Positions 1 through 64,000 of a stretch of DNA of 64,000 nucleotides are shown here, piece by piece. Below the pieces are notes generated by a model. That model was not told the DNA's origin, ran no database searches, and saw only the letters and a list, made by a program, of their open reading frames with translations. Positions within the stretch are counted from its first letter, which is position 1. The number at the start of each line of letters is the position of its first letter. Both the position numbers and the translations under genes were made by a program. Origin of the DNA: Thermococcus sp. AM4 (GTDB lineage: Archaea; Methanobacteriota_B; Thermococci; Thermococcales; Thermococcaceae); NCBI RefSeq assembly GCF_000151205.2, contig NC_016051.1, positions 1,736,001 through 1,800,000 of the forward strand, given 5' to 3'.

Positions 1-1763
1 ACGTTGGCGAGTGGCACAACGGCGTTAAGGGCAGCATCGACGACATAAAGAACTACATCGCCTTCCTCTACACCTGGGCCTACCAGGACTACAAGGGCGA
101 CCCGTACTACGACCCGGCCATGTCCGGAACCGCTCAGGGTCTTAAGCAGATCCTCGGTTTCGAGTTCACCGACAACGGTTACACCGTCTACGGTAACTAC
201 ATCCACCCGCTCGCCGACGACCAGATCGCGAGCTTCTACATGTTCTACCCGAGCATGCCTTGGGAGATGTACTGGGCTATGGGCGAGCTCGTCGCCAACG
301 CCAAGAAGTACGGCATTGACAAGACATACTCCTTCAGCAGCAGCGGTGAGGGAATCCTCTGGCTCGACCTCCTCACCAAGGCTCACGACGACGACCTGAA
401 GACCGTCATGGAGGCCATCGTTAACGGTAACGCCAAGGACACCTTCCCGGGCATCGACTGGAACGCCGCCAAGGACAGGCTCCAGGCGGATCTCGACTTC
501 TACGCCAAGTACCACCACATGTTCATAAGCAACGGTCCGTACGTCCTCGTTGAGTACAACCCGGGAGCCCTCTACCTCAAGCTCGAGAAGTTCACCGGCG
601 AGAGGAAGGTTCTCGGTGACACCCTCCCGAAGAACCCGGTTCCGGATGAGATCGAGTACGTCGGTGTCCAGAACCAGCAGACGACAATCCTCGAGATAGC
701 CAAGGGAACCTACGACATCGGTATGTTCGCCTTCCCGGCGGGCGTTTACAAGGGCCTCGGTGAGGACGTTCTCAACAACCTCAAGCTCTTCAAGAGTGCC
801 AGCTCCTACAACGAGCTGACCATCAACGACTGGCACGACAGGGACAAGGACGCCCCGATCGTTACCGTCGGTGACAACGTCTACTTCAACCCGTTCGCCG
901 TCAGGGAGGTCCGCTACGCTCTGAACTGGCTCGTCAGCAGGGACTACATCGTTCAGAACATCTACCAGGGTAGTGGTGCCCCGATGCTTGGCTGTATCAG
1001 GCCGAGCCACCCGGCCAACAAGTACTTCGAGCCCGTCTACAAGGCCCTTGGTATGAGTACCAGCGGCAACGAGAACTACGCCATGTACCTCTTCAACGAG
1101 GGTATGAAGAAGGCCCAGCAGGAGGTCGCCAAGTACGGCTACGAGCTCGTCAGGAAGCCGGACGGCTACTGGTACTTCGGCAAGAAGGGCGAGGAGCTCA
1201 AGCCCGTCACCATTAAGTTCATCATCCGTATCGAGGACGAGAGGAAGGACATAGGTCTTTACGTCGCCAGGCTCATCGAGAACAAGTTCGGCTTCAAGGT
1301 TGACAAGCTCCTCTGGGACAGGAAGAAGGCCGGTTACGTCGTCTTCGCCCAGGACCCGGCCACCTACAAGTGGAACCTCTACACCGGCGGTTGGGGTACC
1401 AGCGGTCTGCCGAGCCAGTGGGTTGACGGTTACATGGCGTTCTTCTACACCAACTGGGGAGGCTGGACTCCGAACGGCGAGGGACCGGACCACGGTCACA
1501 AGAACACCGTAACTGTCAGGCAGTTCCTCGTCTTCGTCGGCAAGCTCCACGCTCCGCAGACTACGACCTCCTCATCCGAGAGCACTACCACGACATCCAG
1601 CGGTGGCGAGACCACCAGTAGCGTGACCACCTCAAGCACCACCGCCCAGAGCACAACCACTCCAACCAGCACCACAACTTCCAAGAAGAAGACCGTAATC
1701 TGCGGTCCAGCGGCCCTCATAGGCCTTGCAATAGTACCGCTCCTCCTCAGGAGGAGGAAGTGA
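1..1763 (+). CDS. Oligopeptide ABC transporter substrate-binding protein, 3' part
   Basis: The reading frame is open from the first bases of the window, so the N-terminus and signal peptide lie outside; about 587 residues are visible. The text resembles family-5 extracellular solute-binding proteins (peptide/oligosaccharide binders), with many Tyr/Trp and segments such as FISNGPYVLVEYNP. After the binding domain comes a Ser/Thr-rich linker (about 1555-1680) and a C-terminal CGPAALIGLAIVPLLLRRRK segment. That is the CGP-CTERM-type anchor known from Thermococcales surface proteins: a Cys, a hydrophobic stretch and an Arg tail. The permease and ATPase genes follow on the same strand, so this is inferred to be the receptor of that importer. 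The ligand cannot be told from sequence. Confidence 0.9.
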   Translation, partial: VGEWHNGVKGSIDDIKNYIAFLYTWAYQDYKGDPYYDPAMSGTAQGLKQILGFEFTDNGYTVYGNYIHPLADDQIASFYMFYPSMPWEMYWAMGELVANAKKYGIDKTYSFSSSGEGILWLDLLTKAHDDDLKTVMEAIVNGNAKDTFPGIDWNAAKDRLQADLDFYAKYHHMFISNGPYVLVEYNPGALYLKLEKFTGERKVLGDTLPKNPVPDEIEYVGVQNQQTTILEIAKGTYDIGMFAFPAGVYKGLGEDVLNNLKLFKSASSYNELTINDWHDRDKDAPIVTVGDNVYFNPFAVREVRYALNWLVSRDYIVQNIYQGSGAPMLGCIRPSHPANKYFEPVYKALGMSTSGNENYAMYLFNEGMKKAQQEVAKYGYELVRKPDGYWYFGKKGEELKPVTIKFIIRIEDERKDIGLYVARLIENKFGFKVDKLLWDRKKAGYVVFAQDPATYKWNLYTGGWGTSGLPSQWVDGYMAFFYTNWGGWTPNGEGPDHGHKNTVTVRQFLVFVGKLHAPQTTTSSSESTTTTSSGGETTSSVTTSSTTAQSTTTPTSTTTSKKKTVICGPAALIGLAIVPLLLRRRK

Positions 1764-1857
1764 TTCCCCTTCCCCTCTTTTTGTTTCTCCTCTGATGTGG
1801 TCTCAATTGCTATTCCCTGACCATTCTGGTGCAAATGTTCATTTGTGTTCAGTAAGG

Positions 1858-1865
1858 TATTTAAG
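1858..1865 (+). promoter_or_regulatory. TATA-like element before the permease genes
   Basis: TATTTAAG lies about 60 bases before the first permease start, after a T-rich stretch that follows the binding-protein gene (CCCCTCTTTTTGTTTC near 1767). This suggests that transcription partly ends after the abundant receptor and restarts for the membrane components, a common arrangement for ABC importers. Inference from motif and position only. Confidence 0.5.
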
Positions 1866-1924
1866 GTTAGTTTGTTTTACTGCTTTGAAAAAGCCGATCC
1901 GCTCTAGAGCCGGAGGTGGACTTA

Positions 1925-2968
1925 ATGGGATACGGCAAGTACTTGGTGTTTAGAATAATAAACGCCCTGATAATTTTGATTATTGCAACGTTCATTATGT
2001 CCGCGCTTTTCGTTAAGGTGACCATCGACCAGAACAAGGCCAACTACCAGGACGCGTTGATGAACTGGGAGCGAACCACGGGTAATAAGATACGACAGCA
2101 GTCCGGTGAGAAGGCTTATGAGGAAGCGAAGAAGGCTTATGAGGAGCAGCTCAGGAGGCAGTACAACCTCGATAAAGGTTACTGGAGTCAGGTTATAGAT
2201 AAAACGATCTCCACGTTGAAGCTCGATTTTGGACAAACCCAGACCCCAATCTGGGGAACCAACAACGTCCGCAAGATTATTCTCACGGCAATTCCGCGCA
2301 GTGTCATTCTGTTCACAACGGCCACTATAATAACTATGCTGATCGGAATATTCCTCGGTGTTAGGGCGGCCAACAATCCGGGAAGCCTCTTTGACAGGAC
2401 GCTCTCAATCTTCGCACTCCTCACGTACAGTCTGCCCACCTGGTGGACCGGGATGATGTTCATCCTCATCTTCGCCTACAAGCTCGGCTGGTTCCCGCTC
2501 AGCTCGATGTTCATGCCCGGCGACACGATACTGGACAAGATACACAAGATCGCCCTCCCGGTCATGACGTTCGTTTTCGTTGCCTTCGGTGGCTGGGCCT
2601 GGACAACGAGGAACATCATGATCGGTACCCTCCAGGAGGACTTCATCATGGCTGCGAGGGCCAAGGGTCTCCCTGAGAGGAAGGTTATATACGGCCACGC
2701 CCTCCGCGCCGCGGCTCCTCCGATCGTCACCATGGTCATATTCTCACTCTTAGGATCCCTCGGCGGTGCAATCATCAGCGAGCAGGTCTTCCAGTACCCG
2801 GGAATGGGACTCCTCTACTGGACAGCGCTCAACCAGGGTGAGGTAAACCTCGTCATTGGCCTGACGTACTTCTCGGTTGTGCTGTACCTCACCGGTGTCG
2901 TGCTGGCAGACATGCTGTACGGATTCCTCGACCCGCGTGTTAAGGTCGGTGCATCCGCCAACATGTGA
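1925..2968 (+). CDS. oppB: Oligopeptide ABC transporter permease (OppB/DppB type)
   Basis: A 347-residue inner permease of the DppB family. A first membrane segment (about residues 8-27) is followed by an extracytoplasmic region with a charged, helical 80-residue insert (repeated EAYEEAKKAYEE-like text), then the five-helix transport domain. The EAA loop that contacts the ATPases is visible as FIMAARAKGLPERKV near residue 240. ATG 1925 is preferred over the upstream in-frame GTG at 1916 because GGAGGTG at 1912-1918 then sits six bases before the start. The next gene follows after 11 bases, so the two are co-transcribed. Confidence 0.93.
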   Translation: MGYGKYLVFRIINALIILIIATFIMSALFVKVTIDQNKANYQDALMNWERTTGNKIRQQSGEKAYEEAKKAYEEQLRRQYNLDKGYWSQVIDKTISTLKLDFGQTQTPIWGTNNVRKIILTAIPRSVILFTTATIITMLIGIFLGVRAANNPGSLFDRTLSIFALLTYSLPTWWTGMMFILIFAYKLGWFPLSSMFMPGDTILDKIHKIALPVMTFVFVAFGGWAWTTRNIMIGTLQEDFIMAARAKGLPERKVIYGHALRAAAPPIVTMVIFSLLGSLGGAIISEQVFQYPGMGLLYWTALNQGEVNLVIGLTYFSVVLYLTGVVLADMLYGFLDPRVKVGASANM

Positions 2969-2979
2969 GGTGGTATAAA

Positions 2980-4833
2980 ATGAGATGGGTTGATTTCAAA
3001 GAGAGCCTTCAGGATTTTGTGAACGAGTTCAAACGTGAAAAAACGGGAATGCTGGGGCTTGCCCTCCTCATCCTCCTGATAGTCGTTGCCGCGGGCGCTC
3101 CAATACTCACAATTCCCGACTTCCCGGACAAGTGGAGGGACCCGCAGTACTGGCAGACGTACCCCCACACCGTTCCTCCAACGTGGTACAACAAGTTCAT
3201 CAGCAAGGACCTCATGCCCCAGGTGGTTTACACGATCTCCGACAAGGAACACGTCACCATTACCGACCAGAACGGTAACCAGGTGATCGTGGCCAAGTAC
3301 GACCTTCCCGATGGGTATTATTACGGCCCGAAGGGTATAGTGGTCACGGGCTTTAACGTGACCACGAAACCGGGCACGCCTTTCCTTCCAAAGCTCAGCG
3401 TTTACCTCGAGAGGCCCGACGGTCAGAAGGTCCTCCTGGTGAAGGACATAGACCTGAACTCCGGTACCTCGGTCTCAGTTGGTAGGGACAGTAAGATCTC
3501 TGCCCGCATGTACCTGTGGCTGGTCAAAACCGCCGACGGTACCATCGACATTCAGCTGACTCCGGGAACCGGCAGGATAAGGCTCAGCTTCCCCTCTGAC
3601 CTTGGAATACCCTCGTACAAGCAGTTCACGATCGCCGGTGGAGTTGTTTACACCAAGGTCAACGGCACCATAACCAACGCCGTGGTCAAGTTCAGGATGG
3701 GAACTCCGATCAAGATAAACGCCAACGTCACGAACGGGCAGATCCAGACGACGGTGAGCAGAGCCACGATGACCTACCAGGAGACCCAGTTCAAGTTCGG
3801 CAGCGGAAACGTTGTTCTAACCGTTGTCAACGGCTCAGCGGTCAACGGAACTGCTTACTTCAAGAGCGGCGAGATAAACCCCATGGCCGAGACCCTTGAG
3901 GAATACATCTACTCGGTTGCCCTCGACAAGGTTCAGAGCTCACTCCTCATCAAGGACCTCGTCAGGCCCCTCTTTGCCTCAACCGATCCAAAGGATTACG
4001 GAGGCGTTACGGGCGACAAGCTCGTCGAGGCCGTCCTTGACAACCCCAAGACCCTTCACGGCACCTACAAGCTCGACATCGTTGTAACTCCGGCCCCGGG
4101 CGTCCAGGTTAACCTCGACAACCTCAAGATAGTCTTCATGGGCCGTGTTTACGGCCACATGGGAACTGACTACCAGGGAAGGGATCTCTGGGCTGCCCTC
4201 ATCTGGGGAAGCAGGATCTCGCTCGTGATCGGTATCACCGTCTCCCTCCTGAGCACGATAATCGGAATCATCTACGGAGTAACCAGTGCGTACCTCGGTG
4301 GAAACGCGGATGAAATCCTCATGCGTATCAACGAGCTCTTCAGCAGTATACCCTCGTTGCCGATCCTGATACTCCTCGGAGCGACGATGGGTCACATCTC
4401 GCTGAGCATGATGGTCTTGCTGCTTGTGATCTTCGGATGGATGGGAGTGGCGAGGATATCGCGCAGTATGGCGCTCCAGATCAAGGAGCAGACCTACATC
4501 GAGGCCGCCAAGGCCCTCGGTGCCGGAACGGGCAGGATAGTCTTCAAGCACATGCTCCCACAGCTGCTCCCGTACGCCTTCGCGGTCATAGCCCTGGGCG
4601 TCCCAGTCGCGGTCATCAGCGAGGCCTCGCTCAGCTTCCTCGGTCTCGGTGACCCAACGGCCGTTACCTGGGGTCAGATCCTCCACGACGCTGAGGTTCA
4701 GAGTGCCGCAACAAAAGGCTACTGGTGGTGGGTTCTCCCGCCCGGGCTTGGAATAGCCACCGTTGGCCTGACCTTCGTCCTGATAGGTACGGCCCTCGAT
4801 AGGATCCTTAACCCGAGACTCAGGAGGCTATGA
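2980..4833 (+). CDS. oppC: Oligopeptide ABC transporter permease (OppC/DppC type) with large insertion
   Basis: A 617-residue second permease, about twice the 300 residues typical of bacterial DppC. One N-terminal helix (about residues 25-45) is followed by some 350 residues rich in beta-strand and NGT/NVT-like sequons, then the standard permease domain beginning around DYQGRDLW and containing the EAA loop (EAAKALGAGTGRIVF). The insert lies between helix 1 and the rest, so it should be outside the cell, where it could contact the binding protein; that role is inference. Start ATG 2980 has GAGGTGG 7-12 bases upstream; an in-frame GTG at 2965 overlaps the previous gene. Confidence 0.92.
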   Translation: MRWVDFKESLQDFVNEFKREKTGMLGLALLILLIVVAAGAPILTIPDFPDKWRDPQYWQTYPHTVPPTWYNKFISKDLMPQVVYTISDKEHVTITDQNGNQVIVAKYDLPDGYYYGPKGIVVTGFNVTTKPGTPFLPKLSVYLERPDGQKVLLVKDIDLNSGTSVSVGRDSKISARMYLWLVKTADGTIDIQLTPGTGRIRLSFPSDLGIPSYKQFTIAGGVVYTKVNGTITNAVVKFRMGTPIKINANVTNGQIQTTVSRATMTYQETQFKFGSGNVVLTVVNGSAVNGTAYFKSGEINPMAETLEEYIYSVALDKVQSSLLIKDLVRPLFASTDPKDYGGVTGDKLVEAVLDNPKTLHGTYKLDIVVTPAPGVQVNLDNLKIVFMGRVYGHMGTDYQGRDLWAALIWGSRISLVIGITVSLLSTIIGIIYGVTSAYLGGNADEILMRINELFSSIPSLPILILLGATMGHISLSMMVLLLVIFGWMGVARISRSMALQIKEQTYIEAAKALGAGTGRIVFKHMLPQLLPYAFAVIALGVPVAVISEASLSFLGLGDPTAVTWGQILHDAEVQSAATKGYWWWVLPPGLGIATVGLTFVLIGTALDRILNPRLRRL

Positions 4834-4846
4834 GGTGGTGGTTTAA

Positions 4847-5806
4847 ATGGCAAGAAACGTCCTTGAGGTTAGGAACCTGAAGATGTACTACTTCACCAGC
4901 AGGGGAATGGTAAGGGCCGTCGATGACATCAGCTTTGACCTGAAGAAGGGTGAAGTTATGGGACTTGCCGGCGAGAGCGGCTGCGGCAAGTCCTCCCTTG
5001 GTTTTACCCTTATGGGAATGCCTACTCCGCCGGGCAAGATCGTCGATGGAAGCATCAAGATCGACGGCAGGGAAATAGTGGGTCTACCCGAGGATGTCCT
5101 CAGGAGGGAGATCCGCTGGCAGAAGATCTCAATGATCTTCCAGGGAGCCATGAACGCCCTCAACCCGGTCTACACCGTGGGATACCAGATGATCGAGCCC
5201 CTCGTCCTCCACAAGGGAATGAGCAAGGAAGATGCCCTCGACAGGGCCCAGAAGTACCTCGAGCTCGTGGGCCTTGACCCCGAGATCGTCTACCGCTACC
5301 CCCACGAGCTGAGCGGTGGTATGAAGCAGCGTGTCATCATTGCCTCCGCCCTCCTGCTTGAACCCGACGTCGTCATAGCCGACGAGCCGACGACCGCTCT
5401 CGACGTCGTCGTTCAGGCCCAGATCATAAACCTGATGAAGAAGCTGAAGAAGGAACTCGGCCTCTCGATGATATTCATCACCCACGACCTCAGCATTCTG
5501 GCGGAGATAAGCGACAAAGTTGCCATCATGTACGCAGGAAAGATCATCGAGATCGGCGACAGCGAGAAGATCTACTACGAGCCGGCTCATCCATACACCC
5601 AGAAGCTCCTCGCCTCGATTCCGAGACTGCATGAGGACGTTGAGAGACTTGAGTTCATTCCGGGACAGCCGCCCAACCTCATCAACCCGCCGAAGGGCTG
5701 CCGCTTCCACCCGAGGTGCCCCTATGCAATGGACGTTTGTAAGGAGCAGGAGCCCGAGCTGAAGGAGATTGATAAGGATCACTACGCCGCATGCTGGCTG
5801 CTGTGA
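4847..5806 (+). CDS. oppD: Oligopeptide ABC transporter ATPase (OppD type)
   Basis: A 319-residue nucleotide-binding subunit. Walker A is GESGCGKSS (residues 42-50), the ABC signature LSGGMKQR near 160, Walker B VVIADEPTT near 178, and the switch His is in ITHDLS. The C-terminal tail CRFHPRCPYAMDVC is the cysteine-containing oligo_HPY region typical of OppD/OppF and DppD/DppF. It is translated from ATG 4847 after GAGGTGGTGG, 13 bases behind the permease, and pairs with the following OppF-type ATPase to power peptide uptake. Confidence 0.95.
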   Translation: MARNVLEVRNLKMYYFTSRGMVRAVDDISFDLKKGEVMGLAGESGCGKSSLGFTLMGMPTPPGKIVDGSIKIDGREIVGLPEDVLRREIRWQKISMIFQGAMNALNPVYTVGYQMIEPLVLHKGMSKEDALDRAQKYLELVGLDPEIVYRYPHELSGGMKQRVIIASALLLEPDVVIADEPTTALDVVVQAQIINLMKKLKKELGLSMIFITHDLSILAEISDKVAIMYAGKIIEIGDSEKIYYEPAHPYTQKLLASIPRLHEDVERLEFIPGQPPNLINPPKGCRFHPRCPYAMDVCKEQEPELKEIDKDHYAACWLL

Positions 5807-5816
5807 GGTGTGAGAA

Positions 5817-6824
5817 ATGGCCGAGCCGGTACTCAAAGTTGAAAACCTCAAGAAGTACTTCCCGATTAAGAGGAGCCTCATCGACACCCTCAAGGGTGCC
5901 CCCCAGAGGTACGTTAAGGCCGTTGATGGCATAAGCTTTGAAATTCAGAAGCAGCAGGTCTTTGCCCTCGTCGGTGAGAGCGGCTGTGGTAAGTCCACAA
6001 CCGGAAAGCTCATCGTTAAGCTCCTCGAGCCAACCGACGGTAAGATCTACCTCGAGGGGCACGACGTTACCGACATAGTCACCAAGGAGGAGGTACTCGC
6101 CTACAGGCGTAAGGTCCAGATCATCTTCCAGGATCCCTTCAGCTCGATGAACCCGCGTTTCAGGATCTTCGACATCCTTGAGGAGCCCCTCCTCATCCAC
6201 GGCATCGGTGAAACGAGGGCGGAGCGCGAGGAGCTGATCTACAAGGCCCTTGAGATGGTCAAGATAACTCCACCCGAAGACTACGTCGGCAGGTTCCCGC
6301 ATATGCTCTCCGGTGGGCAGAGACAGCGTGTGGCCATAGCGAGGGCCCTCATCCTGAACCCAACTTTCATCGTCGCCGACGAGCCGGTCTCGATGCTCGA
6401 CGTTTCGATACGTGCCGAGGTCCTTGAGCTGATGAAGGAACTCAAGGAGAAGATGGGCGTCACCTACCTCTACATCACCCACGACATGTCAACGGCGAGG
6501 TACTTCGCCGACTGGATGGCGGTCATGTACCTCGGAAGGATCGTCGAGATGGGTCCGGCCAAGCGCGTCATCGACAACCCGCTCCACCCGTACACCAGGG
6601 CCCTTCTCGCCGCCGTTCCAGAGCCGAAACCCGAGAGGAGAAAGATCATCAAGGAGCTCCCGATCAAGGGTGAGGTTCCAAGTGCTGCCAACGTTCCACC
6701 GGGATGCCGCTTCCACCCGAGGTGTATCTACGCTCAGAAGGGCCTCTGTGACGTTGAACATCCAAAGCTCGTCGAGTACGAACACAACCACTGGGCCGAG
6801 TGCCACCTCGTTGGCAAGTTCTGA
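5817..6824 (+). CDS. oppF: Oligopeptide ABC transporter ATPase (OppF type)
   Basis: The second ATPase of the importer, 335 residues. Walker A GESGCGKST is at 53-61, the signature LSGGQRQR near 164, Walker B FIVADEPVS near 182, and the tail CRFHPRCIYAQKGLC matches the oligo_HPY domain seen in the previous gene. It starts 10 bases after oppD with GAGGTG just upstream. An asymmetric OppD/OppF pair is the rule in peptide importers. A C-rich/T-rich stretch (TTCTTCACTTTTT) follows the stop and could end the transcript. Confidence 0.95.
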   Translation: MAEPVLKVENLKKYFPIKRSLIDTLKGAPQRYVKAVDGISFEIQKQQVFALVGESGCGKSTTGKLIVKLLEPTDGKIYLEGHDVTDIVTKEEVLAYRRKVQIIFQDPFSSMNPRFRIFDILEEPLLIHGIGETRAEREELIYKALEMVKITPPEDYVGRFPHMLSGGQRQRVAIARALILNPTFIVADEPVSMLDVSIRAEVLELMKELKEKMGVTYLYITHDMSTARYFADWMAVMYLGRIVEMGPAKRVIDNPLHPYTRALLAAVPEPKPERRKIIKELPIKGEVPSAANVPPGCRFHPRCIYAQKGLCDVEHPKLVEYEHNHWAECHLVGKF

Positions 6825-6854
6825 CCCTTCTTCACTTTTTATCCGGTGATGAAA

Positions 6855-7316
6855 ATGGTCCTCGAACCACTCAGGATAGCTTTTAGGTATCCACATATCA
6901 AAGTCGGCTTCACCCTGCTCCTTCTGGCACTTCTCATTGCCATCGCAGGGACGTACGGCGTTAGCAAGAGCTATCACGAGAGCGGAACCCTCAAGCCGGG
7001 GTTGAACGTGCTGGGCAACGGAAGTTTTGAACGGGACTATTACTACTACAACAGAACCCTCGTGCTTAAATCAAACTACGGGGAGGTTAAGGTCAACAAC
7101 GTCACCTACCAGGTGTACGGAACCCTTAACCTGACCCTGAACTCGCGGCCCCGCGTTGAGCTTATCTCCGGTAACGTCAGCTACGAGTACACATCCAAGG
7201 CCGTGGATTATCCCTTTGCGCCGTTTTCTTTGATATCGTTCCTGTTCTTCCTAGTGGGGCTTGTGCTCTCCGTGATGGGGTACATGAGAATGATGAGCGA
7301 CCTGAGATCCGGATGA
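6855..7316 (+). CDS. Small membrane protein at the end of the peptide-transporter operon
   Basis: A 153-residue protein I do not recognise. It has a hydrophobic helix near the N-terminus (about residues 18-37, VGFTLLLLALLIAIAG), a middle region of about 80 residues rich in Tyr/Asn and beta-strand that should be outside, and a second helix near residues 122-143 followed by a short charged tail. GGTGAT at 6845-6850 favours ATG 6855, although ATG 6849 is also in frame. It lies 30 bases after oppF, so it may be co-transcribed. Role in transport is unproven. Confidence 0.65.
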   Translation: MVLEPLRIAFRYPHIKVGFTLLLLALLIAIAGTYGVSKSYHESGTLKPGLNVLGNGSFERDYYYYNRTLVLKSNYGEVKVNNVTYQVYGTLNLTLNSRPRVELISGNVSYEYTSKAVDYPFAPFSLISFLFFLVGLVLSVMGYMRMMSDLRSG

Positions 7317-7325
7317 GGTGAGCCG

Positions 7326-8180
7326 ATGAAGCGCGGTTACTTTCTCGTTTTTCTTGCCGCCTCAATGTGGGGAACGATAGGAATATTCGCGACCTACATC
7401 TACCGCTATAACGTTGATTCCTTCACGATGGTCTTCTGGCGGGTTCTCTTTGCTCTGATAATTCTCGGGACCTACATCTCACTCTTCCTGCGCGAGAACC
7501 CCTTTACGCGCGAGAAGCTGTGGTTCTACGCGGTTTACGGCCTCGTTGGAGTTTTCGCCTTCTACACCCTCTACTTCTACACCGTCAAGATATCGTCGGT
7601 CGGCTTCGCGGTTCTGCTCATCTACACCGCCCCGGCCTTCTCGGTGATCCTCGGCAGGTTAATCTTCAAGGAGCCGATAACGGCCGAGAAAGCGGTCGCA
7701 CTGGGGATGGTCCTCGTTGGGGTCCTTCTCGTCGCCGGTAACGTGGACTTCAACGTGAGCCACTTGGCTTTACTGACTGGAATAGGGACGGGCTTCATTT
7801 ACGCCCTCTACGGGGTTCTGGCTAAGTTCGGCGTCAGAAACGAGAGGCCCGAGAGGGTTCTCTTCATGACCCTGCTCTTCGGCCTGCTCTTTCTAGCGCC
7901 ATTCTCGAAGTTCTCCGTTCCGAGGGGAGCGATTCCCTACCTCCTCGGTTTGGCGTTTTTCCCGACGTTCCTCGGCTACACCCTCTACAACCACGCCCTT
8001 AAGGAGGTCGAGGTCAGCAGGGCCAGCATAGTGGCGACCGTTGAGCCGGTTGTGGCGATAGTTCTCGCGTATATACTGTTCGGCGAGGCCTTAACGCCCC
8101 TTCAGCTCCTCGGCGGGGCGCTCATAATAGGGGCATCAATCCTCGTGCACATGCGGGAAGGAAAGGGGAATCAAACGTAG
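7326..8180 (+). CDS. EamA/DMT-superfamily transporter
   Basis: A 284-residue very hydrophobic protein with about ten predicted membrane helices in two EamA halves. The second half carries the usual EPVVAIVLAYILFGEAL motif near residue 240. Members export or import amino acids, nucleotides or sugars; the substrate cannot be assigned. GAGGTGAGCC directly precedes ATG 7326, nine bases after the previous stop. Its 3' end overlaps the convergent glutamine synthetase gene by 10 bases. Confidence 0.88.
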   Translation: MKRGYFLVFLAASMWGTIGIFATYIYRYNVDSFTMVFWRVLFALIILGTYISLFLRENPFTREKLWFYAVYGLVGVFAFYTLYFYTVKISSVGFAVLLIYTAPAFSVILGRLIFKEPITAEKAVALGMVLVGVLLVAGNVDFNVSHLALLTGIGTGFIYALYGVLAKFGVRNERPERVLFMTLLFGLLFLAPFSKFSVPRGAIPYLLGLAFFPTFLGYTLYNHALKEVEVSRASIVATVEPVVAIVLAYILFGEALTPLQLLGGALIIGASILVHMREGKGNQT

Positions 8181-9511
8181 AAGTACCTCTCAAGCTCCCA
8201 CTCGGTAACCTTCTTGGTCTCCAGCGGGAGTTCTCTGCTCTCGAGGTATGCAACGTACTCGCTCCACTCCCTTTCCTTGTAGGCGACGAAGTTCTCGTAG
8301 GCCTCTCCGAGCGCTTCCATGACAACCCTGTCCTTCTTCAGCTCCTCCAGCGCCTCTCCAAGGCTTCCAGGAAGGGTCTCGATTCCCGCTTTGCTCCTCT
8401 CTTCTTCACTCATCTCGTAGACGTTGGTCTCGACGTACGCCTCTGGCTCAAGCTTCCTCTTGATTCCGTCGAGTCCAGCCAAGAGTATCGCCGAGAAAGC
8501 CAGGTACGGGTTGGCGCTCGGGTCGGGACAGCGGTACTCTATCCTCGCCCCGTTGCCCCAGAAGGCCGGGACGCGGATTAGCGCGCTCCTGTTCCGGTAA
8601 CCCCAGCTGATGTAGACCGGAGCCTCATAACCCGGAACGAGGCGCTTGTAGCTGTTCACCGTCGGGTTGGTCAGGGCCGTCAGGGCTTTCGCGTGTTTGA
8701 GTATTCCGGCTATGAAGTGCAAAGCGGTCTCACTCAGTCCGTCCTCGCCGATGAAAGCGTTTTCTCCGTCCTTCCAGAGGCTTATGTGGAGGTGCATTCC
8801 GTTGCCGGGATAGCCGTAGAGGGGCTTCGGCATGAAGGTGGCGTATAAACCGCGCATCTCGGCGATGGCCTTGACGACATACTTGAAGCTCACGATGTTG
8901 TCGGCAGTCTTGAGGGCCTCGTCGTAGCGGAAGTCAATCTCGTGCTGAGCTTTGCCAACCTCGTGGTGGAGAACCTCGGGAACGAGGCCGAAGGCCGGCA
9001 TGTAGAGGGCTATCTCCCTCCTCAGCTCCCTGGCCTTGTCGAGGGTCACGAGGTCGAAGTAGCCCCCGCTGTCGGGTATGTAGAGCTCCCAGGTTCCGTT
9101 CTTCTTGAAGAGGTAGAACTCCGGCTCCGGCCCGATGTAGGCCTTGAACCCCTCTTTTTCGAGCCTCTCAAGGGCCCTCCTGAGGACTCCCCTCGGGTCG
9201 GCCCTGTAGGGCTTTCCGTCCTTGTATATGTAGCCGTAAACCCTCGCTATGCCCTCCCAGGGGACCTCGGCGTAGGTGCTCGGGTCGGCCTTGAATATGA
9301 GGTCGCTGTCCTCTATGCCCTGGAACCCGGGAATCGAGGAGCCGTCGAAGGAGATGCCCTCCTCGATTGCCTCCTCGTACCTCTCTATCGGAACCTCCAT
9401 TCCCTTCGGAACGCCGTTTATGTCCACGAAGACAAGTTGCACAAAGCGCGGCTTCGGTCCCTCGCGCGGGAGGACCTCGGATGAGCCCTTAACACTTTTT
9501 ATTTCGTTCAT
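8171..9511 (-). CDS. glnA: Glutamine synthetase, type I
   Basis: A 446-residue GlnA that makes glutamine from glutamate, ammonia and ATP. The beta-grasp N-domain contains FVDINGVPKGMEVP. Catalytic-domain signatures include FDGSSIPGF, the metal-binding PEPEFYLF and HHEVGKAQHEI, and the ATP loop HLHISLW; the Arg-rich loop YRNRSALIRVP is also present. I see no adenylylation-loop Tyr context typical of the GSI-beta class, so this looks like the short GSI-alpha type. The start is supported by GGTGATGC upstream on the minus strand (near 9521). An A/T-rich TATA-like site lies around 9570-9580. Confidence 0.96.
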   Translation of the reverse strand: MNEIKSVKGSSEVLPREGPKPRFVQLVFVDINGVPKGMEVPIERYEEAIEEGISFDGSSIPGFQGIEDSDLIFKADPSTYAEVPWEGIARVYGYIYKDGKPYRADPRGVLRRALERLEKEGFKAYIGPEPEFYLFKKNGTWELYIPDSGGYFDLVTLDKARELRREIALYMPAFGLVPEVLHHEVGKAQHEIDFRYDEALKTADNIVSFKYVVKAIAEMRGLYATFMPKPLYGYPGNGMHLHISLWKDGENAFIGEDGLSETALHFIAGILKHAKALTALTNPTVNSYKRLVPGYEAPVYISWGYRNRSALIRVPAFWGNGARIEYRCPDPSANPYLAFSAILLAGLDGIKRKLEPEAYVETNVYEMSEEERSKAGIETLPGSLGEALEELKKDRVVMEALGEAYENFVAYKEREWSEYVAYLESRELPLETKKVTEWELERYFYV

Positions 9512-9730
9512 TTTTGCATCACCTTTATGGATGTTTGTTCATTATCTTGACGCATCTTCTGAACAATATAGCCTATTTAACCTTTTTGACTGAATTTTTG
9601 TCAGAACGGCGAAATCCCGGGGCGGGTGTGGGTTTTGAGTTGAACATGTTGATTAATGTCGGCAATCTGTCAGCGATAGGCATTTTTTTGTTTACCAAAG
9701 TTTTTCAGTTAAAGGGGTCTTTACACAACC

Positions 9731-10135
9731 ATGCCGACCGCCGAGGAGATACTCCAGAGGGAGATATTCCGGGTGAACATCCACCTCCCGCGAAGGAGGG
9801 TTTCCCTCGGGGAGTTGCTTGAAATGGATGATCCGATGGTGACCCTGAGGGACGGGAGCGATCATCACTTCAGAAGGGAAGAGCTAGTCTACCTCTCTTC
9901 CCTTCTGGGTGAGGAGTCGGAACTCCTCAGGCTTCCGATCATCCTTGAGATAAGCACCCTCAACCGCGGCTATTTCCGGGTCCGGGGGAGGCTTGAGGTC
10001 AGGGTCATCGACGAGATCCTCGGTGAGTACGATCCGCTGAACGAGAGGGACGAGGCCCTTTATCCCAGATACCTCCTGCCCCGGATCAGGCGTCGTCTCC
10101 CGACCACGACAACGTATGCATTCATATCGGAGTGA
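9731..10135 (+). CDS. DUF61 (UPF0216) family protein
   Basis: A 134-residue soluble protein. The pattern of an N-terminal NIHLPRRRVSLGELL, then VTLRDGSDHHFRREEL, then LRLPIILEIS matches the archaeal DUF61/UPF0216 family, whose biochemical role is unknown to me. It follows a 219-base intergenic region shared divergently with glnA and overlaps or abuts the next small membrane gene. No RBS is obvious before ATG 9731 (AAGGGGTC lies 17 bases upstream). Confidence 0.8.
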   Translation: MPTAEEILQREIFRVNIHLPRRRVSLGELLEMDDPMVTLRDGSDHHFRREELVYLSSLLGEESELLRLPIILEISTLNRGYFRVRGRLEVRVIDEILGEYDPLNERDEALYPRYLLPRIRRRLPTTTTYAFISE

Positions 10136-10140
10136 TGAGG

Positions 10141-10425
10141 ATGGACGAGAACACCAGAATCCTGCGGGATTACTACATTTTCACCATTCCCCAGATAACG
10201 GTTTTCGTGGGGGCAGTGCTAGGACTCCTCTTCGTCCTGAGGATAGACGTTCATCTCGCCCTTGGGATATTCTCCCTTCTCTACGGCATCATGCTCCTCG
10301 CGATTCACGCCGTTGTTTTCCAGCACTTTCGCTCCAACAGGATCTACCGTTTGGGACTCCTGTTCTCCCTGGTACTTATCGCTACGGGCCTCTTTTTGGT
10401 GTACACGGCCCTCTCAAACCTTTAG
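10141..10425 (+). CDS. Small two-to-three-helix membrane protein
   Basis: A 94-residue hydrophobic protein, family not recognised. Three hydrophobic stretches are visible (about residues 15-35, 38-56 and 66-88) with few charged residues between, so it is probably an integral membrane protein. The start is ambiguous among GTG 10132, ATG 10135 and ATG 10141; ATG 10141 fits best, with GGAGTG ending at 10134. It is tightly coupled to the DUF61 gene. Confidence 0.6.
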   Translation: MDENTRILRDYYIFTIPQITVFVGAVLGLLFVLRIDVHLALGIFSLLYGIMLLAIHAVVFQHFRSNRIYRLGLLFSLVLIATGLFLVYTALSNL

Positions 10426-10493
10426 GATTATTCTAAACCCTCGAAATATTTTTAAGTTGGGGCAATCCTATCATACCAGTCTCGAAGGTGGTG

Positions 10494-12176
10494 ATGGCTA
10501 TGCGTTCGCTCGGGTTTTTGACTTTGATCGTAATCTTTACGGCGCTCTTCTCCCTTCCACCGGTTTCGTCCAGCGATGATTTCTCCCTCAGAACAGGGGA
10601 TGTAATAACGGTCCTTTCCGGGGAGTCCCTCTCGGATTCGATAGAGGTTATCAACGAGGCCCCCTTCAACTTCACGGCGGTTGTCTACATTGATTACCGG
10701 GTTGAGGGCCTCTCGAAGGATCTGATAAACTTCACCCCTCGCTACACCGTTTTTAAGAACTGGAAATCCGGTGAATCCCAGGTTCTTCCCTTCAACGTTT
10801 CGGTTTCCTCAAACGTCACCCCTGGATTTTACAGGCTGGTTCTTCGCTTCAGGGGTATGGCCGAGGACGGTTCCCTCCACGATCTCATCCTTGAGGTTCC
10901 CCTCCGCGTCAGCGACAACCCCGTGGTTCTGAAGTCCCTCAAACTCTACGTCCTTCAGAGGCCAGACGCACCTTCCCCCGATCCCTTCAACGGTGAAACC
11001 CTCGTCCTGAAGGCGAAAGTTGAGAACATCGGGAATACTCCTACGGGCTTCGTCTATTGGACCAACGTTACCTACGTTCCTGAGGGAAAGGTGGTTTACA
11101 CGGCCACCGGCCACTCCGTAATCTCCCCGGGTACCGTTGAGATCGAAAACAGGATCCCCGTTGGATGGAACTGGAGGAGCGGCGTCTACAACGTAACATT
11201 CACGGTTTCGTCCCTTAGGGGGAAGGAATCTTTCTGGCGTGTCGTCCACGTCTCCACTGGCGTTGATTACATCAACGTTTCCCTGAGCAGGGACTCGGTT
11301 CTTCTCGGGGGCAGCGTTGAGGCGTACGTCACGGTGCTCTCGGAGAGGAAGCTGAGGACAAACCTCAGCGTTGCCGTCTGGGCTGGTGATTCTCCGGTAC
11401 TTGAGAGGGTGATCCCTCTTTCGCTCCATCCCGGTGCCCAGGTCGTGGAGGTGGAACTGCCCGCGAATGAGACGGGGGAGCTGAGGTTCACAATGAATCT
11501 CTACCATGGCAACGTATCCCTCGCCAGTGCAACCGGGATCTACAGGGTTCTAGGCTATCCGTTTATAGCCGGTGTGGAGAGGGAGCTAAACGGGACTACC
11601 CTGAGGCTCAATGTAAAGATCACGAACCCGAACAACGTCTCCATGAAGGCCCGGCTCCTCTACAACCTGACGTCCAACGGCGTTCTCCTTTACTCGGACT
11701 CCAAGAGTCTTTTGCTGAAACCAGGGGGCACTGTGGAGAGCCTTGATTTTAAACTGGAATGGAACTCGACCGTTGAGTACAGCTTTATGCTCCTGGGCGA
11801 TGGGAAAATCTTCGACACCAAAACAGGCATCGTGAAAGTGCCTCCAAAACCAATTTCCACCGGATGGACGTTCTCAACGAACACCAGTTCCCAATCCAGC
11901 GGGGTGAACGGAAGCCCAAGAACCTACGTTCTAATCGTTTTGGCCATTGCCGTTGTGGTCATCCTGGCAGCTGGCATATTCATGGGGTCCCGCGAGGAGG
12001 AAGGTTACGTCAGTCCCTGGGAGAGGGCCCGGAAGCCCAGGGTTAGGCCCAGGCCGAAGAGAAAGTCTCCGCTCGGCAGGTTCAAGCGGCCGAAACTTCC
12101 AAGGTTCATCGAGAACCGGGAGCTCCCAAGGAGGTTGAGGAGAAAACCCATTGCCAAGGCCAGAAAGAAGAAATGA
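10494..12176 (+). CDS. Secreted, membrane-anchored beta-rich surface protein
   Basis: About 560 residues. A signal peptide (LGFLTLIVIFTALFSLPPVSS) is followed by roughly 440 residues with repeated beta-sandwich-like text. Examples are NTGNTPTGFVYW-type and NPNNVSMKARLLYNLTSNG patterns, similar in style to CARDB/NEW3 domains that cover archaeal cell surfaces. A Ser/Asn/Thr-rich linker leads to one membrane helix (TYVLIVLAIAVVVILAAGIF) and a very basic cytoplasmic tail of about 60 residues rich in RPKRK. A TATA-like AAATATTTTTAAG at 10444-10456 and AAGGTGGTG support the start at 10494 (or ATG 10500). Ligand or partner unknown. Confidence 0.75.
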   Translation: MAMRSLGFLTLIVIFTALFSLPPVSSSDDFSLRTGDVITVLSGESLSDSIEVINEAPFNFTAVVYIDYRVEGLSKDLINFTPRYTVFKNWKSGESQVLPFNVSVSSNVTPGFYRLVLRFRGMAEDGSLHDLILEVPLRVSDNPVVLKSLKLYVLQRPDAPSPDPFNGETLVLKAKVENIGNTPTGFVYWTNVTYVPEGKVVYTATGHSVISPGTVEIENRIPVGWNWRSGVYNVTFTVSSLRGKESFWRVVHVSTGVDYINVSLSRDSVLLGGSVEAYVTVLSERKLRTNLSVAVWAGDSPVLERVIPLSLHPGAQVVEVELPANETGELRFTMNLYHGNVSLASATGIYRVLGYPFIAGVERELNGTTLRLNVKITNPNNVSMKARLLYNLTSNGVLLYSDSKSLLLKPGGTVESLDFKLEWNSTVEYSFMLLGDGKIFDTKTGIVKVPPKPISTGWTFSTNTSSQSSGVNGSPRTYVLIVLAIAVVVILAAGIFMGSREEEGYVSPWERARKPRVRPRPKRKSPLGRFKRPKLPRFIENRELPRRLRRKPIAKARKKK

Positions 12177-12213
12177 GCCAAACCTTTTTATTCTCCCTTT
12201 TCTACTCCCTTAC

Positions 12214-12537
12214 GGCGAGGGAGTCGGGGGCTCTCGGGGCACTCCCGAGGAAGTTCCGCCCACCGCACCGGGGCCGCGGTGCCGCAAGGCACCTCCCGAG
12301 AGGGAGGGCAACGGCGCAGAAACGACACGGCCCCCGGGAGATGTGGATGACGCGTGCGAAGGGCCCGGCGACGGGTACCGAGCTAACCCGCAGACAATCC
12401 CGGGGGATGCGGTGAAACGGCCGTCCCGCGGGGTGCAAGGCCGACGCTGGGGCGATGAGTTCCCGGTGCGAGCCCCGTGGTAGGCCGCTCAGTCGAATGC
12501 CCCCTTGACACAGAAGGCGGGCTACGACCCCCTCGCC
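12214..12537 (+). ncRNA. rnpB: RNase P RNA
   Basis: The segment is very G+C-rich and has RNase P landmarks. 5' GGCGAGGG pairs with 3' CCCTCGCC to form helix P1. The conserved GAGGAAGTTCCGCC stands near the 5' end (about 12247). The conserved ACAGAAGGCGGGCTACGACC near the 3' end pairs back with GTTCCGCCCACC in the catalytic core. A TATA-like CCTTTTTATT (12184-12192) lies about 25 bases upstream, so the RNA has its own promoter. The ends are estimated from the P1 pairing and may be off by a few bases. It matures the 5' ends of tRNAs. Confidence 0.95.
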
Positions 12538-12574
12538 AACGTTTCTGGTCTTAACTTTTAGTCAAGGGCTTAAA

Positions 12575-13288
12575 TTGGAGTCATGTTTGGTTTTGAAGGA
12601 TCTCAAACTCATTGAAGCAACTGAAGAGGGCTGGAAATCAATCGAGGGGTTCAAATCCATAATTGATGACGTTATTAAACACGGCGATGACGCCGCAAAG
12701 GCCCTCAACGACCTCGTTAAGGCAGGAGTTTCAAAGGAGGCGATTGAGGAGGCCGTCAAGCACGGGGCAACGGTAAAAGCCGTGAAAGAAGGAATTGAGA
12801 GGTTTGCAAAATCAACATCGCCCATAAAGAACTCTCATGGATACACTATCATCATAGAGAGAGGCAACGAGGGATATGGCCTGATCCACGGCTGGTTAAG
12901 GCACGTGCATGGCTACGAGATGGACTATAAAAGAGAGACATCATTTTTCCCAATGGGACAGGAGATAGTGTACTATGTGAATGGTCAGAGGAAAGTCATG
13001 AAACTTCCCAAGACAATCCAGTCTCCGGAGGAACTGTACAACGAGATTGCAAGGTTGGTAGAACAGCACAAAGATAAATTAGCCGGTGATGATACTGTGG
13101 TTCTGCATGTGCAGAGCTCTCTTCCGGGCATAGACAAGATAACTTTGGTGTTTAAGAAAACCGGGTCTAGGCAGTATAAGTTAATAACATTCTGGCCTGA
13201 AAGTGGCAGTGCAGTGCTCAAGTTTGAGAAAGGCGGAACATGGTACAGGTATGACCCACTAACGGGGAATATAAAACTATGGAGGTGA
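12575..13288 (+). CDS. Toxin-like C-terminal module (possible EndoU/BECR-type nuclease)
   Basis: About 237 residues from TTG 12575; the true start is uncertain, because no ATG or good RBS is visible and the frame stays open upstream. The N-terminal 80 residues are helical (HGDDAAKALNDLVKAG...), like the pre-toxin stalk of polymorphic toxins. The C-terminal 150 residues hold a His-rich LIHGWLRHVHG (about residues 103-113), then TSFFPMGQ, LPK, and LITFWPESGSAV near the end. This order (His motif, T-x-F-P, late T-x-x-P) resembles EndoU-like toxin RNases; that assignment is tentative. No signal peptide or trafficking domain is present. It lies directly before an immunity-like gene and has fragmentary relatives downstream. 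Confidence 0.55.
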   Translation: MESCLVLKDLKLIEATEEGWKSIEGFKSIIDDVIKHGDDAAKALNDLVKAGVSKEAIEEAVKHGATVKAVKEGIERFAKSTSPIKNSHGYTIIIERGNEGYGLIHGWLRHVHGYEMDYKRETSFFPMGQEIVYYVNGQRKVMKLPKTIQSPEELYNEIARLVEQHKDKLAGDDTVVLHVQSSLPGIDKITLVFKKTGSRQYKLITFWPESGSAVLKFEKGGTWYRYDPLTGNIKLWR

Positions 13289-13294
13289 TGCTTC

Positions 13295-13939
13295 ATGACT
13301 TTGAATATTTTTCCACTTCACCTTTCAGGAAAGATAATCCGAGTAACAATAGAAGCTCCGGTTCTTGACGAATGGGGGAGGTTGGTTGACTGTATATTCC
13401 CTACTCCAATTTTATTTTTCGTCCAAGATACTCCCTTGAGTTGGGCCGAGATAAATGGAGAGCTTCATGGAATGGACGCCAATCCAGTTGATTTTTTCGA
13501 GGGATTGCTTTCTGCTATAATCTGCTTGACAAATGCGGAGCAGTGCTCTCTAGAAGAACTCAGAAAGCTGTGGCTGGAGAATGCCCTATCGTTGGGGTTT
13601 GAGGTTGAAAATGAGTCCTGTTTCTATCTCACCAACTTAGGCATTCAGTATAACTGGTATCTCTTTGAGCGTCTGGGGTACAAGCTCAGAATACATTACC
13701 ATAATGATTGGGGAAGTGGCACTAAGGGTGTTGTTGAGGTGCCTTTCGTGGAGTTTGCAAGGGATTCAATAACCATGGCCGAGACATTCGCAATGGTTTT
13801 GATGAAGAACCTTAATGCAATCAAAAGTTATCTATTAAAAAATGGATGTGATCCAAGCATATTTGGTTTTGATGAATCAACTATTGAGAGGCTTTTTAAG
13901 TATATAAAAACATTGAAAGAGACAATTTTCAGGGGATAG
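13295..13939 (+). CDS. Immunity-like protein, copy 1
   Basis: A 214-residue acidic cytoplasmic protein, the first of four paralogues within 3.2 kb. Shared features are an N-terminal strand with ILFFV-type hydrophobics and then W(A/E)xxNGELHG. A middle region (LFERLGYKLRIHYHND) and a conserved KGVVEVPFVEFARDS element precede a helical C-terminus. GGAGGTGATGCTTC before ATG 13295, only 6 bases after the toxin-like stop, is the classic toxin-then-immunity spacing. It has the weakest similarity to the other copies, lacking their DCPEYKGKHKG motif. Function as an inhibitor is inferred from context. A+T-richer than flanking housekeeping genes. Confidence 0.6.
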   Translation: MTLNIFPLHLSGKIIRVTIEAPVLDEWGRLVDCIFPTPILFFVQDTPLSWAEINGELHGMDANPVDFFEGLLSAIICLTNAEQCSLEELRKLWLENALSLGFEVENESCFYLTNLGIQYNWYLFERLGYKLRIHYHNDWGSGTKGVVEVPFVEFARDSITMAETFAMVLMKNLNAIKSYLLKNGCDPSIFGFDESTIERLFKYIKTLKETIFRG

Positions 13940-14315
13940 TGAATTAGAAATAACGACCTTCTGGCCGATGGGTCAGAGGATTGTCGTGAACGGTCAGGCA
14001 AAGCAGTTGCCTAAGGTGTTCCGGGACGAGCGTGAGCTCAGAGAGTTCCTTGATGACATAGTGAAGAAGACGCTTGAAAATTCAGATTACAAGAAACAAT
14101 TCTTTAAGAATGGAGCACCTAATAAGAACTTTGGAATTTCGGTAGATCTTAAGAAGCGTGGAATCAATGTTGACGGCATTGACGTGGTTAGGCTGGAGTT
14201 CAAGTTCGAGAAGGGGAAGTTCGTGCTTAAGACTGCTTATCCAAAGAAGGGTAGTGCTGTGTGGGAGTACAGGTATGTTAACAGGTATGAACGTGGATGG
14301 ATCAGGGAGGGTTAA
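13940..14315 (+). pseudogene. Orphan toxin C-terminal fragment 2
   Basis: The frame can be read from ATG 13968 (115 residues), but its similarity to the first toxin module continues upstream of that ATG. The upstream codons give SELEITTFWPMGQ, matching the ETSFFPMGQ of copy 1, and begin right after the immunity stop at 13939. The rest aligns over VNG-x-LPK and ends with KTAYPKKGSAVWEYR, against TFWPESGSAVLKFE in copy 1. The His-rich LIHGWLRHVHG half is absent, so this is probably an inactive displaced toxin tip rather than a gene with its own start. Confidence 0.6.
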
Positions 14316-14318
14316 ACA

Positions 14319-14945
14319 GTGTGGGTTACACTGAAGGGGAAGCGCTTAACCGTAAAAATAGACCTTGAGAGATATATCAACACTCCCTATCCTTTCTTTT
14401 TGATTTTTATGATAGATGAGTACTTACTCTTGGGAGCCTGCTGGGAAGGAGAATTCGAAGGAGCCAACGCGGACGTTTACGGGTTTTTTGAGAGTTTGTT
14501 AACTGCCTGTTATTACTTTTTACAGCCAGAACATCCACACGTTCAAAAAATAACTAAATTCGACAGAGAGAATGCGGAGAGAGATGGGTTTGAATTGAGA
14601 GATGAAGTTGTTGTGTACCAAACTACTCTAGTTGCAGAGGCAGCTGGAACGTATTACTTTTGCTCTACAAGAAACCTTACAAGGATTTACTATGAGAATG
14701 ATTTTCTCAAATTCACGGACTGTCCTGAATACAAGGGCAAGCACAAGGGTGTTGTCGAGCTTTCTCTCAAAGAGTTCATTGAGGACGTTTTGAAAATCAG
14801 CAGGGAGTACTTGGAGAAGTATGCTCCAGTCATCGAGAAAATCAGGCTTGAGCACGGGGAAGAGTCTGATGACTACGATTTCCTCCAAAAGTTCTATCGC
14901 GAAGTGGAGGAGCTGTACAAGAAGAGGTTTGGATCAGAGTCTTGA
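14319..14945 (+). CDS. Immunity-like protein, copy 2
   Basis: A 208-residue paralogue starting at GTG 14319 with GGGAGGG about 10 bases upstream, 3 bases after the toxin fragment. It opens with VTLKGKRLTVKIDLERY, has the central GACWEGEFEGANAD element and the hallmark TDCPEYKGKHKGVVEL followed by a helix (EFIEDVLKISREYLEKYAPVIEKIR). The same hallmark recurs in copy 3 and in modified form in copy 4. Predicted cytoplasmic and acidic. It probably neutralises a toxin variant; no known immunity family could be named with confidence. Confidence 0.6.
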   Translation: MWVTLKGKRLTVKIDLERYINTPYPFFLIFMIDEYLLLGACWEGEFEGANADVYGFFESLLTACYYFLQPEHPHVQKITKFDRENAERDGFELRDEVVVYQTTLVAEAAGTYYFCSTRNLTRIYYENDFLKFTDCPEYKGKHKGVVELSLKEFIEDVLKISREYLEKYAPVIEKIRLEHGEESDDYDFLQKFYREVEELYKKRFGSES

Positions 14946-14986
14946 GCTTTGAGGATGGGGTGTTTGTCTTGAGTGGAGACGGGTGA
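14942..14986 (+). pseudogene. Short toxin remnant between immunity genes
   Basis: Read from 14942 the codons give LSFEDGVFVLSGDG and then a stop at 14984-14986. The FE-DG-xFVL text parallels FKFEKGKFVLKTAYP near the end of toxin fragment 2. The GGTGATGCTT that follows (14982-14991) is the same junction found between toxin 1 and immunity 1 (13284-13293). Only 14 codons are involved, so chance cannot be excluded, but position and junction sequence support a relic of a deleted toxin tip. Confidence 0.35.
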
Positions 14987-14991
14987 TGCTT

Positions 14992-15651
14992 GTGGAGAGG
15001 ATCACAGTTAAGGGTAAGCATATTTACTTTGAGGTTGGTTTGGGCTGGTTTGAGGGGGCTGAAGTTTACTGGCCCTTCCCCGTTATTTTACTCTTTGACA
15101 ATCACGTCCTAGTTGGGGAATGCTGGACTCCAACGGGCGGAAAACTCCAAGGAACATACACAGACCCGCTAATTGCCCTTGATGGTTTGGTTCGAGGACT
15201 TGACGAGATGCTGTTAACTAAACCAGACGAGCGAGGAGATTGTAGCAGTCCTCGAGAAATGGCAAGAAAGAGAGGTTTCAACGTTGCCGATGACAGCCCA
15301 TTATACTGTGCTTCTTTAGCTATACAATCGGAAGTTTTCTTTGAGAGGATTGGGGATACTGTGAAAATCCATTATTATAATGGTCTTCTTGAGGGGACTG
15401 ATTGTCCGGAGTATAAGGGTAAGCATAAGGGTACTATTGAGGTTCCATTAATCGAGTTTGGGGAGGATGTTTTGAGGGTTTTTGGCGAGTACCTAGAGAA
15501 GCATTACAAGCACGTTGAAGAAGTCAGACAAGAAGCCTACGGATACAACAGAATGGACGATTACGAGGATTATAAGAGGTGGCATCAGCAGTATTTGAAA
15601 GAACTGAGGGCACTGAGGGAGAAGTCTGGAAAAAATCATGGTGAACGGTGA
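14992..15651 (+). CDS. Immunity-like protein, copy 3
   Basis: A paralogue of about 219 residues, with ERITVKGKHIYFE at the start and GECWTPTGGKLQGTYTD after it. Later come SPREMARKRGFNVADDSPLY and the hallmark TDCPEYKGKHKGTIEVPLIEF, then a helical charged C-terminus. GTG 14992 is chosen by analogy with copy 1 (GGTGATGCTT then the start). ATG 14986 and GTG 14983 are also in frame and would add two or three residues. It is closest to copy 2 in the hallmark region. Its last codons overlap the third toxin remnant in another frame, showing a recombination seam. Confidence 0.6.
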   Translation: MERITVKGKHIYFEVGLGWFEGAEVYWPFPVILLFDNHVLVGECWTPTGGKLQGTYTDPLIALDGLVRGLDEMLLTKPDERGDCSSPREMARKRGFNVADDSPLYCASLAIQSEVFFERIGDTVKIHYYNGLLEGTDCPEYKGKHKGTIEVPLIEFGEDVLRVFGEYLEKHYKHVEEVRQEAYGYNRMDDYEDYKRWHQQYLKELRALREKSGKNHGER

Positions 15652-15742
15652 GGTTAAGCGGTTGCCCAAGGTCTTTAACAGTGAGGAGGAGCTGATGGCT
15701 TTGGAGTGGGTGAAATTTACAAAAAAAGCTTACAATGACTAA
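15626..15742 (+). pseudogene. Orphan toxin fragment 3
   Basis: In a frame different from the overlapping immunity gene, codons from 15632 give KIMVNGEVKRLPKVFNSEEEL, written here as KIMVNGEVKRLPK followed by VFNSEEEL. This parallels RIVVNGQAKQLPK followed by VFRDEREL in fragment 2. After about 15 more residues the frame stops at 15740-15742; the C-terminal GSAV half is missing. The following bases TAAAACAGTGTG match TAAACAGTGTG after fragment 2, so the toxin/immunity junction is preserved. Clearly a decayed toxin tip. Confidence 0.6.
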
Positions 15743-15752
15743 AACAGTGTGA

Positions 15753-16409
15753 ATGGGGGTGCGTTCCTTGTCAAAGTACAGGGAACGTTTAAGGACTCTG
15801 AGCTTTCGAGGAAGGCACATCTTTCTTATTGTGGATCCAAATGTTGAGAACTGCTTTCCTGATCCGTTTCCAACTCTCATGACAATCGATGGAAGGCTCA
15901 TCATCGGGGCAGTGTGGAAATCAACTGGCTGTTATCCGACGATGCTGCCTGCGAATCTTCACGGGACTTTTCAGGACCTCCTGGATCTCTGCATATCTTT
16001 CCTCGATCCGGACTTCGATGAAAGGGGTGAAATGCTGTATCCCCGCAGGGAAGCCCGAGAACTCGGCTTCAATGTCGGTGATGACACTAAACTCTATGAA
16101 ACTGGGCTTTTTGTTGACCAAGGTGTTGTGTCTGTCTTTTTTGAACTCGAAGGGGAGACGTTGAAAGTCCACTACTTTAACGAACTCATGCAATGGACTG
16201 ATTGCCCCGGGGCCTCTGGGATGCATAAGGGAACTATCGAGATGCCGTTCAGGGAGTTTGCGAGAGAAGTACTGAGGCTCTCTGAATGGTTTTTAAGAGA
16301 GGTTGCTCCGATTTTGGAGGAGGTTTGCCTTGAATATGAGGATCCCGACTACCTGTGGGAGATGTACGTAGCTTTGAGGGCTCGGCTCGGAGGTGATCGG
16401 GACGATTAG
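15753..16409 (+). CDS. Immunity-like protein, copy 4
   Basis: A 218-residue member of the same family, with LSFRGRHIFLIVDPN, GAVWKSTGCYPTMLPANLHGT, YPRREARELGFNVGDD and TDCPGASGMHKGTIEMPFREFAREVL. The motif order is the same as in copies 2 and 3, with the CPEYKGK part altered to CPGASGM. The start is uncertain (ATG 15753, GTG 15759 or TTG 15768). The 3' end overlaps the next gene by 17 bases, an unusually intimate join with an unrelated beta-propeller gene. Confidence 0.58.
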   Translation: MGVRSLSKYRERLRTLSFRGRHIFLIVDPNVENCFPDPFPTLMTIDGRLIIGAVWKSTGCYPTMLPANLHGTFQDLLDLCISFLDPDFDERGEMLYPRREARELGFNVGDDTKLYETGLFVDQGVVSVFFELEGETLKVHYFNELMQWTDCPGASGMHKGTIEMPFREFAREVLRLSEWFLREVAPILEEVCLEYEDPDYLWEMYVALRARLGGDRDD

Positions 16410-17649
16410 ATGGGCAAAGGCCTACTGGAAGGGCTGGGTGACCTCTTTGGCCATTATGCACAGGGGTGACCTCGTAGCGGCAGGGGTCTTGGAAAAGAAA
16501 ATTGAGGGCACTAAGTTGACGGTCTCTGGTGGGTTTTTGGCGAGGCTCAGCCCGGAGGGAGATGTTAAATGGGTCAGAATACTTGAACCTTACTGGTTGA
16601 GAATAACGGATTTGAAAGTCGTTGACAACTGGGAAATAGTAGCATGCGGCAGGACAGAGAATGCTGGTGTTGTTTTCAAATTTGATGGGGATGGAAATCT
16701 CATCTGGGCCAGGAAGTTTGAGGGAGGTGTAAGCGACGCTTTCAGGGCCCTCTCGATTGATAGGAGAGGTGGGATAATTGTCGTTGGGAAAACGAGGAGT
16801 TTTGGTGCTGGGGTCAGTAACGCTCTGATCGCGAAGCTTGACAGATGGGGAGATATTATGTGGTGGAAGACCAGCGGCGGCAGGCTATGGGATGGGGCAC
16901 AGTCTGTCACCATTGACGCAAAGGGCAGAATTGTAGTGGCGGGTTACACGTACAGTTTTGGCAGAATTGCCTCGGATGCATGGATTCTGTGGTTCGATCG
17001 GGATGGAGAGCTTCTAATGGAAAGAACCTACAGTGCTGGAGGGCTTGAAAAAGCCACTTCAATAGTTCCGGCAGGGGATGGGGGTTTTATGATCCTCGGC
17101 AACGCGTATGATCCCTTGGACTCCCGTTATGATGCCTGGCTCCTTCACGTTGATGAGGCTGGAGAACCCACGTGGGGCCTTAGATTTCCTGGTCTTGAGG
17201 AAAGAGATGTCTCGATAGATCCCAGCGGAAACCTTATGATTGGAATGGAAAAATCCATGGTCCTCAAGGTTGATCCTGGAGGGAACATCCTTTTGGGCGG
17301 ACAGATCCGATTGAAGAAGCCAGTGAGTATCGAAGCTCTCTTGGCGCGTGAAAACTTGGTAGTAGGTGGTCGCATGGGCTACGAGTGGGCTTTTCTGGCC
17401 TCGGTGGTTCCCTCTGGAAAACCGCCCGCTGCTGTTGAATGGAAGCCGGAAGTGAGGGAAAACCGCTGTGTGGTTTTTGATTGCCACTCCAAATGTGGGG
17501 CGGGCTTCAAAGTTGCACCCTCCGGAAAAATCATTGGGAAGACTCTGAATAACTGGGAGTTCAATCCCGACATTTTTACGAGCTTTAGGGAGCTTAGATT
17601 GAGGTTTCAAAAAGCAGATAGGCCTGTTAAGCCTAAGGTCTCCTCATAG
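16393..17649 (+). CDS. Beta-propeller repeat protein without signal peptide
   Basis: A 418-residue protein with about seven diverged repeats of the type G-x-I-V-V-A-G-x-T-x-S-F-G...W-x-x-x-x-D-x-x-G-x-x-x-W, the same repeat as the surface protein at 33949-35394. The first repeat starts at the very N-terminus (TIRWAKAYWKG) without a signal peptide, and the end has no membrane helix. It begins at GTG 16393 inside the preceding immunity-like gene and has no separate RBS. It may be a 5'-truncated derivative of a surface propeller, or a cytoplasmic member. The Cys-containing tail (DCHSKCGAGF) is not found in the other copy. Confidence 0.65.
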   Translation: MIGTIRWAKAYWKGWVTSLAIMHRGDLVAAGVLEKKIEGTKLTVSGGFLARLSPEGDVKWVRILEPYWLRITDLKVVDNWEIVACGRTENAGVVFKFDGDGNLIWARKFEGGVSDAFRALSIDRRGGIIVVGKTRSFGAGVSNALIAKLDRWGDIMWWKTSGGRLWDGAQSVTIDAKGRIVVAGYTYSFGRIASDAWILWFDRDGELLMERTYSAGGLEKATSIVPAGDGGFMILGNAYDPLDSRYDAWLLHVDEAGEPTWGLRFPGLEERDVSIDPSGNLMIGMEKSMVLKVDPGGNILLGGQIRLKKPVSIEALLARENLVVGGRMGYEWAFLASVVPSGKPPAAVEWKPEVRENRCVVFDCHSKCGAGFKVAPSGKIIGKTLNNWEFNPDIFTSFRELRLRFQKADRPVKPKVSS

Positions 17650-18672
17650 CGAGCTCTCCCATTCCTCGTAGGCTTCCTCCACTTCCTCCTTCCTGAACTC
17701 CGGAACGGCGTCCCTGAAGGGGTTGAACTTCTCAAGTTTCCTCTCGTCGTCGCCGATGTAGGTCGTCACCATGCCCACCTTGGAGTGAAGACTTGAGGGG
17801 ACCCTTAGAATCCTTTTGAGGTCTATGGTGACCTTCCCATCAAAGTACGCCCGCGAAAACGTTGTTGATAGTGAGAAAAGCCTCATTAGCGTCTTGTACC
17901 CTATGCCCTGGGGGAAGGCAGTCAGTAAGGCGTTCCTCACGAAGCCCTCGTAGATCCTCTCCTTCCCATCGAGGATTGCCTCCGCCTGCTTTCTTTTGAT
18001 CCCCACGTTGAGCAGATGGTTGAGGTTTATCCTCCTGATGAAGTATCCAAAGCGGAGCCTGAAAACCCGGAAGTAGCCGGCTGAGAGCATTATCCGCCTG
18101 GACTGAACGTCCTCAAACGTTACCTCCTCGGCCGCGCTGACGTAGGCGAGAATCTTCTCCCTAGCCTTGGCGTCGAGATCGAGAACCCAATCGTCGAGCA
18201 CCCTTATGTGGTAGCCCCTCCCTGAATAGACCACGTGGATCTCCTCGAAGCCGAAGTCCTCCTTCAGGATCCTGAGCGTGTCGAGAACGAGCTCCTTGGC
18301 GTCCTCAAGGCAGAGGGGGCACACCTGACCGCTGGGGTGTAGCTCAATACACCTCCTCAGGGGCAGATCCTTCGCGTCTATGTCGAAGACCAACTCGGCT
18401 CCCAGCCAGCCCTCCATCTCACTCGGCTTTTCGTAGAGGGCAACGCTTGAGAACATCGCGTAGGGGGCGGTGGCCTTCACGTAGTCTTCGAGATCCCTGA
18501 CGTCGAGGAACTGGTTTTTTCTGTCGCTCGGACCCTCCCCCGTGTGGTCGAAGCCGAACTCCCTGTTCTCGAGTGTTTCCACTATGAAGTCAGGCAGCAT
18601 TTCCGCGCTCCATTCCCCTTGGTAGTAGGCCCGCCGTTCTTCCGGCGTGACCTCCCTGAAGAGCTCACTCAC
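17644..18672 (-). CDS. priS: DNA primase small (catalytic) subunit
   Basis: About 342 residues, close in sequence to Pyrococcus p41. The catalytic acid pair is in LVFDIDAKD, the SGRGYHIRVLD motif supplies the conserved Ser/Arg/His, and the small zinc knuckle is CIELHPSGQVCPLC. It synthesises primers as a heterodimer with PriL, encoded just upstream with a few bases of overlap. GTG 18672 follows AAGGTGGGGA at good spacing; GTG 18681 in frame lies within the RBS. The gene is convergent with the propeller gene, overlapping by 6 bases. Confidence 0.96.
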   Translation of the reverse strand: MSELFREVTPEERRAYYQGEWSAEMLPDFIVETLENREFGFDHTGEGPSDRKNQFLDVRDLEDYVKATAPYAMFSSVALYEKPSEMEGWLGAELVFDIDAKDLPLRRCIELHPSGQVCPLCLEDAKELVLDTLRILKEDFGFEEIHVVYSGRGYHIRVLDDWVLDLDAKAREKILAYVSAAEEVTFEDVQSRRIMLSAGYFRVFRLRFGYFIRRINLNHLLNVGIKRKQAEAILDGKERIYEGFVRNALLTAFPQGIGYKTLMRLFSLSTTFSRAYFDGKVTIDLKRILRVPSSLHSKVGMVTTYIGDDERKLEKFNPFRDAVPEFRKEEVEEAYEEWESSL

Positions 18673-19849
18673 TCTCCCCACCTTCCGTCCGTTTTCTCTC
18701 GTAGTAAAGCCTCCTGAGGTAGTACGTCAGGGGATTTCTTATCCCCCTGCAGAACCGGTCCGGCCTGCACAGTTCGGGTGCGTTCGCCCTGATCTTGTCG
18801 CAGTTCGGGGGGAAGTACCAGGTTGAGTTCCCGCTGTCCTCGAGGCTGGGTTTGTCTGTAAACCCGAAGCCCAAATGGTACCAGATGTTCTTTATCTCGT
18901 TCGGCTGATCCTCGAAGAGGGGTGGCCTGCAGCGGTTTCCGGCCTCGATGATGAGTGGAAGGATCTCCCGCTCGATGACGCTTAGATCATCAACGCAGTC
19001 CCGGATCCGAACGTCCCTCCTGGGGGGGTTGGGGCATATGCGGGCGTAGCTGAGAAAGCTCGTGAGGAGAACCGTTATGGCGTAGTTCCTCATCCCGCTG
19101 CCGACGCCGGCGAGGGCCTTCTTAACGCAGGGGGGAAAGAGATCCGGTCGGAGGGGCTGGGCACCGGTGGAACCGATGGCCTCTATCCTCTCCTTGAACT
19201 TCTCCCGCGCGATCTCGCTTAGTCTCTCCCTCAGGACGGAGTAAAACTCAGGAAGGTCGTCCCTGACGTCGTAGAGAAGGTTCACGGCCCTCTCCAGGTT
19301 TCTCTCAAAGGCCTTTCTCCACAGGCCGAGGACCTCCCCGCGGCGGAGGTATGCCCAGCTGTTCCTGATGTACACATCCTTCAGGCTGCCCCCCCAGAGG
19401 GGGATGAAGTGCCTCAGCCACATCTTGTACTCTATTCTCAGTTTCCTCCGCTCCTCCTCCCCGAGCTCGCGGTATCTGCTCTTCTCAAGGATCAGCCGGT
19501 CTTTTTCAGGGATCTCACCCTCTGAGACGCTTTTAACCCGCAGCGAGACGTCCTCCAGAGTTTCGGCCTTTCTGAGCTTTGCCAGGTATATCTCGGCGTT
19601 CTTGTCGCGGACGAGCTCCATTTCAAAACCGTACGGTGAGAGAGCGAGGGCTCCAATGAGGGCGTAGAAGGTCATCAGGTCCCGCCACTCCTCGGCGTTC
19701 AAAATTTTCTCCGGGGGTTCCTCCTCCCACGTAATCCTCTCCAGAACCTCCTCTACCCCAACGTACCCGGGGATCCTCTCAAGGAAGGCCTCGATTCCAC
19801 CGAAGTCCTCGATGATTTTACGGGCCCGCCTCCCGAAGGGGTCTAGCAT
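18665..19849 (-). CDS. priL: DNA primase large subunit
   Basis: About 394 residues. The C-terminal third carries the four cysteines expected to bind the [4Fe-4S] cluster: PPCVKK, PNCDK, ELCRP and RFCRG. ATG 19849 with GGGTG a few bases upstream is preferred to GTG 19858. It binds and positions the catalytic subunit encoded immediately downstream. A divergent regulatory gene starts 100 bases away, so the intervening region must hold two promoters. Confidence 0.95.
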   Translation of the reverse strand: MLDPFGRRARKIIEDFGGIEAFLERIPGYVGVEEVLERITWEEEPPEKILNAEEWRDLMTFYALIGALALSPYGFEMELVRDKNAEIYLAKLRKAETLEDVSLRVKSVSEGEIPEKDRLILEKSRYRELGEEERRKLRIEYKMWLRHFIPLWGGSLKDVYIRNSWAYLRRGEVLGLWRKAFERNLERAVNLLYDVRDDLPEFYSVLRERLSEIAREKFKERIEAIGSTGAQPLRPDLFPPCVKKALAGVGSGMRNYAITVLLTSFLSYARICPNPPRRDVRIRDCVDDLSVIEREILPLIIEAGNRCRPPLFEDQPNEIKNIWYHLGFGFTDKPSLEDSGNSTWYFPPNCDKIRANAPELCRPDRFCRGIRNPLTYYLRRLYYERKRTEGGESE

Positions 19850-19949
19850 CGATGGCACCCGGTTAATGTCGGGACACGGTGATAAAACCCTTTCGGGGAA
19901 AAGCTTAAATATCCATTTCTACCCACCTTTGAGTAAGAGGTGAACAAAA

Positions 19950-20546
19950 ATGATGCTGATACTTGAGGAGTACTTCAAGAACTACCCCGCGAGGAGGAAG
20001 GTTGTGGAGTTCCTCTTCGAGAACGGCCTCTCCGTCAAGAACGGCAGGATCTATCTAAGGAACGTGGAGATTCCGATAAGCGAGCTCGCGAGGGTCATCG
20101 GCGTGAACAGGAAGATCATCTACCACACGGTCGAATACATCGAGAAAACCCCTGCTTTAAGGCTGATCTTCGAGAAGCTGAACCCCCTCCCGAGCCTCAT
20201 CGACGTGGCCCCGCTCATGGGCTGGGAAGTGCTCGAGATAGAACTCGACAAGGAGAGGTACATGGAGGGCTTTTACAAGGTTCTCAAGCTCCTGCACGAC
20301 CACAATGTTCCCGTGATGGAGGTCTTCAGCAGGAACCTCCGCGAGGAGCCGAGCAAGCTGTACATAGTCATAGACGGGACCCTGCCGGTCGATGCCTTCG
20401 TCAAAATCAAGGAAACGGAGGGCTTCAGGAGGCTGATAATAAGAACCCCGGAAAAGGACAAGACGAAGTTCGTGTGCGAGTACTGTGAAGTTGAGTACTG
20501 CCCCAAGAGGGCACTGCTGGAGCGCATCTCTACCCGACGACCTTGA
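19950..20546 (+). CDS. ACT-domain regulator of amino-acid metabolism (COG2150 type)
   Basis: A 198-residue protein. An N-terminal helix-turn-helix is visible around residues 47-70 ([19 protein letters not shown]), followed by an ACT-like ligand-binding domain (about 85-165) and a short tail with four Cys (CEYCEVEYC). The layout matches the archaeal predicted regulators grouped in COG2150. GAGGTG at 19938-19943 and the TATA-like CTTAAATATCC at 19903-19913 support the start. Effector amino acid and targets are unknown. The 3' end overlaps the convergent acylphosphatase gene by 17 bases. Confidence 0.75.
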
Positions 20547-20805
20547 AGCCCTCTAACCCCTCCGGTTCTTCCCACTTTACCTCGACGCGCGTTACCCTCG
20601 CCAGCGGCGGTCCCTGGTGGGCCCAGCCTATCAGAGCCTCGACCCTCTCCTCGTCCCCCTCAACGACGGCCTCAACGCTCCCATCCGGCAGGTTCCTGAC
20701 CCAGCCGGCAAGGCCGAGTTTTCTGGCTTCCCTCTGCATGCTCCAGCGGAAGCCAACTCCCTGAACGCGTCCGTATATCCTCAGGTGCGCCCTAACCTTC
20801 CTCAT
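20530..20805 (-). CDS. acyP: Acylphosphatase
   Basis: A 91-residue enzyme that hydrolyses acyl phosphates. The diagnostic [11 protein letters not shown] (catalytic Arg of the phosphate loop) and the later [17 protein letters not shown] motif with the catalytic Asn are intact, and length is typical. It is transcribed toward the ACT-domain regulator; the divergent CutA gene starts 70 bases from its start. Leader and promoter elements are short, as is usual here. Confidence 0.97.
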
Positions 20806-20875
20806 GCACCATCCCGGGGAAGTTTCTCCACAAGGGATTTAAGCTTTACCCGCCTACACACCATTGGGGTGTCCC

Positions 20876-21190
20876 ATGGAGGCGATACTCGTCTACACGA
20901 CTTTTCCGGACTGGGAGAGCGCCAGAAGAATCGTCAGGGAGCTCCTTGAGAAAAAGCTGATCGTCTGCGCTAACCTCAGGGAGCACGAGGCAATGTACTG
21001 GTGGGACGGGAAGATAGAGGAGGGCAGGGAAGTCGGAGCGATACTCAAAACGGACGTGAGCAAGTGGAAGGAGCTCAGAAACACGCTCAGGGAGCTACAT
21101 CCCTACGAGGTTCCAATGATAGCGAGGATCGACCTGGATAAGCTCAACAGGGAGTACTCGGAGTGGATGGAGAAGGTGCTCTTCGGATGA
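20876..21190 (+). CDS. cutA: CutA-type divalent-cation tolerance protein
   Basis: A 104-residue trimeric ferredoxin-fold protein. The family signatures [20 protein letters not shown] and [10 protein letters not shown] (with the metal-site region) are all visible. ATG 20876 gives the family's usual N-terminus; an upstream TTG at 20864 is less likely. It ends in ATGA, overlapping the start of the next gene by 4 bases, so translation is coupled. Its physiological role in archaea is unclear. Confidence 0.95.
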
Positions 21191-21774
21191 TACGGAAGGT
21201 GAAACCCGAGATACGAGTCGTTGGCTTCGACGACGGAACCTTCTCCTTTTCTTCCAAGCTCGAGAGGAGGAAGACGGTCCTCATAGGGGTCGTCATGAAG
21301 GGATCCAGGGAGGTCGTTGGGGTTCTGAGCAGGTGGATAACCGTCGACGGAAGCGATGCCACGGATCTCATGATAGACGCCGTCTTAAGGTCCAGATTCA
21401 AGGATCTGCGGGTGATCCTGCTCAAGGGGATAACATACGGGGGGTTCAACGTCGTTGATCTCGAGCGGCTCCACCACGAGACCGGTTTGCCCGTTATAGT
21501 CGTCGTCAGGAAGAGGCCCGATCTGGCGGCGATGGAGACGGCGCTCAGAAAGCATTTTCCAGACTGGAGGGAGCGGCTGGAAATACTCCGGCGGGCACCA
21601 CCGCTCTTTGAGCTCATTCCGGAAAAGCTCTACGTTCAGGCCCTGGGGATACCACCTGAGACGGCGGCCGAGGTCGTGAAAACGACGACGAGAACCGGCC
21701 TGATACCCGAACCCCTGAGGCTGGCCCACATGATAGCGTCGGCCGTCATGACGGGGGAGAGCACGAAGGAGTAG
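21187..21774 (+). CDS. DUF99 (UPF0215) family protein
   Basis: A 195-residue protein with the conserved start [13 protein letters not shown] core of [28 protein letters not shown] and [11 protein letters not shown] identifies DUF99. The family is archaeal and, in my knowledge, of unproven function, with an RNase H/endonuclease-V-like fold proposed. Start ATG 21187 overlaps the CutA stop (ATGA). A longer in-frame reading from 21163 would lie inside cutA and is not favoured. Confidence 0.85.
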
Positions 21775-21804
21775 GTTTATAAGGCCGTAAAAAGAGGAAA
21801 CAAC

Positions 21805-21864
21805 GACCGATGATGGCAACAGGGTAGCTACCGAGCGATGAGGAAGCCGTTCCAGTCTGAGGTC
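21805..21864 (+). ncRNA. C/D box sRNA (2'-O-methylation guide)
   Basis: A 60-base unit has all parts of an archaeal C/D RNA. The terminal stem is GACC (21805-21808) with GGTC (21861-21864). Box C-like ATGATGG is at 21810-21816, a D'-like CCGA at 21831-21834, a C'-like CGATGA at 21836-21841 and a perfect D box CTGA at 21857-21860. Both internal spacers are about 14 bases, as expected for guides. A TATA box TTTATAAG (21776-21783) stands at the right distance for a start at about 21805. The guide before box D would pair with an ACTGGAACGGC-like target, which I could not place on rRNA or tRNA by eye. Confidence 0.8.
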
Positions 21865-22708
21865 AATCGCACGGAACGAGGAGGACAGGGATCTTTGAAT
21901 CCCTCATGACCCTCTCGGCGGTACTTCCAAGGATCAGGTCCTTGAGGAAGCTCCTGCCCTTCTTGCCTATCACGATGACGCTTGCGTTTTTGGCGAGGGC
22001 GGTTCCTATTATGGCCTGGCTTGCGGTTCCCACCATCACCTCAAGCTCAAACCCGGCTTTTATCCCCCTTGCCGTCTTCTCAAGGTTCTTCTTGGCTATC
22101 TCGATGTTGTGCTCGAGTTCCTCTATTCTCCCGTAGTCCACTGAGTGGAGGAGTATCCCGGACTCTATCAGCTCCTCGAACTTTTTCACTGTCTCCACGA
22201 TCCGGATTGAACATTTCGAGAAGTCCAGGGCAACGAGGGGCCTTTTGAATATTCCCGAGCACGATGGGAACGCTGGCAGGATCTCATCATCCTTCTTCTC
22301 GTATTTCAGGAGCAGAACGGGCTTCTTTGAGGCCCTGGCCAGGTTTGAGGCCGTGCTTCCAAGGAACATCCTCCTCCAGATGTTTTCTCCGGTGGTCGGG
22401 GTCACTATGAGGTCTATTTCCTTACCGCTGGCATATTCGGCTATCTCAAGAGAGGGTATTCCAATCGAGACGTACGTCACCACCTTCGTTTCCGGGAACC
22501 TGTCCCTGATCTCTTCCTTCAGCTTCTCCAGCTTTTCCTCGTAGATCTCCTGCAGTGAAAACGCCTCAACGTCGAGGATCGTGATGTCAAGAACGTGGAT
22601 TACGTGGAGCTCTTTAACTCCGGGCTTCACTATCTCCGGCAGGCACTCCCTGAGGGCTTTGAGAGAAACATCCGAAAAGTCCGTTGGATAGAGGACTTTC
22701 TCGAACAT
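21863..22708 (-). CDS. Universal stress protein, two UspA domains
   Basis: A 281-residue tandem UspA protein. Domain 1 begins MFEKVLYPTDFSD and ends with the nucleotide-loop text IVTPTTGENIWRRMFLGSTASNLAR. Domain 2 begins PLVALDFSKC and ends VIGKKGRSFLKDLILGSTAERVMR followed by KIPVLLV. Both keep a G-x-x-x-x-x-G-S-(T/S)-A loop typical of ATP-binding Usp. Start ATG 22708 is preferred because GGTGAGGTT directly precedes it; an upstream in-frame ATG at 22738 has no RBS. The stop overlaps the sRNA end by two bases on the opposite strand. Confidence 0.88.
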   Translation of the reverse strand: MFEKVLYPTDFSDVSLKALRECLPEIVKPGVKELHVIHVLDITILDVEAFSLQEIYEEKLEKLKEEIRDRFPETKVVTYVSIGIPSLEIAEYASGKEIDLIVTPTTGENIWRRMFLGSTASNLARASKKPVLLLKYEKKDDEILPAFPSCSGIFKRPLVALDFSKCSIRIVETVKKFEELIESGILLHSVDYGRIEELEHNIEIAKKNLEKTARGIKAGFELEVMVGTASQAIIGTALAKNASVIVIGKKGRSFLKDLILGSTAERVMRDSKIPVLLVPCD

Positions 22709-22802
22709 AACCTCACCCGGTATTATGTTGTACCTCAATGCTTATTACCGTTGCCCGATGACAGGAAAGCGTTATAACGTTCAGGTTCAAGTTTGAACGG
22801 TG

Positions 22803-24005
22803 ATGGCCGTGGTCAAGAAGGTTCACCTTTTCGACTGGCATAAGGAGCACGCCAAGAAGGTTGAAGAGTTCGCCGGCTGGGAGATGCCAATCTGGTACTC
22901 CAGCATAAAGGAGGAGCATTTAGCCGTTAGAAACGGCGTCGGCATCTTCGACGTCTCCCACATGGGCGAGTTCATCTTCCGCGGTAAGGACGCGCTGGAG
23001 TTCCTCCAGTACGTAACGACGAACGACATAAGCAAGCCCCCCGCGATAAGCGGAACCTATACTCTGGTTCTCAACGAGCGTGGAGCTGTTAAGGACGAGA
23101 CCCTCGTCTTCAACATGGGGAACGACACCTACATGATGGTCTGCGATTCAGATGCCTTCGAGAAGCTCGAGGCGTGGTTCAACGCCATAAAGCGCGGAAT
23201 CGAGAAGTTCGGTGAGCTCGACCTCGAGATTGAGAACAAGACCTACGACATGGCCATGTTCTCCGTTCAGGGCCCGAAGGCGAGGGACCTCGCGAAGGAC
23301 CTCTTCGGGATAGACATCAACGACCTCTGGTGGTTCCAGGCCAAGGAGGTCGAGCTCGACGGAATCAAGATGCTCCTCTCGAGGAGCGGCTACACCGGCG
23401 AGAACGGCTGGGAGGTCTACTTCGAGGACGCCAATCCATACCACCCGAACCCGGAGAAGAGGGGCAAGCCCGAAAAAGCTTTGCACGTCTGGGAGAGAAT
23501 CCTCGAGGCCGGCGAGAAGTACGGCATAAAGCCAGCAGGACTCGGAGCCCGCGACACCCTCCGTCTCGAGGCCGGCTACACGCTCTACGGCAACGAGACG
23601 AAGGAGTTACAGCTCCTCAGCACCGATATAGACGAGGTAACACCCCTCCAGGCCAACCTCGACTTCGCGATATTCTGGGACAAGGAGTTCATAGGCAAAG
23701 AGGCACTCCTCAAGCAGAAGGAGAGGGGTCTCGGCAGGAAGCTCGTCCACTTCAAGATGGTCGACAAGGGAATCCCGAGGGAAGGTTACAAGGTCCTAGC
23801 CAACGGAGAGGTCATCGGGGAGGTCACCAGCGGAACGCTCTCACCGCTCCTCGGCATAGGCATAGGCATCGCCTTCGTCAAGGAAGAATACGCCAAGCCG
23901 GGCGTTGAGCTGGAGATAGAGATAAGGGGCAAGCCCAAGAAGGCCGTGACGGTCACTCCACCCTTCTACGACCCCAAGAAGTACGGCGCCTTCAGGGAGG
24001 AGTGA
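22803..24005 (+). CDS. gcvT: Glycine cleavage system T protein (aminomethyltransferase)
   Basis: A 400-residue GcvT with the folate-binding signatures [20 protein letters not shown] and [12 protein letters not shown]. The C-terminal barrel has [18 protein letters not shown]. It transfers the methylene group of glycine to tetrahydrofolate together with the P, H and L proteins, none of which are in the window. ATG 22803 follows GTG 22800; the region upstream is only 94 bases to the divergent uspA start. Length matches the family. Confidence 0.96.
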
Positions 24006-24044
24006 GGTTCTCTTCCCTCTTCCCTTTTCCCCAAAACCCTTTTA

Positions 24045-24062
24045 GGTAATGGTACCGTTACC
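24045..24062. promoter_or_regulatory. Near-perfect 18-bp palindrome at the promoter of the ATPase gene
   Basis: GGTAATGGTACCGTTACC reads as an inverted repeat around GGTACC with a single mismatched pair. It lies 21 bases before the ATG of the AAA ATPase and directly after the TATA-like TTTTAGG, that is, across the likely transcription start. A repressor operator is the simplest reading; the regulator is unknown. Confidence 0.45.
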
Positions 24063-24082
24063 TGGTCCTGGGGGCATTACCT

Positions 24083-25159
24083 ATGCTGTTTGACCCGAGG
24101 CCCAAGAAGAGGAGGGAAGAGCTCTTTGACAGGGAGAAAGAGATTGAGGAGCTTTTGAACACGAGGGAACCCCTAACGCTCCTTCTCGGCATACGAAGAG
24201 TCGGGAAGAGCTCTCTGCTTAGGGTAACACTGAACGAAGTCGAAAACGGCGTTTACATCGACGCGAGGAAGATGTACTTTGACTCCGGCGGCTGGATAAC
24301 ATCAGAATCTCTCATCAGGGAGTTTGAGAGGGCTCTGAACTCTCTCAGGGGTTCGGTGAGGGGGAAGGTTTTTGAGACCCTCGGGCACGTTAGGGGTGTC
24401 TCCATCTCCGGCCTCAAGCTTGAGCTGAGCAGGGATGCCCGCCTCTCGGAGGTTTTGGAGGCCCTGAACGACGTCGGGGCGGTAATCGGGGTGGACGAGG
24501 CCCAGTACCTGCGCTTCTACGGCTCCCGTGGTGGGCGTGAGTTCCTGGCGCTCTTGGCCTACGCTTACGACAACCTCGACAACCTGCGCTTCGTTCTTAG
24601 CGGTTCTGAAGTAGGCCTGCTCCACGACTTCGTGGGGATAGACGATTACGAAAGTCCCCTCTACGGCAGGTCCCACGGTGAGGTTGTTCTCAGACCGTTT
24701 CCGAGGGAGCTCTCCGTAGAGTTCCTCCGGAGGGGGTTCACTGAGGTTGGAGTAGACGCCTCAGATGAACTCATTGAACGGGCCGTTGAGTTCCTCGATG
24801 GAGTTCCCGGCTGGCTTGTGGAGTTTGGAAGAAAATACTCCGAGACAAAGGACTTTGAGGGCTCGCTGGAGTACGTGTTCCGCCAGGCGAGAGGGTTCCT
24901 TAAAGGAGAGCTCAGGGAGCTTGAGCGGAGGAGTCCCCGCTACATTTTGATTCTTGAGGCCATAGCCAGGGGACAGGACCGGTGGGAGCTCATAAGGGAC
25001 TACCTGGCCCTCAGGGGACACAACGTCCCGAAGTCCCGCTTGGCCGAACTCATAAGGAACCTTGAAAAGATGAGCTGGATTGAGGCGGACTTCAGCTCCG
25101 GCAGAAAAAGGTACAGAATAATCGACCCGGTAATCGAGCGCGTTTTAGCTGAGCGATAA
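24083..25159 (+). CDS. Archaeal AAA ATPase (ATPase_2 family) with C-terminal winged helix
   Basis: A 358-residue protein of the archaeal ATPase_2 (PF01637-type) group. The opening FDREKEIEELL is the usual start of the family. Walker A is LLLGIRRVGKSSLL (about 34-46), Walker B VIGVDEAQYL near 138, and sensor-like FVLSGSEVG near 172. The last 90 residues form a winged-helix-like domain (VPKSRLAELIRNLEKMSWIEAD). Many relatives are paralogous, sometimes linked to mobile DNA, with poorly known function. No GGTGA-type RBS is seen before ATG 24083, so the mRNA may be nearly leaderless. Confidence 0.88.
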   Translation: MLFDPRPKKRREELFDREKEIEELLNTREPLTLLLGIRRVGKSSLLRVTLNEVENGVYIDARKMYFDSGGWITSESLIREFERALNSLRGSVRGKVFETLGHVRGVSISGLKLELSRDARLSEVLEALNDVGAVIGVDEAQYLRFYGSRGGREFLALLAYAYDNLDNLRFVLSGSEVGLLHDFVGIDDYESPLYGRSHGEVVLRPFPRELSVEFLRRGFTEVGVDASDELIERAVEFLDGVPGWLVEFGRKYSETKDFEGSLEYVFRQARGFLKGELRELERRSPRYILILEAIARGQDRWELIRDYLALRGHNVPKSRLAELIRNLEKMSWIEADFSSGRKRYRIIDPVIERVLAER

Positions 25160-25190
25160 TCTTTTTATCCTTCCCTTACTTTTTGATCTC

Positions 25191-26018
25191 ATGTCCAAAA
25201 AACACGCCATCGGTGCCGTTCTCCTCTGGTCAACGGTTGCAAGTGCTTTCAAGCTCTCACTCCTCTACATGAGCCCGCTCCAGCTCCTCTTCTGGGCCTT
25301 TCTGACGTCGCTCGTTCTCTACGGTGCCCTCTACTTCCGGAGCTTCAGGCCCTCCAGAGAAAACCTACGCTCCGCTTACCTTGGCCTCGTACTCTTCCTC
25401 TACTACACCGTCCTCTTCTCTGCCTACGACCTCCTTCCTGCCCAGGAGGCGCAGGCGCTCAACTACACCTGGCCCCTGGCGCTCGTTTTGCTTTCCGTCC
25501 CCCTGCTTAAGAGAAAACTCGCCCTGAAAACATTATTTGGCCTCTTTCTTGGCTTTCTCGGTGCCCTCATTGTTGCAACCCGGGGCAGGCTTTTATCCCT
25601 CGGCTTCTCGAATCCAGTCGGGGACGCCCTCGGCCTCGGAAGCGCCCTAATCTGGGCCGCCTACTGGCTCCTGAACGTTCGGGACGGCAGGAGGCTTGAG
25701 GAGAAGATGTTCTGGAACTTCCTCTTCGGCTTCACCTACGTTTCAATCGCCGTCGTCGCCACAGGTAACTTCGCCGTTCCTCCCGTAGAAGGCCTCGCGG
25801 GGGCAATCTACGTCGGCCTGTTCGAGATGGGCGTTACCTACCTTCTCTGGTACCGCGCGGTTGAGAGCGACGTTGCCTTCGCCTCGAACCTGGCTTACTT
25901 AGTGCCGTTTCTGAGCCTGCTCTTCATCGCCCTCATCCTCGGTGAGAGAATAGAACCGACAACCGTTCTTGGCTTGGTTCTAATAGTGGGGGGAATCCTC
26001 CTTGGAAGGGAGCAGTAG
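25191..26018 (+). CDS. EamA/DMT-superfamily transporter
   Basis: A 275-residue integral membrane protein with about ten helices in two EamA repeats. The second repeat ends LAYLVPFLSLLFIALILGERIEP, typical of the family. It is distinct from the similar-sized transporter at 7326-8180, and no substrate can be assigned. It begins 31 bases after the ATPase stop; a TTTTTATCC TATA-like box in that gap suggests its own promoter. Confidence 0.85.
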   Translation: MSKKHAIGAVLLWSTVASAFKLSLLYMSPLQLLFWAFLTSLVLYGALYFRSFRPSRENLRSAYLGLVLFLYYTVLFSAYDLLPAQEAQALNYTWPLALVLLSVPLLKRKLALKTLFGLFLGFLGALIVATRGRLLSLGFSNPVGDALGLGSALIWAAYWLLNVRDGRRLEEKMFWNFLFGFTYVSIAVVATGNFAVPPVEGLAGAIYVGLFEMGVTYLLWYRAVESDVAFASNLAYLVPFLSLLFIALILGERIEPTTVLGLVLIVGGILLGREQ

Positions 26019-26910
26019 GCGCTTAACTGGCTTTATCTTTCCCTATCAGTCGGGACGTTTGAACGAGGTGAGAACGGTCTGGATCTTTCAACGGCCTTTG
26101 AGAAAGCTTGGCCAGGGAAACTTTTTGCCAAAAGTTTCATCAAAGTTTGTGATTCTTTCATCAGGGGCTTCTTTTTGGATGTTTGCACTTTTAATGGACT
26201 CTTGTAAGTTGTGAATTCCTATCTTTTGTGAAGCTTTCTCACTTGGGTTTACCTTTTCTCGCGCTCCGGAGGAGCGCCTCTTAGAGAAAACCCCTCTCAA
26301 TAGCTCTCTTAAAGAGAATTCTGCAGAGAAGATGGCCGTTTGAAAATGCAAACTCCTTAGAATTGCCCCTTAGTAGAATCACGAACCTTGGTCAAACTCT
26401 GCGGGACTGTCGTCCCTCGCGTCGAGCAAAGCCCGACGTCGCACAGGCGAACAAACTTTAAGAAAGCCTGACCAAAGAAAGCTTTTCTCCTCCAAAGGAG
26501 CAAAAAGCAGTCGTGCACTAACTAAAGAGCGGACTCAGTGAGGGTTTAACCTCAAACTAAGCCCTCTCATATCGGCGCCCGAAGGACGCCTTCTCAAGTG
26601 AAACACTCGCAAGCAAGCTTTTGGGAAAAAGCTTGACCAAAAGTGTCAAACCTTCACAAGGGGCAAGGATAGAGTGCATGCCTTTCCAAGTGATCCGTTG
26701 GTTTTTGGGTTTGTTTTAATAAGGGCTCTTGGGAAAGGGGTTTAAACTTGAAACGCGCCCGAAGGGCGCTAATGGGAAAACACGCTCGAAAACGGCGAGT
26801 TTGAGAGCAAACCCACCGAAAATGAACCCGTCTAAAAGCATGCTTCCCTTTGATGAAACTTTTCACCAGAAAAGTTTCTCCGCCAGCGCTTTCGTCAGAA
26901 AGGGCTGTTG
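26019..26910. repeat. Hairpin-rich non-coding region
   Basis: About 890 bases without a convincing gene, but full of short inverted repeats. GAAACTTTT/AAAAGTTTC occurs twice with identical 9-bp arms (26117-26138 and 26855-26878). CAAGCTTTT/AAAAGCTTG spans 26614-26635, and GCGCTC/GAGCGC (26261 onward) is nested in TTTTCTC/GAGAAAA. GCGCCC-GAA-GGGCGC is at 26755-26769, with a variant GGCGCCCGAAGGACGCC at 26574-26590. AAGCTTGACCAAA-like words recur near 26104, 26464 and 26631. The segment ends against the tRNA pair. It could be a decayed mobile element, a family of non-coding hairpin repeats, or a structured transcript; nothing decides this here. Confidence 0.6.
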
Positions 26911-26988
26911 TGGTGCGGTGGCCGGGATTTGAACCCGGGTTACCGGCTTGGGAGGCCGGTGTCCTAGACCAGGCTAGACTACCACCGC
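26911..26988 (-). tRNA. tRNA-Gly (anticodon CCC)
   Basis: On the minus strand the acceptor GCGGTGG starts at 26988 and pairs with CCACCGC near the 3' end. The anticodon stem CCGGC/GCCGG encloses the loop CTCCCAA, giving anticodon CCC, and the T arm CCCGGGTTCAAATCCCGG is standard. The discriminator is A (26914) and CCA is encoded (26911-26913). It lies 11 bases after tRNA-Phe and is probably co-transcribed with it. Confidence 0.96.
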
Positions 26989-26999
26989 ACTGAGAGAAG

Positions 27000-27076
27000 T
27001 GGTGGGGCGAGGGGGATTTGAACCCCCGACACCCGGATCTTCAGTCCGGCGCTCTCCCAGGCTGAGCTACCGCCCC
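27000..27076 (-). tRNA. tRNA-Phe (anticodon GAA)
   Basis: On the minus strand GGGGCGG (from 27076) pairs with TCGCCCC. The D arm has TAGCTCAG, the anticodon stem CCGGA/TCCGG encloses CTGAAGA (anticodon GAA), and the T arm is GGGGGTTCAAATCCCCC. Discriminator A and an encoded CCA (27000-27002) follow. A TATA box in the palindrome GATTTATAAATC (27103-27114) lies about 30 bases upstream and should drive both tRNAs. Confidence 0.97.
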
Positions 27077-27244
27077 ACGCTCAAAGATAAGGGCAAAAAA
27101 GAGATTTATAAATCTTGCGGTGTTTCTCTCATCGTATTCACGGGTTGTATCCATAAACCTTTTAAGTACCTAACATCGTAAGTTCCACAAAACTAGAGAG
27201 AATGCAAGGCCAACTGTTTATATGCGTGGTAGTAGGTGAGGCCC

Positions 27245-28147
27245 ATGGCGGCAAGCTGGAAAAATGGTGCTGTTCTTGTCATTTTGATGTTGATTTTCAT
27301 GTCTATCACATTATCTTGGGTAGGAAGCGTCTCTGCTCAGTATAGTACCCCAAGACGTTCGGGAGTGTCCCCACTGTATAACGTTAGTGTCACTCTCCTC
27401 CACTGGAATGGAACCGGGTATTTGCCAGTTATAAAACCCGGCACTGGGGATTTAATCATTGCGAGCGTTGGTTATAAAGCCGTGGTGACGAATGTAACCT
27501 TTCTTAAAGATTCCCCCTTTTCCTGCACAATAAACGTCACCTACCGGGTAACGACAGCTTTCGGTATTGACGTTCCCATCAATAAGACTCTCTCCCGGGT
27601 CTTTGAAGTGGATAAGAAGACTAACTCAATAATCCTCAACGGGACCGCGGTATTCTTTCCTTTTTACGTGTGCAATAAGACTCTCAAGTATACGTATCAT
27701 TTCAACGAGAGCATTACTGCCAAAAAATTTGCTGACGAGATAGTATGGCGGAACGTCAGCGTTGATGAGTCCATTATGAACCTAACGTTCGGACCGATCT
27801 ACTCACTGAAAGGAAAAGACGTTCCAGGTTACCTCTGCTCAAAGGTTGACGTTGAGGCCAGAAAGTGCGTCGGCTTCGAGCCCTATCCGTCTCCGGTTTT
27901 GGACGTCAACTTTGTGGGCAACTATCCCATCGGCGTTTATGGAACGTACCCGAGTGACCCTTTGGGTATCATTCATGGGCCCGTCGAGATCACCGTGGGC
28001 CTTATAAAATCCGGAAGCAACGCTAGGCTTCTCAATGCAAAGCCGGTGAATACCTCAGGTAAAGAGGATTCGAGTGCACTTCCTTACATTGGCGGTATCC
28101 TCATCGCTGCCGTCGTGGGGATGGGCCTTTGGAGGGGCAGGCGATGA
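27245..28147 (+). CDS. Secreted membrane-anchored surface protein of an ABC exporter locus
   Basis: A 300-residue protein that I do not recognise. A signal peptide (NGAVLVILMLIFMSITLSW...VSA) is followed by about 230 residues of beta-rich, N-sequon-rich text with four or five Cys (FSCTINVT, YVCNKT, YLCSKV, ARKCVGF). A C-terminal helix (LPYIGGILIAAVVGMGLW) and RGRR tail close it. ATG 27245 follows GGTGAGG; the TATA box TTTATATG (27217-27224) lies only about 25 bases upstream, so the leader is very short. It overlaps the next gene by 4 bases (ATGA) and heads a four-gene operon with an ABC transporter. Confidence 0.72.
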   Translation: MAASWKNGAVLVILMLIFMSITLSWVGSVSAQYSTPRRSGVSPLYNVSVTLLHWNGTGYLPVIKPGTGDLIIASVGYKAVVTNVTFLKDSPFSCTINVTYRVTTAFGIDVPINKTLSRVFEVDKKTNSIILNGTAVFFPFYVCNKTLKYTYHFNESITAKKFADEIVWRNVSVDESIMNLTFGPIYSLKGKDVPGYLCSKVDVEARKCVGFEPYPSPVLDVNFVGNYPIGVYGTYPSDPLGIIHGPVEITVGLIKSGSNARLLNAKPVNTSGKEDSSALPYIGGILIAAVVGMGLWRGRR

Positions 28148-28925
28148 AATGGCTGGGAAGGAGGTTGACTTCAGACCTGGGGGTCATTCTTCTCATGATT
28201 CTCTCACCCGCCCTCGTCTACTACGGGATGTGGAGAACGATCAGCTCTTCTTGGCCCCTGGACATTAGCTCAAATGAGAGACTCGTTCCCTGTGGCAACA
28301 CAAACATTCCGGAAAACGTCATTTCCAGCGCTAATGCATTCTTCACCAAGCTCTCCAGCCTGCAGGAGGGAGCTTTTTCCAGTGCTCTTCACTGGGGGCT
28401 CTTCGCAGTGTTCTTCCTTTCCGGAGCTTTCGTTGTGTACTCCTTTGGTAGGGCGATCTCCACCGGTGATATTATCAATATAATTCCACTCCTTGGGTCC
28501 AAGGGAGGGCCTTTATTGAGTATTTCAAGATTTTCTTGCTCTACGCCCTTTTCCTCTCCAGCACTTTGGCCTTCTCTTCTGCGTTATTATTTGATACGTA
28601 TGCCCTTCCTGCTGAGCCTAAAGTTGTGATCTCAGTGTTCGTTGCATTTTTTGGATCCTCCTTGTGGGGGATTTCTTTCTCTATGCTGACTCTTTCTGCA
28701 CTTAGGGAGCATGCGTCAGCGCTCCTTTCCCTAATCGGGGTAGTTTTACTAGCGTCTTCAGGTGGCAATATCGAAACTGTGCTGATGCCTTATGACCAGG
28801 TGTTTCTCTGGATTTTCTCGGGCTTCAGGGCAACTCCCAGTAAGTACGCCGTTTTGGGAGTCCTTCTCTCTGCGTTGGGTCTTTTAGCTGCTTACCTAGT
28901 ATTTGAAAGGAGGGATATTGGATGA
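28144..28925 (+). pseudogene. ABC-2-type permease, interrupted by a frameshift near 28500-28511
   Basis: Two reading frames make one membrane protein. From ATG 28144 a first helix and an extracytoplasmic loop lead to SFGRAISTGDIINIIPLLGSK, after which the frame drifts into nonsense and stops at 28629. In another frame, codons from about 28506 continue sensibly as RAFIEYFKIFLLYALFLSSTL and run through four or five more helices to 28925. The split lies in the run GGGAGGGCC. A lost base or sequencing error fits; programmed frameshifting is possible but no slippery heptamer is obvious. The operon's ATPase is intact, so a working permease would be expected. Confidence 0.7.
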
Positions 28926-29344
28926 AAATTACGATTTTCAGAATCATCATGTTTTCGTACCTGCTTCTTTCCCTAGTCGTGTTGGTTACATACAGTCAGG
29001 CTATGAAACCGTATAAGGTGACATGGGAGGGCCAGCACATCAGTATTAGAGGCGCGTGTAGGGCAATAAAGAAGCCTGTGCCTCTGCACACTCTGGGGAC
29101 TTACAAAGTGGATGCACCAAATGGTTCAGTAATAATAACCCGTGAAGGGATCTCAACAAATCCTGAGGAACTTAACCTCAAGCTTAGGGGGATCTACTTT
29201 TACTACATCGGTCCCTTGAACCAGAGCGTAGTGCTTAGGCTCACCCCACAGCCGAGAACTGATCGGTTGGCTTTGTACCTAGGTTTGACCCTTGTGGGGG
29301 GTGTAAGCGTTGCACTCGCTTTTAGAATGCTCGGGTTTGAGTAA
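28922..29344 (+). CDS. Small membrane protein in ABC exporter operon
   Basis: A 140-residue protein of unknown family. It has one N-terminal helix (FRIIMFSYLLLSLVVLVTY), about 85 residues outside with two short Cys/Lys-rich strands (ISIRGACRAIKK), and a C-terminal helix ([19 protein letters not shown]). It starts by ATGA overlap with the permease and overlaps the ATPase gene at its 3' end by 35 bases, so all four genes are translated together. It may be an accessory subunit of the exporter. Confidence 0.65.
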   Translation: MKITIFRIIMFSYLLLSLVVLVTYSQAMKPYKVTWEGQHISIRGACRAIKKPVPLHTLGTYKVDAPNGSVIITREGISTNPEELNLKLRGIYFYYIGPLNQSVVLRLTPQPRTDRLALYLGLTLVGGVSVALAFRMLGFE

Positions 29345-30125
29345 AACATACGGACGTGGAAGAAGTGCCGTGAAGGCCCTTGATAACGTTAGCTTTACAC
29401 TTACAGAGGGCATCTCCTACATTCTTGGGCCCAACGGGAGCGGAAAGAGCACGCTGATAAAGATACTCGCCGGACTGATACGGCAGGATTCAGGGGATGT
29501 AAAAATCAAAGGTGTGCCCCTCGGGGAATACCCCTCTAAACAGGTGGGTTTTGCGTTTGAAAGACCGGTGATCCATCCGCGACTTGTTGTTGGCGAGCAC
29601 ATAAGGGACGTTGCAACATATCGCGGAGAGGACAACAGTGATGATCTAATTCAAATCTTTGGGCTTGATGAAGTTAAAAATAAGAGATTCGGGGAACTGT
29701 CTATGGGGTACAAACGGCGTTTCCTCGTTGCCTTGGCCTTTGCAGGATTTCCGGACGTTGTTTTTCTTGATGAACCCTTCAGCAACGTTGACATTGTGGC
29801 AAAGATGGAGATAATGGACGGGATAAAAACCCTGAGGAAGAAACACAATATCAGCGTGGTCATAGTCTCCCACGTCTTCGATAACATTCCTGAGATAGAC
29901 TCCTTGGTGGTTCTCTACGGGGGCAGGGTGATTGCGAATCCAATTGGAAAAGAGATACGGCTTCTCAGGAAGATCAGGTTTGTCTTTTCAGATGAAGTCG
30001 TTGAAAACAATATTAAAAGGGCCGTTGAGCTTATACGTGCTGGAAAAGATCCTAAGGTGGTTGAGTGCATAGGGGTGGAGGAGGGAATAATGGAACTCCT
30101 GAAGAAGAAATCTAACGAGACCTAA
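29310..30125 (+). CDS. ABC transporter ATPase of exporter type
   Basis: A 271-residue ATPase. Walker A is [11 protein letters not shown] (about residues 39-49), the signature is degenerate (LSMGYKRR near 130), Walker B is [12 protein letters not shown], and the switch is VIVSHVFD. The degenerate signature is common in ABC-2 exporters such as NatA- or lantibiotic-type pumps. The start is TTG 29310 inside the preceding gene; no in-frame ATG exists before Walker A. With the membrane partners upstream it should energise export of an unknown compound or the adjacent surface protein. It is convergent with queC by a 4-base overlap. Confidence 0.88.
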
Positions 30126-30837
30126 ATCTTCGGCTCCACCGCGTAAACGGTCCTGTCCTCTCCTATGCCCTCAATGAGACCGCGGTGTCTTCTGACACAG
30201 CTCTCGCACTGGCCGCAGTGTATCGGTTTGCCGTCCTCGGTGAAGCCCTTCGGCATGTAGCAGGAGTTGGAGTACTCGTACTTGGCGTTCAGCTCCTTAA
30301 GGAGCCTCGCTATGCCCCTCTTGTCGAGGTCTATGAGTGGAGCGACGACCTTCACCTCGGCCATTGTTCCGTACTTCAGCATCTCGTTCATCTTCTCGAC
30401 GAACTCGGGCGTGTTGTCCGGGAAGGTTGCTCCTTCTTCCGCGTTGAAGCCGACTATTATATCCCCACCTCCGAGTGCATCGAGGAGAGAAGCGGCAACC
30501 GCTATCAAAACCACGTTACGAGCGGGAACCCAGACGCTTTTGGCCGTCTCCTTCGCCCTCTCGAAGTCCTCAAGCTCCTGAGCGGTTACCTTCGGCGTCT
30601 CTCCACCGACGAGCGTCGTTCCGCGAAGCTTTGAGAACTCCTCAAGGAAGTCAAGGCGAACTATCTTCAGCGGAACGTTCAGCTCCTTCGAGAAGAACTC
30701 CGCAACTCTGTTCGTAACGCGCTCCTCGTTGCTCCCGTAGTTGATGACGAGCATTATGACCTCGTCGTAGTTCTTCTTCGCCCAGTAGAGGCAGGCCGTT
30801 GAGTCGAGTCCACCGGAAAACAGCACCACCGCGCGCT

Positions 30838-30841
<4 letters not shown>
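30122..30841 (-). CDS. queC: 7-cyano-7-deazaguanine synthase
   Basis: A 239-residue PP-loop enzyme converting 7-carboxy-7-deazaguanine to preQ0, needed for archaeosine in archaeal tRNA. The ATP-binding SGGLDST is at residues 9-15. The zinc site is formed by SCYMPKG and [14 protein letters not shown] near the C-terminus. The start codon overlaps the stop of the upstream PIN-domain gene by 4 bases, so it is translated from the same message as the VapBC-like pair. That is an odd partnership. Confidence 0.96.
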
Positions 30842-31478
<637 letters not shown>

Positions 31479-31555
31479 TCACCGTAGTATAGTAGGTTTT
31501 TCTCCTATAAAGCTCTTCTGGCCAGAAGGAGTATGGGACAAAACAGGATAAAACC

Positions 31556-32458
31556 TCACTCAAGGGCGAGGCCAACTATCTCATCCACGCTCGAAAAGCC
31601 CTCGCCCTCGAGGTAGGCTTCGATGCCCTCTTTGATTTCCCTGAAGACCTTCCAGCCCCTGAGCGAGACCGCCGTTCCAATCTGAAGCGCTGAGGCCCCG
31701 GCCAGGAGAAACTCAACGGCGTCCTGCCACGTTGTTATTCCGCCGATGCCTATCACCGGAACCTCAAGGGCTTTCGCGAGGTCGTAAACCGCTCTGAGCG
31801 CGACGGGCTTAACACCGGGTCCGGAGTAACCGCCGACGCGGTTGCTGAGGATTGGTTTCCTTGCGTAGATGTCAATGGCAACGGCCTTGAGGGTGTTTAT
31901 CGCCGAGACGGCATCTGCACCGGCCTTCTCAGCCGCCAAGCCGAGCTTCGTGATGTCATCTATGTTCGGCGTCAGCTTCGCAATAACCGGCTTATCGGTG
32001 GCGTCCTTGACGGCTTTCACAACCTCGTAGACGTTCTCCGGCTTCTGGCCGATTTCCATGCCGTAGCCTTTGGCGTGGGGACAGCTGAGGTTCAGCTCGA
32101 AGGCATCAGCAACGTCACTCAGCTTTTGGGCTAAGAAGGCGAACTCCTCAGGCGTTCCCCCGAAAATCGAGACTATCAGCGGGAAGTCAAAGGTGTAGCC
32201 CTCAACCATCTCAAGGAAGCCCTTCCATCCGGGGTTCGGCAGGCCCATCGCGTTTATCAAGCCGCAGGGAAGCTCGACGATTGTGGGGTTGTCGTAGCCC
32301 TTCCTCGGCTCGATTCCGATTGATTTTGTAACGACTCCTCCAGCACCTTCCTCGTGCGCTCGAATCCACTGCTCCGGAACCTTGTCGTTGATTCCCGATG
32401 CGAGAATGAGCGGGTTCTCGAACCTCAGTCCAAAAAGCTCGACCTCAAGGCTCGCCAT
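31556..32458 (-). CDS. pyrD: Dihydroorotate dehydrogenase, class 1
   Basis: A 300-residue FMN enzyme of de novo pyrimidine synthesis. The start FENPLILASGINDK, the catalytic-Cys loop LNLSCPHAKGYG, PVIAKLTPN with the FMN-binding Lys, and the closing GIGGITTWQDAVEFLLAGASALQ region are all present. The Cys base is typical of class 1B/1S enzymes, which use a separate electron-transfer subunit. No PyrK is in the window. GAGGTGTC precedes ATG 32458. Confidence 0.95.
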   Translation of the reverse strand: MASLEVELFGLRFENPLILASGINDKVPEQWIRAHEEGAGGVVTKSIGIEPRKGYDNPTIVELPCGLINAMGLPNPGWKGFLEMVEGYTFDFPLIVSIFGGTPEEFAFLAQKLSDVADAFELNLSCPHAKGYGMEIGQKPENVYEVVKAVKDATDKPVIAKLTPNIDDITKLGLAAEKAGADAVSAINTLKAVAIDIYARKPILSNRVGGYSGPGVKPVALRAVYDLAKALEVPVIGIGGITTWQDAVEFLLAGASALQIGTAVSLRGWKVFREIKEGIEAYLEGEGFSSVDEIVGLALE

Positions 32459-32492
32459 CTTGACACCTCAAAGTCAAAAAGAGGGAGGAACT

Positions 32493-33491
32493 TTAAGCCT
32501 TTTGGATTAGTTTGAGCATCTCCTCGCCGTAGTGGAAGACCCCCGGGAAGCCGCCGGTGTGGATGAAGAGCACGGTTTCGCTGAGTTCTCCCCTCTCGGC
32601 CAGCTTCATGAGGCCGTAGAAGGCCTTTCCGGTGTAGACCGGGTCGAGGATTATCCCCTCGCTCGTGCCGACGAACCTTATGAGCTCCGCAACTTCCTTC
32701 ACTATCTTTCCATATGCTCCGAAGCCGTAGTCGTGGATTTCCGGCTCAGGGACTTCAACGGTAACTCCGATTAGCTCCGACGCCTCAAGGGCGAGTTTCT
32801 TCACGCGCTCTCCCAGGCCTTCAACGAAGCCGCCGACGTCCATGCCGACGACCTTCCATGGAGCTCTCACGAGGGCCGAGCCGAGGAGCAGGCCTGCCAG
32901 GGTTCCCCCACTGCCGACGGCGTCAACGACCGAGTCGAACTCAACGCCAAGCCTTTTCATCTGTGTGTGGATTTCTCCAACGGCCCTCACGTAGCCGAGC
33001 GTTCCAACGGGAGAGGCCCCGCCTGCGGGAATGAGGTAGGGTTTCTTTCCCTCTTTCTTCAGCTCTTCGGCAACCTCCTTGGCAATCGGCCACAGCTCGC
33101 TCGTCTTCTCGACGCTGTAAACTCTCGTCTCGATTCCCATGAGCTTGTCGAGGAGGTAATTGCCCTTGAGCTCTTTCTTTCCCCTTAGAACGAGAACGGC
33201 ATCTAATCCGAGGCTCTTGGCAGCGAGAGCGGTAACGAACGCGTGGTTGGAGTGGACGGCACCGGTTGTTATGACCGTGTCGCAACCTTTGGCTATCGCG
33301 TCGCCGAGCAGGAACTCGAGCTTTCTGACCTTGTTTCCGCCGATTCCGAAGCCGGTCAAGTCGTCGCGCTTGACGTAGACGTCAACGCCGAGCCTTTCGC
33401 TGACCTTCGGGAGGTACTGAATCGGGGTCTCCCACTTTATCAGCTCAACCCTCGGGAACCTCGCGAGAAGCGAACCTATCTTTGGGTGCAT
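32493..33491 (-). CDS. PLP-dependent ACC deaminase / D-cysteine desulfhydrase family enzyme
   Basis: About 332 residues of the fold-type II PLP family. The Schiff-base Lys is in GGNKVRKLE, TTGAVHSNHA provides the substrate loop, and AVGSGGTLAGLLLG is the phosphate-binding Gly loop. Sequence alone does not separate ACC deaminase from D-cysteine desulfhydrase or amino-acid lyase activity. ATG 33491 is chosen because GGTGGTT lies just upstream and the longer reading would run into the SRP RNA gene. It lies 34 bases upstream of pyrD on the same strand. Confidence 0.9.
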   Translation of the reverse strand: MHPKIGSLLARFPRVELIKWETPIQYLPKVSERLGVDVYVKRDDLTGFGIGGNKVRKLEFLLGDAIAKGCDTVITTGAVHSNHAFVTALAAKSLGLDAVLVLRGKKELKGNYLLDKLMGIETRVYSVEKTSELWPIAKEVAEELKKEGKKPYLIPAGGASPVGTLGYVRAVGEIHTQMKRLGVEFDSVVDAVGSGGTLAGLLLGSALVRAPWKVVGMDVGGFVEGLGERVKKLALEASELIGVTVEVPEPEIHDYGFGAYGKIVKEVAELIRFVGTSEGIILDPVYTGKAFYGLMKLAERGELSETVLFIHTGGFPGVFHYGEEMLKLIQKA

Positions 33492-33536
33492 CGGAACCAC
33501 CGTTGAGATTTGGGTAGAAACGTTCAAAAGTTTAGC

Positions 33537-33854
33537 GGCGGCGGGCGCGCCCGGGGGTGGGAACCCTCCACCGCGCCCCTCCACCGGGGCTCCCTCACCC
33601 CCGCTACCCCGGGAGCGCCGAACGTCCCGCCTACCGCTGCTCCCTTCCGGGCCTGGCGGGGTTCGGCGGGCAAAGGGCGTTAGCCCGGCCCTCCAGCCGG
33701 ACCTCGCCCACCGCCGGCCCCCCGGGACGAGGGCTCATCGTTACACCCCGGCTTCGGGGCGCGGTTTTGGGAACCGCCCCCCGGGCTTCGGCCCCGGCAT
33801 ATCGGCGGTTTCCGGTTACAGGGGACGCCGAACCCCCCGGCCTAGCCCGCCGCC
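33537..33854 (-). ncRNA. Signal recognition particle (7S) RNA
   Basis: About 318 very G+C-rich bases. The 5' end GGCGGCGGGC pairs with the 3' end GCCCGCCGCC. On the minus strand the SRP54-binding helix 8 shows CCAGGCCCGGAAGGGAGCAG (33637-33656), the hallmark of SRP RNAs. The Alu-like 5' domain contains the TGTAACCGG text. A TATA box (ATATATAAAG on the plus strand, 33875-33884) is about 25 bases upstream. Ends are placed from the terminal pairing and may shift a few bases. Confidence 0.95.
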
Positions 33855-33948
33855 AACGTTAGTTTCAAGGCTGGATATATAAAGGTTTGGTAGGCGTGGA
33901 TACCGAAAACCTCTTATTTTGAGAGGTTGTGGTAATGGGGGTGGTATT

Positions 33949-35394
33949 ATGAAAAGGATGTTGCCCTTCATAATTGCACTTATTCTCTCATCGCTGGCTG
34001 TTCCGGTGGTTAATGCCGAGAGCAACCCCTGGTGGGCGAAGAGCTACGGCGGTAAGTACGGGGATTTTGCCAGTGCAGCTGCCGTTGCTCCAAACGGAGA
34101 CATTATCATTGCTGGGGGCACTGACAGCTTCGGTGCTGGCTCTGCTGATGTTTGGGTTCTTAGACTTGATCGTGAGGGCGATGTGAAGTGGAGTAAGACC
34201 TATGGTGGATTGGGTAATGATTATGCCACCGCCCTCGTCGTTGCCCCAAACGGAGACATCGTTATCGCCGGGAATACCAAAAGCTTTGGTGCTGGAAGTT
34301 ATGACGTTTGGGTTCTTCGGCTTGATGCCAATGGTAATGTGAAGTGGAGTAAGACTTACGGTGCCTCTGGGTGGGATGAGGCCAAAGCCGTTGCCATTGC
34401 ACCAAACGGAGACATAATCGTGGCTGGTTACATGGACGGCGACGTATGGGTTCTTCGTTTGGACGAGAATGGAAACGTAAAATGGCAAAAAACCTATGGG
34501 GGGAGTGATGAGGAAGAGGCCTACGCGATCGCTCCGACTCGAGACGGAGGTATCGTTGTAGTGGGCTATACCTACAGCTTTGGCGCGGGTGCTCCCTTTT
34601 ATTCTAACGTCTGGGTCCTCCGCTTGGATGAAAACGGTGATGTAAAGTGGCAGAAAACCTATGGCGGGTTTAAAGACGATAGGGCTTCTACAGTTGCGGT
34701 AACTAAGAACGGAGACATCGTTGTGGCGGGATACACCGAAAGTTTTGGTTCCGGAGGGGAGGATGTTTGGGTCCTTCTGCTCGATAGAGATGGGAACGTT
34801 AAGTGGCAGAAGACTTACGGTGGGAATGGCAATGAGGAGGCTCACGGGGCTGTGATTGAGGGGAGTGGGGATATCATCATTGTAGGTGGTACTGAAAGCT
34901 TTGGTTCTGGCAGTTATGACGTTTGGGTTCTCCGGCTTGGTACCGACGGTAATGTAGAATGGCAGAAGACTTACGGGGGGTCCAGCAGTGATTGGGCCCA
35001 TGCAGTTGCTATCGCACCCGAGGGAGACGTTGCGGTCGTGGGCTGGACTATGAGCTTTGGCGCCGGTCGTGGGGACGCTTGGGTTCTCAGTCTTACTCCC
35101 GGAGGGGCCGGCTTTTCGTGGTTTAAGTCGAGTTTCTGGTTCTCCAGTGAAAGTTCAAACGCTCGAGTAATGGACACCGATGCTCAAATCGAAACTTCTA
35201 GTGCTCTGGAAAGTATCCCAAGCATTGAGGTCAAACAATCCAAAGCTGAAGTTTTAAGCGAAGGGCCAGTGGTGGAAACACAGTATCCCTCCAATGAAAG
35301 GGTTCTGGCAATTTTAGTATTCGGCATTGGCGGTGTAATGGTGGTGACTCTTTACAGGGCTCGCAAGAGAAAGAGACCCCACCCAGAGGACTAA
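33949..35394 (+). CDS. Surface protein with seven-repeat beta-propeller
   Basis: About 481 residues. A signal peptide (MLPFIIALILSSLAVPVVNA) leads into seven consecutive repeats of about 54 residues built as V(K/E)WxKTYGG...GDIIVAGxTxSFGAGSxDVWVLRLDxxGN, shown here in pieces. They probably fold as a seven-bladed propeller. A Ser/Glu-rich linker, one helix (LAILVFGIGGVMVVTLY) and a basic RARKRKR tail anchor it. ATG 33949 follows GGGGGTGGT. A 7-bp inverted repeat AACCTCT/AGAGGTT (33908-33928) lies in the promoter region, shared with the divergent SRP RNA. A diverged relative lacking signal and anchor is at 16393-17649. Confidence 0.8.
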   Translation: MKRMLPFIIALILSSLAVPVVNAESNPWWAKSYGGKYGDFASAAAVAPNGDIIIAGGTDSFGAGSADVWVLRLDREGDVKWSKTYGGLGNDYATALVVAPNGDIVIAGNTKSFGAGSYDVWVLRLDANGNVKWSKTYGASGWDEAKAVAIAPNGDIIVAGYMDGDVWVLRLDENGNVKWQKTYGGSDEEEAYAIAPTRDGGIVVVGYTYSFGAGAPFYSNVWVLRLDENGDVKWQKTYGGFKDDRASTVAVTKNGDIVVAGYTESFGSGGEDVWVLLLDRDGNVKWQKTYGGNGNEEAHGAVIEGSGDIIIVGGTESFGSGSYDVWVLRLGTDGNVEWQKTYGGSSSDWAHAVAIAPEGDVAVVGWTMSFGAGRGDAWVLSLTPGGAGFSWFKSSFWFSSESSNARVMDTDAQIETSSALESIPSIEVKQSKAEVLSEGPVVETQYPSNERVLAILVFGIGGVMVVTLYRARKRKRPHPED

Positions 35395-35715
35395 AACATC
35401 TTGAGTTTACAGAGAGGATCGATAAAGCTCCCCAGCTGAGCTGCTCCATACTAGCGGGGGAAAAGTATGAAATTTTGGTTTTTTGTTTTTACCCAACTCA
35501 CCTCAAGGTGGTTGGCAATCTCTGATATGTAGGGTTGCTAAACCCGAATGGGAACCGTCAGAGTTCCGGAACTGTGAGAAGTGAGTCACGTGCATTCCCG
35601 AATAAGACCCGAACTTTCTCTCTGTACCTCTCGTCTTGAAAACCAAAGGTTGCCCACCATCGGATTGAAAAATTTTCATAAGCCTGAGAGAGCATTCGCT
35701 CACAGGTGACGCTTA
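35395..35715. other. Intergenic region, 321 bases
   Basis: No gene, tRNA or clear sRNA could be supported in this stretch. It holds a T-rich run (GGTTTTTTGTTTTT near 35480) that could end the propeller transcript, and GGTGAC at 35705-35710 serving the proline dehydrogenase start. A weak TATA-like TTTTCATAAG near 35675 may be the promoter of the dehydrogenase operon. Confidence 0.5.
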
Positions 35716-37155
35716 ATGCGCCTCAATGAACATCCTGTTCTCAGGTTTGAACGTGGTAGGGAGGTTACAATATACTTCGAAGGAAAACCAATCAAAGCCT
35801 ACGAGGGCGAGACGATAGCGACAGCTTTGCACGCCGCGGGAATCAGGGTCCTCAACTACTCACCGAACGAAAAGCGCCCGAGGGGCCTCTTCTGCGCCAT
35901 CGGCAAGTGTTCCTCCTGTCTGATGGTCGTCAACGGGATTCCAAACGTCAGGACGTGCATAACCCTCGTCGAGGACGGCATGAGGATAGAGCGCCAGCAC
36001 GGAAGGTCCAAGCTCCCCACGAAGGCCAAGCCACCGGAATTCAAAGATGCGAAGGTCGTTAGGGCGGACATCATAGTAATAGGCGGCGGCCCCGCTGGGC
36101 TGATGGCGGCAATCCACGCATCGAGAGCCGGGGCCAAGGTCGTTCTCATAGACGAGAACCACATGCTCGGCGGCCAGCTCGTCAAGCAGACACACAAGTT
36201 CTTCGGAAAGCGCGAGCAGTTCGCGGGAGTCAGGGGAGTGGAAATCGCGAGAATCCTCGAGGAGGAGCTGAGGAAGAGCGAGAACGTCGAAGTCTTCATC
36301 GAAACCTCTGCCGTCGGCATCTTCCAGGAGGGCGAAGAGAAGCTCGTCCTGGCGGTCAGAAAGGAGCGCGAGCTGATAGAGTTCAGGGGAAGGGCAGTTA
36401 TCGTCGCCACCGGCGCGATGGAGAGGATGATTCCCTTCGAGAACAACGACTTGCCCGGGGTTTACGGCGCTGGTGCAATCCAGACGCTCATGAACACCTA
36501 CGGCGTCAAGCCCGGAGACAGGGTTCTCATCGTTGGGGCCGGAAACGTGGGGCTTATCCTCGCCTACCAGCTCATCCAGGCCGGCGTCGAGGTGAAGGCG
36601 ATAGTAGAGGCCATGCCCAAAGTCGGCGGCTACTTTGTCCACGCGGCGAAGGTCAGAAGGCTTGGAGTTCCGATACTCACGAGGCACACAATCCTCCGCG
36701 CCGAAGGAAGGGAAAAGGTCGAAAGAGCCGTTGTGGCCCAGCTCGACGAGAACTGGAGGCCGATTCCGGGAACCGAGAAGACCTTCGAGGTCGACGTCAT
36801 AGCGCTCTCAGTTGGTCTGAGGCCCAGCATTGAACTGCTCCACCAGGCCGGCTGTCAGATAAAGTACGTCCGCGAGCTGGGAGGCCACGTGGCGGTTCGC
36901 GACGAATGGATGGAAACGACCGTTCGGGGAATCTTCGTTGCGGGAGATTCGGCCGGGATTGAGGAGGCAACCACCGCGATGCTCGAGGGCAAGATAGCGG
37001 GAATAGGGGCAGCGCTGAGGCTCGGAATAGCGGACGAGAGCTGGATTGGGGAGATAGAGAAGGCCCAGCGCGACCTCGACGAGTTCCGCTCCGGGCCCTT
37101 CGGCAGGCACGTGGTGGAGGGAATTAGGAAAATACTCGCGGAGGCGAGAGCATGA
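35716..37155 (+). CDS. pdhA: L-proline dehydrogenase complex, alpha subunit (NAD(P)/FAD oxidoreductase)
   Basis: A 479-residue protein. The N-terminal 100 residues form a [2Fe-2S] domain with CAIGKCSSC and a further Cys in VRTC. Next is a FAD-binding GGGPAGLMAAIHA, and a second dinucleotide fold GAGNVGLILAY for NAD(P). The closing FVAGDSAGIEEATTAMLEG is typical of the pyridine-nucleotide disulfide oxidoreductase fold. The gene order with a ferredoxin-like, a BFD-like and an FAD oxidase-like subunit matches the four-subunit PDH1 complex of Thermococcus. There the alpha subunit acts as an NADH dehydrogenase. Confidence 0.88.
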   Translation: MRLNEHPVLRFERGREVTIYFEGKPIKAYEGETIATALHAAGIRVLNYSPNEKRPRGLFCAIGKCSSCLMVVNGIPNVRTCITLVEDGMRIERQHGRSKLPTKAKPPEFKDAKVVRADIIVIGGGPAGLMAAIHASRAGAKVVLIDENHMLGGQLVKQTHKFFGKREQFAGVRGVEIARILEEELRKSENVEVFIETSAVGIFQEGEEKLVLAVRKERELIEFRGRAVIVATGAMERMIPFENNDLPGVYGAGAIQTLMNTYGVKPGDRVLIVGAGNVGLILAYQLIQAGVEVKAIVEAMPKVGGYFVHAAKVRRLGVPILTRHTILRAEGREKVERAVVAQLDENWRPIPGTEKTFEVDVIALSVGLRPSIELLHQAGCQIKYVRELGGHVAVRDEWMETTVRGIFVAGDSAGIEEATTAMLEGKIAGIGAALRLGIADESWIGEIEKAQRDLDEFRSGPFGRHVVEGIRKILAEARA

Positions 37156-37661
37156 ACGAGATTCCCGCTTACCTTCAGAGGGGATACATAACCCCCGAGG
37201 AGCTGTTCTCGATAATCCCGAAGCCGAGCGAGGATAGGCTCAGGAAGAGGCCTGTCGCAGTTCCCGAGTGCCCGCAGGAGATACCCTGCGCCCCGTGCAG
37301 GGAGATATGCCCGACGGGCGCGATAAACATGCCCACCCCGAACGACCTGCCGATTGTCGACTACGACAAGTGCATCGGTTGCTCCCTCTGCGTCCAAATC
37401 TGTCCAGGTCTGGCGTTCTTCATGGTGCACTACGTCGGCGACAAAGCGCGCATAACGATGCCCCACGAGCTTCTTCCGGTTCCCGAGAAGGGAGAGGAGG
37501 TCGTTCTTCTCAACAGGGTCGGCGAGCCGGTCGGTAAGGGGAAGGTAATCACCGTCGTCCCGAGGGAGAAGAGCAAAGGAGACACGCCGATAATCGTCGT
37601 CGAGGTGCCGATTGAGCTGGCATGGGATGTTCGGGCGGTTAGGGTTGAACGGAGGGGATGA
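37152..37661 (+). CDS. pdhF: Proline dehydrogenase complex ferredoxin-like subunit
   Basis: A 169-residue iron-sulfur protein starting by ATGA overlap with pdhA. Two Cys clusters are visible: CPQEIPCAPCREICP and CIGCSLCVQICPG. Each is consistent with [4Fe-4S] binding, the first with an irregular spacing. The C-terminal 80 residues are Cys-free beta text. It should carry electrons between the flavin subunits. Assignment rests on gene order as well as motifs. Confidence 0.85.
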   Translation: MNEIPAYLQRGYITPEELFSIIPKPSEDRLRKRPVAVPECPQEIPCAPCREICPTGAINMPTPNDLPIVDYDKCIGCSLCVQICPGLAFFMVHYVGDKARITMPHELLPVPEKGEEVVLLNRVGEPVGKGKVITVVPREKSKGDTPIIVVEVPIELAWDVRAVRVERRG

Positions 37662-37662
37662 C

Positions 37663-37935
37663 ATGACCGGAAAGAAAATCGTCTGCCGCTGTAACGACAT
37701 AACGGTTGAAGACGTCGAGAGACTCATAGATTCAGGCGTCACGGACATCGAGGAGATTAAGAGGCTCCTCCGCGTCGGCATGGGGCCGTGCCAGGGGAGG
37801 ACGTGCATTCCAATCGTAATCTCAATCCTCGCGAGGAAGACCGGGAAGAGGCCCGAGGAGATACCGCTTCCGAAGGCGAGGGTCCCGATTCGGCCGGTCC
37901 GCGTAGAGGTCATCGTGGGTGGTGCCGATGAGTAG
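37663..37935 (+). CDS. pdhX: Proline dehydrogenase complex small [2Fe-2S] (BFD-like) subunit
   Basis: A 90-residue protein whose KIVCRCNDITVEDVERLI and GPCQGRTC motifs provide four Cys in the pattern of BFD-like [2Fe-2S] domains, with the usual length. ATG 37663 follows GGAGGGGATG and starts one base after the pdhF stop. An in-frame GTG-type extension inside pdhF is not favoured. It is the smallest subunit of the complex. Confidence 0.85.
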   Translation: MTGKKIVCRCNDITVEDVERLIDSGVTDIEEIKRLLRVGMGPCQGRTCIPIVISILARKTGKRPEEIPLPKARVPIRPVRVEVIVGGADE

Positions 37936-39094
37936 AATCGCGGTAATCGGAGGCGGAATAATCGGGGTCGCCACGGCCTACGAGCTGGCCAGGCTCGGTG
38001 AGGAGGTTATTCTCTTTGAGAAGAACTACTTCGGCTCAGGCTCCACCTTCCGCTGTGCCACTGGAATACGCGCCCAGTTCACGGATGAAGCCAATATCAA
38101 GCTCATGAAGCACTCGGTCGAGCGCTGGGAGAAACTTGAGGAGGAGCTTGGGGCGGATATAGGCTTCAACCAGACCGGCTACCTGTTCTTAGCGACGAGC
38201 GAAGAAGAAGTTGAGGCGTTCAAGGCCAACATAAAATTGCAAAACCGCTTCGGCGTCCCGACGAGGCTCATCGACATGGATGAGGCGAAGGAGGTAGTGC
38301 CCATCCTCAACACCGAGCCGTTTTTGGCGGGAGCGTGGAACCCGAAGGACGCCAAGGCGAACCCCTTCAAGACGCTCTTCGCCTATCTGCAGAAAGCGAG
38401 GGAGCTTGGCGTTGACGCGCGCGAGCACACTGAAGTAGTTGGACTTGAGCGCGAGGGAGACACTATAACCGCTGTAAAGTTCAGGAGCAACGGGAAAGTT
38501 AAGAGCGTTAAGGTTGACGCTGTTCTAAATGCCTCCAACGCCTGGGCGCCCCTAATCAACGAAATGGCCGGCTTAAAGCGCGACCTCGTCCCGATTAAGG
38601 CCTACAAGCACCAGCTCGTCAAAACGGAACCGCTTGAGAGGGGACAGGCCGAGCCTTTGGTGTGCCCGCCAGCTTGGGAAGACGCCTACATAATCCAGGA
38701 CGGCGAGGACGGCGGAATCATCTGCGGTGCGGGGATAGAGCACGAGGCAAAGAGCTTGGAAGACGTTGAGCCGACCTACGACTTCCTGCGCGGGGTCCTC
38801 CGCTACGCCGTGAGAATCGCCCCTCCGCTCCGCTACGCCCACGTTGTGAGGCAGTGGGCCGGCTTCTACGCCAAAACTCCCGACAGCAACCCTGCAATCG
38901 GGAAGCTTTTGGACAACTTCTACATTGCGGCGGGCTTCTCTGGACACGGCTTCATGATGGCGCCGGCCGTTGCCCAGGCCATGGCCGAGCTAATCTCGAA
39001 GGGCCGTTCTAAGGTTCCCTTGGACTGGGAGTGGTACGACCCGTATCGCTTCGAGCGCGGTGAGCTGAGAAGCTCGGCGTTCCAGATTGGGTGA
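37928..39094 (+). CDS. pdhB: L-proline dehydrogenase, beta (catalytic FAD) subunit
   Basis: A 388-residue DAO-type FAD oxidoreductase. The Rossmann start is IAVIGGGIIGVATAYELA, the FAD loop is SGSTFRCATGIRAQF, and the C-terminal RQWAGFYAKTPDSNPAIG and AAGFSGHGFMMAPA are characteristic of sarcosine/proline-oxidising enzymes. It overlaps pdhX by 8 bases. In the known complex this subunit oxidises L-proline to pyrroline-5-carboxylate. A hydroxyproline or sarcosine substrate cannot be excluded on sequence. Confidence 0.9.
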   Translation: MSRIAVIGGGIIGVATAYELARLGEEVILFEKNYFGSGSTFRCATGIRAQFTDEANIKLMKHSVERWEKLEEELGADIGFNQTGYLFLATSEEEVEAFKANIKLQNRFGVPTRLIDMDEAKEVVPILNTEPFLAGAWNPKDAKANPFKTLFAYLQKARELGVDAREHTEVVGLEREGDTITAVKFRSNGKVKSVKVDAVLNASNAWAPLINEMAGLKRDLVPIKAYKHQLVKTEPLERGQAEPLVCPPAWEDAYIIQDGEDGGIICGAGIEHEAKSLEDVEPTYDFLRGVLRYAVRIAPPLRYAHVVRQWAGFYAKTPDSNPAIGKLLDNFYIAAGFSGHGFMMAPAVAQAMAELISKGRSKVPLDWEWYDPYRFERGELRSSAFQIG

Positions 39095-39148
39095 GCCTTT
39101 CTCCCGGCTTTCCCTTTTAACATCCCTCCGTCAAGAAAAAGGTTATAA

Positions 39149-39856
<708 letters not shown>

Positions 39857-39936
39857 AGTCTTTCTTTTGATTTTGGTTGTTGACTAATTTCATCGAACCA
39901 AAAAGCTTTTATTGTTAAGTCGAGTAACATGCAATC

Positions 39937-42045
39937 ATGTGCAAGATGGCGCACTTTGGGAACTGCGACCCTGAAACTGCCGACCAAGAGTACTGCATTT
40001 TTCACAAGCCGAACAAGAGTGAGGAGGAAGCAGTTGAGTTCTACCGGAAGTTTTTGGAGAGGTTTAAACCAAGAGTTGAGGAGATTGAGGTTAATGGGAA
40101 GAAAGTGAAAAGGCTGGTTTTTGAAAAGTCAATAGATGCGAGGGGGTTTGTATTTCCAAAAACTACTGAAGTTGAATATAAAGATCCCAAAGGGAACGTC
40201 ACATGGAAAGGTGAGTTCCCCTTTAGATATGCACTTTTTAAAGAAAATGTCAGTTTTGAAGAAGCTGTCTTTGAGGGAGATGCTGTATTTTACGAAACTG
40301 TTTTCGACAAGAATTTAACATTTGATAGAGCACAATTCAATGGAAAAGATGGGACATTCATTTCGGACTTTCTTCTTAAGGATCCAGGTGATCCATTAGG
40401 AAATTTAATGTTAGCTCTGTATTTTGAAAGAATCGATGAGATAGCATATGGTGCAAACTTCAATGGTGCAAAGTTTAATGGGCACGTATTATTTAAGAAA
40501 ACAGTATTCAATACTTCTGCTCTTTTTGATTTTGCTGAGTTTAAAGAGAAAGTATTGTTTGAAGATGTTTTGTTTAATAGAATCACTTCGTTTAATGGAG
40601 TGAAGTTTAGTGGAAACTATTCTTTAGCAATTCCAGTTGGTACTGATGGAACACCTTATGAAATGATTTGGAAGATAAGTCCAGTTGTATTTAAGAATGT
40701 GATATTTAAAAGAAAGGTATATTTTGGAGAGACTCAGTTTAAGGGTGTAGTGTTTCAGAATACGCAATTCAAAGGAAAAACAGTGTTTATTGGCGCTAAC
40801 TTTGTAGGCAAATATGCATTATTCTTAAAGACAGAATTTTCAAAGCCTGTTTGGTTTAAAAATGCTATATTTAAAATCCAGATAGGAACCTCTGAACTTT
40901 CTAAAGTAGGATTTGAGCTTGTTCATGGACGAGTCATATTCCGAGAAGCTATTTTTAGGGGGGGTGCCCTGTTTAATGGGGTTACATTTACTGCTGAGTC
41001 TGAATTTATAGAAACAGAATTTAGAGGGGACACTAATTTCATGCATTGTACTTTTGAACGCTCTATTAATGTGTTAAAATCTAAATTTCTAGGAAAAGAA
41101 ACTAGCTTTGTAAAATCAATATTTCGAGATAATGCATCCTTTGACTTTTCGAAGTTTAGAGAGGTTTTCTTCAACTTTGCTGTGTTTGAGAAGGAAGCGA
41201 GTTTCAAAAACGTAAAGTTCTATAATGAAACTCAATTTAAAGAAGTTGAGTTCAAAAAAGCAGTCGAATTTCAAGGGGCAGAATTTAAAAGCAAAACTAC
41301 GTTTGAAGGTTCTGTCTTTGAGAGATTATCTGTTTTTGTTGATGAAAACTTAACTTTAGAGGAGCCGGCACCTAAGTTTCACGATGAGCTAAGCTTTGCT
41401 AACTGCGACTTCAGACAGGGAGCGGATTTTTTAGGAAACCTAAAAAACGAAACAAATCTCTCCAAACTCTGGGAGTTCTTCAGTTCACGTTTCTCAAATC
41501 TCCAATCAATTATAGAAGCCCTTCGTGTTCAGCGTCTAAGTTTTGAAAAAGAAGGCAAACGCGACGAAGCCGATAGAATGTTCGTCCTTGAAATGCGCGC
41601 TAAGAGAAAACTTAGAATGACACAAGCAAAAGAAAATTTTGCTAATGCTAAGGGCCTTAAGAATAAGACAAAAGCTATTCTAAACTATCTTGGGACCTGG
41701 ATTAATGTACAAGTGGAAAAGATACTTGCGGATGGCGTTAGTGAATATGGCACAAACTGGAAGAAGACTCTACTAGCAAGTGCTAACGTTATTATATGGT
41801 CTGCGATTCTGTATAACATTCTAACAAATTGGCTTTCTCTGGGCAAAATATTGGAAAGTACAGGTAAACCCGTAACAGATATCCTAAATCAACTTTACTA
41901 CTCCCTCGTGACCTTCACGACCCTCGGATACGGGGACATGCACCCGACGGGCTGGCTCAAGGCTTTGAGCGCCCTTGAAGCCCTGACCGGCGCCGTCTTC
42001 ATGGCCCTCATCGTCGCGGTGATAGCGAGAAAGTGGATGCGCTGA
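39937..42045 (+). CDS. Pentapeptide-repeat protein fused to a two-helix K+ channel
   Basis: A 702-residue fusion. The N-terminus has a CxxxxxxxC...YCIFH arrangement (residues 2-23) that may bind metal. Residues about 80-500 are a long series of F-x-x-(A/T/V)-x-F pentapeptide-type repeats (e.g. FKKTVFNTSALFDFAEF) predicting a right-handed beta helix. A helical linker of about 100 residues follows, then a membrane helix (ANVIIWSAILYNILTNWL), the pore LVTFTTLGYGDMHPTG (canonical T-x-GYGD filter) and a last helix. Base use is A+T-rich to about 41895, then abruptly G+C-rich through the pore (see findings). Likely a gated K+ channel with a repeat sensor; gating ligand unknown. Confidence 0.82.
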   Translation: MCKMAHFGNCDPETADQEYCIFHKPNKSEEEAVEFYRKFLERFKPRVEEIEVNGKKVKRLVFEKSIDARGFVFPKTTEVEYKDPKGNVTWKGEFPFRYALFKENVSFEEAVFEGDAVFYETVFDKNLTFDRAQFNGKDGTFISDFLLKDPGDPLGNLMLALYFERIDEIAYGANFNGAKFNGHVLFKKTVFNTSALFDFAEFKEKVLFEDVLFNRITSFNGVKFSGNYSLAIPVGTDGTPYEMIWKISPVVFKNVIFKRKVYFGETQFKGVVFQNTQFKGKTVFIGANFVGKYALFLKTEFSKPVWFKNAIFKIQIGTSELSKVGFELVHGRVIFREAIFRGGALFNGVTFTAESEFIETEFRGDTNFMHCTFERSINVLKSKFLGKETSFVKSIFRDNASFDFSKFREVFFNFAVFEKEASFKNVKFYNETQFKEVEFKKAVEFQGAEFKSKTTFEGSVFERLSVFVDENLTLEEPAPKFHDELSFANCDFRQGADFLGNLKNETNLSKLWEFFSSRFSNLQSIIEALRVQRLSFEKEGKRDEADRMFVLEMRAKRKLRMTQAKENFANAKGLKNKTKAILNYLGTWINVQVEKILADGVSEYGTNWKKTLLASANVIIWSAILYNILTNWLSLGKILESTGKPVTDILNQLYYSLVTFTTLGYGDMHPTGWLKALSALEALTGAVFMALIVAVIARKWMR

Positions 42046-42156
42046 CGGGAAACCTTGACGTTTGTCTCCTCCCCAGCGCATTCTTTTTGAAAAGGCAACG
42101 CCATTTCCAAAGCCAACTTTTTATACCTCCGCGCCCTTCTCAAGCTGGTGGTGCTC

Positions 42157-43476
42157 ATGAAAATCGTCGTTATCGGTTCTGGAACAGCTGGAAGCAACTT
42201 CGCCCTCTTCATGAGGAAGCTCGACAGGAAGGCGGAGATAGTTGTCATCGGGAAGGAAGGCACGATGCAGTACTCGCCATGCGCTCTACCCCACGTCATC
42301 AGCGGGACGATAGAGAAGCCCGAAGACGTCATCGTCTTCCCGAACGAGTTCTACGAAAAGCAGAAGATAAAGCTCATGCTCAACACCGAGGCGAAGGCGA
42401 TAGACCGCGAGAGGAAGGTCGTAATCACCGACAAGGGCGAGGTCCCCTACGACAAGCTCGTTCTGGCAGTTGGTTCCAAAGCTTTCGTCCCGCCGATTAA
42501 AGGCGTCGGGAACGAGGGCGTCTTCACCCTCAAGAGCCTCGACGACGTGAGGAGGATTAAAGCCTACATCGCCGAGAGGAAGCCGAAGAAAGCGGTAGTC
42601 ATCGGCGCGGGTCTAATTGGCCTTGAGGGAGCTGAAGCTTTTGCGAAGCTCGGAATGGAGGTTCTCGTCGTTGAGCTAATGGACCGGCTAATGCCGACGA
42701 TGCTCGACAAAGACACCGCGAAGCTCGTTCAGAAGGAGATGGAAGCGAACGGCGTCTCCTTCCGCTTCGGCGTTGGGGTTAGCGAGATAATCGGCAGTCC
42801 CGTTGAGGCGGTTAGGATAGGCGACGAGAAGGTTCCGGCCAAGCTGGTTCTCGTCGCGACCGGCGTCAGGGCCAACACAGACCTCGCAAAGGAGGCGGGG
42901 CTTGAGGTTAACAGGGGAATAGTGGTCAACGAGCACCTCCAGACAAGCGACCCGGACATCTACGCGATAGGCGACTGCGCCGAGGTGATAGATGCGGTAA
43001 CCGGCGAGAGAACGCTCAGCCAGCTCGGAACTTCAGCGGTCAGGATGGCAAAAGTGGCGGCGGAGCACATAGCGGGAAAGGACGTCTCTTTCAGGCCTGT
43101 CTTCAACACGGCCATAACCGAGCTCTTCGGCCTCGAGATAGGCACCTTTGGAATAACGGAGGAGAGGGCAAAGAAAGAAGGGATTGAAGTTGCCGTCGGC
43201 AAGTTCAAGGGCTCCACGAGGCCCGAGTACTACCCCGGCGGAAAGCCGATAACGGTCAAGGTTCTCTTCCGGAAGTCCGACAGAAAGCTCATAGGGGCAC
43301 AGATAGTCGGCGGCGAGCGCGTCTGGGGCAGAATAATGACGCTCTCGGCCTTGGCTCAGAAGGGAGCGGCGGTAGAAGATATCGTTTACCTTGAGACCGC
43401 CTACGCCCCGCCGATAAGCCCGACGATAGACCCGATAAGCGTCGCGGCGGAGATGGCGCTGAGGAAGCTCAGGTGA
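42157..43476 (+). CDS. FAD/NAD disulfide oxidoreductase of the CoA-disulfide reductase / NAD(P)H sulfur reductase group
   Basis: A 439-residue flavoprotein. KIVVIGSGTAGSNFA binds FAD. The single redox Cys is in MQYSPCALPHVI (about residue 45), the feature of CoADR/Nox enzymes that use one Cys with CoA. KAVVIGAGLIGLEGAE binds NAD(P)H, and IYAIGDCAEVIDAV is the second FAD motif. Relatives in Pyrococcus act as NADH oxidase, CoA-disulfide reductase or CoA-dependent sulfur reductase; which applies is not readable here. ATG 42157 follows GGTGGTGC, with a TTTTTATACC TATA-like box upstream. Confidence 0.92.
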   Translation: MKIVVIGSGTAGSNFALFMRKLDRKAEIVVIGKEGTMQYSPCALPHVISGTIEKPEDVIVFPNEFYEKQKIKLMLNTEAKAIDRERKVVITDKGEVPYDKLVLAVGSKAFVPPIKGVGNEGVFTLKSLDDVRRIKAYIAERKPKKAVVIGAGLIGLEGAEAFAKLGMEVLVVELMDRLMPTMLDKDTAKLVQKEMEANGVSFRFGVGVSEIIGSPVEAVRIGDEKVPAKLVLVATGVRANTDLAKEAGLEVNRGIVVNEHLQTSDPDIYAIGDCAEVIDAVTGERTLSQLGTSAVRMAKVAAEHIAGKDVSFRPVFNTAITELFGLEIGTFGITEERAKKEGIEVAVGKFKGSTRPEYYPGGKPITVKVLFRKSDRKLIGAQIVGGERVWGRIMTLSALAQKGAAVEDIVYLETAYAPPISPTIDPISVAAEMALRKLR

Positions 43477-43587
43477 GGTGTTGATCCTTTCCACTCTTTT
43501 CAGCCCCTTCCGATTACTTCATGTCTTGGCGTTAATTTTTTAACGTTCGGTTTCATGTGCAATCCGGCGTTACAGGGGGGTGATTCC

Positions 43588-44307
43588 ATGAGAAAAGTCC
43601 CGATTATAATCGCGTTCCTCCTCGTGGTCTTGATCAGCGGCTGCCTGAGCGGGCAAACCGCTACGTCAACTCACACGTCAACTGATAATTCAACGTCTTC
43701 GACTGGGAACTCAACTTCGCTCTCCCAAACCCCGAGTATAACCTCCACACGGGAGCACTCCCCGAAGAGGTTCTCCCTCGATGACCTGCGGAGGATCGTT
43801 GAGGGCATTCACCGAGGGACGATAGAGGAGAACGAGAGCTTTATACTGGAACTGGAGGCCATCTCCAATGGTTCCCCTTCGCTCAGGCGCAACATGACGG
43901 TGTTGAGAAGGAGAAGCCTCTACGTGGATTTTGACGGGAGAGTTTTCGACATGAATTTGACAACAACTGTGCTCCCTCAGGGGCTTTCCTCGTTCGTTCG
44001 GTTTATATTCTACAACGACACTTTCTACGTGCTCATGGGAAACCAGTGGGTCGGGATACCCGCCAACGTATCAAACGCCACTCTGAGAGCTGCTATAAGG
44101 TCGATGTGGGACGAGAACGAGCTCGCCCTCATCAAGAAGTACATAGAGTACGCCCCGATCAACATGAGCTTCGAAAACGACAGTCAGGTTCTCTACTACA
44201 CGCTCAACTTCAGCGATCTTAAGGACTTCATCTCACAGCTTGCCGACAACGACTCGGTGAACTTCTCCCTTGAGATACGCGATGCGACCTCAAGGTTCAG
44301 TTTATGA
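43588..44307 (+). CDS. Lipoprotein of unknown function, possibly frameshifted near its end
   Basis: A 239-residue secreted protein. The signal peptide ends in a lipobox (VVLISGC), followed by a Thr/Ser-rich linker of about 45 residues. Beta-rich text (RRSLYVDFDGRVFDMNLTT..., FYVLMGNQWVGIP) follows, recalling LolA/LppX-like lipoprotein folds. ATG 43588 is preceded by GGGGGGTGATT. The last residues (ATSRFSL) may be out of frame: a neighbouring frame continues with beta-strand text (LKVQFMNGTPVGG) into the next reading frame. Family not recognised. Confidence 0.6.
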   Translation: MRKVPIIIAFLLVVLISGCLSGQTATSTHTSTDNSTSSTGNSTSLSQTPSITSTREHSPKRFSLDDLRRIVEGIHRGTIEENESFILELEAISNGSPSLRRNMTVLRRRSLYVDFDGRVFDMNLTTTVLPQGLSSFVRFIFYNDTFYVLMGNQWVGIPANVSNATLRAAIRSMWDENELALIKKYIEYAPINMSFENDSQVLYYTLNFSDLKDFISQLADNDSVNFSLEIRDATSRFSL

Positions 44308-44492
44308 ACGGTACTCCCGTTGGCGGTTCTACTGCCTTTACCATCGTCGCGGAGGTTCCCGTGACGGACTACACCGGCCAGTCCTACGTCCTCCGTGAAG
44401 TCGGTAGGTCGTATTCAACGTTCGTTATCAGGGACATAAACGTCAAGAAAACAGTTAAGGCACCAAACGTTCTGGGGAGTGAATACACGTAA
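44304..44492 (+). CDS. Short reading frame, probably the displaced C-terminus of the lipoprotein
   Basis: A 62-residue frame from ATG 44304 overlapping the lipoprotein stop. It has no signal or RBS of its own and reads like the last beta-strands of a larger extracellular domain (STAFTIVAEVPVTDY, STFVIRDINVKK). The frame is open upstream of its ATG for several sensible codons (LKVQF). The likely explanation is a single-base indel near 44285-44300 splitting one gene; a genuine small coupled gene is the alternative. Confidence 0.4.
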   Translation: MNGTPVGGSTAFTIVAEVPVTDYTGQSYVLREVGRSYSTFVIRDINVKKTVKAPNVLGSEYT

Positions 44493-44525
44493 AACTTTTT
44501 TCTCTGTTTCCATATTCTCACCGCC

Positions 44526-45062
44526 ATGAGCAGGAGGAGAGTCAGCAGGTTAATGGCATACATTCTTCGCCACTCGCCGGAGGAGTTCGGACTAAAGCCA
44601 GATGAGGAGGGCTTCGTCCCGCTGGACGAGCTCGTTAAAGCCCTCCAAACGGTTTATCCCGGCGTTACAGAGGAGTTCGTGAGGGAGATAGTCGCGAGGG
44701 ACTCCAAGGGGCGCTACGAGATTAGAGACGGCAAAATCCGCGCCCGCTACGGCCACAGCTTCAAGGTTAAGCTCGACCACGAGGAGGACACGGAGTCGAG
44801 GTTCCTTTACCACGGCACGCCGAGGAGGAACCTCGGGAGAATTATGCGCGAGGGGCTCAGGCCGATGGGGAGGCAGTTCGTCCACCTCAGCACGAGCAGG
44901 GAGGAGGCGATAGAAACGGGCAGAAGGCACGGGAGGAACGTCGTTCTGCTCATCATAGATGCGGAATGCCTGAGGAGAAAAGGCCTGAGGGTTTACAAGG
45001 CCGGAAGGAACGTGAGAATCGTCGAGCGCGTTCCGCCCGAGTGCATCACCCTGGCAGTCTGA
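44526..45062 (+). CDS. kptA: RNA 2'-phosphotransferase (Tpt1/KptA)
   Basis: A 178-residue KptA with the family blocks [59 protein letters not shown] and [11 protein letters not shown]. Eukaryotic Tpt1 removes the 2'-phosphate left by tRNA ligation using NAD+. In archaea the natural substrate is less certain. The start is ATG 44526. It is convergent with the MFS transporter, overlapping by 17 bases. Confidence 0.95.
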
Positions 45063-46281
45063 GAGCCAATAAAAAGGCTAGCCCGAGTGGAATCAGCGTG
45101 CTCATGAAGTTCAGCTGGAAGCTTATCCCCGAGAGGTAGCCCCCAATCAAAGGCCCGACGACCCAGCCAAGGCTCATCATGGCGTTGAGCAGGCCCATTC
45201 CCTGAGCCCTCTCGCTCACCCTGACGTTCTGCGCCACGTAGGCGGAGGTCGAGTTTATTGTCAGAACCCACTTGACGCCCGAGAGGAAGGCTATTCCAAA
45301 GACGAGCCAGACGTTTCTAACGACGGCGTAGAGCAGGAAAGCCAAACCGTAACCCGCTATCGCTATCAGGTAAAACCTCTTCGCGCCGTGCCTGTCTATC
45401 AGCTTCCCGAGGAAGTAGCCGGTTAACGCCGCGGCGAGGCTCTCGATGCCGAAGATAACTCCAACGCTCCACTCGCCGAAGGTCTCCTTGAAGTAAACGG
45501 AGGAAACGCTGTAGAACTGCCCGCTGGCGACCATGACGAGGAAGACCGTGACGTAGAAGAGCCCGAGGTACCCGCGCATGAGCTTTCTGAAGGCCGAGCC
45601 CTTAACCGTTGCCCGCCAGCTTTCTCTACCCTCCTGCACGAGAATCATGCCTAGGATAGAACGTCGTCCGCTGGAGCGTTCGCGGATCAGGAGGACTATT
45701 CCAGCCGAGGCGAAGAGGAGAAGGCCCGAGATCAGGAAAAGTCTCCTCACGCCAAAAGATTTGACTATCGCGGAGCCGAGGAAGTTGCCGACCATGAAGC
45801 CGGCGTTCTCAATGGAGTTGAAGAGGCCGAATATCGAGCCGGCCCTCGTCGAGAGCTCTGAAATTAGTGCGGAGTGAGCTGGCATCATGGCTGAGCCAAA
45901 AATTCCCTGGAGAGTTCTGAGGATTAAAACGCCTGTTGCAGAGCCCACGAATGCCATCATCGCGTAGAAAAGCCCAAACGAGACTAAGCCGAAGGATATG
46001 AAGCCCTTCCTGTTGCCCGTTGAATCGGAGAGCCAGCCAAATGGGTACTGAAAGACCGTCGAGGTCAGGTTGAAGGCGACGCTTAGCAGTCCAACCATGA
46101 ACATGCTCGCGCCGAGGAGGCGCATGTAGACGCCGAGGTAAGGAAAGGCCATTCCAAAGGCAACGTTGGCAAGGAACATGGAGACGGCTAGTATAGCGAT
46201 GTTTCTGCGTTTGGTCTTTGTTACCGTGATCTTGGCCCTCTTCTCGCTGAGGCCCTGCGTTATTCTGGTCGTTTTCCTCAT
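45046..46281 (-). CDS. Major facilitator superfamily transporter
   Basis: A 411-residue protein with 12 predicted helices after a basic, 25-residue N-terminal tail ([16 protein letters not shown]). [12 protein letters not shown] between helices 2 and 3 and [13 protein letters not shown] between 8 and 9 are the classic MFS loop motifs. Likely a drug or metabolite efflux pump, substrate unknown. A TATA element (AGATTTAAATC, 46302-46312) only 21-31 bases upstream points to a leaderless or very short-leader mRNA. Confidence 0.9.
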
Positions 46282-46483
46282 GGCACAGTGGTCTCAACGT
46301 TTAGATTTAAATCTTTTTAGTCGATTTAGTTTGATTATCGAACTTACTACTGGTATTTGTGGCTAAAAACCAAACCTGCCTTTTTGTATTACGTTCTATG
46401 CCTGCACACAACTTGGGTGAAAATTTTTCGTTTTCGCGATACTGCAAAACGGCACTTTGTGTTATCTTTTTTGTCTGTATTAT

Positions 46484-46550
46484 CCCCATATTTGGGGGAG
46501 GTTATCCTCAATTTTGGGGAGATTCTAATTCAGCACGAAAACATTTATAA
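46484..46550 (+). promoter_or_regulatory. Protease promoter with two tandem palindromes
   Basis: CCCCA-TATT-TGGGG (46484-46497) and the imperfect copy CCTCA-ATTT-TGGGG (46506-46519) are spaced 22 bases centre to centre, two helical turns. They lie directly upstream of the TATA box TTTATAA (46544-46550). The protease ATG is at 46630, giving an approximately 55-base leader with GGTGATC. Position upstream of TATA suggests an activator or a wrapped dimeric regulator. The remaining part of 46282-46483 shows nothing else that I can support. Confidence 0.55.
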
Positions 46551-46629
46551 TGTCTTGAGTGTCCATTGTGGTACTGGAATGACGGGATATGGTCCCGGAC
46601 CCTTAGGATTAGACAAAGGTGATCGAAAG

Positions 46630-48633
46630 ATGAAGAAGGTTGTTATGTTGTTTGCCCTGGTGCTCGTCGGACTCATGATGGGTACCACAGCAGCGGCGCC
46701 CGCCCCGGCAGTCACCACTGGCTATTACGGTGACAAGGACTACGGTCTCCTGACTCCATCGCTCTTCAAGAAGATCCAGCATATGGGAATCAATCAGGAG
46801 ATAGAGACGATAATAATGTTCGACAGCCAGGCCGACAAGGAGAGGGCGGTTAGGGCCCTGAAGAATCTCGGCGTTGAAATAAAGTACAACTACCACATCA
46901 TCCCGGCATTGGCCGTTAAGATGAAGACCAAGGATCTTCTCCTCATATCCGGCCTCGCAAGGAGTGGTTTCTTTGGAAGCGTCCACGTTTCGGGAATCCA
47001 GTTCATTCAGGATGACTACAAGGTTAAGGTTGCCGTTGAGACCGAGGGCCTCGACGAGTCCGCCGCCCAGGTTATGGCCACCAACATGTGGAACCTCGGC
47101 TACGATGGCTCTGGAATAACAATCGCCATTATCGATACCGGTATCGACGCCTCCCACCCGGACCTTCAGGGTAAAGTCATCGGCTGGAAGGACCTCGTGA
47201 ACGGCAAGACCACCCCCTACGATGACCAGGGTCACGGAACCCACGTCGCTTCGATAGCCGCTGGAACCGGCGCAGCCAGCAACGGCAAGTACAAGGGCAT
47301 GGCCCCTGGAGCCAAGCTCGTTGGAATCAAGGTCCTCGGCGCTGACGGTTCCGGAAGCATATCTACTATAATTGAGGGTGTTGACTGGGCCGTCCAGAAC
47401 AAGGACAAGTACGGAATAAGGGTCATCAACCTCTCACTCGGCTCAAGCCAGAGCTCCGACGGTACCGACTCACTCAGCCAGGCCGTTAACAACGCCTGGG
47501 ACGCCGGAATAGTCGTCTGTGTCGCCGCTGGAAACAGCGGACCGGACAAGTACACGATCGGCTCCCCTGCCGCGGCCAGCAAGGTCATAACCGTCGGTGC
47601 CGTTGACAAGTACGACACGATAACTGACTTCTCCAGCAGGGGCCCGACCGCCGACGGCAGGCTCAAGCCAGAGGTCGTCGCTCCGGGTAACTGGATTATA
47701 GCTGCACGCGCCAGCGGAACCCAGCTCACCGACGTCACCATAGGCGACTACTACGTTGCCGCCCCGGGAACGAGCATGGCCACCCCGCACGTTGCGGGAA
47801 TCTCCGCCCTCATCCTCCAGGCCCACCCGAACTGGACACCGGACCAGGTTAAGAAGGCCCTCATCGAGACCGCTGACATAGTCAAGCCCGATGAAATAGC
47901 CGACATCGCCTACGGTGCCGGTAGGGTCAACGCCTACAAGGCTGCCCACTACGACAGCTACGCCAAGCTCACCTTCACCGGCTACGTTGCCGACAAGGGA
48001 ACCGAGACCCACGAGTTCACGATCAGCGGTGCCTCCTTCGTAACCGCGACCCTCTACTGGGACAACGCCAAGAGCGACCTCGACCTCTACCTCTACGACC
48101 CGAACGGCAACCAGGTGGACTACTCCTACACCGCCTACTACGGCTTCGAAAAGGTCGGCTACTACAACCCGAGCGCTGGAACCTGGACGGTAAAGGTCGT
48201 CAGCTACAGCGGCTCGGCCAACTACCAGGTTGACGTCGTCAGCGACGGCAGCCTTGGCCAGCCGAGCAGCGGTGGCGACAACGGAGGAACCGAGCCGGCT
48301 CCGCAGCCAGAGCCGCAGCCCCAGCCGACCGTTGACGAGAAGACCTTCACCGGAAGCGTCAGCTACCACAACTACAACGTCCACCAGATGACCGTCAACA
48401 GCGGCGCCACCAAGATAACCGGCGACCTCAGCGGAAGCAGCTACGACGACCTCGACCTCTACCTCTACGACAACAACCAGAACCTCGTGGACCGCTCCGA
48501 GAACTACGGCTCGAGCGAGCACGTCGAGTACAGCAACCCCGCCCCGGGAACCTGGTACTTCGTCGTCTACGCCTACGACACCTACTACTGGTCGGCCAGC
48601 TACCAGCTCGACGTTAAGGTCTACTACGGCTGA
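46630..48633 (+). CDS. Secreted subtilisin-like serine protease (Tk-SP-like)
   Basis: A 667-residue S8 protease. A signal peptide ([22 protein letters not shown]) is followed by a propeptide of about 110 residues. The catalytic domain has Asp in [14 protein letters not shown], His in [12 protein letters not shown], oxyanion Asn in AAGNSGPD and Ser in [12 protein letters not shown]. Behind it lie a jelly-roll/PPC-like domain ([20 protein letters not shown]) and, after a PQPEPQPQP linker, a second one ([13 protein letters not shown]). This domain order matches Tk-SP of T. kodakarensis. ATG 46630 follows GGTGATC; the long open frame upstream (from 46357) is promoter DNA. Confidence 0.95.
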
Positions 48634-48677
48634 CAAACTTTTTATTCCCTTTTCCTCTTCTTCCTGAGGTGATCGTG

Positions 48678-50414
48678 ATGAAATACAAGGTTCTAGCGGT
48701 TACTCTGGCACTTCTGTTACTCCTCCCGTTGCCCTTAACTTCCGCATCGACCGTGGAGAAGCCCTACGTCTACGTTCCAACCGTTCCGGAGACCTCGCTG
48801 GCGGTCATCGCGCTGTACCATGCCGGCGATTACGCTCCTGTACTTGAAGGCTGCGAGTGGTTGATGGCGATAAAAACGCCCTTCGATTCGTGGGGCAGGG
48901 TTTACGGGGCGGAGCACGAGGCAAAGTTCACGGGTCTGGCTTTAATGGCCCTTATAAGAGGTGAAAGCATCGCCCGGGGGAGGTACACCGAGACGATAAA
49001 CGGCGCGGCGTACTGGCTCATATTCAAACAGAAGCCCGACGGTTCGTGGGAGGACTACCTCGGCACTGCCATAGCGGTTGCAGCCCTTGAGGAGTTCATC
49101 AACAGTAAGTACGTCGATCCCAACATGCCCAGGCTGAGGGATCAGGCCAAAAAGGCCGTCGAGAGGGGAAGGGCCTGGCTGTCCCTTCACAGGCCGAAAA
49201 CCGATGCAGAATTCGCCTTCGGTGCGATTGCACTCAGGAATCGCGATCTGGCCGAGGAGATGAACGAGACCGCCTTCAAGTACTTTGCACTCTCCTACCT
49301 TGGATCCCACCCGGAGGTGCCCTCCAACTATTCACCGAAGGGCCCCCTTGAAACCGCGCTGTTACTCTACGCAACGGGAGATGAAAAGTACCTGAAAGAA
49401 CTCCTGAGTATGGAGCACTTCGGTTTCTGGGGAACGCTCCGCTACAATCCGGTTGAGCTCCTTGAGGCCTCTTACGTCAGCGGATTTGGAAATCTGAAGG
49501 AGATAGCCTGCCCGTATCTGGAGCAGATTCAGCCCCAGCTGCGGTTTGACTGGGAGAGGGTCGTCTACGCCAAGTACTTCCTCTCCTGCGGCATGGAGGT
49601 TGAGCTCCCCAATGAGAGTGCTTACCCCTCACTGAAGGCCTGGCAGATAGCGGAGATAGCGAGGATAAAGGCGATCCTGGGGAGGCCTTATACCCGGGAA
49701 GTGAACTACCTGCTGAACCACAGAAACGGCACTGGATGGGGTGACTTCTACAACACCGAGTACGTGGTTTGGGTGCTCCACAGCCTCAACGTTACCCTGA
49801 ACTACTCACCAATACTGGATTCCCTGGAGAAAGGGCTGACGAACACCTCCCCCACATACTACTACGCATACGCCCTCATCGTCTTCAAGGAGTTCGGACG
49901 GGAGAATGCCCTCAACAGAACCCTTGAGATCCTCAGGGAACGCGAGAGCCCTGAGGGCGGCTGGGGATACTCCCCTGGAGCCCCGGCGGGAATAAAGTCC
50001 ACCTCGACCGTTCTGTGGGGGCTTGAGAGTGCCGGTCTCTTCAATACGGATCTCTACAGAAAGGGGTGGCACTTCCTCAAGAGGGTTCTCTACGCTAAGA
50101 TCCCGGTGCCCGAGAAGAGCGACGGTATTCTAAGGGTCGAGAACGCGACCCTGCTCAGGATCAGGAACGGCGAATACGTTGGAAACGCGAGTTCAACCGT
50201 GGAGACGGACTCGCTCGATGGCGTTGTGTACATATACACGCCGAAGAACCCCCTCATTGTGAGGGCCGTTCCGCTGGCAGGTTTCAGGGCCGAGAACCCA
50301 TGGCGGAGCGAAAAAAGACAGTATATAGCCCTGATCAGCATCGTCCTGATCTTGGGTTTGGCTTTTTACGGCATCGTGCTCTTCGAAAACAGGAGGAGAA
50401 GGGGGAAGAGGTGA
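48678..50414 (+). CDS. Secreted, membrane-anchored alpha/alpha-toroid protein (terpene-cyclase/prenyltransferase-like fold)
   Basis: A 578-residue protein with signal peptide (VLAVTLALLLLLPLPLTSA) and C-terminal helix (YIALISIVLILGLAFYGIVLF) before an RRRRGKR tail. The body carries repeated helical motifs with GSWxDYLGTA, GTGWGDFYNTEYVVWVLHSL and EGGWGYSPGAPAGIKSTSTVLWGL. This QW-like pattern is the one seen in alpha/alpha-toroid folds (squalene cyclase, protein prenyltransferase, alpha-2-macroglobulin thioester domain). The cyclase DxDD acid motif is not seen. It starts 44 bases after the protease, with GAGGTGATC upstream, so the two may act together outside the cell. Confidence 0.72.
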   Translation: MKYKVLAVTLALLLLLPLPLTSASTVEKPYVYVPTVPETSLAVIALYHAGDYAPVLEGCEWLMAIKTPFDSWGRVYGAEHEAKFTGLALMALIRGESIARGRYTETINGAAYWLIFKQKPDGSWEDYLGTAIAVAALEEFINSKYVDPNMPRLRDQAKKAVERGRAWLSLHRPKTDAEFAFGAIALRNRDLAEEMNETAFKYFALSYLGSHPEVPSNYSPKGPLETALLLYATGDEKYLKELLSMEHFGFWGTLRYNPVELLEASYVSGFGNLKEIACPYLEQIQPQLRFDWERVVYAKYFLSCGMEVELPNESAYPSLKAWQIAEIARIKAILGRPYTREVNYLLNHRNGTGWGDFYNTEYVVWVLHSLNVTLNYSPILDSLEKGLTNTSPTYYYAYALIVFKEFGRENALNRTLEILRERESPEGGWGYSPGAPAGIKSTSTVLWGLESAGLFNTDLYRKGWHFLKRVLYAKIPVPEKSDGILRVENATLLRIRNGEYVGNASSTVETDSLDGVVYIYTPKNPLIVRAVPLAGFRAENPWRSEKRQYIALISIVLILGLAFYGIVLFENRRRRGKR

Positions 50415-50426
50415 CCCCTTTATTTT

Positions 50427-51482
50427 TCATGTTGTGGAAGCTTCCTCGTCGTTGTAAAGCTCGTCGCCAACTGTTATTTCGTCCTCAAAGCCCCTCGAGC
50501 CATCAAGCGTCTGGATCCTGAACATGTAGCTCTTGTACCAGTTGTAAGAGGGCTTGACCTTGACCGGGAGAAGCCTCCAAGCCCTGGTTTCTTCCACGTA
50601 GCCCCAGTTGACGTACTCGTTGAAGTTCCTGATGATGTCGGTTATGACGACGTTGAACTCGTTGAGGAGCAAGCGCTGAATCTCGCGCCACTTGTCGAGC
50701 GAGCTTTCCCTTCTCGTTATGCCGAAGTAGCCGGCGCAGCCTGGTCCCTTGAGGGTCGCGATTCCCCTGCCGACGAAGGCCCTTATGGCCTCGACCGTCT
50801 CGGGTGGGTCGGTGATGAATGTGTCGAACTTGTGGAGCGCGTAGTCAGGCAGGGGCTTCCTGAGGTCGAAGGTGAATATCTCGATGTTCTCGTAGCCGAT
50901 TTCATCCGCGACCTTCTCGATGAACTTTATCAGCCTCTCGTCGATGTCGAGAACGGCTATCCTCTTGGGTAGACCGCTGAGCATGAGTGCCACGCTGGTT
51001 AGATCGTCGTCGCCCAGAACGAAGACCTCCTTGTTCTCCAGGTCGCCCCTCGTGTGCATCAGGGCTATCCTTGCCACGGTTGTCTCGGGGGTAACGTAGG
51101 CCTGATCGAACTGGTGAACCGGTTCGGGCCTGTCCCTGACCATCTCCTTGAACTCCGCGAGGAGGTCACCGAATGCGTCAAGCTCAACCGTCCTGCCGGC
51201 GCAGTGCGAGCAGGTGTAATCGGCCCTCGCCCCGATCCCGTACTTCTCCACCAGTTGCTTCCCGCTCTCCGTGAGGATAACCTCACCGTCCTTGAAGGTC
51301 ACGTAGCCGAGCTCGTGAAGGGCTGTAACGACTGCAATGACAAGCGGAAGCGGTTCTTCGCTGAGATCAACAACCCTCCAGACGTCCCCACTCGCCTGAA
51401 TGGCAGACAGAACGTTCTCTATGGTTCTCTCGTAGACGGGGATGCTCGTCTTGGCCTTAACCCTCTCAATTATCTCCTTCAT
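50427..51482 (-). CDS. bpsA: N4-bis(aminopropyl)spermidine synthase (branched-chain polyamine synthase)
   Basis: A 351-residue aminopropyltransferase of the BpsA (formerly DUF43) family. An N-terminal winged-helix-like region and a zinc-like YTCSHCAGRTV precede the Rossmann core. The core contains VFVLGDDDLTSVALML, AVLDIDERLI and the catalytic DTFITDPPET. BpsA makes branched pentaamines that stabilise nucleic acids at high temperature, a thermophile marker. GGAGGGGTTCAAG precedes the ATG. The divergent PP-loop gene starts 100 bases away. Confidence 0.95.
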   Translation of the reverse strand: MKEIIERVKAKTSIPVYERTIENVLSAIQASGDVWRVVDLSEEPLPLVIAVVTALHELGYVTFKDGEVILTESGKQLVEKYGIGARADYTCSHCAGRTVELDAFGDLLAEFKEMVRDRPEPVHQFDQAYVTPETTVARIALMHTRGDLENKEVFVLGDDDLTSVALMLSGLPKRIAVLDIDERLIKFIEKVADEIGYENIEIFTFDLRKPLPDYALHKFDTFITDPPETVEAIRAFVGRGIATLKGPGCAGYFGITRRESSLDKWREIQRLLLNEFNVVITDIIRNFNEYVNWGYVEETRAWRLLPVKVKPSYNWYKSYMFRIQTLDGSRGFEDEITVGDELYNDEEASTT

Positions 51483-51582
51483 CTTGAACCCCTCCAGAAG
51501 GATTTTTGTTCGTGAACGAGTCTATCGGGCCTCTTTTAAGGTTTTCCCGAGAACTTTTAAACTCCCCTTCCTGAGCGTTATT

Positions 51583-52320
51583 ATGCTCGCCCCGATCGAA
51601 GACGAGGTAAAGCGCTACCGTCTCCGCTACAACCTTGAGGCCCTCGAGCGCGTGAGGGGAGCGATAGGCGAGAGCGCGTATTCACGCTTGAAGGAGCTAA
51701 TCCTCTTTCGCCTCGAAGGAAGGGAGTTTGAACGAAGACCAACGGGCGTTAAAGTGGCGGTGGCCTTTTCAGCAGGCTCCGACAGCACCGCAACGCTGAA
51801 AATCCTGCGCTGGGCGGGCTTTGACGTCGTCCCAATAACCGCAAAACTGCCTCAGATGGGCGAAAAAACCCTCCAGAAGGTTCGCTCAGAGAAGGCTTTA
51901 CTCGTCGATGTGCCGGGATACGAGGAGACAATGAGGGAACTCATCGAAAAGGGCGCGCCGATATGCGGCCGCTGTCACTCAATGGTCATGGAAGCCGTTG
52001 AGAGAAAGGCGAGGGGACTCGGTATTGGGATCCTCTCAACCGGCGATATGCTCAGCTCGGGCCTGATTTCGATTTACGAGAAGGACGGCATCGTTATCCT
52101 CAACTTTCCCGCCTTTCTCGCCCTTGACAAGGGAGAGATCATCGAGATAATCGGCGGAGAATACAGGTTAAGCTTCGGCTGTCCCCTCCTGTGGGAGCTC
52201 TTCAGGCGAGCCCCTTCAACGAAGCGTTTGGCCCTTCAGAGAGTTCTCAGGGAGACGCGCGCGAGGGCGTTGAGTCCGGAAATGGCCGTCGAGCTGATGG
52301 GGGACGTTCTCCTCCGTTAG
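51583..52320 (+). CDS. PP-loop superfamily ATPase
   Basis: A 245-residue protein with the N-type ATP pyrophosphatase loop VAFSAGSDSTATL (about residues 60-72). Cys pairs (PICGRCHSMV) recall tRNA-thiolation or nucleotide-amidation enzymes of the TtuA/Ncs6 or QueC group. Exact substrate unknown. ATG 51583 is preferred over a longer frame beginning at 51442 inside bpsA. The TATA-like AACTTTTAAACT (51551-51562) stands about 25 bases upstream, so the mRNA may be nearly leaderless. Confidence 0.8.
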   Translation: MLAPIEDEVKRYRLRYNLEALERVRGAIGESAYSRLKELILFRLEGREFERRPTGVKVAVAFSAGSDSTATLKILRWAGFDVVPITAKLPQMGEKTLQKVRSEKALLVDVPGYEETMRELIEKGAPICGRCHSMVMEAVERKARGLGIGILSTGDMLSSGLISIYEKDGIVILNFPAFLALDKGEIIEIIGGEYRLSFGCPLLWELFRRAPSTKRLALQRVLRETRARALSPEMAVELMGDVLLR

Positions 52321-52380
52321 TTCCCAACTTTGACCCAAAAGGTTTAAATGTGTAGTTCTTAAGTTGGAGCGGTGGTGAGC

Positions 52381-52911
52381 ATGGTTACGAAGGAAGAGGT
52401 TGAAAAGGTCGTAAAATCCGTCGTTGATGAGAAGTTCATTCGCTCAATCGAGGTTGACGAAAAGGGGAACGTAACAGTTACACTTGCCAAAGACACGCCC
52501 GATATAGACAACGTCCTCATAAAGCTCCACTCAGAGCTCGGAAAGCTCGACGGGGTCGGCCTTATAACCATCAACCGCGAGAGGGAAGTTAAGGAGGCTG
52601 GAGACGTCAAGATAACCGAGGAGATGATACTCGAGAAGCTCAAGGAGGTCATAGACCCCGAGATTGGCATCGACGTCGTCAACCTCGGCCTCATCTACGA
52701 TCTGAAGGTCAACCCCGACAACACTGTTTACGTCAAGATGACGATGACAACACCGGGCTGTCCTCTCACCATGTGGATTCTCAGGGCCGTTGAGGACAAA
52801 ATCCTCGAGATTCCGGGCGTTAAGGACGCGGAAATCGAACTAACCTTTGACCCGCCGTGGACGCCGGACAGAATCAGCCCCGAGTACAAAAAGAGGCTTG
52901 GTCTTTACTGA
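52381..52911 (+). CDS. DUF59/MIP18-family iron-sulfur assembly protein
   Basis: A 176-residue protein. The C-terminal 105 residues are a DUF59 domain with ITEEMILEKLKEVIDPEIGIDVVNLGLIYD and a conserved Cys in MTMTTPGCPLT, and end with DPPWTPDRISPE. The N-terminal 75 residues (EEVEKVVKSVVDEKFIRSIEVD...) look like a shorter relative of the same fold without the Cys. SufT/MIP18 relatives assist Fe-S maturation. ATG 52381 is chosen after GGTGGTGAGC. It is followed by the ferredoxin gene 131 bases on. Confidence 0.85.
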   Translation: MVTKEEVEKVVKSVVDEKFIRSIEVDEKGNVTVTLAKDTPDIDNVLIKLHSELGKLDGVGLITINREREVKEAGDVKITEEMILEKLKEVIDPEIGIDVVNLGLIYDLKVNPDNTVYVKMTMTTPGCPLTMWILRAVEDKILEIPGVKDAEIELTFDPPWTPDRISPEYKKRLGLY

Positions 52912-52919
52912 CCAATCAC

Positions 52920-52950
52920 CACCTCACATGTTCATTGAGGTGCTTTGTTC
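52920..52950 (+). terminator. Hairpin with T-rich tail after the DUF59 gene
   Basis: CACCTCA (52920-52926) and TGAGGTG (52936-52942) form a 7-bp stem with a 9-base loop, followed by CTTTGTTC. The position right after a stop codon and before a separate TATA-bearing promoter fits a transcription end. Archaeal termination depends mainly on T-runs, so this is tentative. Confidence 0.4.
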
Positions 52951-53036
52951 ATCCCTTTTCTACGTATCTTTGCCCCCCTCTGCCCGTTTCCCCGACGAAA
53001 ACTTTATATTGGCCGGAGTTCACTTAAATGCGGTGA

Positions 53037-53234
<198 letters not shown>

Positions 53235-53318
53235 AGGCCTCTCTTTCCTATTCCCTGTTGGGCTTTTCTGCGGGATTGTTGGACAATAAGAAGTTAAAGA
53301 AAAGTTCAAAAGAAAAGT

Positions 53319-54491
53319 TCATTCAAGGCTCAGCTTGAACCTCTCGGCCTGCTCAAGGACATACTCCCTTATCTCCCTTGCCTTCGGGAGCTCGGCCACG
53401 ATCTCGCCGTTCTCGATGAGGGGCTGTAGGAGCGGCTCTACTTTAGCTCCGCAGACTGGACAGCGTTCGAGCTTTTTCTCTGCCGGAACTCGGTGGTAGT
53501 GGCCGTTCTCACAGCGGTATATCTGCTTCCTTCCGCTCAGCTTCCCGCGCTTCGTTATCGGCTTCCCCTCAACCTCAACGATGTCGAGGGAAAAGTCTAC
53601 CGGCTTTGCGCTCGCTATCGCAGAACCGACGCCGAAGGCGTCTGCAACGTCAACGATTTCCCTTATGCTCTCCTCGTCTAGCCCACCGCTCACGAAAATC
53701 TTCACCCAGTCGTAGCCCCTTAAGTTAAGCTCCCAGCGGACCTCCTCGATTATCTTCCTGAAGTTGCCCCTCCTCGAGCCCGGTGTGTCGAGCCTTACCG
53801 CTGTCAGCCTCTCACCCAGAGCCTCGGCCGCCATCAGCGCCTCGAACTTCTCGTCGCAGAGCGTATCAACGAGAGCCGTCCTCGGGACTTCGGGCTCGAC
53901 GACCTCGTCAAAGTACTTCCAGGCCTTCACCTGGTCACCGACTGTGAGTATTAACGCGTGGGGCATGGTTCCAACGGGCTTCTCCCCGATCATCTCAGCC
54001 CCAAGAACACCGCTCACACCGTCGCAACCACCTATGAAGGCCGCTCTGTCAATCATTGGCGCTATGGCCGGGTGCATGTGCCTTATTCCAAATGAGTAGA
54101 CCGGCTTGAAGTTCGCGGCAATCTTTATCCTCAAGGCGGCCGTCGCTATCCCGCTTGCCTGGCTGAGCATTCCGAGTAGAGCTGTTTCATAGACTCCGAA
54201 CTCCTCGTAGTAGCCTTCAATCTGGAGAACCGGCTCATAGGGGTGGAATATCGTTCCTTCTCTCATCGCGTAGACGTTCACCGGTAAACCTTCGAGGAGC
54301 TTTGCTACCTCTTCGATTCCCGCGAGAACGCCCCACTTCCATCCCCTTGGAAGGGAAGTCGTCGTGACGTCGGCGAAAACCTTCCTGTGGATTCCCTTCT
54401 CGGTCAGTATCTTCTTCGTTCGAATGAAGTAGACGTCCGTCGTCTTTCCAGCCTTTATATCCTCTTCGTGAGCGATGTAAAAGCTCCTCAT
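53319..54491 (-). CDS. pncB: Nicotinate phosphoribosyltransferase
   Basis: A 390-residue enzyme forming nicotinate mononucleotide. Family features are REGTIFHPYEPVLQIEG, the loop AFIGGCDGVSGVLGAEMI, AVRLDTPGSRRGNFRKI and VSGGLDEESIREI. The end carries a Zn-ribbon-like CENGHY...CPVCGA, an extra not found in many bacterial PncB. ATG 54491 follows GGTGAGACC on the minus strand; an in-frame GTG-type extension to 54590 lies across the divergent promoter and is rejected. Confidence 0.94.
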   Translation of the reverse strand: MRSFYIAHEEDIKAGKTTDVYFIRTKKILTEKGIHRKVFADVTTTSLPRGWKWGVLAGIEEVAKLLEGLPVNVYAMREGTIFHPYEPVLQIEGYYEEFGVYETALLGMLSQASGIATAALRIKIAANFKPVYSFGIRHMHPAIAPMIDRAAFIGGCDGVSGVLGAEMIGEKPVGTMPHALILTVGDQVKAWKYFDEVVEPEVPRTALVDTLCDEKFEALMAAEALGERLTAVRLDTPGSRRGNFRKIIEEVRWELNLRGYDWVKIFVSGGLDEESIREIVDVADAFGVGSAIASAKPVDFSLDIVEVEGKPITKRGKLSGRKQIYRCENGHYHRVPAEKKLERCPVCGAKVEPLLQPLIENGEIVAELPKAREIREYVLEQAERFKLSLE

Positions 54492-54576
54492 CGGTCTCAC
54501 CTGCTTAAAACTTCCCGTGTGTTGATTTAAGGATTTCCTCGGAACCCCTATATATCCCGGCTTCCAAGTGATTGAG

Positions 54577-55023
54577 ATGAGGGCCTGCATCGTCTACGGA
54601 ACAAAACGCGGGGCAACGGCAAAGGTTGCAAAGCTCATAGGGGAAACGCTTCGAGGTCTCGGGGCCGAGGTTATTGTAAAGCCCGTTCAAGAGTTTTCCA
54701 TCGAGGACTGCGACCTTGTGGTAGTCGGCACGCCGATTTACTACGAGCGTCCCCTGCCAGAGGTCATGCGATTCCTTGATGAAAACGAAGGTCTGGAAGG
54801 TAAAAAGGTTGCAGTGTTTATCCTGTGCATCGTCAGCAGGTTCGGAAAATTGGGAAGGGCTTACACCGAGAGGCAGTACGTGAGGAAGGTCCTCGAGCAC
54901 TTACGCACGGAGCCAGTATCGGTGAAAGTCTTTGAGGGCTGGATTCTGTCGGAGAGGGAGGTTACACTGAGGAAGGCCCGGCTATGGGCTAAAGAGCTCT
55001 GGTCGCTGATGTCTAAACGCTAA
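54577..55023 (+). CDS. Flavodoxin-like protein (HemG-type)
   Basis: A 148-residue flavodoxin-fold protein. MRACIVYGTKRGATAKVAKLI contains the FMN phosphate loop, VVVGTPIYYERPLPE the second flavin loop, and the Trp-rich C-terminus follows. The resemblance is to flavodoxin-domain HemG-like proteins; a heme role is not implied. The TATA box CTATATATCC (54547-54556) is only about 21-30 bases before ATG 54577, so the mRNA is probably leaderless. It overlaps the convergent next gene by 11 bases. Confidence 0.82.
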   Translation: MRACIVYGTKRGATAKVAKLIGETLRGLGAEVIVKPVQEFSIEDCDLVVVGTPIYYERPLPEVMRFLDENEGLEGKKVAVFILCIVSRFGKLGRAYTERQYVRKVLEHLRTEPVSVKVFEGWILSEREVTLRKARLWAKELWSLMSKR

Positions 55024-55909
55024 AGGGCACCTCGGCTTTCTCGCCCCTCTCGATTTTGTGGAGTTCCCTCCTGTAGGCTTCCAGCGGCCTGTCCTCGACC
55101 TTCAGGAAGCCGGCGAAGGTCTTCGGTCTCTTCTCAAGCTCGTCGAAGAAGCGCGGGTAGTTTTTATCCCTGACGATGTGGTGGTCGAGGATTATTTGGG
55201 CGTTCGTTTCGCGGATTATCTCGTTGAGGTTCTTAATCCCCGTTTCCCAGCTCCCCTCGGCGCGCTTTCCGAGGTAAGTCGGCGGTCCGCCCGTTATGAG
55301 GACGTCGGGGTTCTTCTCGATTATCCACTCGACGGCCTTCCTGTTGAGGAGCTGTATGTCGCTGGCGTGGATTAGCCTGGTTCCGTCGTCGATGAGAACC
55401 ATGACCACGAAGCCAAGCCTTGAGCCCTCGCTGCCGTGCGGAACCGCCGGCGAGAACTCCAGCGTAACGCCGCCGAGGTCGAAGCTCCTTCCGTCGGCGA
55501 ACTCAACTCTCTTCGCCATCGGCTCCGCCTTCTTGAGAAAGGCCCAGGCGCGCTTCCTCTGGCTGAAATTGATGTTTTCAGTGGGGTGTTTTATGAAAAG
55601 TTGCTTCCCCTCGTAGATTTCCCTCGCAAAGGCTTCGCTGGAGCTCTCGTAGAGGCCCTCAAAGAAAGGGGTATGGTGGTCGTAGTGGTAGTGGGAAATC
55701 GTCACGATATCGGCCTTCCTCGCGTAGCCCTGTATCTTCCGCCTCATTTTTTGAAGGGTCTCAAGCTCGATTTTCGCTGGCGGAAGGCCGTAGCGCTTCG
55801 GACCGAGGGCGACACCGGGGTCGATGAGAATTCTTACCCCTCCAGCTTCCACGAACGTCGCCAAACTCCTGACACCGAGGCTTTCAGAGGCGAGCGGAAT
55901 GAGCCGCAT
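55013..55909 (-). CDS. Metallo-beta-lactamase-fold hydrolase, UPF0282 family
   Basis: A 298-residue protein. TISHYHYDHHTPFF provides the HxHxDH-like metal motif. The GVRSLATFVEAGGVRILIDPG start, PAVPHGSEGSRLG, ASDIQLLN and LDHHIVRD supply the other ligands. The order fits the archaeal UPF0282 group of unknown substrate. ATG 55909 follows GGGTGATAACC; the longer frame from 55939 is not needed. Confidence 0.88.
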   Translation of the reverse strand: MRLIPLASESLGVRSLATFVEAGGVRILIDPGVALGPKRYGLPPAKIELETLQKMRRKIQGYARKADIVTISHYHYDHHTPFFEGLYESSSEAFAREIYEGKQLFIKHPTENINFSQRKRAWAFLKKAEPMAKRVEFADGRSFDLGGVTLEFSPAVPHGSEGSRLGFVVMVLIDDGTRLIHASDIQLLNRKAVEWIIEKNPDVLITGGPPTYLGKRAEGSWETGIKNLNEIIRETNAQIILDHHIVRDKNYPRFFDELEKRPKTFAGFLKVEDRPLEAYRRELHKIERGEKAEVPFSV

Positions 55910-55953
55910 GGTTATCACCCAAGCCAATTCCCAAGTCATCTGGGGTGAGCATT

Positions 55954-56808
55954 TTAATGTTCTTTTCCCTGCACAGCTTTATGGCTTTGCTCGCTTAGAA
56001 CCTCCTTTACTAATTCTAGAACATCGTTCCATACGGTACTAAATTCTGGAAGTTCCCTCAACTGATGACCCAGACTGCTCTCCCAGGCCCTTTCATAGTA
56101 GGGCTTTCTACCTTGAAGGGCATGTATATCAGGTTCAACCCCCTTAGCCTCAAACTTGGGACGGAGTATCTGTGTCACACTTCTCAGGTCAGCAACGCTT
56201 TTTAGAAACCATATATCATACAAATCCCTCGGCCTCGTTCTCTGGAACAGAGACCTGATTTTCTCAGCCAGTATTTCCTCCAAGCTATAGGTCCTAACGC
56301 TTACCACAGAAAACCTTGGGCTGTCTGAATACCCATGCAGAATCGGCCTTTCTTGGAGGGGTAGCAATATCTTCTCGTACTTTTCGAGGGTTATGTCCAT
56401 CTTAATCTTCGGAGGATTTCCGGTTCTGCTGAGCAGTCTAAACGGAATCCGAACTTCAAACCCAAGAAGCTCTCCCGGAAAAAGCTTCACTCCGTATCTT
56501 GGCCTCAGTTCAAAATCAAGGAACTGAACGAGCCCCTCATTGGCCGCTTCAACGGCTTCGGCTATTTTAGCTTGGACATCCCCTATATCCGGCTCCTCTA
56601 AAAGCAGGGTGTAGTCAAGGTCCTCGGAAAACCGGTAGTCTGAAAAATAAGCTTTTTTCAGGCAGGTACCTCCCTTGAAGGCCAATATCCTCCAAAACTT
56701 TGATTTCCAGAGTCCGTAGAGCATCCAGCTTATAGCATAGTCTTTTTCAACAGTGGAACCCGGAACCCCAAGCTCAGAACTTAGGGCCTTTATCTCCTCC
56801 TCAATCAT
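55954..56808 (-). CDS. AbiEii-type nucleotidyltransferase toxin
   Basis: A 284-residue AbiEii/AbiGii family protein. FKGGTCLKKAYFSDYRFSEDLDYTLL carries the GG-x(9-12)-(S/F)EDxD-type nucleotidyltransferase motif, and SLEEILAEKIRSLFQRTRPRDLYDIW is the conserved helical signature. AbiE toxins are bacteriostatic nucleotidyltransferases paired with an AbiEi antitoxin. It starts by ATGA overlap with the antitoxin's last codons, with GGAGGTAGA upstream. The toxin frame itself looks intact. Confidence 0.88.
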   Translation of the reverse strand: MIEEEIKALSSELGVPGSTVEKDYAISWMLYGLWKSKFWRILAFKGGTCLKKAYFSDYRFSEDLDYTLLLEEPDIGDVQAKIAEAVEAANEGLVQFLDFELRPRYGVKLFPGELLGFEVRIPFRLLSRTGNPPKIKMDITLEKYEKILLPLQERPILHGYSDSPRFSVVSVRTYSLEEILAEKIRSLFQRTRPRDLYDIWFLKSVADLRSVTQILRPKFEAKGVEPDIHALQGRKPYYERAWESSLGHQLRELPEFSTVWNDVLELVKEVLSEQSHKAVQGKEH

Positions 56809-57574
56809 TCTACCTCCTCCCAATAATCCTCCGGAACATTAATCCTCAGGCCCCACCGATAGCTGAAGCGGCCTCCAGAGGGCATTGAGGGGTCGAGGAA
56901 TGCGAAGCTCTTCTTGTCATTTTCAGAAAGCTGGATTTCATTCTCAATCCCGAGCCCCAGCTTCTCACTTAAAAATCCCAAACGCTTCAGAATGGCCTTG
57001 CTCTTCATCCGTTCAGCATATTCCAGCAACTTTTCATAATCCAGCCTCGCGTTCTTGAGGGCCTTAACGACCTCGATTACTCCCCCGCAGTACTTAGGCT
57101 TGTCTAGACAGTCCACTATCGTCTTTTCTGGATCTGTTATCCGAACCTCCCTGCGTCCAAGCGTATGGTTCTAATTCCAAAAAACTTCTCAGGTCGGACT
57201 ACAACTACCCTGAACCTCTTGCCATCAAGTATCAAGAGCTCCTTGTAACCCCTCTTTACTGGAGTTTGGATGAAAACCGTTCTTGGAATCTGCTCTGTTA
57301 ACCCGTAGTAGTTGAGGGCGGACCAGTACGCAACTGCCCCGTTAGGCACCAACAACTGGCCTAAAAGGAACTCGTGAGGCGAAGAGGCCCTTCCAGGTTC
57401 TAAGGAGAGGGTGTAGATGCCCTTGGCGATTCTCCGAAGAAATCCCTCTCTGAGGAGAATGTTAAGGTAGTAGTTTAGCTGTCTTGTAGTTATGCCAAGC
57501 TTCTCTTGGGCCTCCTTCTTGGTGAAGACATCCCCCAGTTCAGAGAGCCTTCTTAGGACCTCTGTGGTATTCAT
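56805..57574 (-). pseudogene. AbiEi-type antitoxin, split by a frameshift near 57150
   Basis: The N-terminal part (57137-57574, 145 residues) has the winged-helix DNA-binding text FTKKEAQEKLGITTRQLNYYL and then the AbiEi core. It stops after RLDAGRFG. One base earlier in the run GGGAGG, the neighbouring frame continues EVRITDPEKTIVDCLDKPK and runs to 56805 (the downstream 103-residue frame). Joined, it gives a normal AbiEi of about 256 residues that overlaps the toxin. So one gene has an extra G, or the read has an error. If real, the DNA-binding half survives alone while the intact toxin is retained, which would be surprising. Confidence 0.75.
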
Positions 57575-57604
57575 ATTTTCTCACCATAATCACAATATAA
57601 CTGG

Positions 57605-57909
57605 ATGAAAATGAGAATTTTTGAATATAAAGGTTTTGGAGATATCTTTATGGAGAAGGCAAGGTTCATAGCGGGCAAGCCGGGCATTGTTGAGTTTGCC
57701 CCAATGCCCCTTATCATCTACTACTTAACCGCTCTCCTCGCGATGACTTTCCTCTACAGAGCTTTTGAAATTCCCTACAGGAACCACATGGCCACAGCCT
57801 TAGCAGCAGGAACAGGATTGAGGGCAATTCCACCGCCATAACACCCATAGTCCAGATACCCTTCCTTGTGGGTTACTTTAAGTCATGGCAGAGAATAGCA
57901 AAACTCTAG
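57605..57909 (+). pseudogene. Small membrane protein, probably frameshifted
   Basis: A 78-residue reading from ATG 57605 (IFEYKGFGDIFMEKARFIAGKPG..., then helix LIIYYLTALLAMTFLY) stops at 57841. A neighbouring frame carries on from 57835 as AITPIVQIPFLVGYFKSWQRIAKL and ends at 57907-57909, giving a second helix. A one-base shift around 57830 would join them into about 101 residues. Family not recognised. It is divergent from the AbiE operon, whose promoter region is only about 30 bases. Confidence 0.4.
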
Positions 57910-58030
57910 AACTGCAAGGTTCTGAGGGAGGAAACAGAGGGGCTACCCGCCGTTTCCCGATATTTTTTTAAGGTGACAGGTTTGCCCCAAAAGATTTAAA
58001 TTAAATTCATTTGAGAAATTCTTGATAAAA

Positions 58031-58762
58031 ATGCTCTGCCTGAGGAACGTTGAATATGCAAGAGGAGGCAGAAAAATCCTTCGTTCGATAAACATGGCCT
58101 TCAGGGAGGGGATCAGTTACTCAATACTCGGCCCGAACGGGGCGGGAAAATCAACGATAGCCCGCATTCTGATGGGAGAGCTTAAACCCACATCGGGAGA
58201 AGTTCTCCTTGACAGTAAGGACATTACAGAGCTGGGCGTTACCGAGAGAGCAAAACTAGGGATAAGTATGGCATGGCAGGAGCCCGCCCGCTATGAGGGG
58301 ATAACCGTGAGGGACTACTTAACACTCGGGGGGAAGCTGAGCGTTGACGAGGACGAGATCAGAGAAGTCCTCGAGTTCGTTGGCCTCCCCTACGAGCTCT
58401 ACGCCGGCAGGTTAATCGACAAGAACCTGAGCGGCGGAGAGAGAAAGAGGGTTGAGCTCGCCTCACTTCTTCTCCTCAGGCCAAGGTATGCCATACTGGA
58501 CGAGCCTGATTCCGGCCTCGACATAACGGCGGGTGAGGTGATAGAGGCCCTCCTTAAACGGTTCAGGAAGGTTGGGACAACCGTTATCCTCATAACCCAC
58601 CACGAGGAGATTGCCGTCAAGACTGATTTTGCCTACTTCATCTGTGCTGGAAGGATTGTCAGGAGGGGCTTCTCACGTGAGGTCGTCGACTACTACCGGA
58701 AGACCTGTGGGAGGTGTATCTTCGGGGGGGTTGAGTATGGTAATAAAGATAGACCATGTTAA
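58031..58762 (+). CDS. sufC: SufC-type ATPase of Fe-S cluster assembly
   Basis: A 243-residue ABC ATPase. Walker A is LGPNGAGKSTIA, the signature LSGGERKRVELASLL, Walker B YAILDEPDSGLD, and ITHHEE follows. The SufC-type Q-loop MAWQEPARYEGITVRDYL is clear. A Cys-containing tail (RKTCGRCIFGGV) is an unusual addition. TATA-like GATTTAAATT (57990-57999) lies about 30 bases upstream of ATG 58031. The start of the next gene overlaps the end by 26 bases. Confidence 0.92.
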   Translation: MLCLRNVEYARGGRKILRSINMAFREGISYSILGPNGAGKSTIARILMGELKPTSGEVLLDSKDITELGVTERAKLGISMAWQEPARYEGITVRDYLTLGGKLSVDEDEIREVLEFVGLPYELYAGRLIDKNLSGGERKRVELASLLLLRPRYAILDEPDSGLDITAGEVIEALLKRFRKVGTTVILITHHEEIAVKTDFAYFICAGRIVRRGFSREVVDYYRKTCGRCIFGGVEYGNKDRPC

Positions 58763-59687
58763 AGAGTACGAGGCCCTAGTTAAGGTCTATCAGGAAGAGG
58801 GCCTTGACATCTCACTCTTTGGAAACAGGATAGCGGCAATAATAATCAGCGGGGACAGAATAATCGGCCTCAACAACGTCCCTGGAGTTGAGATAAGGGG
58901 CGAGGAGATTGAGAACGGCGTTAGGGCGGAAGTTATAATCGAGGACAACGTTGAGCTTCCCTTCCCCATCCACCTCTGCACAGGCTACTTGAAACGGGAG
59001 GGTTACCAGAGGGTAATCTTTGATATAACCGTCGGCAGGAACTCAAAGGTGAAGTTTACATCCCACTGCATCTTCCCTTACGCTAAAGACTTCAGGCACG
59101 ATGCTCTAACTAAGATAGAAATAGGGAGGGACTCTACCGTAGTCTATGACGACGAGCACGTACACGGCGAGGGTGTGAGAATGGTGGGCAAGACTGAGGT
59201 TGATGTTGGCAAAAACAGCAGGTACACAGGCAGGTTTTCCCTTGTCAAATACCGGGTGGGGGAACTGAAACTCGAGATGAGTGCAAGGCTTGATGATAAC
59301 GCCGTTGCGGAGCTTATATCAAAGGTGAAGGCGGTAAAAGACGACTTCGTTGAGATGAGGGAGGTAATTTGCCTCGAAGGCGCTCATTCGAGGGGAACCC
59401 TGAAGAGTACGGTCATAGCCTTCGATAATTCAAAAGTCAACGTCGTTAACGAGGCTTATGGTCTCGGAGACTACGCGAGGGCTCATGTTGAGTGCCATGA
59501 GATCGTTAAGGGAAACGCCGATGTTCAGACTGTTCCTCTGCTGAGAGTACAGAATGACAAGGCAGAACTTACGCACGAGGCTTCGATAGGAAGGATAAAC
59601 GAGGCCCAGCTTGTCCAGCTCATGGCTAAGGGTTTAACCGAGGAAGAAGCAACGGAGCTGATTATAAAAGGCCTGCTAGGAGAATAA
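58737..59687 (+). CDS. sufB: SufB/SufD-like scaffold protein, short form
   Basis: A 316-residue SufBD-family protein, shorter than the 430-470 residues of bacterial SufB. It has a beta-helix core with SKVKFTSHCIFPYA, RDSTVVYDDEHVHGEGV, MREVICLEGAHSRG and VPLLRVQNDKAELTHEASIGRIN, the last being the family's conserved end. Cys and Glu positions for cluster binding appear in MREVICLEGA and ECHE. With SufC it forms a two-gene unit like the minimal archaeal SMS/Suf systems. ATG 58737 is the start; a long frame from 58611 lies inside sufC. Confidence 0.9.
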   Translation: MVIKIDHVKEYEALVKVYQEEGLDISLFGNRIAAIIISGDRIIGLNNVPGVEIRGEEIENGVRAEVIIEDNVELPFPIHLCTGYLKREGYQRVIFDITVGRNSKVKFTSHCIFPYAKDFRHDALTKIEIGRDSTVVYDDEHVHGEGVRMVGKTEVDVGKNSRYTGRFSLVKYRVGELKLEMSARLDDNAVAELISKVKAVKDDFVEMREVICLEGAHSRGTLKSTVIAFDNSKVNVVNEAYGLGDYARAHVECHEIVKGNADVQTVPLLRVQNDKAELTHEASIGRINEAQLVQLMAKGLTEEEATELIIKGLLGE

Positions 59688-59730
59688 TCTTCTTTTGGGA
59701 ATTGAGGTGCTGTCTCTGATTCTCATCCCG

Positions 59731-60102
59731 TTACTTGTTTTTCTCACGTTCTATTCTCTCTTTCCAATGGGGGTCAACTTCCAGTGCTTGTTTTATGAAA
59801 GCATCAACGACGTCCTTTATCCTCCCATGTGCTCCCGTAACAACGGTTATCCCCAGCTGGTTAAAGAAAGCAATTGCTTTCTGCCCCATTCCGTATGCGA
59901 GCACGATTTCTCCTTCATGCTCCTTAATAAATTTCGGCAGATCACCTGGACCGTGCTCCTCGAAGGGAACCTCAACGACCTCAACGCCCCTAATTTCATT
60001 CCCCTCCACATCCACGAAGACGAAGTATCTGGCCCTTCCAAAATGCTCGCTAACGAAACTCTCTAAACCTCTATTCTCTTCAGCGGGAATCGCCAGTCTC
60101 AT
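59731..60102 (-). CDS. NifX/NifB-C-terminal-like (dinitrogenase cofactor family) protein
   Basis: A 123-residue protein of the FeMo-cofactor-binding domain family. MRLAIPAEENRGLESFVSEHFGRARYFVFVD and AYGMGQKAIAFFNQLGITVVTGAHGRI are diagnostic. Non-diazotrophic archaea carry many such proteins, thought to bind or carry Fe-S or other metal clusters. ATG 60102 follows GGTGAGTCC. The downstream sufCB pair is convergent with it, 43 bases away, which may be a functional grouping. Confidence 0.85.
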   Translation of the reverse strand: MRLAIPAEENRGLESFVSEHFGRARYFVFVDVEGNEIRGVEVVEVPFEEHGPGDLPKFIKEHEGEIVLAYGMGQKAIAFFNQLGITVVTGAHGRIKDVVDAFIKQALEVDPHWKERIEREKNK

Positions 60103-60228
60103 TGGACTCACCATACTTATGAAGAAATCTTCACATATAAGTCTTGTGCAGGTATTTTCACAACACACGAAATTGTCTCATGAGGAATCTTTTTAACCAT
60201 TGAGAATTTTTTCATATGGGTGCGTGGC

Positions 60229-61155
60229 ATGAACGCAATCGAGGCGAAGGGCCTCACCAAGTACTACGGCTCGTTCCTCGCCGTCGATAACGTGAGCTTT
60301 AACGTGAAAACCGGCGAGATTTTTGGCTTTCTCGGCCCGAACGGTGCCGGAAAGACGACAACGATAAGAATGCTGACTGGAGTATTAACTCCCAATTCAG
60401 GAGAGATATGCGTTCTGGGCTACGATATGCTTGATGAGCGTGAGAGGATAAAAGCGAGGGAGAGAACAGGTATAGTCCCGGAAATGGCGAATCCCTACGT
60501 TGACCTAACCGCGATGCAGAACCTCCGCCTGATGGGCGAGCTCTACGGAATGAGAAAGGAAGAGATAGAAAAGCGTTCTATTGAACTCCTCAAGCTCTTC
60601 GGCCTCTATGAAAAGAGGAACATAAAAGTTCGGGGCTTCTCAAAGGGCATGAGGCAGAGGTTAATACTGGCCATGGCGATGATAAGCGACCCTGAGCTTT
60701 TGATTCTAGACGAGCCGACGAGCGGGCTCGACCCAATAAGCGCGCGAATGATAAAGGAAGTCATCCGCGAGGAAAAGAGAAACGGAAAGACGATATTCCT
60801 GACGACCCACAACATGGCCGATGCAAACGAGCTGTGTGAGAGAGTGGGCATAATAAGGAAGGGAAGACTCGTGGCCGTTGACACCCCTGAGAAGCTTAAA
60901 CAACTGGTGAAGGGCCACGTCTCCGTTGAGGTGAGCTTTGAGCCGATGAACTTCGACCCTTCGGAGATAGCTTCGGCCATCCGAGTTGAAGTGATGGGTG
61001 ACAAGGCGAGGGTTTTCACCGAAGATCCGGATGCAACGGTTAGGGAACTGGTCCACTACGCCGAGAGGAAGGGACTAAGAATCGTGAGTCTGAGGACGTT
61101 GTCTCCCTCACTAGAGGATGTCTTCCTAGCTCTGGTCGGTGGTGAAAATGATTGA
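60229..61155 (+). CDS. ABC exporter ATPase
   Basis: A 308-residue ATPase. Walker A is LGPNGAGKTTTIRML, signature FSKGMRQRL, Walker B ELLILDEPTSGLD and LTTHNMADANELC follows. The C-terminal 80 residues (VSVEVSFEPMNFDPSEIASAIRVE...) match the domain trailing many ABC-2/NatA-like ATPases. Overlaps the permease by 8 bases. Upstream TATA-like TTTTTAACC lies near 60190. Cargo unknown. Confidence 0.93.
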   Translation: MNAIEAKGLTKYYGSFLAVDNVSFNVKTGEIFGFLGPNGAGKTTTIRMLTGVLTPNSGEICVLGYDMLDERERIKARERTGIVPEMANPYVDLTAMQNLRLMGELYGMRKEEIEKRSIELLKLFGLYEKRNIKVRGFSKGMRQRLILAMAMISDPELLILDEPTSGLDPISARMIKEVIREEKRNGKTIFLTTHNMADANELCERVGIIRKGRLVAVDTPEKLKQLVKGHVSVEVSFEPMNFDPSEIASAIRVEVMGDKARVFTEDPDATVRELVHYAERKGLRIVSLRTLSPSLEDVFLALVGGEND

Positions 61156-61888
61156 GACTCTAAAGCGCTCATTTGCAATAGCCAAAAAGGACATGCTGAT
61201 ATTCTATATCAAGGGACCAGTCGTGATAATGGGCCTGATCTTCCCCTTCTTCCTCTTTTTAGCATTTCTCATTGGCAGAAATCTCTCGGGAGTCCAGCTT
61301 TTTGTTGGTTTGACGGCGATGACTGCCTTCTTTACCTCAACGGCAGTTGGTCCCACGATAATTCCCTGGGAGTGCAGGGGAAGGACCTTTGAGAGGCTCA
61401 TAACTGCTCCGGTCTCCCTAACTACAGTTCTCCTAGGCGACCTCCAGGCTTCCTTCTACTTCGGGCTGGCGATAACCCTCACGATCTCGATTCCCGCTGG
61501 TATTTACCTCTCAGTCCACCCCGGCTTCCTCACGTTTTTGGCCGCGACGCTCCTTGCAATTGGCTGTTTCTCGGCGATGACGATTCTGATGTCCTCCTAC
61601 CCACCCACGGACGTCCCAGCGGACATTATGATGATATCCTCGCTCGTCAAGTTCTCACTGCTCTTCATCAGCGGCATCTTTGTGCCCCTCGAAAAGCTCC
61701 CACCCTACGCGCGCTGGGTTTCCTACGCTTCACCGCTCACCTACTACGTTGATGCTCTCAGGCATTCCCTCGGGAAGGGTTACCTTCCGCTTCCGCTGGA
61801 CTTTGCTATGCTGGCCCTCTTTGGCTTCGCCTTCTTCCTCACGGGGGTGGGGATTCACAAAAGAGTCCTTGAGAGGAGGTTTACGTAA
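61148..61888 (+). CDS. ABC-2-type exporter permease
   Basis: A 246-residue permease with six helices of the ABC2_membrane family, including FTSTAVGPTIIPWECRGRTFERLITAPVSL, seen here as segments, and FISGIFVPLEKLPPYARWVSYASPLTYY near the C-terminus. GGTGGTG precedes ATG 61148. The 3' end carries the sequence that is repeated at 62600-62664. The TBP gene lies 54 bases downstream on the same strand, so both may share a transcript. Confidence 0.9.
   Translation: MIETLKRSFAIAKKDMLIFYIKGPVVIMGLIFPFFLFLAFLIGRNLSGVQLFVGLTAMTAFFTSTAVGPTIIPWECRGRTFERLITAPVSLTTVLLGDLQASFYFGLAITLTISIPAGIYLSVHPGFLTFLAATLLAIGCFSAMTILMSSYPPTDVPADIMMISSLVKFSLLFISGIFVPLEKLPPYARWVSYASPLTYYVDALRHSLGKGYLPLPLDFAMLALFGFAFFLTGVGIHKRVLERRFT
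61820..61884 (+). repeat. 65-bp direct repeat, copy in the exporter gene
   Basis: Bases 61820-61884 encode the C-terminal FGFAFFLTGVGIHKRVLERRF of the permease. They match 62600-62664 at 62 of 65 positions (differences at 61826, 61841 and 61882). The two copies are offset by exactly 780 bases and enclose the TBP gene. Confidence 0.92.
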
Positions 61889-61942
61889 GGGCCTTCCGTT
61901 AAAGTTAAGGTTCCCATTGTGAACTTTGATGCGGTGAATGAA

Positions 61943-62491
61943 ATGCCCCTTGAGGTTGAAAACGTGGTCGCTTCCATCGATTTACACGGTAAAATAGACG
62001 TCGAGAGGGTGGCAAGTGAATTGGACCCCGTGCACTACGACCCTTCTGTATTCCCAGGGGCCATTTACAAGATGGGATCCTTTGGGGTAACGTTTTTGAT
62101 ATTCTACTCCGGAAAGCTCGTCTGCACGGGGGCAAAGAGCGTTGAAACAATCAAAAGGGCCACTGAGGAGCTCAAACAGACGCTGGAATCCATGGGCATG
62201 AAGTTCAGGGGAAAGCCCGAGATACGTGTTCAGAACATCGTGGCTGCCGGCGATGCGGGTTTTAGGACGCTCGACCTTGACACTGTTGCACTAACACTTC
62301 CGAACGTTGAATATGAACCTGAAATCTTCCCCGGTGTGGTCTACAGGGTTAAAAACTCTAGGATAACGATTCTCATCTTTAACAGCGGGAAGATAGTCGT
62401 ATCAGGGGCAAAAACGGAGGAGGACATTCAGAGGGCCGTTAACGAGCTAATCTCGGAATTTAAAAAATATGGTTTGGTAGGTGGGGAATGA
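61943..62491 (+). CDS. TATA-binding protein, divergent paralogue
   Basis: A 182-residue saddle-shaped TBP with two pseudo-repeats: VENVVASIDLHGKIDVERVA...FPGAIYKM...LIFYSGKLVCTGAKS and VQNIVAAGDAG...VALTLPNVEYEPEIFPGVVYRVK...LIFNSGKIVVSGAKT. DNA-intercalating Phe positions (FPG and LIF in each half) are kept. It differs at many places from the highly conserved main Thermococcales TBP as I recall it, and lacks its acidic C-terminal tail. ATG 61943 is favoured by GCGGTGAATGAA just upstream; GTG 61919 would add eight residues. It lies between the 65-bp repeats. Confidence 0.9.
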   Translation: MPLEVENVVASIDLHGKIDVERVASELDPVHYDPSVFPGAIYKMGSFGVTFLIFYSGKLVCTGAKSVETIKRATEELKQTLESMGMKFRGKPEIRVQNIVAAGDAGFRTLDLDTVALTLPNVEYEPEIFPGVVYRVKNSRITILIFNSGKIVVSGAKTEEDIQRAVNELISEFKKYGLVGGE

Positions 62492-62599
62492 GTATCATAA
62501 TATCCTCTTTTTGTGTTTAAGTTCTCAAAAGTGAAATGAAACGCGATGAAACGCGAAGGGTTAGTGTCTCCTAGACTAACTCCTTAAATTAATTTAAAG

Positions 62600-62664
62600 T
62601 TTGGCCTCGCCTTCTTCCTCGCGGGGGTGGGGATTCACAAAAGAGTCCTTGAGAGGAGGTTCAC
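62600..62664 (+). repeat. 65-bp direct repeat, downstream copy
   Basis: This is a truncated duplicate of the exporter permease 3' end, with FGLAFFLAGVGIHKRVLERRF in the same frame. Without a stop at the original position it continues about 20 codons to a stop near 62730. The preceding 62492-62599 is A+T-rich and contains ATGAAACGCGATGAAACGCG, a direct repeat of GATGAAACGC, and TTAAATTAATTTAA; no gene is visible there. Confidence 0.92.
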
Positions 62665-62730
62665 CTCACATTCTCGTCCTTTCGGACTAGACCTTACAAG
62701 AAAAATTGAAAAAACGAGAATTAGAATCTA

Positions 62731-64000
62731 TTAAGATATTTTAATTTTCCCTGCTAAGGTTAATGCCTCGTGGATGTATTGTTTGTAGTTCACTGCTTGG
62801 ACTACCGCCGGGTTAATATAGTGGCTGACAATGTAGGGGGCAACAAGGCCAATAACAATACACGCCAAGGCCAAGACTAGGCACACACCACTCATACTCC
62901 AGCACTCCCTAACCTCGATGTTCTCCCTGGGCTCTCCGAGCCAGACCTCGTAGAACACTCTAATGTAAGCCACCAAAGCCGTCACCGAACTCACAACCAG
63001 CACCAAAGCCAGCACTGGATTTTCATCCAAAAACGCATTGAACAAGAGCAGCTTGCTGAAAAACACATTGAACGGCGGCACACCCACCAGACTCAGCGAA
63101 GCCACCGCCAAACTGAAAGTCGCCACCGGCATCCTCCTCCCAAGGCCAGCCAAATCCTCAATATTCCTCGAGCCAGCAGCGTGAATAAACACTCCAGCCG
63201 CGAGGAAAAGCAACGCCTTAGCAACCGCGTGGTTCATCATGTGGAAGAGTGCGGCGCTTAACGCCAACTCACTCCCAACACCAACCGCCATCACCAGATA
63301 ACCCATGTGCATTACTGTCGAGTAAGCAATCAGCCTCTTCACATCCCTCTGCACGAGCATCATTAGGGCTCCAAAGAGCGCCGAAACTGCTCCAAGGAAC
63401 ATTAGAATAACACTAAGCGAGTGGACAACACCAGACAGGCCAGAACTTAGAGTCCCACCGTAGACGGTGTACAAAAACCTGGCCAAAGCATAAACGCCCA
63501 CATTAACCACCAGCCCAGAGAGCACAGCCGAAATTGGACTCGGCGCCGCCGGGTGGGCCTCCGGAAGCCAGAAGTGGTTCGGAAACACAGCAGCTTTTAT
63601 GAGGAACGCCCAGGTTGCCAGGGCCAAGGCGATCCCAGAGGCAATAACCACGTCTCCCCAGGGCTTCCCAACCACCGGGAAGTCCATTCCATGGAGTAGG
63701 GCACTCAGGTTGGCGAAGTTCAGCGTTCCAAAAGCGTAGTAGAGGACTCCAAGGGCCAGGAAGTACATTGTCGTTCCAACTGCTCCAATCAGCGCGTACT
63801 TCAAGCCCGCAACCACCGAATCTCCCCTGTCACGGTAAAACATGACCAGAGCATACGCTGCGATGCTGGTAACTTCTATCATAACGAAGAGGTTGAAGGC
63901 GTCACCGGTCAGGAGAACGCCGAGTAAACCCGCCTCAAGGCCGAGGTAGAGCGTGTAGTACCATTCCAGCCCGCTCTCGCCCTCGAGGTGACGGTAGCTG
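62731..64000 (-). CDS. Mrp/NuoN-type proton-antiporter-like membrane subunit, 5' truncated by the window
   Basis: The frame is open to the right edge, with at least 422 residues. A TGDAFNLFVMIEVTS segment, then helices with FPNHFWLPEAHPAAPSPISAVLSG, the Lys-bearing loop LIAYSTVMHMGYL and HMMNHAVAKALLFLAAGVF are typical of the MrpD/NuoN/HyfB antiporter family. In Thermococcales these belong to membrane hydrogenases (Mbh), sulfane reductase (Mbs/Mbx) or formate-hydrogenlyase complexes; which one is not resolvable. The stop is at 62731, convergent with the repeat-bearing region. Confidence 0.85.
   Translation of the reverse strand, partial: SYRHLEGESGLEWYYTLYLGLEAGLLGVLLTGDAFNLFVMIEVTSIAAYALVMFYRDRGDSVVAGLKYALIGAVGTTMYFLALGVLYYAFGTLNFANLSALLHGMDFPVVGKPWGDVVIASGIALALATWAFLIKAAVFPNHFWLPEAHPAAPSPISAVLSGLVVNVGVYALARFLYTVYGGTLSSGLSGVVHSLSVILMFLGAVSALFGALMMLVQRDVKRLIAYSTVMHMGYLVMAVGVGSELALSAALFHMMNHAVAKALLFLAAGVFIHAAGSRNIEDLAGLGRRMPVATFSLAVASLSLVGVPPFNVFFSKLLLFNAFLDENPVLALVLVVSSVTALVAYIRVFYEVWLGEPRENIEVRECWSMSGVCLVLALACIVIGLVAPYIVSHYINPAVVQAVNYKQYIHEALTLAGKIKIS

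Follow-up and report, generated by a model that had tools for sequence, protein, structure and literature searches.

The presumed sensor part of a potassium-channel gene of Thermococcus sp. AM4 has very probably been exchanged between species, and close relatives carry, between conserved ends, middles that are unrelated to each other. The gene, referred to as the B gene, lies in the window, i.e. the whole 64,000-nucleotide stretch that was analysed, and it encodes a long repeat rod fused to a two-helix pore (Table 1). The exchange is well supported, whereas we infer gating and a role in defence; our leading but tentative reading is that of a ligand-gated K+ channel whose sensor moves between species through homologous recombination, with conflict against viruses or other cells as its most likely use. 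Even if it is read plainly, this is a channel with a near-constant pore end at its locus and with a sensor that is wholly different between close species. In the open-licence literature, we recognised neither an ion channel with a constant pore end and an exchanged sensor nor work on this channel family.

Table 1. Parts of the channel gene and borders of its spot, in window positions
Feature	Position	Strand	Remarks
Pentapeptide-repeat/two-helix K+ channel gene (B gene)	39937..42045	+	ATG start, open reading frame, 702 aa
Cys/His start (C2, C10, C20, H23)	39937..40008	+	probable zinc knuckle, metal binding putative
Phe-centred repeat region, residues 93-500	40213..41436	+	period 11 (5+6), AT-rich, differs between species
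Helical linker, residues 501-610	41437..41766	+	consensus motif EARRVQRLSYEKEGKRDEADRMFVLEMRAKR; proposed coupling element
First membrane helix, residues about 611-630	41767..41826	+	hydropathy and alignment
Turret, residues 631-652	41827..41892	+	first membrane helix to pore helix; several types in relatives
Conserved 3' end, last 50 codons and stop	41893..42045	+	pore helix, filter, second membrane helix; host-like GC3
TLGYGD selectivity filter, residues 662-667	41920..41937	+	
Amino-acid-kinase family gene	39167..39856	+	left border of accessory spot
Pyridine-nucleotide disulphide oxidoreductase gene, which we take to be CoADR-like	42148..43476	+	right border of accessory spot

Anatomy of the channel protein

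The initial annotation had described the open reading frame as F-centred pentapeptide repeats joined to a two-helix channel with a TLGYGD filter and a Cys/His start, and Pfam, the periodicity of phenylalanine, a structural model and alignments all bear this out. Pentapeptide_3 matches in 11 stretches (E 6.6e-37, 125.9 bits against a cut-off of 27). Phenylalanine makes up 67 of the 408 residues from 93 to 500, and 29 pairs are found at lag 5, compared with a mean of 10.7 and a maximum of 19 in 2000 shuffles. The strongest period is 11 (41 pairs), and with 22 pairs at lag 6 the repeats proceed in alternating steps of five and six residues, not in strict fives. This combination of a pentapeptide-type beta-helix with a channel is far beyond chance. 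An AF2 monomer model built on an alignment of two sequences (mean pLDDT 68.8, pTM 0.64) has mostly confident beta-strands from about 173 to 498, with gaps, helices from 500 to 602 and a membrane part of low confidence. Its structure alignment retrieved HetL (Z 18.5, 223 residues, 3.0 A), QnrB1 (Z 16.8) and also MfpA, and as other right-handed beta-helices such as tailspikes align to it as well (Z up to 17.1), the match is one of fold class. A scan of the DNA for repeats found copies inside the repeat region only, apart from one probable chance pair.

The pore is recognised by Pfam as Ion_trans_2 at residues 618-699 (E 2.1e-13, 50.4 bits against a cut-off of 22.5), and hydropathy gives two membrane stretches, at about 611-630 and 674-701, with none before residue 611. 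The TLGYGD filter is invariant in 19 aligned sequences (15 of the window type, the window's own included, and four paralogues), and a profile of this alignment matches Shaker (E 1.9e-10) and KirBac3.1 (E 2.3e-9). By its filter, its helices and these profile matches the protein is a two-helix K+ channel, for which K+ conduction is predicted, and it is probably a tetramer of two-helix subunits. By analogy with Shaker and KirBac3.1, and with no hydrophobic stretch preceding the first membrane helix, the rod should be cytoplasmic. Two relatives, G090 and G002, have a pore end that is different from that of the others. Ligand-gated prokaryotic K+ channels such as MthK and the Ktr/Trk group likewise combine a conserved pore with a cytoplasmic sensor, there an RCK domain that comes after the pore. 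In the window protein, by contrast, the presumed sensor precedes the pore, and the second membrane helix is followed by a few residues only and by no C-terminal gating domain.

Among 19 intact B genes, the protein varies in length from 360 to 889 aa, with a conserved start and end and a variable middle. All four residues of the Cys/His start are present in 22 of the 23 starts that begin with MC (the window's included), and G087 has R for H. The linker motif, which ends in EMRAKR, is kept in most of the 17 linkers that were aligned out of 24 stretches; the linkers of L039, L049, L050, L051, L066, L068 and L069 are longer or hard to align and were left out. Since the 19 intact genes retain the start and the filter, and most of the aligned linkers the motif, the function of the B gene seems to be kept.

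Probable exchange of the middle part between species

The base composition breaks within the gene. GC3 is 0.64 in codons 1-50, falls to 0.16-0.40 in codons 51-650 and reaches 0.82 in codons 651-700, compared with 0.70-0.79 in the flanking genes, i.e. the middle of the gene is AT-rich and its host GC-rich. Broadly the same profile is found in B genes of other GC-rich hosts, and the right-hand step lies at codons -53 to -50 in the mean of 20 ends, which were taken from GC-rich hosts whose protein ends in ARKWMR (G090 and G002 end differently).

Nucleotide comparison of the window with the genome G022 gives 93.5% identity from 36001 to 40157 and 94.2% from 41893 to 43476, whereas the middle cannot be aligned as DNA except for 102 nt of the linker (74.5%). 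In seven of eight picked pairs, identity jumps to 90-100% at codon -50, and in the eighth, G025/G043, it is already high before. Ten pairs have a CoADR identity above 0.88, and in these the repeats are 21-37% identical, compared with 69-98% for the middle of a paralogue (at least 84% in six of the ten). In the main genus (13 genomes), repeat identity shows no relation to flank identity (rho -0.14, reached by 1663 of 2000 permutations), whereas the identity of the upstream kinase gene (rho 0.64, 0 of 2000) and that of the paralogue's middle (rho 0.40, 15 of 2000) rise with it. For the turret with the first membrane helix, rho is -0.05. The first 48 codons ignore flank identity as well (rho 0.06), so that the left limit of the exchanged part apparently lies close to the start codon.

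A rotated control was used to check the alignment of the repeats. True and rotated pairs could not be told apart by identity alone, which in 68 of 136 pairs was at or below the rotated identity plus 0.03, but they could by alignment score, 126 of the 136 pairs exceeding 1.5 times the rotated score. This argues that the middles are not random but either distantly homologous or made of repeats aligned in register. Nineteen segments of at least 100 nt surpass the CoADR identity of their pair, most of them short linker matches that conservation could explain. Six of the segments exceed 400 nt, and these extend from the linker as far as the conserved 3' end or its vicinity; those of G047/G057 (414 nt at 91.8%, CoADR 82.7%) and G038/G071 (541 nt at 88.0%, CoADR 82.5%) both run into that end.

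The identity of the last 50 codons follows that of the flanks with a rho of 0.64, dropping to 0.28 without two genomes of another genus, and the signal inside the main genus that these codons were inherited with the locus is weak. Within them, the phylogenetic signal fades leftwards among the 13 main-genus genomes (rho 0.36 for codons -25 to -1, 0.03 for -40 to -26 and 0.18 for -50 to -41), a pattern that ordinary crossovers scattered in the conserved end would produce. The edge falls at window position 41893 in seven of 11 comparisons. A fixed site-specific right border at codon -50 was also considered and is unsupported, the edge being the start of conservation.

The route of exchange would be homologous recombination, in which the conserved first codons and the last 50 codons supply the homology; the sensor part would thereby be repeatedly replaced with versions from other Thermococcales while the gene keeps its chromosomal place. 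The comparison set holds one genome per species, so exchange within species is invisible in it. Searches for silent cassettes in the same genome gave the B gene and its paralogue only, viruses and phages gave no match to six peptide patterns or by tblastn at 1e-5, and plasmids gave remote pentapeptide or channel matches only. Promoter and terminator scans yielded no more than shuffles, archaeal promoters lying outside the scan models. In G014, G013, G041 and G052, several broken copies lose their reading frame inside the first 150 codons, close to where the exchanged part starts on the left, as though some exchanges had produced out-of-frame joins.

The paralogue (A gene) occurs in the same genomes and is a ready control. 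A search of 94 Thermococcaceae genomes gave matches in 88 for the A and B families together. The A gene, of about 480-510 aa, is present in most relatives' genomes, with the copy of this genome at G000:C1:606141 and upstream; all 25 stretches that were read give an open reading frame, 23 of them with an MCEY start (in two, G000 and G033, simple calling of the frame misplaced the start), and in four of four stretches read by eye it adjoins the same 375-378-aa gene. It shares with the B gene the Cys-Cys-Cys-His start, a long cytoplasmic part, a similar linker and the TLGYGD pore, but Pfam gives only Ion_trans_2 (one member scanned), its GC3 is host-like throughout and its identity tracks the flanks. 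The control is not perfectly stable, given a modest rho and middles of 69-70% identity in the three closest pairs. These pairs join this genome's paralogue (L040) to three relatives with a CoADR identity of 92-94%, and it may too have been replaced once.

Hypervariability in Thermococcales has also been described for the VARTIG modules, which centre on a predicted secreted Ig-domain protein with a variable C-terminus, and which, like the B gene, vary apparently via recombination between loci of different Thermococcales and lie in accessory islands (main text of PMC8416519). In the B gene, however, it is the ends that are conserved and the middle that varies, and the protein is a channel; the main text on VARTIG mentions neither pentapeptide nor channel (PMC8416519), and Pfam gives no Ig domain in the window protein, which on this evidence is no VARTIG member. 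As stated there, close enough genomes were wanting, so that the recombination sites were not precisely mapped (PMC8416519). The B gene would be a second hypervariable system of Thermococcales, and one whose variable part has edges that can be located in the nucleotide sequence.

An accessory spot and its occupants

In most carriers the B gene lies between the amino-acid-kinase and the CoADR-like gene, and in the window it stands alone between them; four intact copies are located elsewhere (G002, G074, G076 and G077). The search for homologues and their neighbourhoods, as proposed in the initial annotation, brought out an accessory spot, and in the relatives' loci no gene is constantly beside the B gene except the two flanking genes. 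In a survey of the spot, 71 stretches were scored (the carriers and 40 further stretches), and both flanks lie in one stretch in 59; the remaining 12 are cut by contig ends, or the kinase gene is not beside the CoADR gene. The spot is empty in 21 of the 59, with 40-150 nt between the flanks and nothing found in them, whereas both ends of the B gene are present in another 21, in 15 of these as one intact open reading frame. Ten spots hold 3' codons without a recognisable start (G016, G021, G028, G029, G044, G055, G059, G060, G066 and G089), so that pieces of the conserved 3' end persist as remnants in several relatives; much of the gene is left in G059, G060 and G066, and just 14 codons in G021. 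Seven spots exceed 200 nt without a B gene. Judging from these counts of empty spots, start-less remnants and other cargo, the B gene belongs to the accessory genes and is frequently lost, with 3' codons staying behind. An intact B gene is missing at 17 of 36 examined loci, at some only through contig ends, and decay may therefore be common. With 28 of the 59 readable spots holding no piece of it, the B gene is not the widespread housekeeping channel with a known ligand that, according to the initial annotation, would have refuted its reading; for the paralogue that description holds in part, most relatives carrying it, and no ligand for it is described in the open-licence literature surveyed.

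Other cargo of the spot comprises toxin-antitoxin genes, a HEPN protein and a radical-SAM and MFS pair. An RHH and PIN pair of the VapBC type (e.g. L056:5330-6057) is a frequent occupant with or without the channel, and PIN is found in 20 of the 71 stretches. In two genomes, the HEPN-domain protein, of 343 aa, is separated by about 80-100 nt from the remnant 3' codons of the channel (L034:8343-9374 in G016, with a Pfam E of 6e-5, and L036:6474-7505 in G044). A radical-SAM/SPASM protein and an MFS transporter fill the spot in L098:6434-8856 (G028) and L035 (G029), the MFS part is found in L110 (G058), and the pair is broken in some genomes. The radical-SAM protein matches prokaryotic viperin profiles in PADLOC (E 1.8e-19), but its SPASM domain suggests a peptide-modifying enzyme. 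In L112 (G067) the spot contains nine open reading frames, of which the larger ones look secreted and by eye partly Ig-like and are followed by several small membrane proteins; these occupants resemble a VARTIG island, yet Pfam gave nothing above the cut-off in the three that were scanned.

Proposed function and its alternatives

In the reading that we favour, the N-terminal cytoplasmic part, consisting of the Cys/His knuckle, the beta-helical rod and the helical linker, would be a ligand sensor that gates the pore via the first membrane helix. Given an almost invariant pore end, and a motif ending in EMRAKR that is retained in most linkers, it is likely that the rod acts on the pore through the linker and the first helix. 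The diversified rods would recognise different intracellular triggers, such as viral proteins or nucleic acids or incoming effectors, and the trigger would open the pore, which would dissipate the K+ gradient and arrest the cell. The unusual gating or sensing device of the initial annotation agrees with this anatomy, and with repeats that differ between species while the pore end, the Cys/His start and mostly the linker motif are conserved, although gating itself is our conjecture. A defence-like effector, also suggested there, was conceivable from the outset and has become likelier through the hypervariability and the accessory spot, even though the PADLOC-DB 2.0.0 (2023) profiles matched the window protein in 0 families at E up to 10 and nothing besides the flanks is a constant neighbour. 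We think that a diversified sensor in an accessory gene fits conflict better than housekeeping, which is an argument from pattern. A further step, which we regard as rather unlikely, is that Thermococcales draw on a common stock of sensor rods that can stand in for one another on a single K+ channel. The rod, the first membrane helix and the turret would be replaced via the conserved ends, and the system would be the archaeal equivalent of polymorphic immune receptors, connected directly to an executioner pore. Should the rods serve for recognition, archaea would possess a receptor of the immune type that is hypervariable and wired to the membrane.

A possible alternative is an ordinary physiological K+ channel for osmotic, pH or membrane-potential control, with the rod as a weakly constrained spacer or anchor and a variability that reflects horizontal transfer and drift and no arms race. 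The pentapeptide-channel fusion itself is indeed not new or unique according to database matches, as it is found in unrelated archaea and in Aeromonas: Pfam gives pentapeptide repeats and Ion_trans_2 in three of three haloarchaeal plasmid proteins scanned, and an Aeromonas open reading frame has by eye a Cys/His start and TLGYGD, although these channels are remote from the window gene (in the better matches, 31-36% identity across some 50-60% of the linker-pore query). The same alternative is also favoured by the paralogue of the same plan with its recurrent neighbour, by a Phe pattern that is kept in the repeats through all other changes and by the many broken B copies. Drift, however, would track flank divergence and host base composition, and the repeats do neither; moreover, close species carry unrelated versions in place of one another, and the paralogue retains a host-like composition. 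Among seven annotated plasmid contexts of the haloarchaeal relatives, restriction-type methylase genes lie near two, one of them also with a ThsB-like TIR gene, which is too few for evidence (one of the two was scanned with PADLOC). On a plasmid of Haladaptatus salinisoli (L166:1-6366), a PDC-M50A candidate gene, a ThsB-like TIR gene and a restriction-type methyltransferase gene are found at distances of about 1.3 to 3.1 kb from the pentapeptide-channel gene.

The diversification could also be driven from outside, by viruses or peptide toxins that bind the extracellular turret, so that the turret and the first helix are swapped and the rod is carried along. Both elements do come in several types whose identity does not follow that of the flanks, but the cytoplasmic repeats vary no less and are far longer, and one type of turret can be met again with another rod (G025/G042, turret 84% and middle 48% identical), which makes this explanation improbable.

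Still less probable is a HalA-like channel that is gated by an oligonucleotide from a partner nucleotidyltransferase, as in a defence of the Hailong type, where HalB is the nucleotidyltransferase. HalA, as described in papers that cite the Hailong work, is the ion channel of this anti-phage system and is shut by DNA oligomers. The structure of HalA with oligodeoxyadenylate (9nyi) came first among solved structures in a Foldseek search with the window model (E 9.6e-3, prob 0.94), a weak match with TM-scores of 0.13-0.30 and an rmsd of 16.9-20.0 A, and it returned at rank 7 (E 0.92) for a separate model of the linker and pore part, whose mean pLDDT of 55 means that its Foldseek matches mean little. 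HalA is, however, absent from the best 50 rows of a second structure alignment, and there is no sequence match to 9nyi among the matches listed (in one case the best 60 of 171). In Hailong the HalB gene adjoins its partner, whereas here neither the spot nor the flanking genes contain a nucleotidyltransferase and a search for the NTP_transf_2 family found its nearest match about 78 kb away.

Some pentapeptide helices (Qnr, MfpA) mimic DNA, and the initial annotation had brought up such mimicry, but a membrane-tethered DNA mimic is scarcely credible in spite of the structural match to QnrB1 and MfpA, because the repeats of the window protein are near neutral where those of a mimic would be strongly negative on their surface, with a net charge of -4 over 408 aa (-1.0 per 100 aa). 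Across 20 proteins, the charge of the repeats ranges from -7.3 to +3.2 per 100 aa. Elsewhere in the window, positions 13001-16000 form a 3-kb stretch of low GC content (0.42-0.45, with a window mean of 0.53) and strong GC skew.

Follow-up and report, generated by a model that had tools for sequence, protein, structure and literature searches.

A second TATA-binding protein in Thermococcus sp. AM4 and its relatives across the Thermococcaceae

Members of the Thermococcales are among the chief model organisms for in vitro work on archaeal transcription, and they are usually regarded as having one TATA-binding protein (TBP). In Methanosarcina, accessory TBP paralogues are present besides a main TBP. 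Paralogues of this kind also occur in haloarchaea, where extra TBPs such as Halobacterium TbpD stand beside the main protein and have been proposed to be specialised for stress or for particular promoters (PMC2121645). Further TBPs are encoded by haloviruses, among them HJTV-2 and HRTV-9. Two glutamates in the C-terminal lobe of TBP contact TFIIB or TFB, and these are often lost from viral TBPs (PMC7221094). For the canonical protein itself, the TBP of Pyrococcus woesei (1pcz, 1ais, 1d3u) is the structural reference with which the protein described here is compared.

The DNA analysed (the window, 64,000 nucleotides of the Thermococcus sp. AM4 genome) had been described beforehand as encoding an additional, divergent TBP beside an exporter, and both parts of that description are borne out by the present analysis. 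A search of the whole genome, 2,086,428 bp in one contig, found exactly four PF00352 repeats and thus two TBPs: the window protein, referred to below as TBP2, and a canonical TBP, or TBP1, to which it is 51% identical. The possibility raised at the outset, that the genome would hold no other TBP, did not materialise. An ABC ATPase and a permease lie directly upstream of TBP2 (Table 1).

Table 1. Features of the TBP2 locus and position of the canonical TBP gene; positions are those of the window unless a contig is named.
Feature	Position	Strand	Evidence or remark
ABC-2 exporter ATPase, DrrA-like, upstream of TBP2	60229-61155	+	PF00005; TIGR01188 over its cut-off
ABC-2 exporter permease, upstream of TBP2	61148-61888	+	PF01061
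Direct repeat (65 nt), copy 1, permease 3' end	61820-61884	+	95% identical to copy 2
CGTTAAAGTTAAGGT, BRE/TATA-like core-promoter element of TBP2 lacking a TTWTAW box	61897-61911	+	conserved in 16/16 TBP2 genes
Ribosome-binding site GGTGA of TBP2	61933-61937	+	sequence; GGTG at the same place in orthologues
Gene for TBP2 (P0001, 182 aa)	61943-62491	+	two PF00352 repeats
Direct repeat (65 nt), copy 2, truncated permease 3' end downstream of TBP2	62600-62664	+	sequence repeat
Canonical TBP (TBP1)	G000:C1:1888338-1888877	minus	whole-genome PF00352 search

The start of TBP2 was placed at the ATG at 61943 because the starts of its orthologues agree and a ribosome-binding site precedes it. The two TBP half-repeats noted in the preliminary description were recovered by profile search (two PF00352 repeats, E 7.7e-53, 176.7 bits against a cut-off of 22.9), and the four intercalating phenylalanine positions that it considered kept are all filled in the alignment, by F37, F54, F129 and F146. 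An AF2 model of the protein has a pLDDT of 93.2 and was matched by Foldseek to P. woesei TBP (1pcz/1ais) with a TM of 0.93, which gives TBP2 the saddle fold. Residues N7, V9, F37, F54, V60, T62, N98, V100, F129, F146 and V152, which comprise the intercalating phenylalanines and the Asn, Val and Thr (or Ser) minor-groove contacts of TBP-DNA structures, are common to TBP2 and TBP1, and the TFB-binding glutamates E125 and E127 are invariant in 15 of 15 TBP2 sequences and the same in TBP1. TBP2 therefore agrees with the P. woesei protein in fold, length, phenylalanines, minor-groove contacts and TFB glutamates; it differs in being 51-54% identical, as it is to TBP1 proteins generally, in faster amino-acid change, and in some 30 fixed differences between TBP1 and TBP2 (36 and 15 sequences, respectively), none of them at base contacts. 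That identity accords with the divergence from a nearly invariant Thermococcales TBP first remarked upon. Among the fixed differences, read from TBP1 to TBP2, are E35S and Q128I, which lie in the N-terminal and the C-terminal stirrup, respectively. The absence of the acidic tail, also remarked upon earlier, holds for the window protein and its closest relatives but not for the family, since five other TBP2s end in LLEEDDEW-like sequences; the missing tail is therefore not a family-defining trait. With its DNA- and TFB-contact residues retained, TBP2 should bind TATA DNA and the host TFB, and the protein sequence offers no support for an altered reading of the TATA box.

Of 94 Thermococcaceae genomes, 16 carry TBP2; they belong to three genera and include Thermococcus gammatolerans (genome G019, which we take to be strain EJ3), and nearly all of them have a canonical TBP1 alongside it. 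The 15 full-length sequences are 61-100% identical to the window protein, and a sixteenth, in G003, is a fragment at a contig edge (71% over 63 residues). The proposed phylogeny placed the window protein in a TBP2 clade of its own: in a reduced tree TBP2 is monophyletic with support of 100/97 and TBP1 with 99/95, and the two are sisters when set against the remaining TBPs of the phylum, a grouping whose support (90/86) is moderate and not fully certain. A larger, full tree with very long branches left the sister group of TBP2 unsettled. As a sister outside the canonical Thermococcales TBP radiation, TBP2 is thus not a recent copy of TBP1. Pairwise dN/dS values of 0.04-0.17, for pairs with unsaturated dS, show purifying selection. 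Compared with canonical Thermococcales TBP, TBP2 is patchily distributed, has an atypical promoter and is apparently exchanged laterally together with that promoter. The lateral exchange is indicated by distances that are discordant with those of TBP1: between G062 and G022 the TBP1 genes are 96.6% identical in nucleotides (dS 0.17) and the TBP2s only 67% identical, whereas between G062 and T. gammatolerans the TBP2s are 94% identical (dS 0.25) and the TBP1 dS is 0.86. Old parallel copies with differential loss would account for the discordance less simply. Neither a second Thermococcus TBP nor the T. gammatolerans gene tg0829 (below) is mentioned in the searchable literature, the coverage of which lies outside subscription journals, and within that scope TBP2 is a previously undescribed family.

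Several further TBP and TFB genes of the Thermococcaceae were seen in passing. In the draft genome G082 the sole full TBP found (L133, G082:C17:11384-11944) is divergent, with an insertion in its first repeat, and its long branch is placed close to TBP1. A TBP-like protein 36-39% identical to TBP2 is encoded beside an EVE-domain gene in G031 (L094:7853-8371) and G086 (L095:7782-8306), one of the two genomes presumably being T. barophilus; its N-terminal FPG is changed to YHG, and it is a candidate third TBP family, possibly tied to modified-base functions. G086, which looks like T. barophilus, also has a TFB gene (PF00382) on a small second contig (G086:C2:34231-34497) that is probably a plasmid-borne third TFB. 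Finally, two contig ends of G089 (C10 and C14; L097 and L098) hold extra TBP1-like gene fragments, each followed by a gene for a conserved protein of 146-166 aa, with a resolvase and a TnpB/Cas12f-like gene nearby, an apparent mobile-element setting.

The TBP2 genes share a distinctive core promoter. The motif AAAKTTAAGGT, more fully AA(A/G)(G/T)TTAAGGT, is located before all 16 of them and starts 44-45 nt before the ATG, as counted from the GTTAA start of the element, so that TTAAGG sits at the usual place of the TATA box. The usual TATA-type motif is TTWTAW (PMC5316973). In about 470 upstream regions from the fetched Thermococcaceae loci, AA(A/G)(G/T)TTAAGG occurs in the TATA window before TBP2 genes only (11/11), and the usual TTWTAW peaks there in about 90. 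Because the canonical tbp1 promoter is likewise strongly conserved, conservation of the TBP2 promoter is unremarkable by itself; the TTAAGG sequence and its restriction to these genes are what set it apart. A scan of 94 genomes gave no genome-wide excess of the AAAKTTAAGGT-type motif, the other exact matches inspected were mostly within or beside unrelated genes, and no common target set in the TBP2 genomes emerged among them. A TBP2 regulon acting through this motif was considered and set aside, being neither visible locally nor enriched genome-wide, and apart from the promoter of TBP2 itself no motif that might mark a regulon was detected. Autoregulation of tbp2 by its product is possible. 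After the promoter element, the window copy and close relatives also have an inverted repeat, GTTAAAGTT ... AACTTTAAC (window 61898-61906 and 61922-61930), which is perfect in G033 and absent from more distant TBP2 genes, and which is a possible regulator site. At 30-80 nt upstream of the canonical tbp1 gene (L005-L064) the A/T boxes CTTTAAAAA and ATTTATAAAGGGTTTTTAAA are both conserved, which hints that tbp may be autoregulated there.

In the window, the unit of promoter and TBP2 gene lies between the two copies of a 65-nt direct repeat, spaced 780 nt apart. In other genomes the 3' ends of the permease gene match the second copy at 72-82%. The repeat is likely a scar from insertion of the promoter and TBP2 together. 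About 5 kb upstream of TBP2 is an AbiEii/AbiEi toxin-antitoxin-like pair (window 55957-57574), as might be expected in a variable part of the genome. The exporter operon has its own promoter (window 60175-60228), in which a TTTTTAACC box is followed by a TGAA-TTCA dyad over the start region. The same promoter was found at loci L081-L087 and L140-L152, alike with and without TBP2, and the TGAA-n-TTCA dyad is likely a dedicated operator independent of TBP2. Orthologues of the exporter occur in many genomes that lack TBP2, and a role for TBP2 as controller of the exporter was rejected on both of these grounds.

Elsewhere the neighbours of TBP2 vary, and similar kinds of genes recur. TBP2 follows the ABC-2 exporter in the window and six relatives, and in G019, G021 and G062 a CDF metal exporter precedes it. 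In G019, G062 and G022 TBP2 faces a CO-dehydrogenase-like gene cluster, and in G089 radical SAM genes come after it. Genes for SBF/ACR3-like transporters, OsmC, Suf, FeMo-co-binding, TauE, TDT and ArsR proteins recur nearby, and the settings of TBP2 are islands of metal and redox stress genes. The T. gammatolerans locus can be related to published expression data. Its CzcD orthologue is tg0830, reported as not responsive to Cd in the Cd transcriptome paper (PMC3407056). Since the sole CDF gene of this genome adjoins TBP2 and corresponds to tg0830, TBP2 is tg0829 by gene order. Eleven genes on from tg0830 by count is an ArsR gene, tg0841, and farther on a winged-helix regulator, tg0849, and both are so listed in that paper, where tg0841 is reported to respond to Cd with a 13-fold and to Ni with a 39-fold induction (PMC3407056). 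The main text of the paper makes no mention of TBP2.

Against the systems described at the outset, TBP2 resembles the haloarchaeal and Methanosarcina paralogues in being an extra TBP beside a main one, with a proposed specialisation for stress or for particular promoters, but it is of separate origin, and among the plasmid TBPs of haloarchaea identity to it does not exceed 45%. It differs from these paralogues, too, in that only one additional copy is present, which has a core element of its own and no matching TFB expansion. Thermococcus genomes have two TFB genes with or without TBP2, no extra TFB accompanying it, and an expansion of TBPs and TFBs of the haloarchaeal type was dismissed because TFB number is unchanged by its presence. 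TBP2 is like the halovirus proteins in being an extra TBP on horizontally moving DNA; however, they are only about 31-32% identical to it, and TBP2 keeps the TFB-contact glutamates. Close relatives were absent from phage records (in which only halovirus TBPs were found), from viral contigs and, by DNA comparison, from plasmids. A viral or plasmid origin was rejected on this account, as was an orthogonal TBP of viral type, given the invariant glutamates and the lack of a relative in viral contigs.

The reading that we favour, and regard as probable though well short of secure, is that TBP2 is a working accessory TBP, laterally exchanged, dispensable and used under particular conditions. It would bind ordinary TATA boxes and recruit host TFB1 or TFB2 and RNA polymerase. 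Its private promoter, perhaps under autoregulation, would be active mainly in certain situations, of which metal or redox stress is the most likely, and the protein would shift initiation by means of altered protein-facing surfaces, with no change in the DNA code that it reads. On this view the gene serves niche adaptation, is dispensable and passes between members of the Thermococcaceae. A special role is pointed to by the private promoter, the purifying selection and the repeated metal and redox islands. Promoter-selective transcription by TBP2 is a plausible hypothesis, to which the contact residues like those of TBP1, the lack of an extra TFB and the unchanged exporter promoter lend no support.

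It is also conceivable, if unlikely, that TBP2 and the TTAAGG element are a semi-private pair, the element being a poor core for TBP1 and served by TBP2, in a positive self-loop with perhaps a very small regulon. AAAKTTAAGGT at TATA distance before every TBP2 gene, and before no other upstream region examined, would fit such a pairing, as would its retention when flanks and neighbours change, whereas the base-contacting residues are those of TBP1, no second target gene was found and, with the tbp1 promoter also well conserved, conservation alone proves little. We give a similarly low chance to TBP2 as a competitor or repressor, holding TATA boxes while recruiting TFB or RNA polymerase poorly or being deaf to regulators, and so damping transcription under stress; the intact DNA-contact face and the many changed outward positions, E35S and Q128I among them, are compatible with this, but both TFB-contact glutamates are invariant throughout the family. 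A redundant spare TBP, hitch-hiking in variable gene islands, is less probable again: its patchy presence, lateral exchange and lack of a visible regulon could be read in this way, but the low dN/dS values persist across long divergence, the promoter element is conserved to the base, and no disrupted copies were seen except contig-edge fragments. That the window gene is the main, divergent TBP of the organism or an assembly artefact is scarcely credible: nothing was found in favour of this reading, and it is refuted by the canonical TBP in the same single-contig genome, with independent genomes also carrying both genes.

The occurrence of a second TBP in about one-sixth of Thermococcaceae genomes renders the "one TBP" picture of these organisms incomplete. 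A bolder proposal, which we consider unlikely, is that TBP2 and its invariant TTAAGG element form a self-contained module of basal transcription that moves laterally, the TBP acting by preference on an atypical type of core promoter, of which its own would be at least one; if true, this would add a condition-specific initiation channel to the host TFB and RNA polymerase. The presence of TBP2 in cultured T. gammatolerans provides a tractable hyperthermophile system, in which it may be asked whether TBP identity alone can select promoters when no TFB has been added and the DNA-contact face is unaltered, and raises the possibility that basal factors spread as accessory genes.
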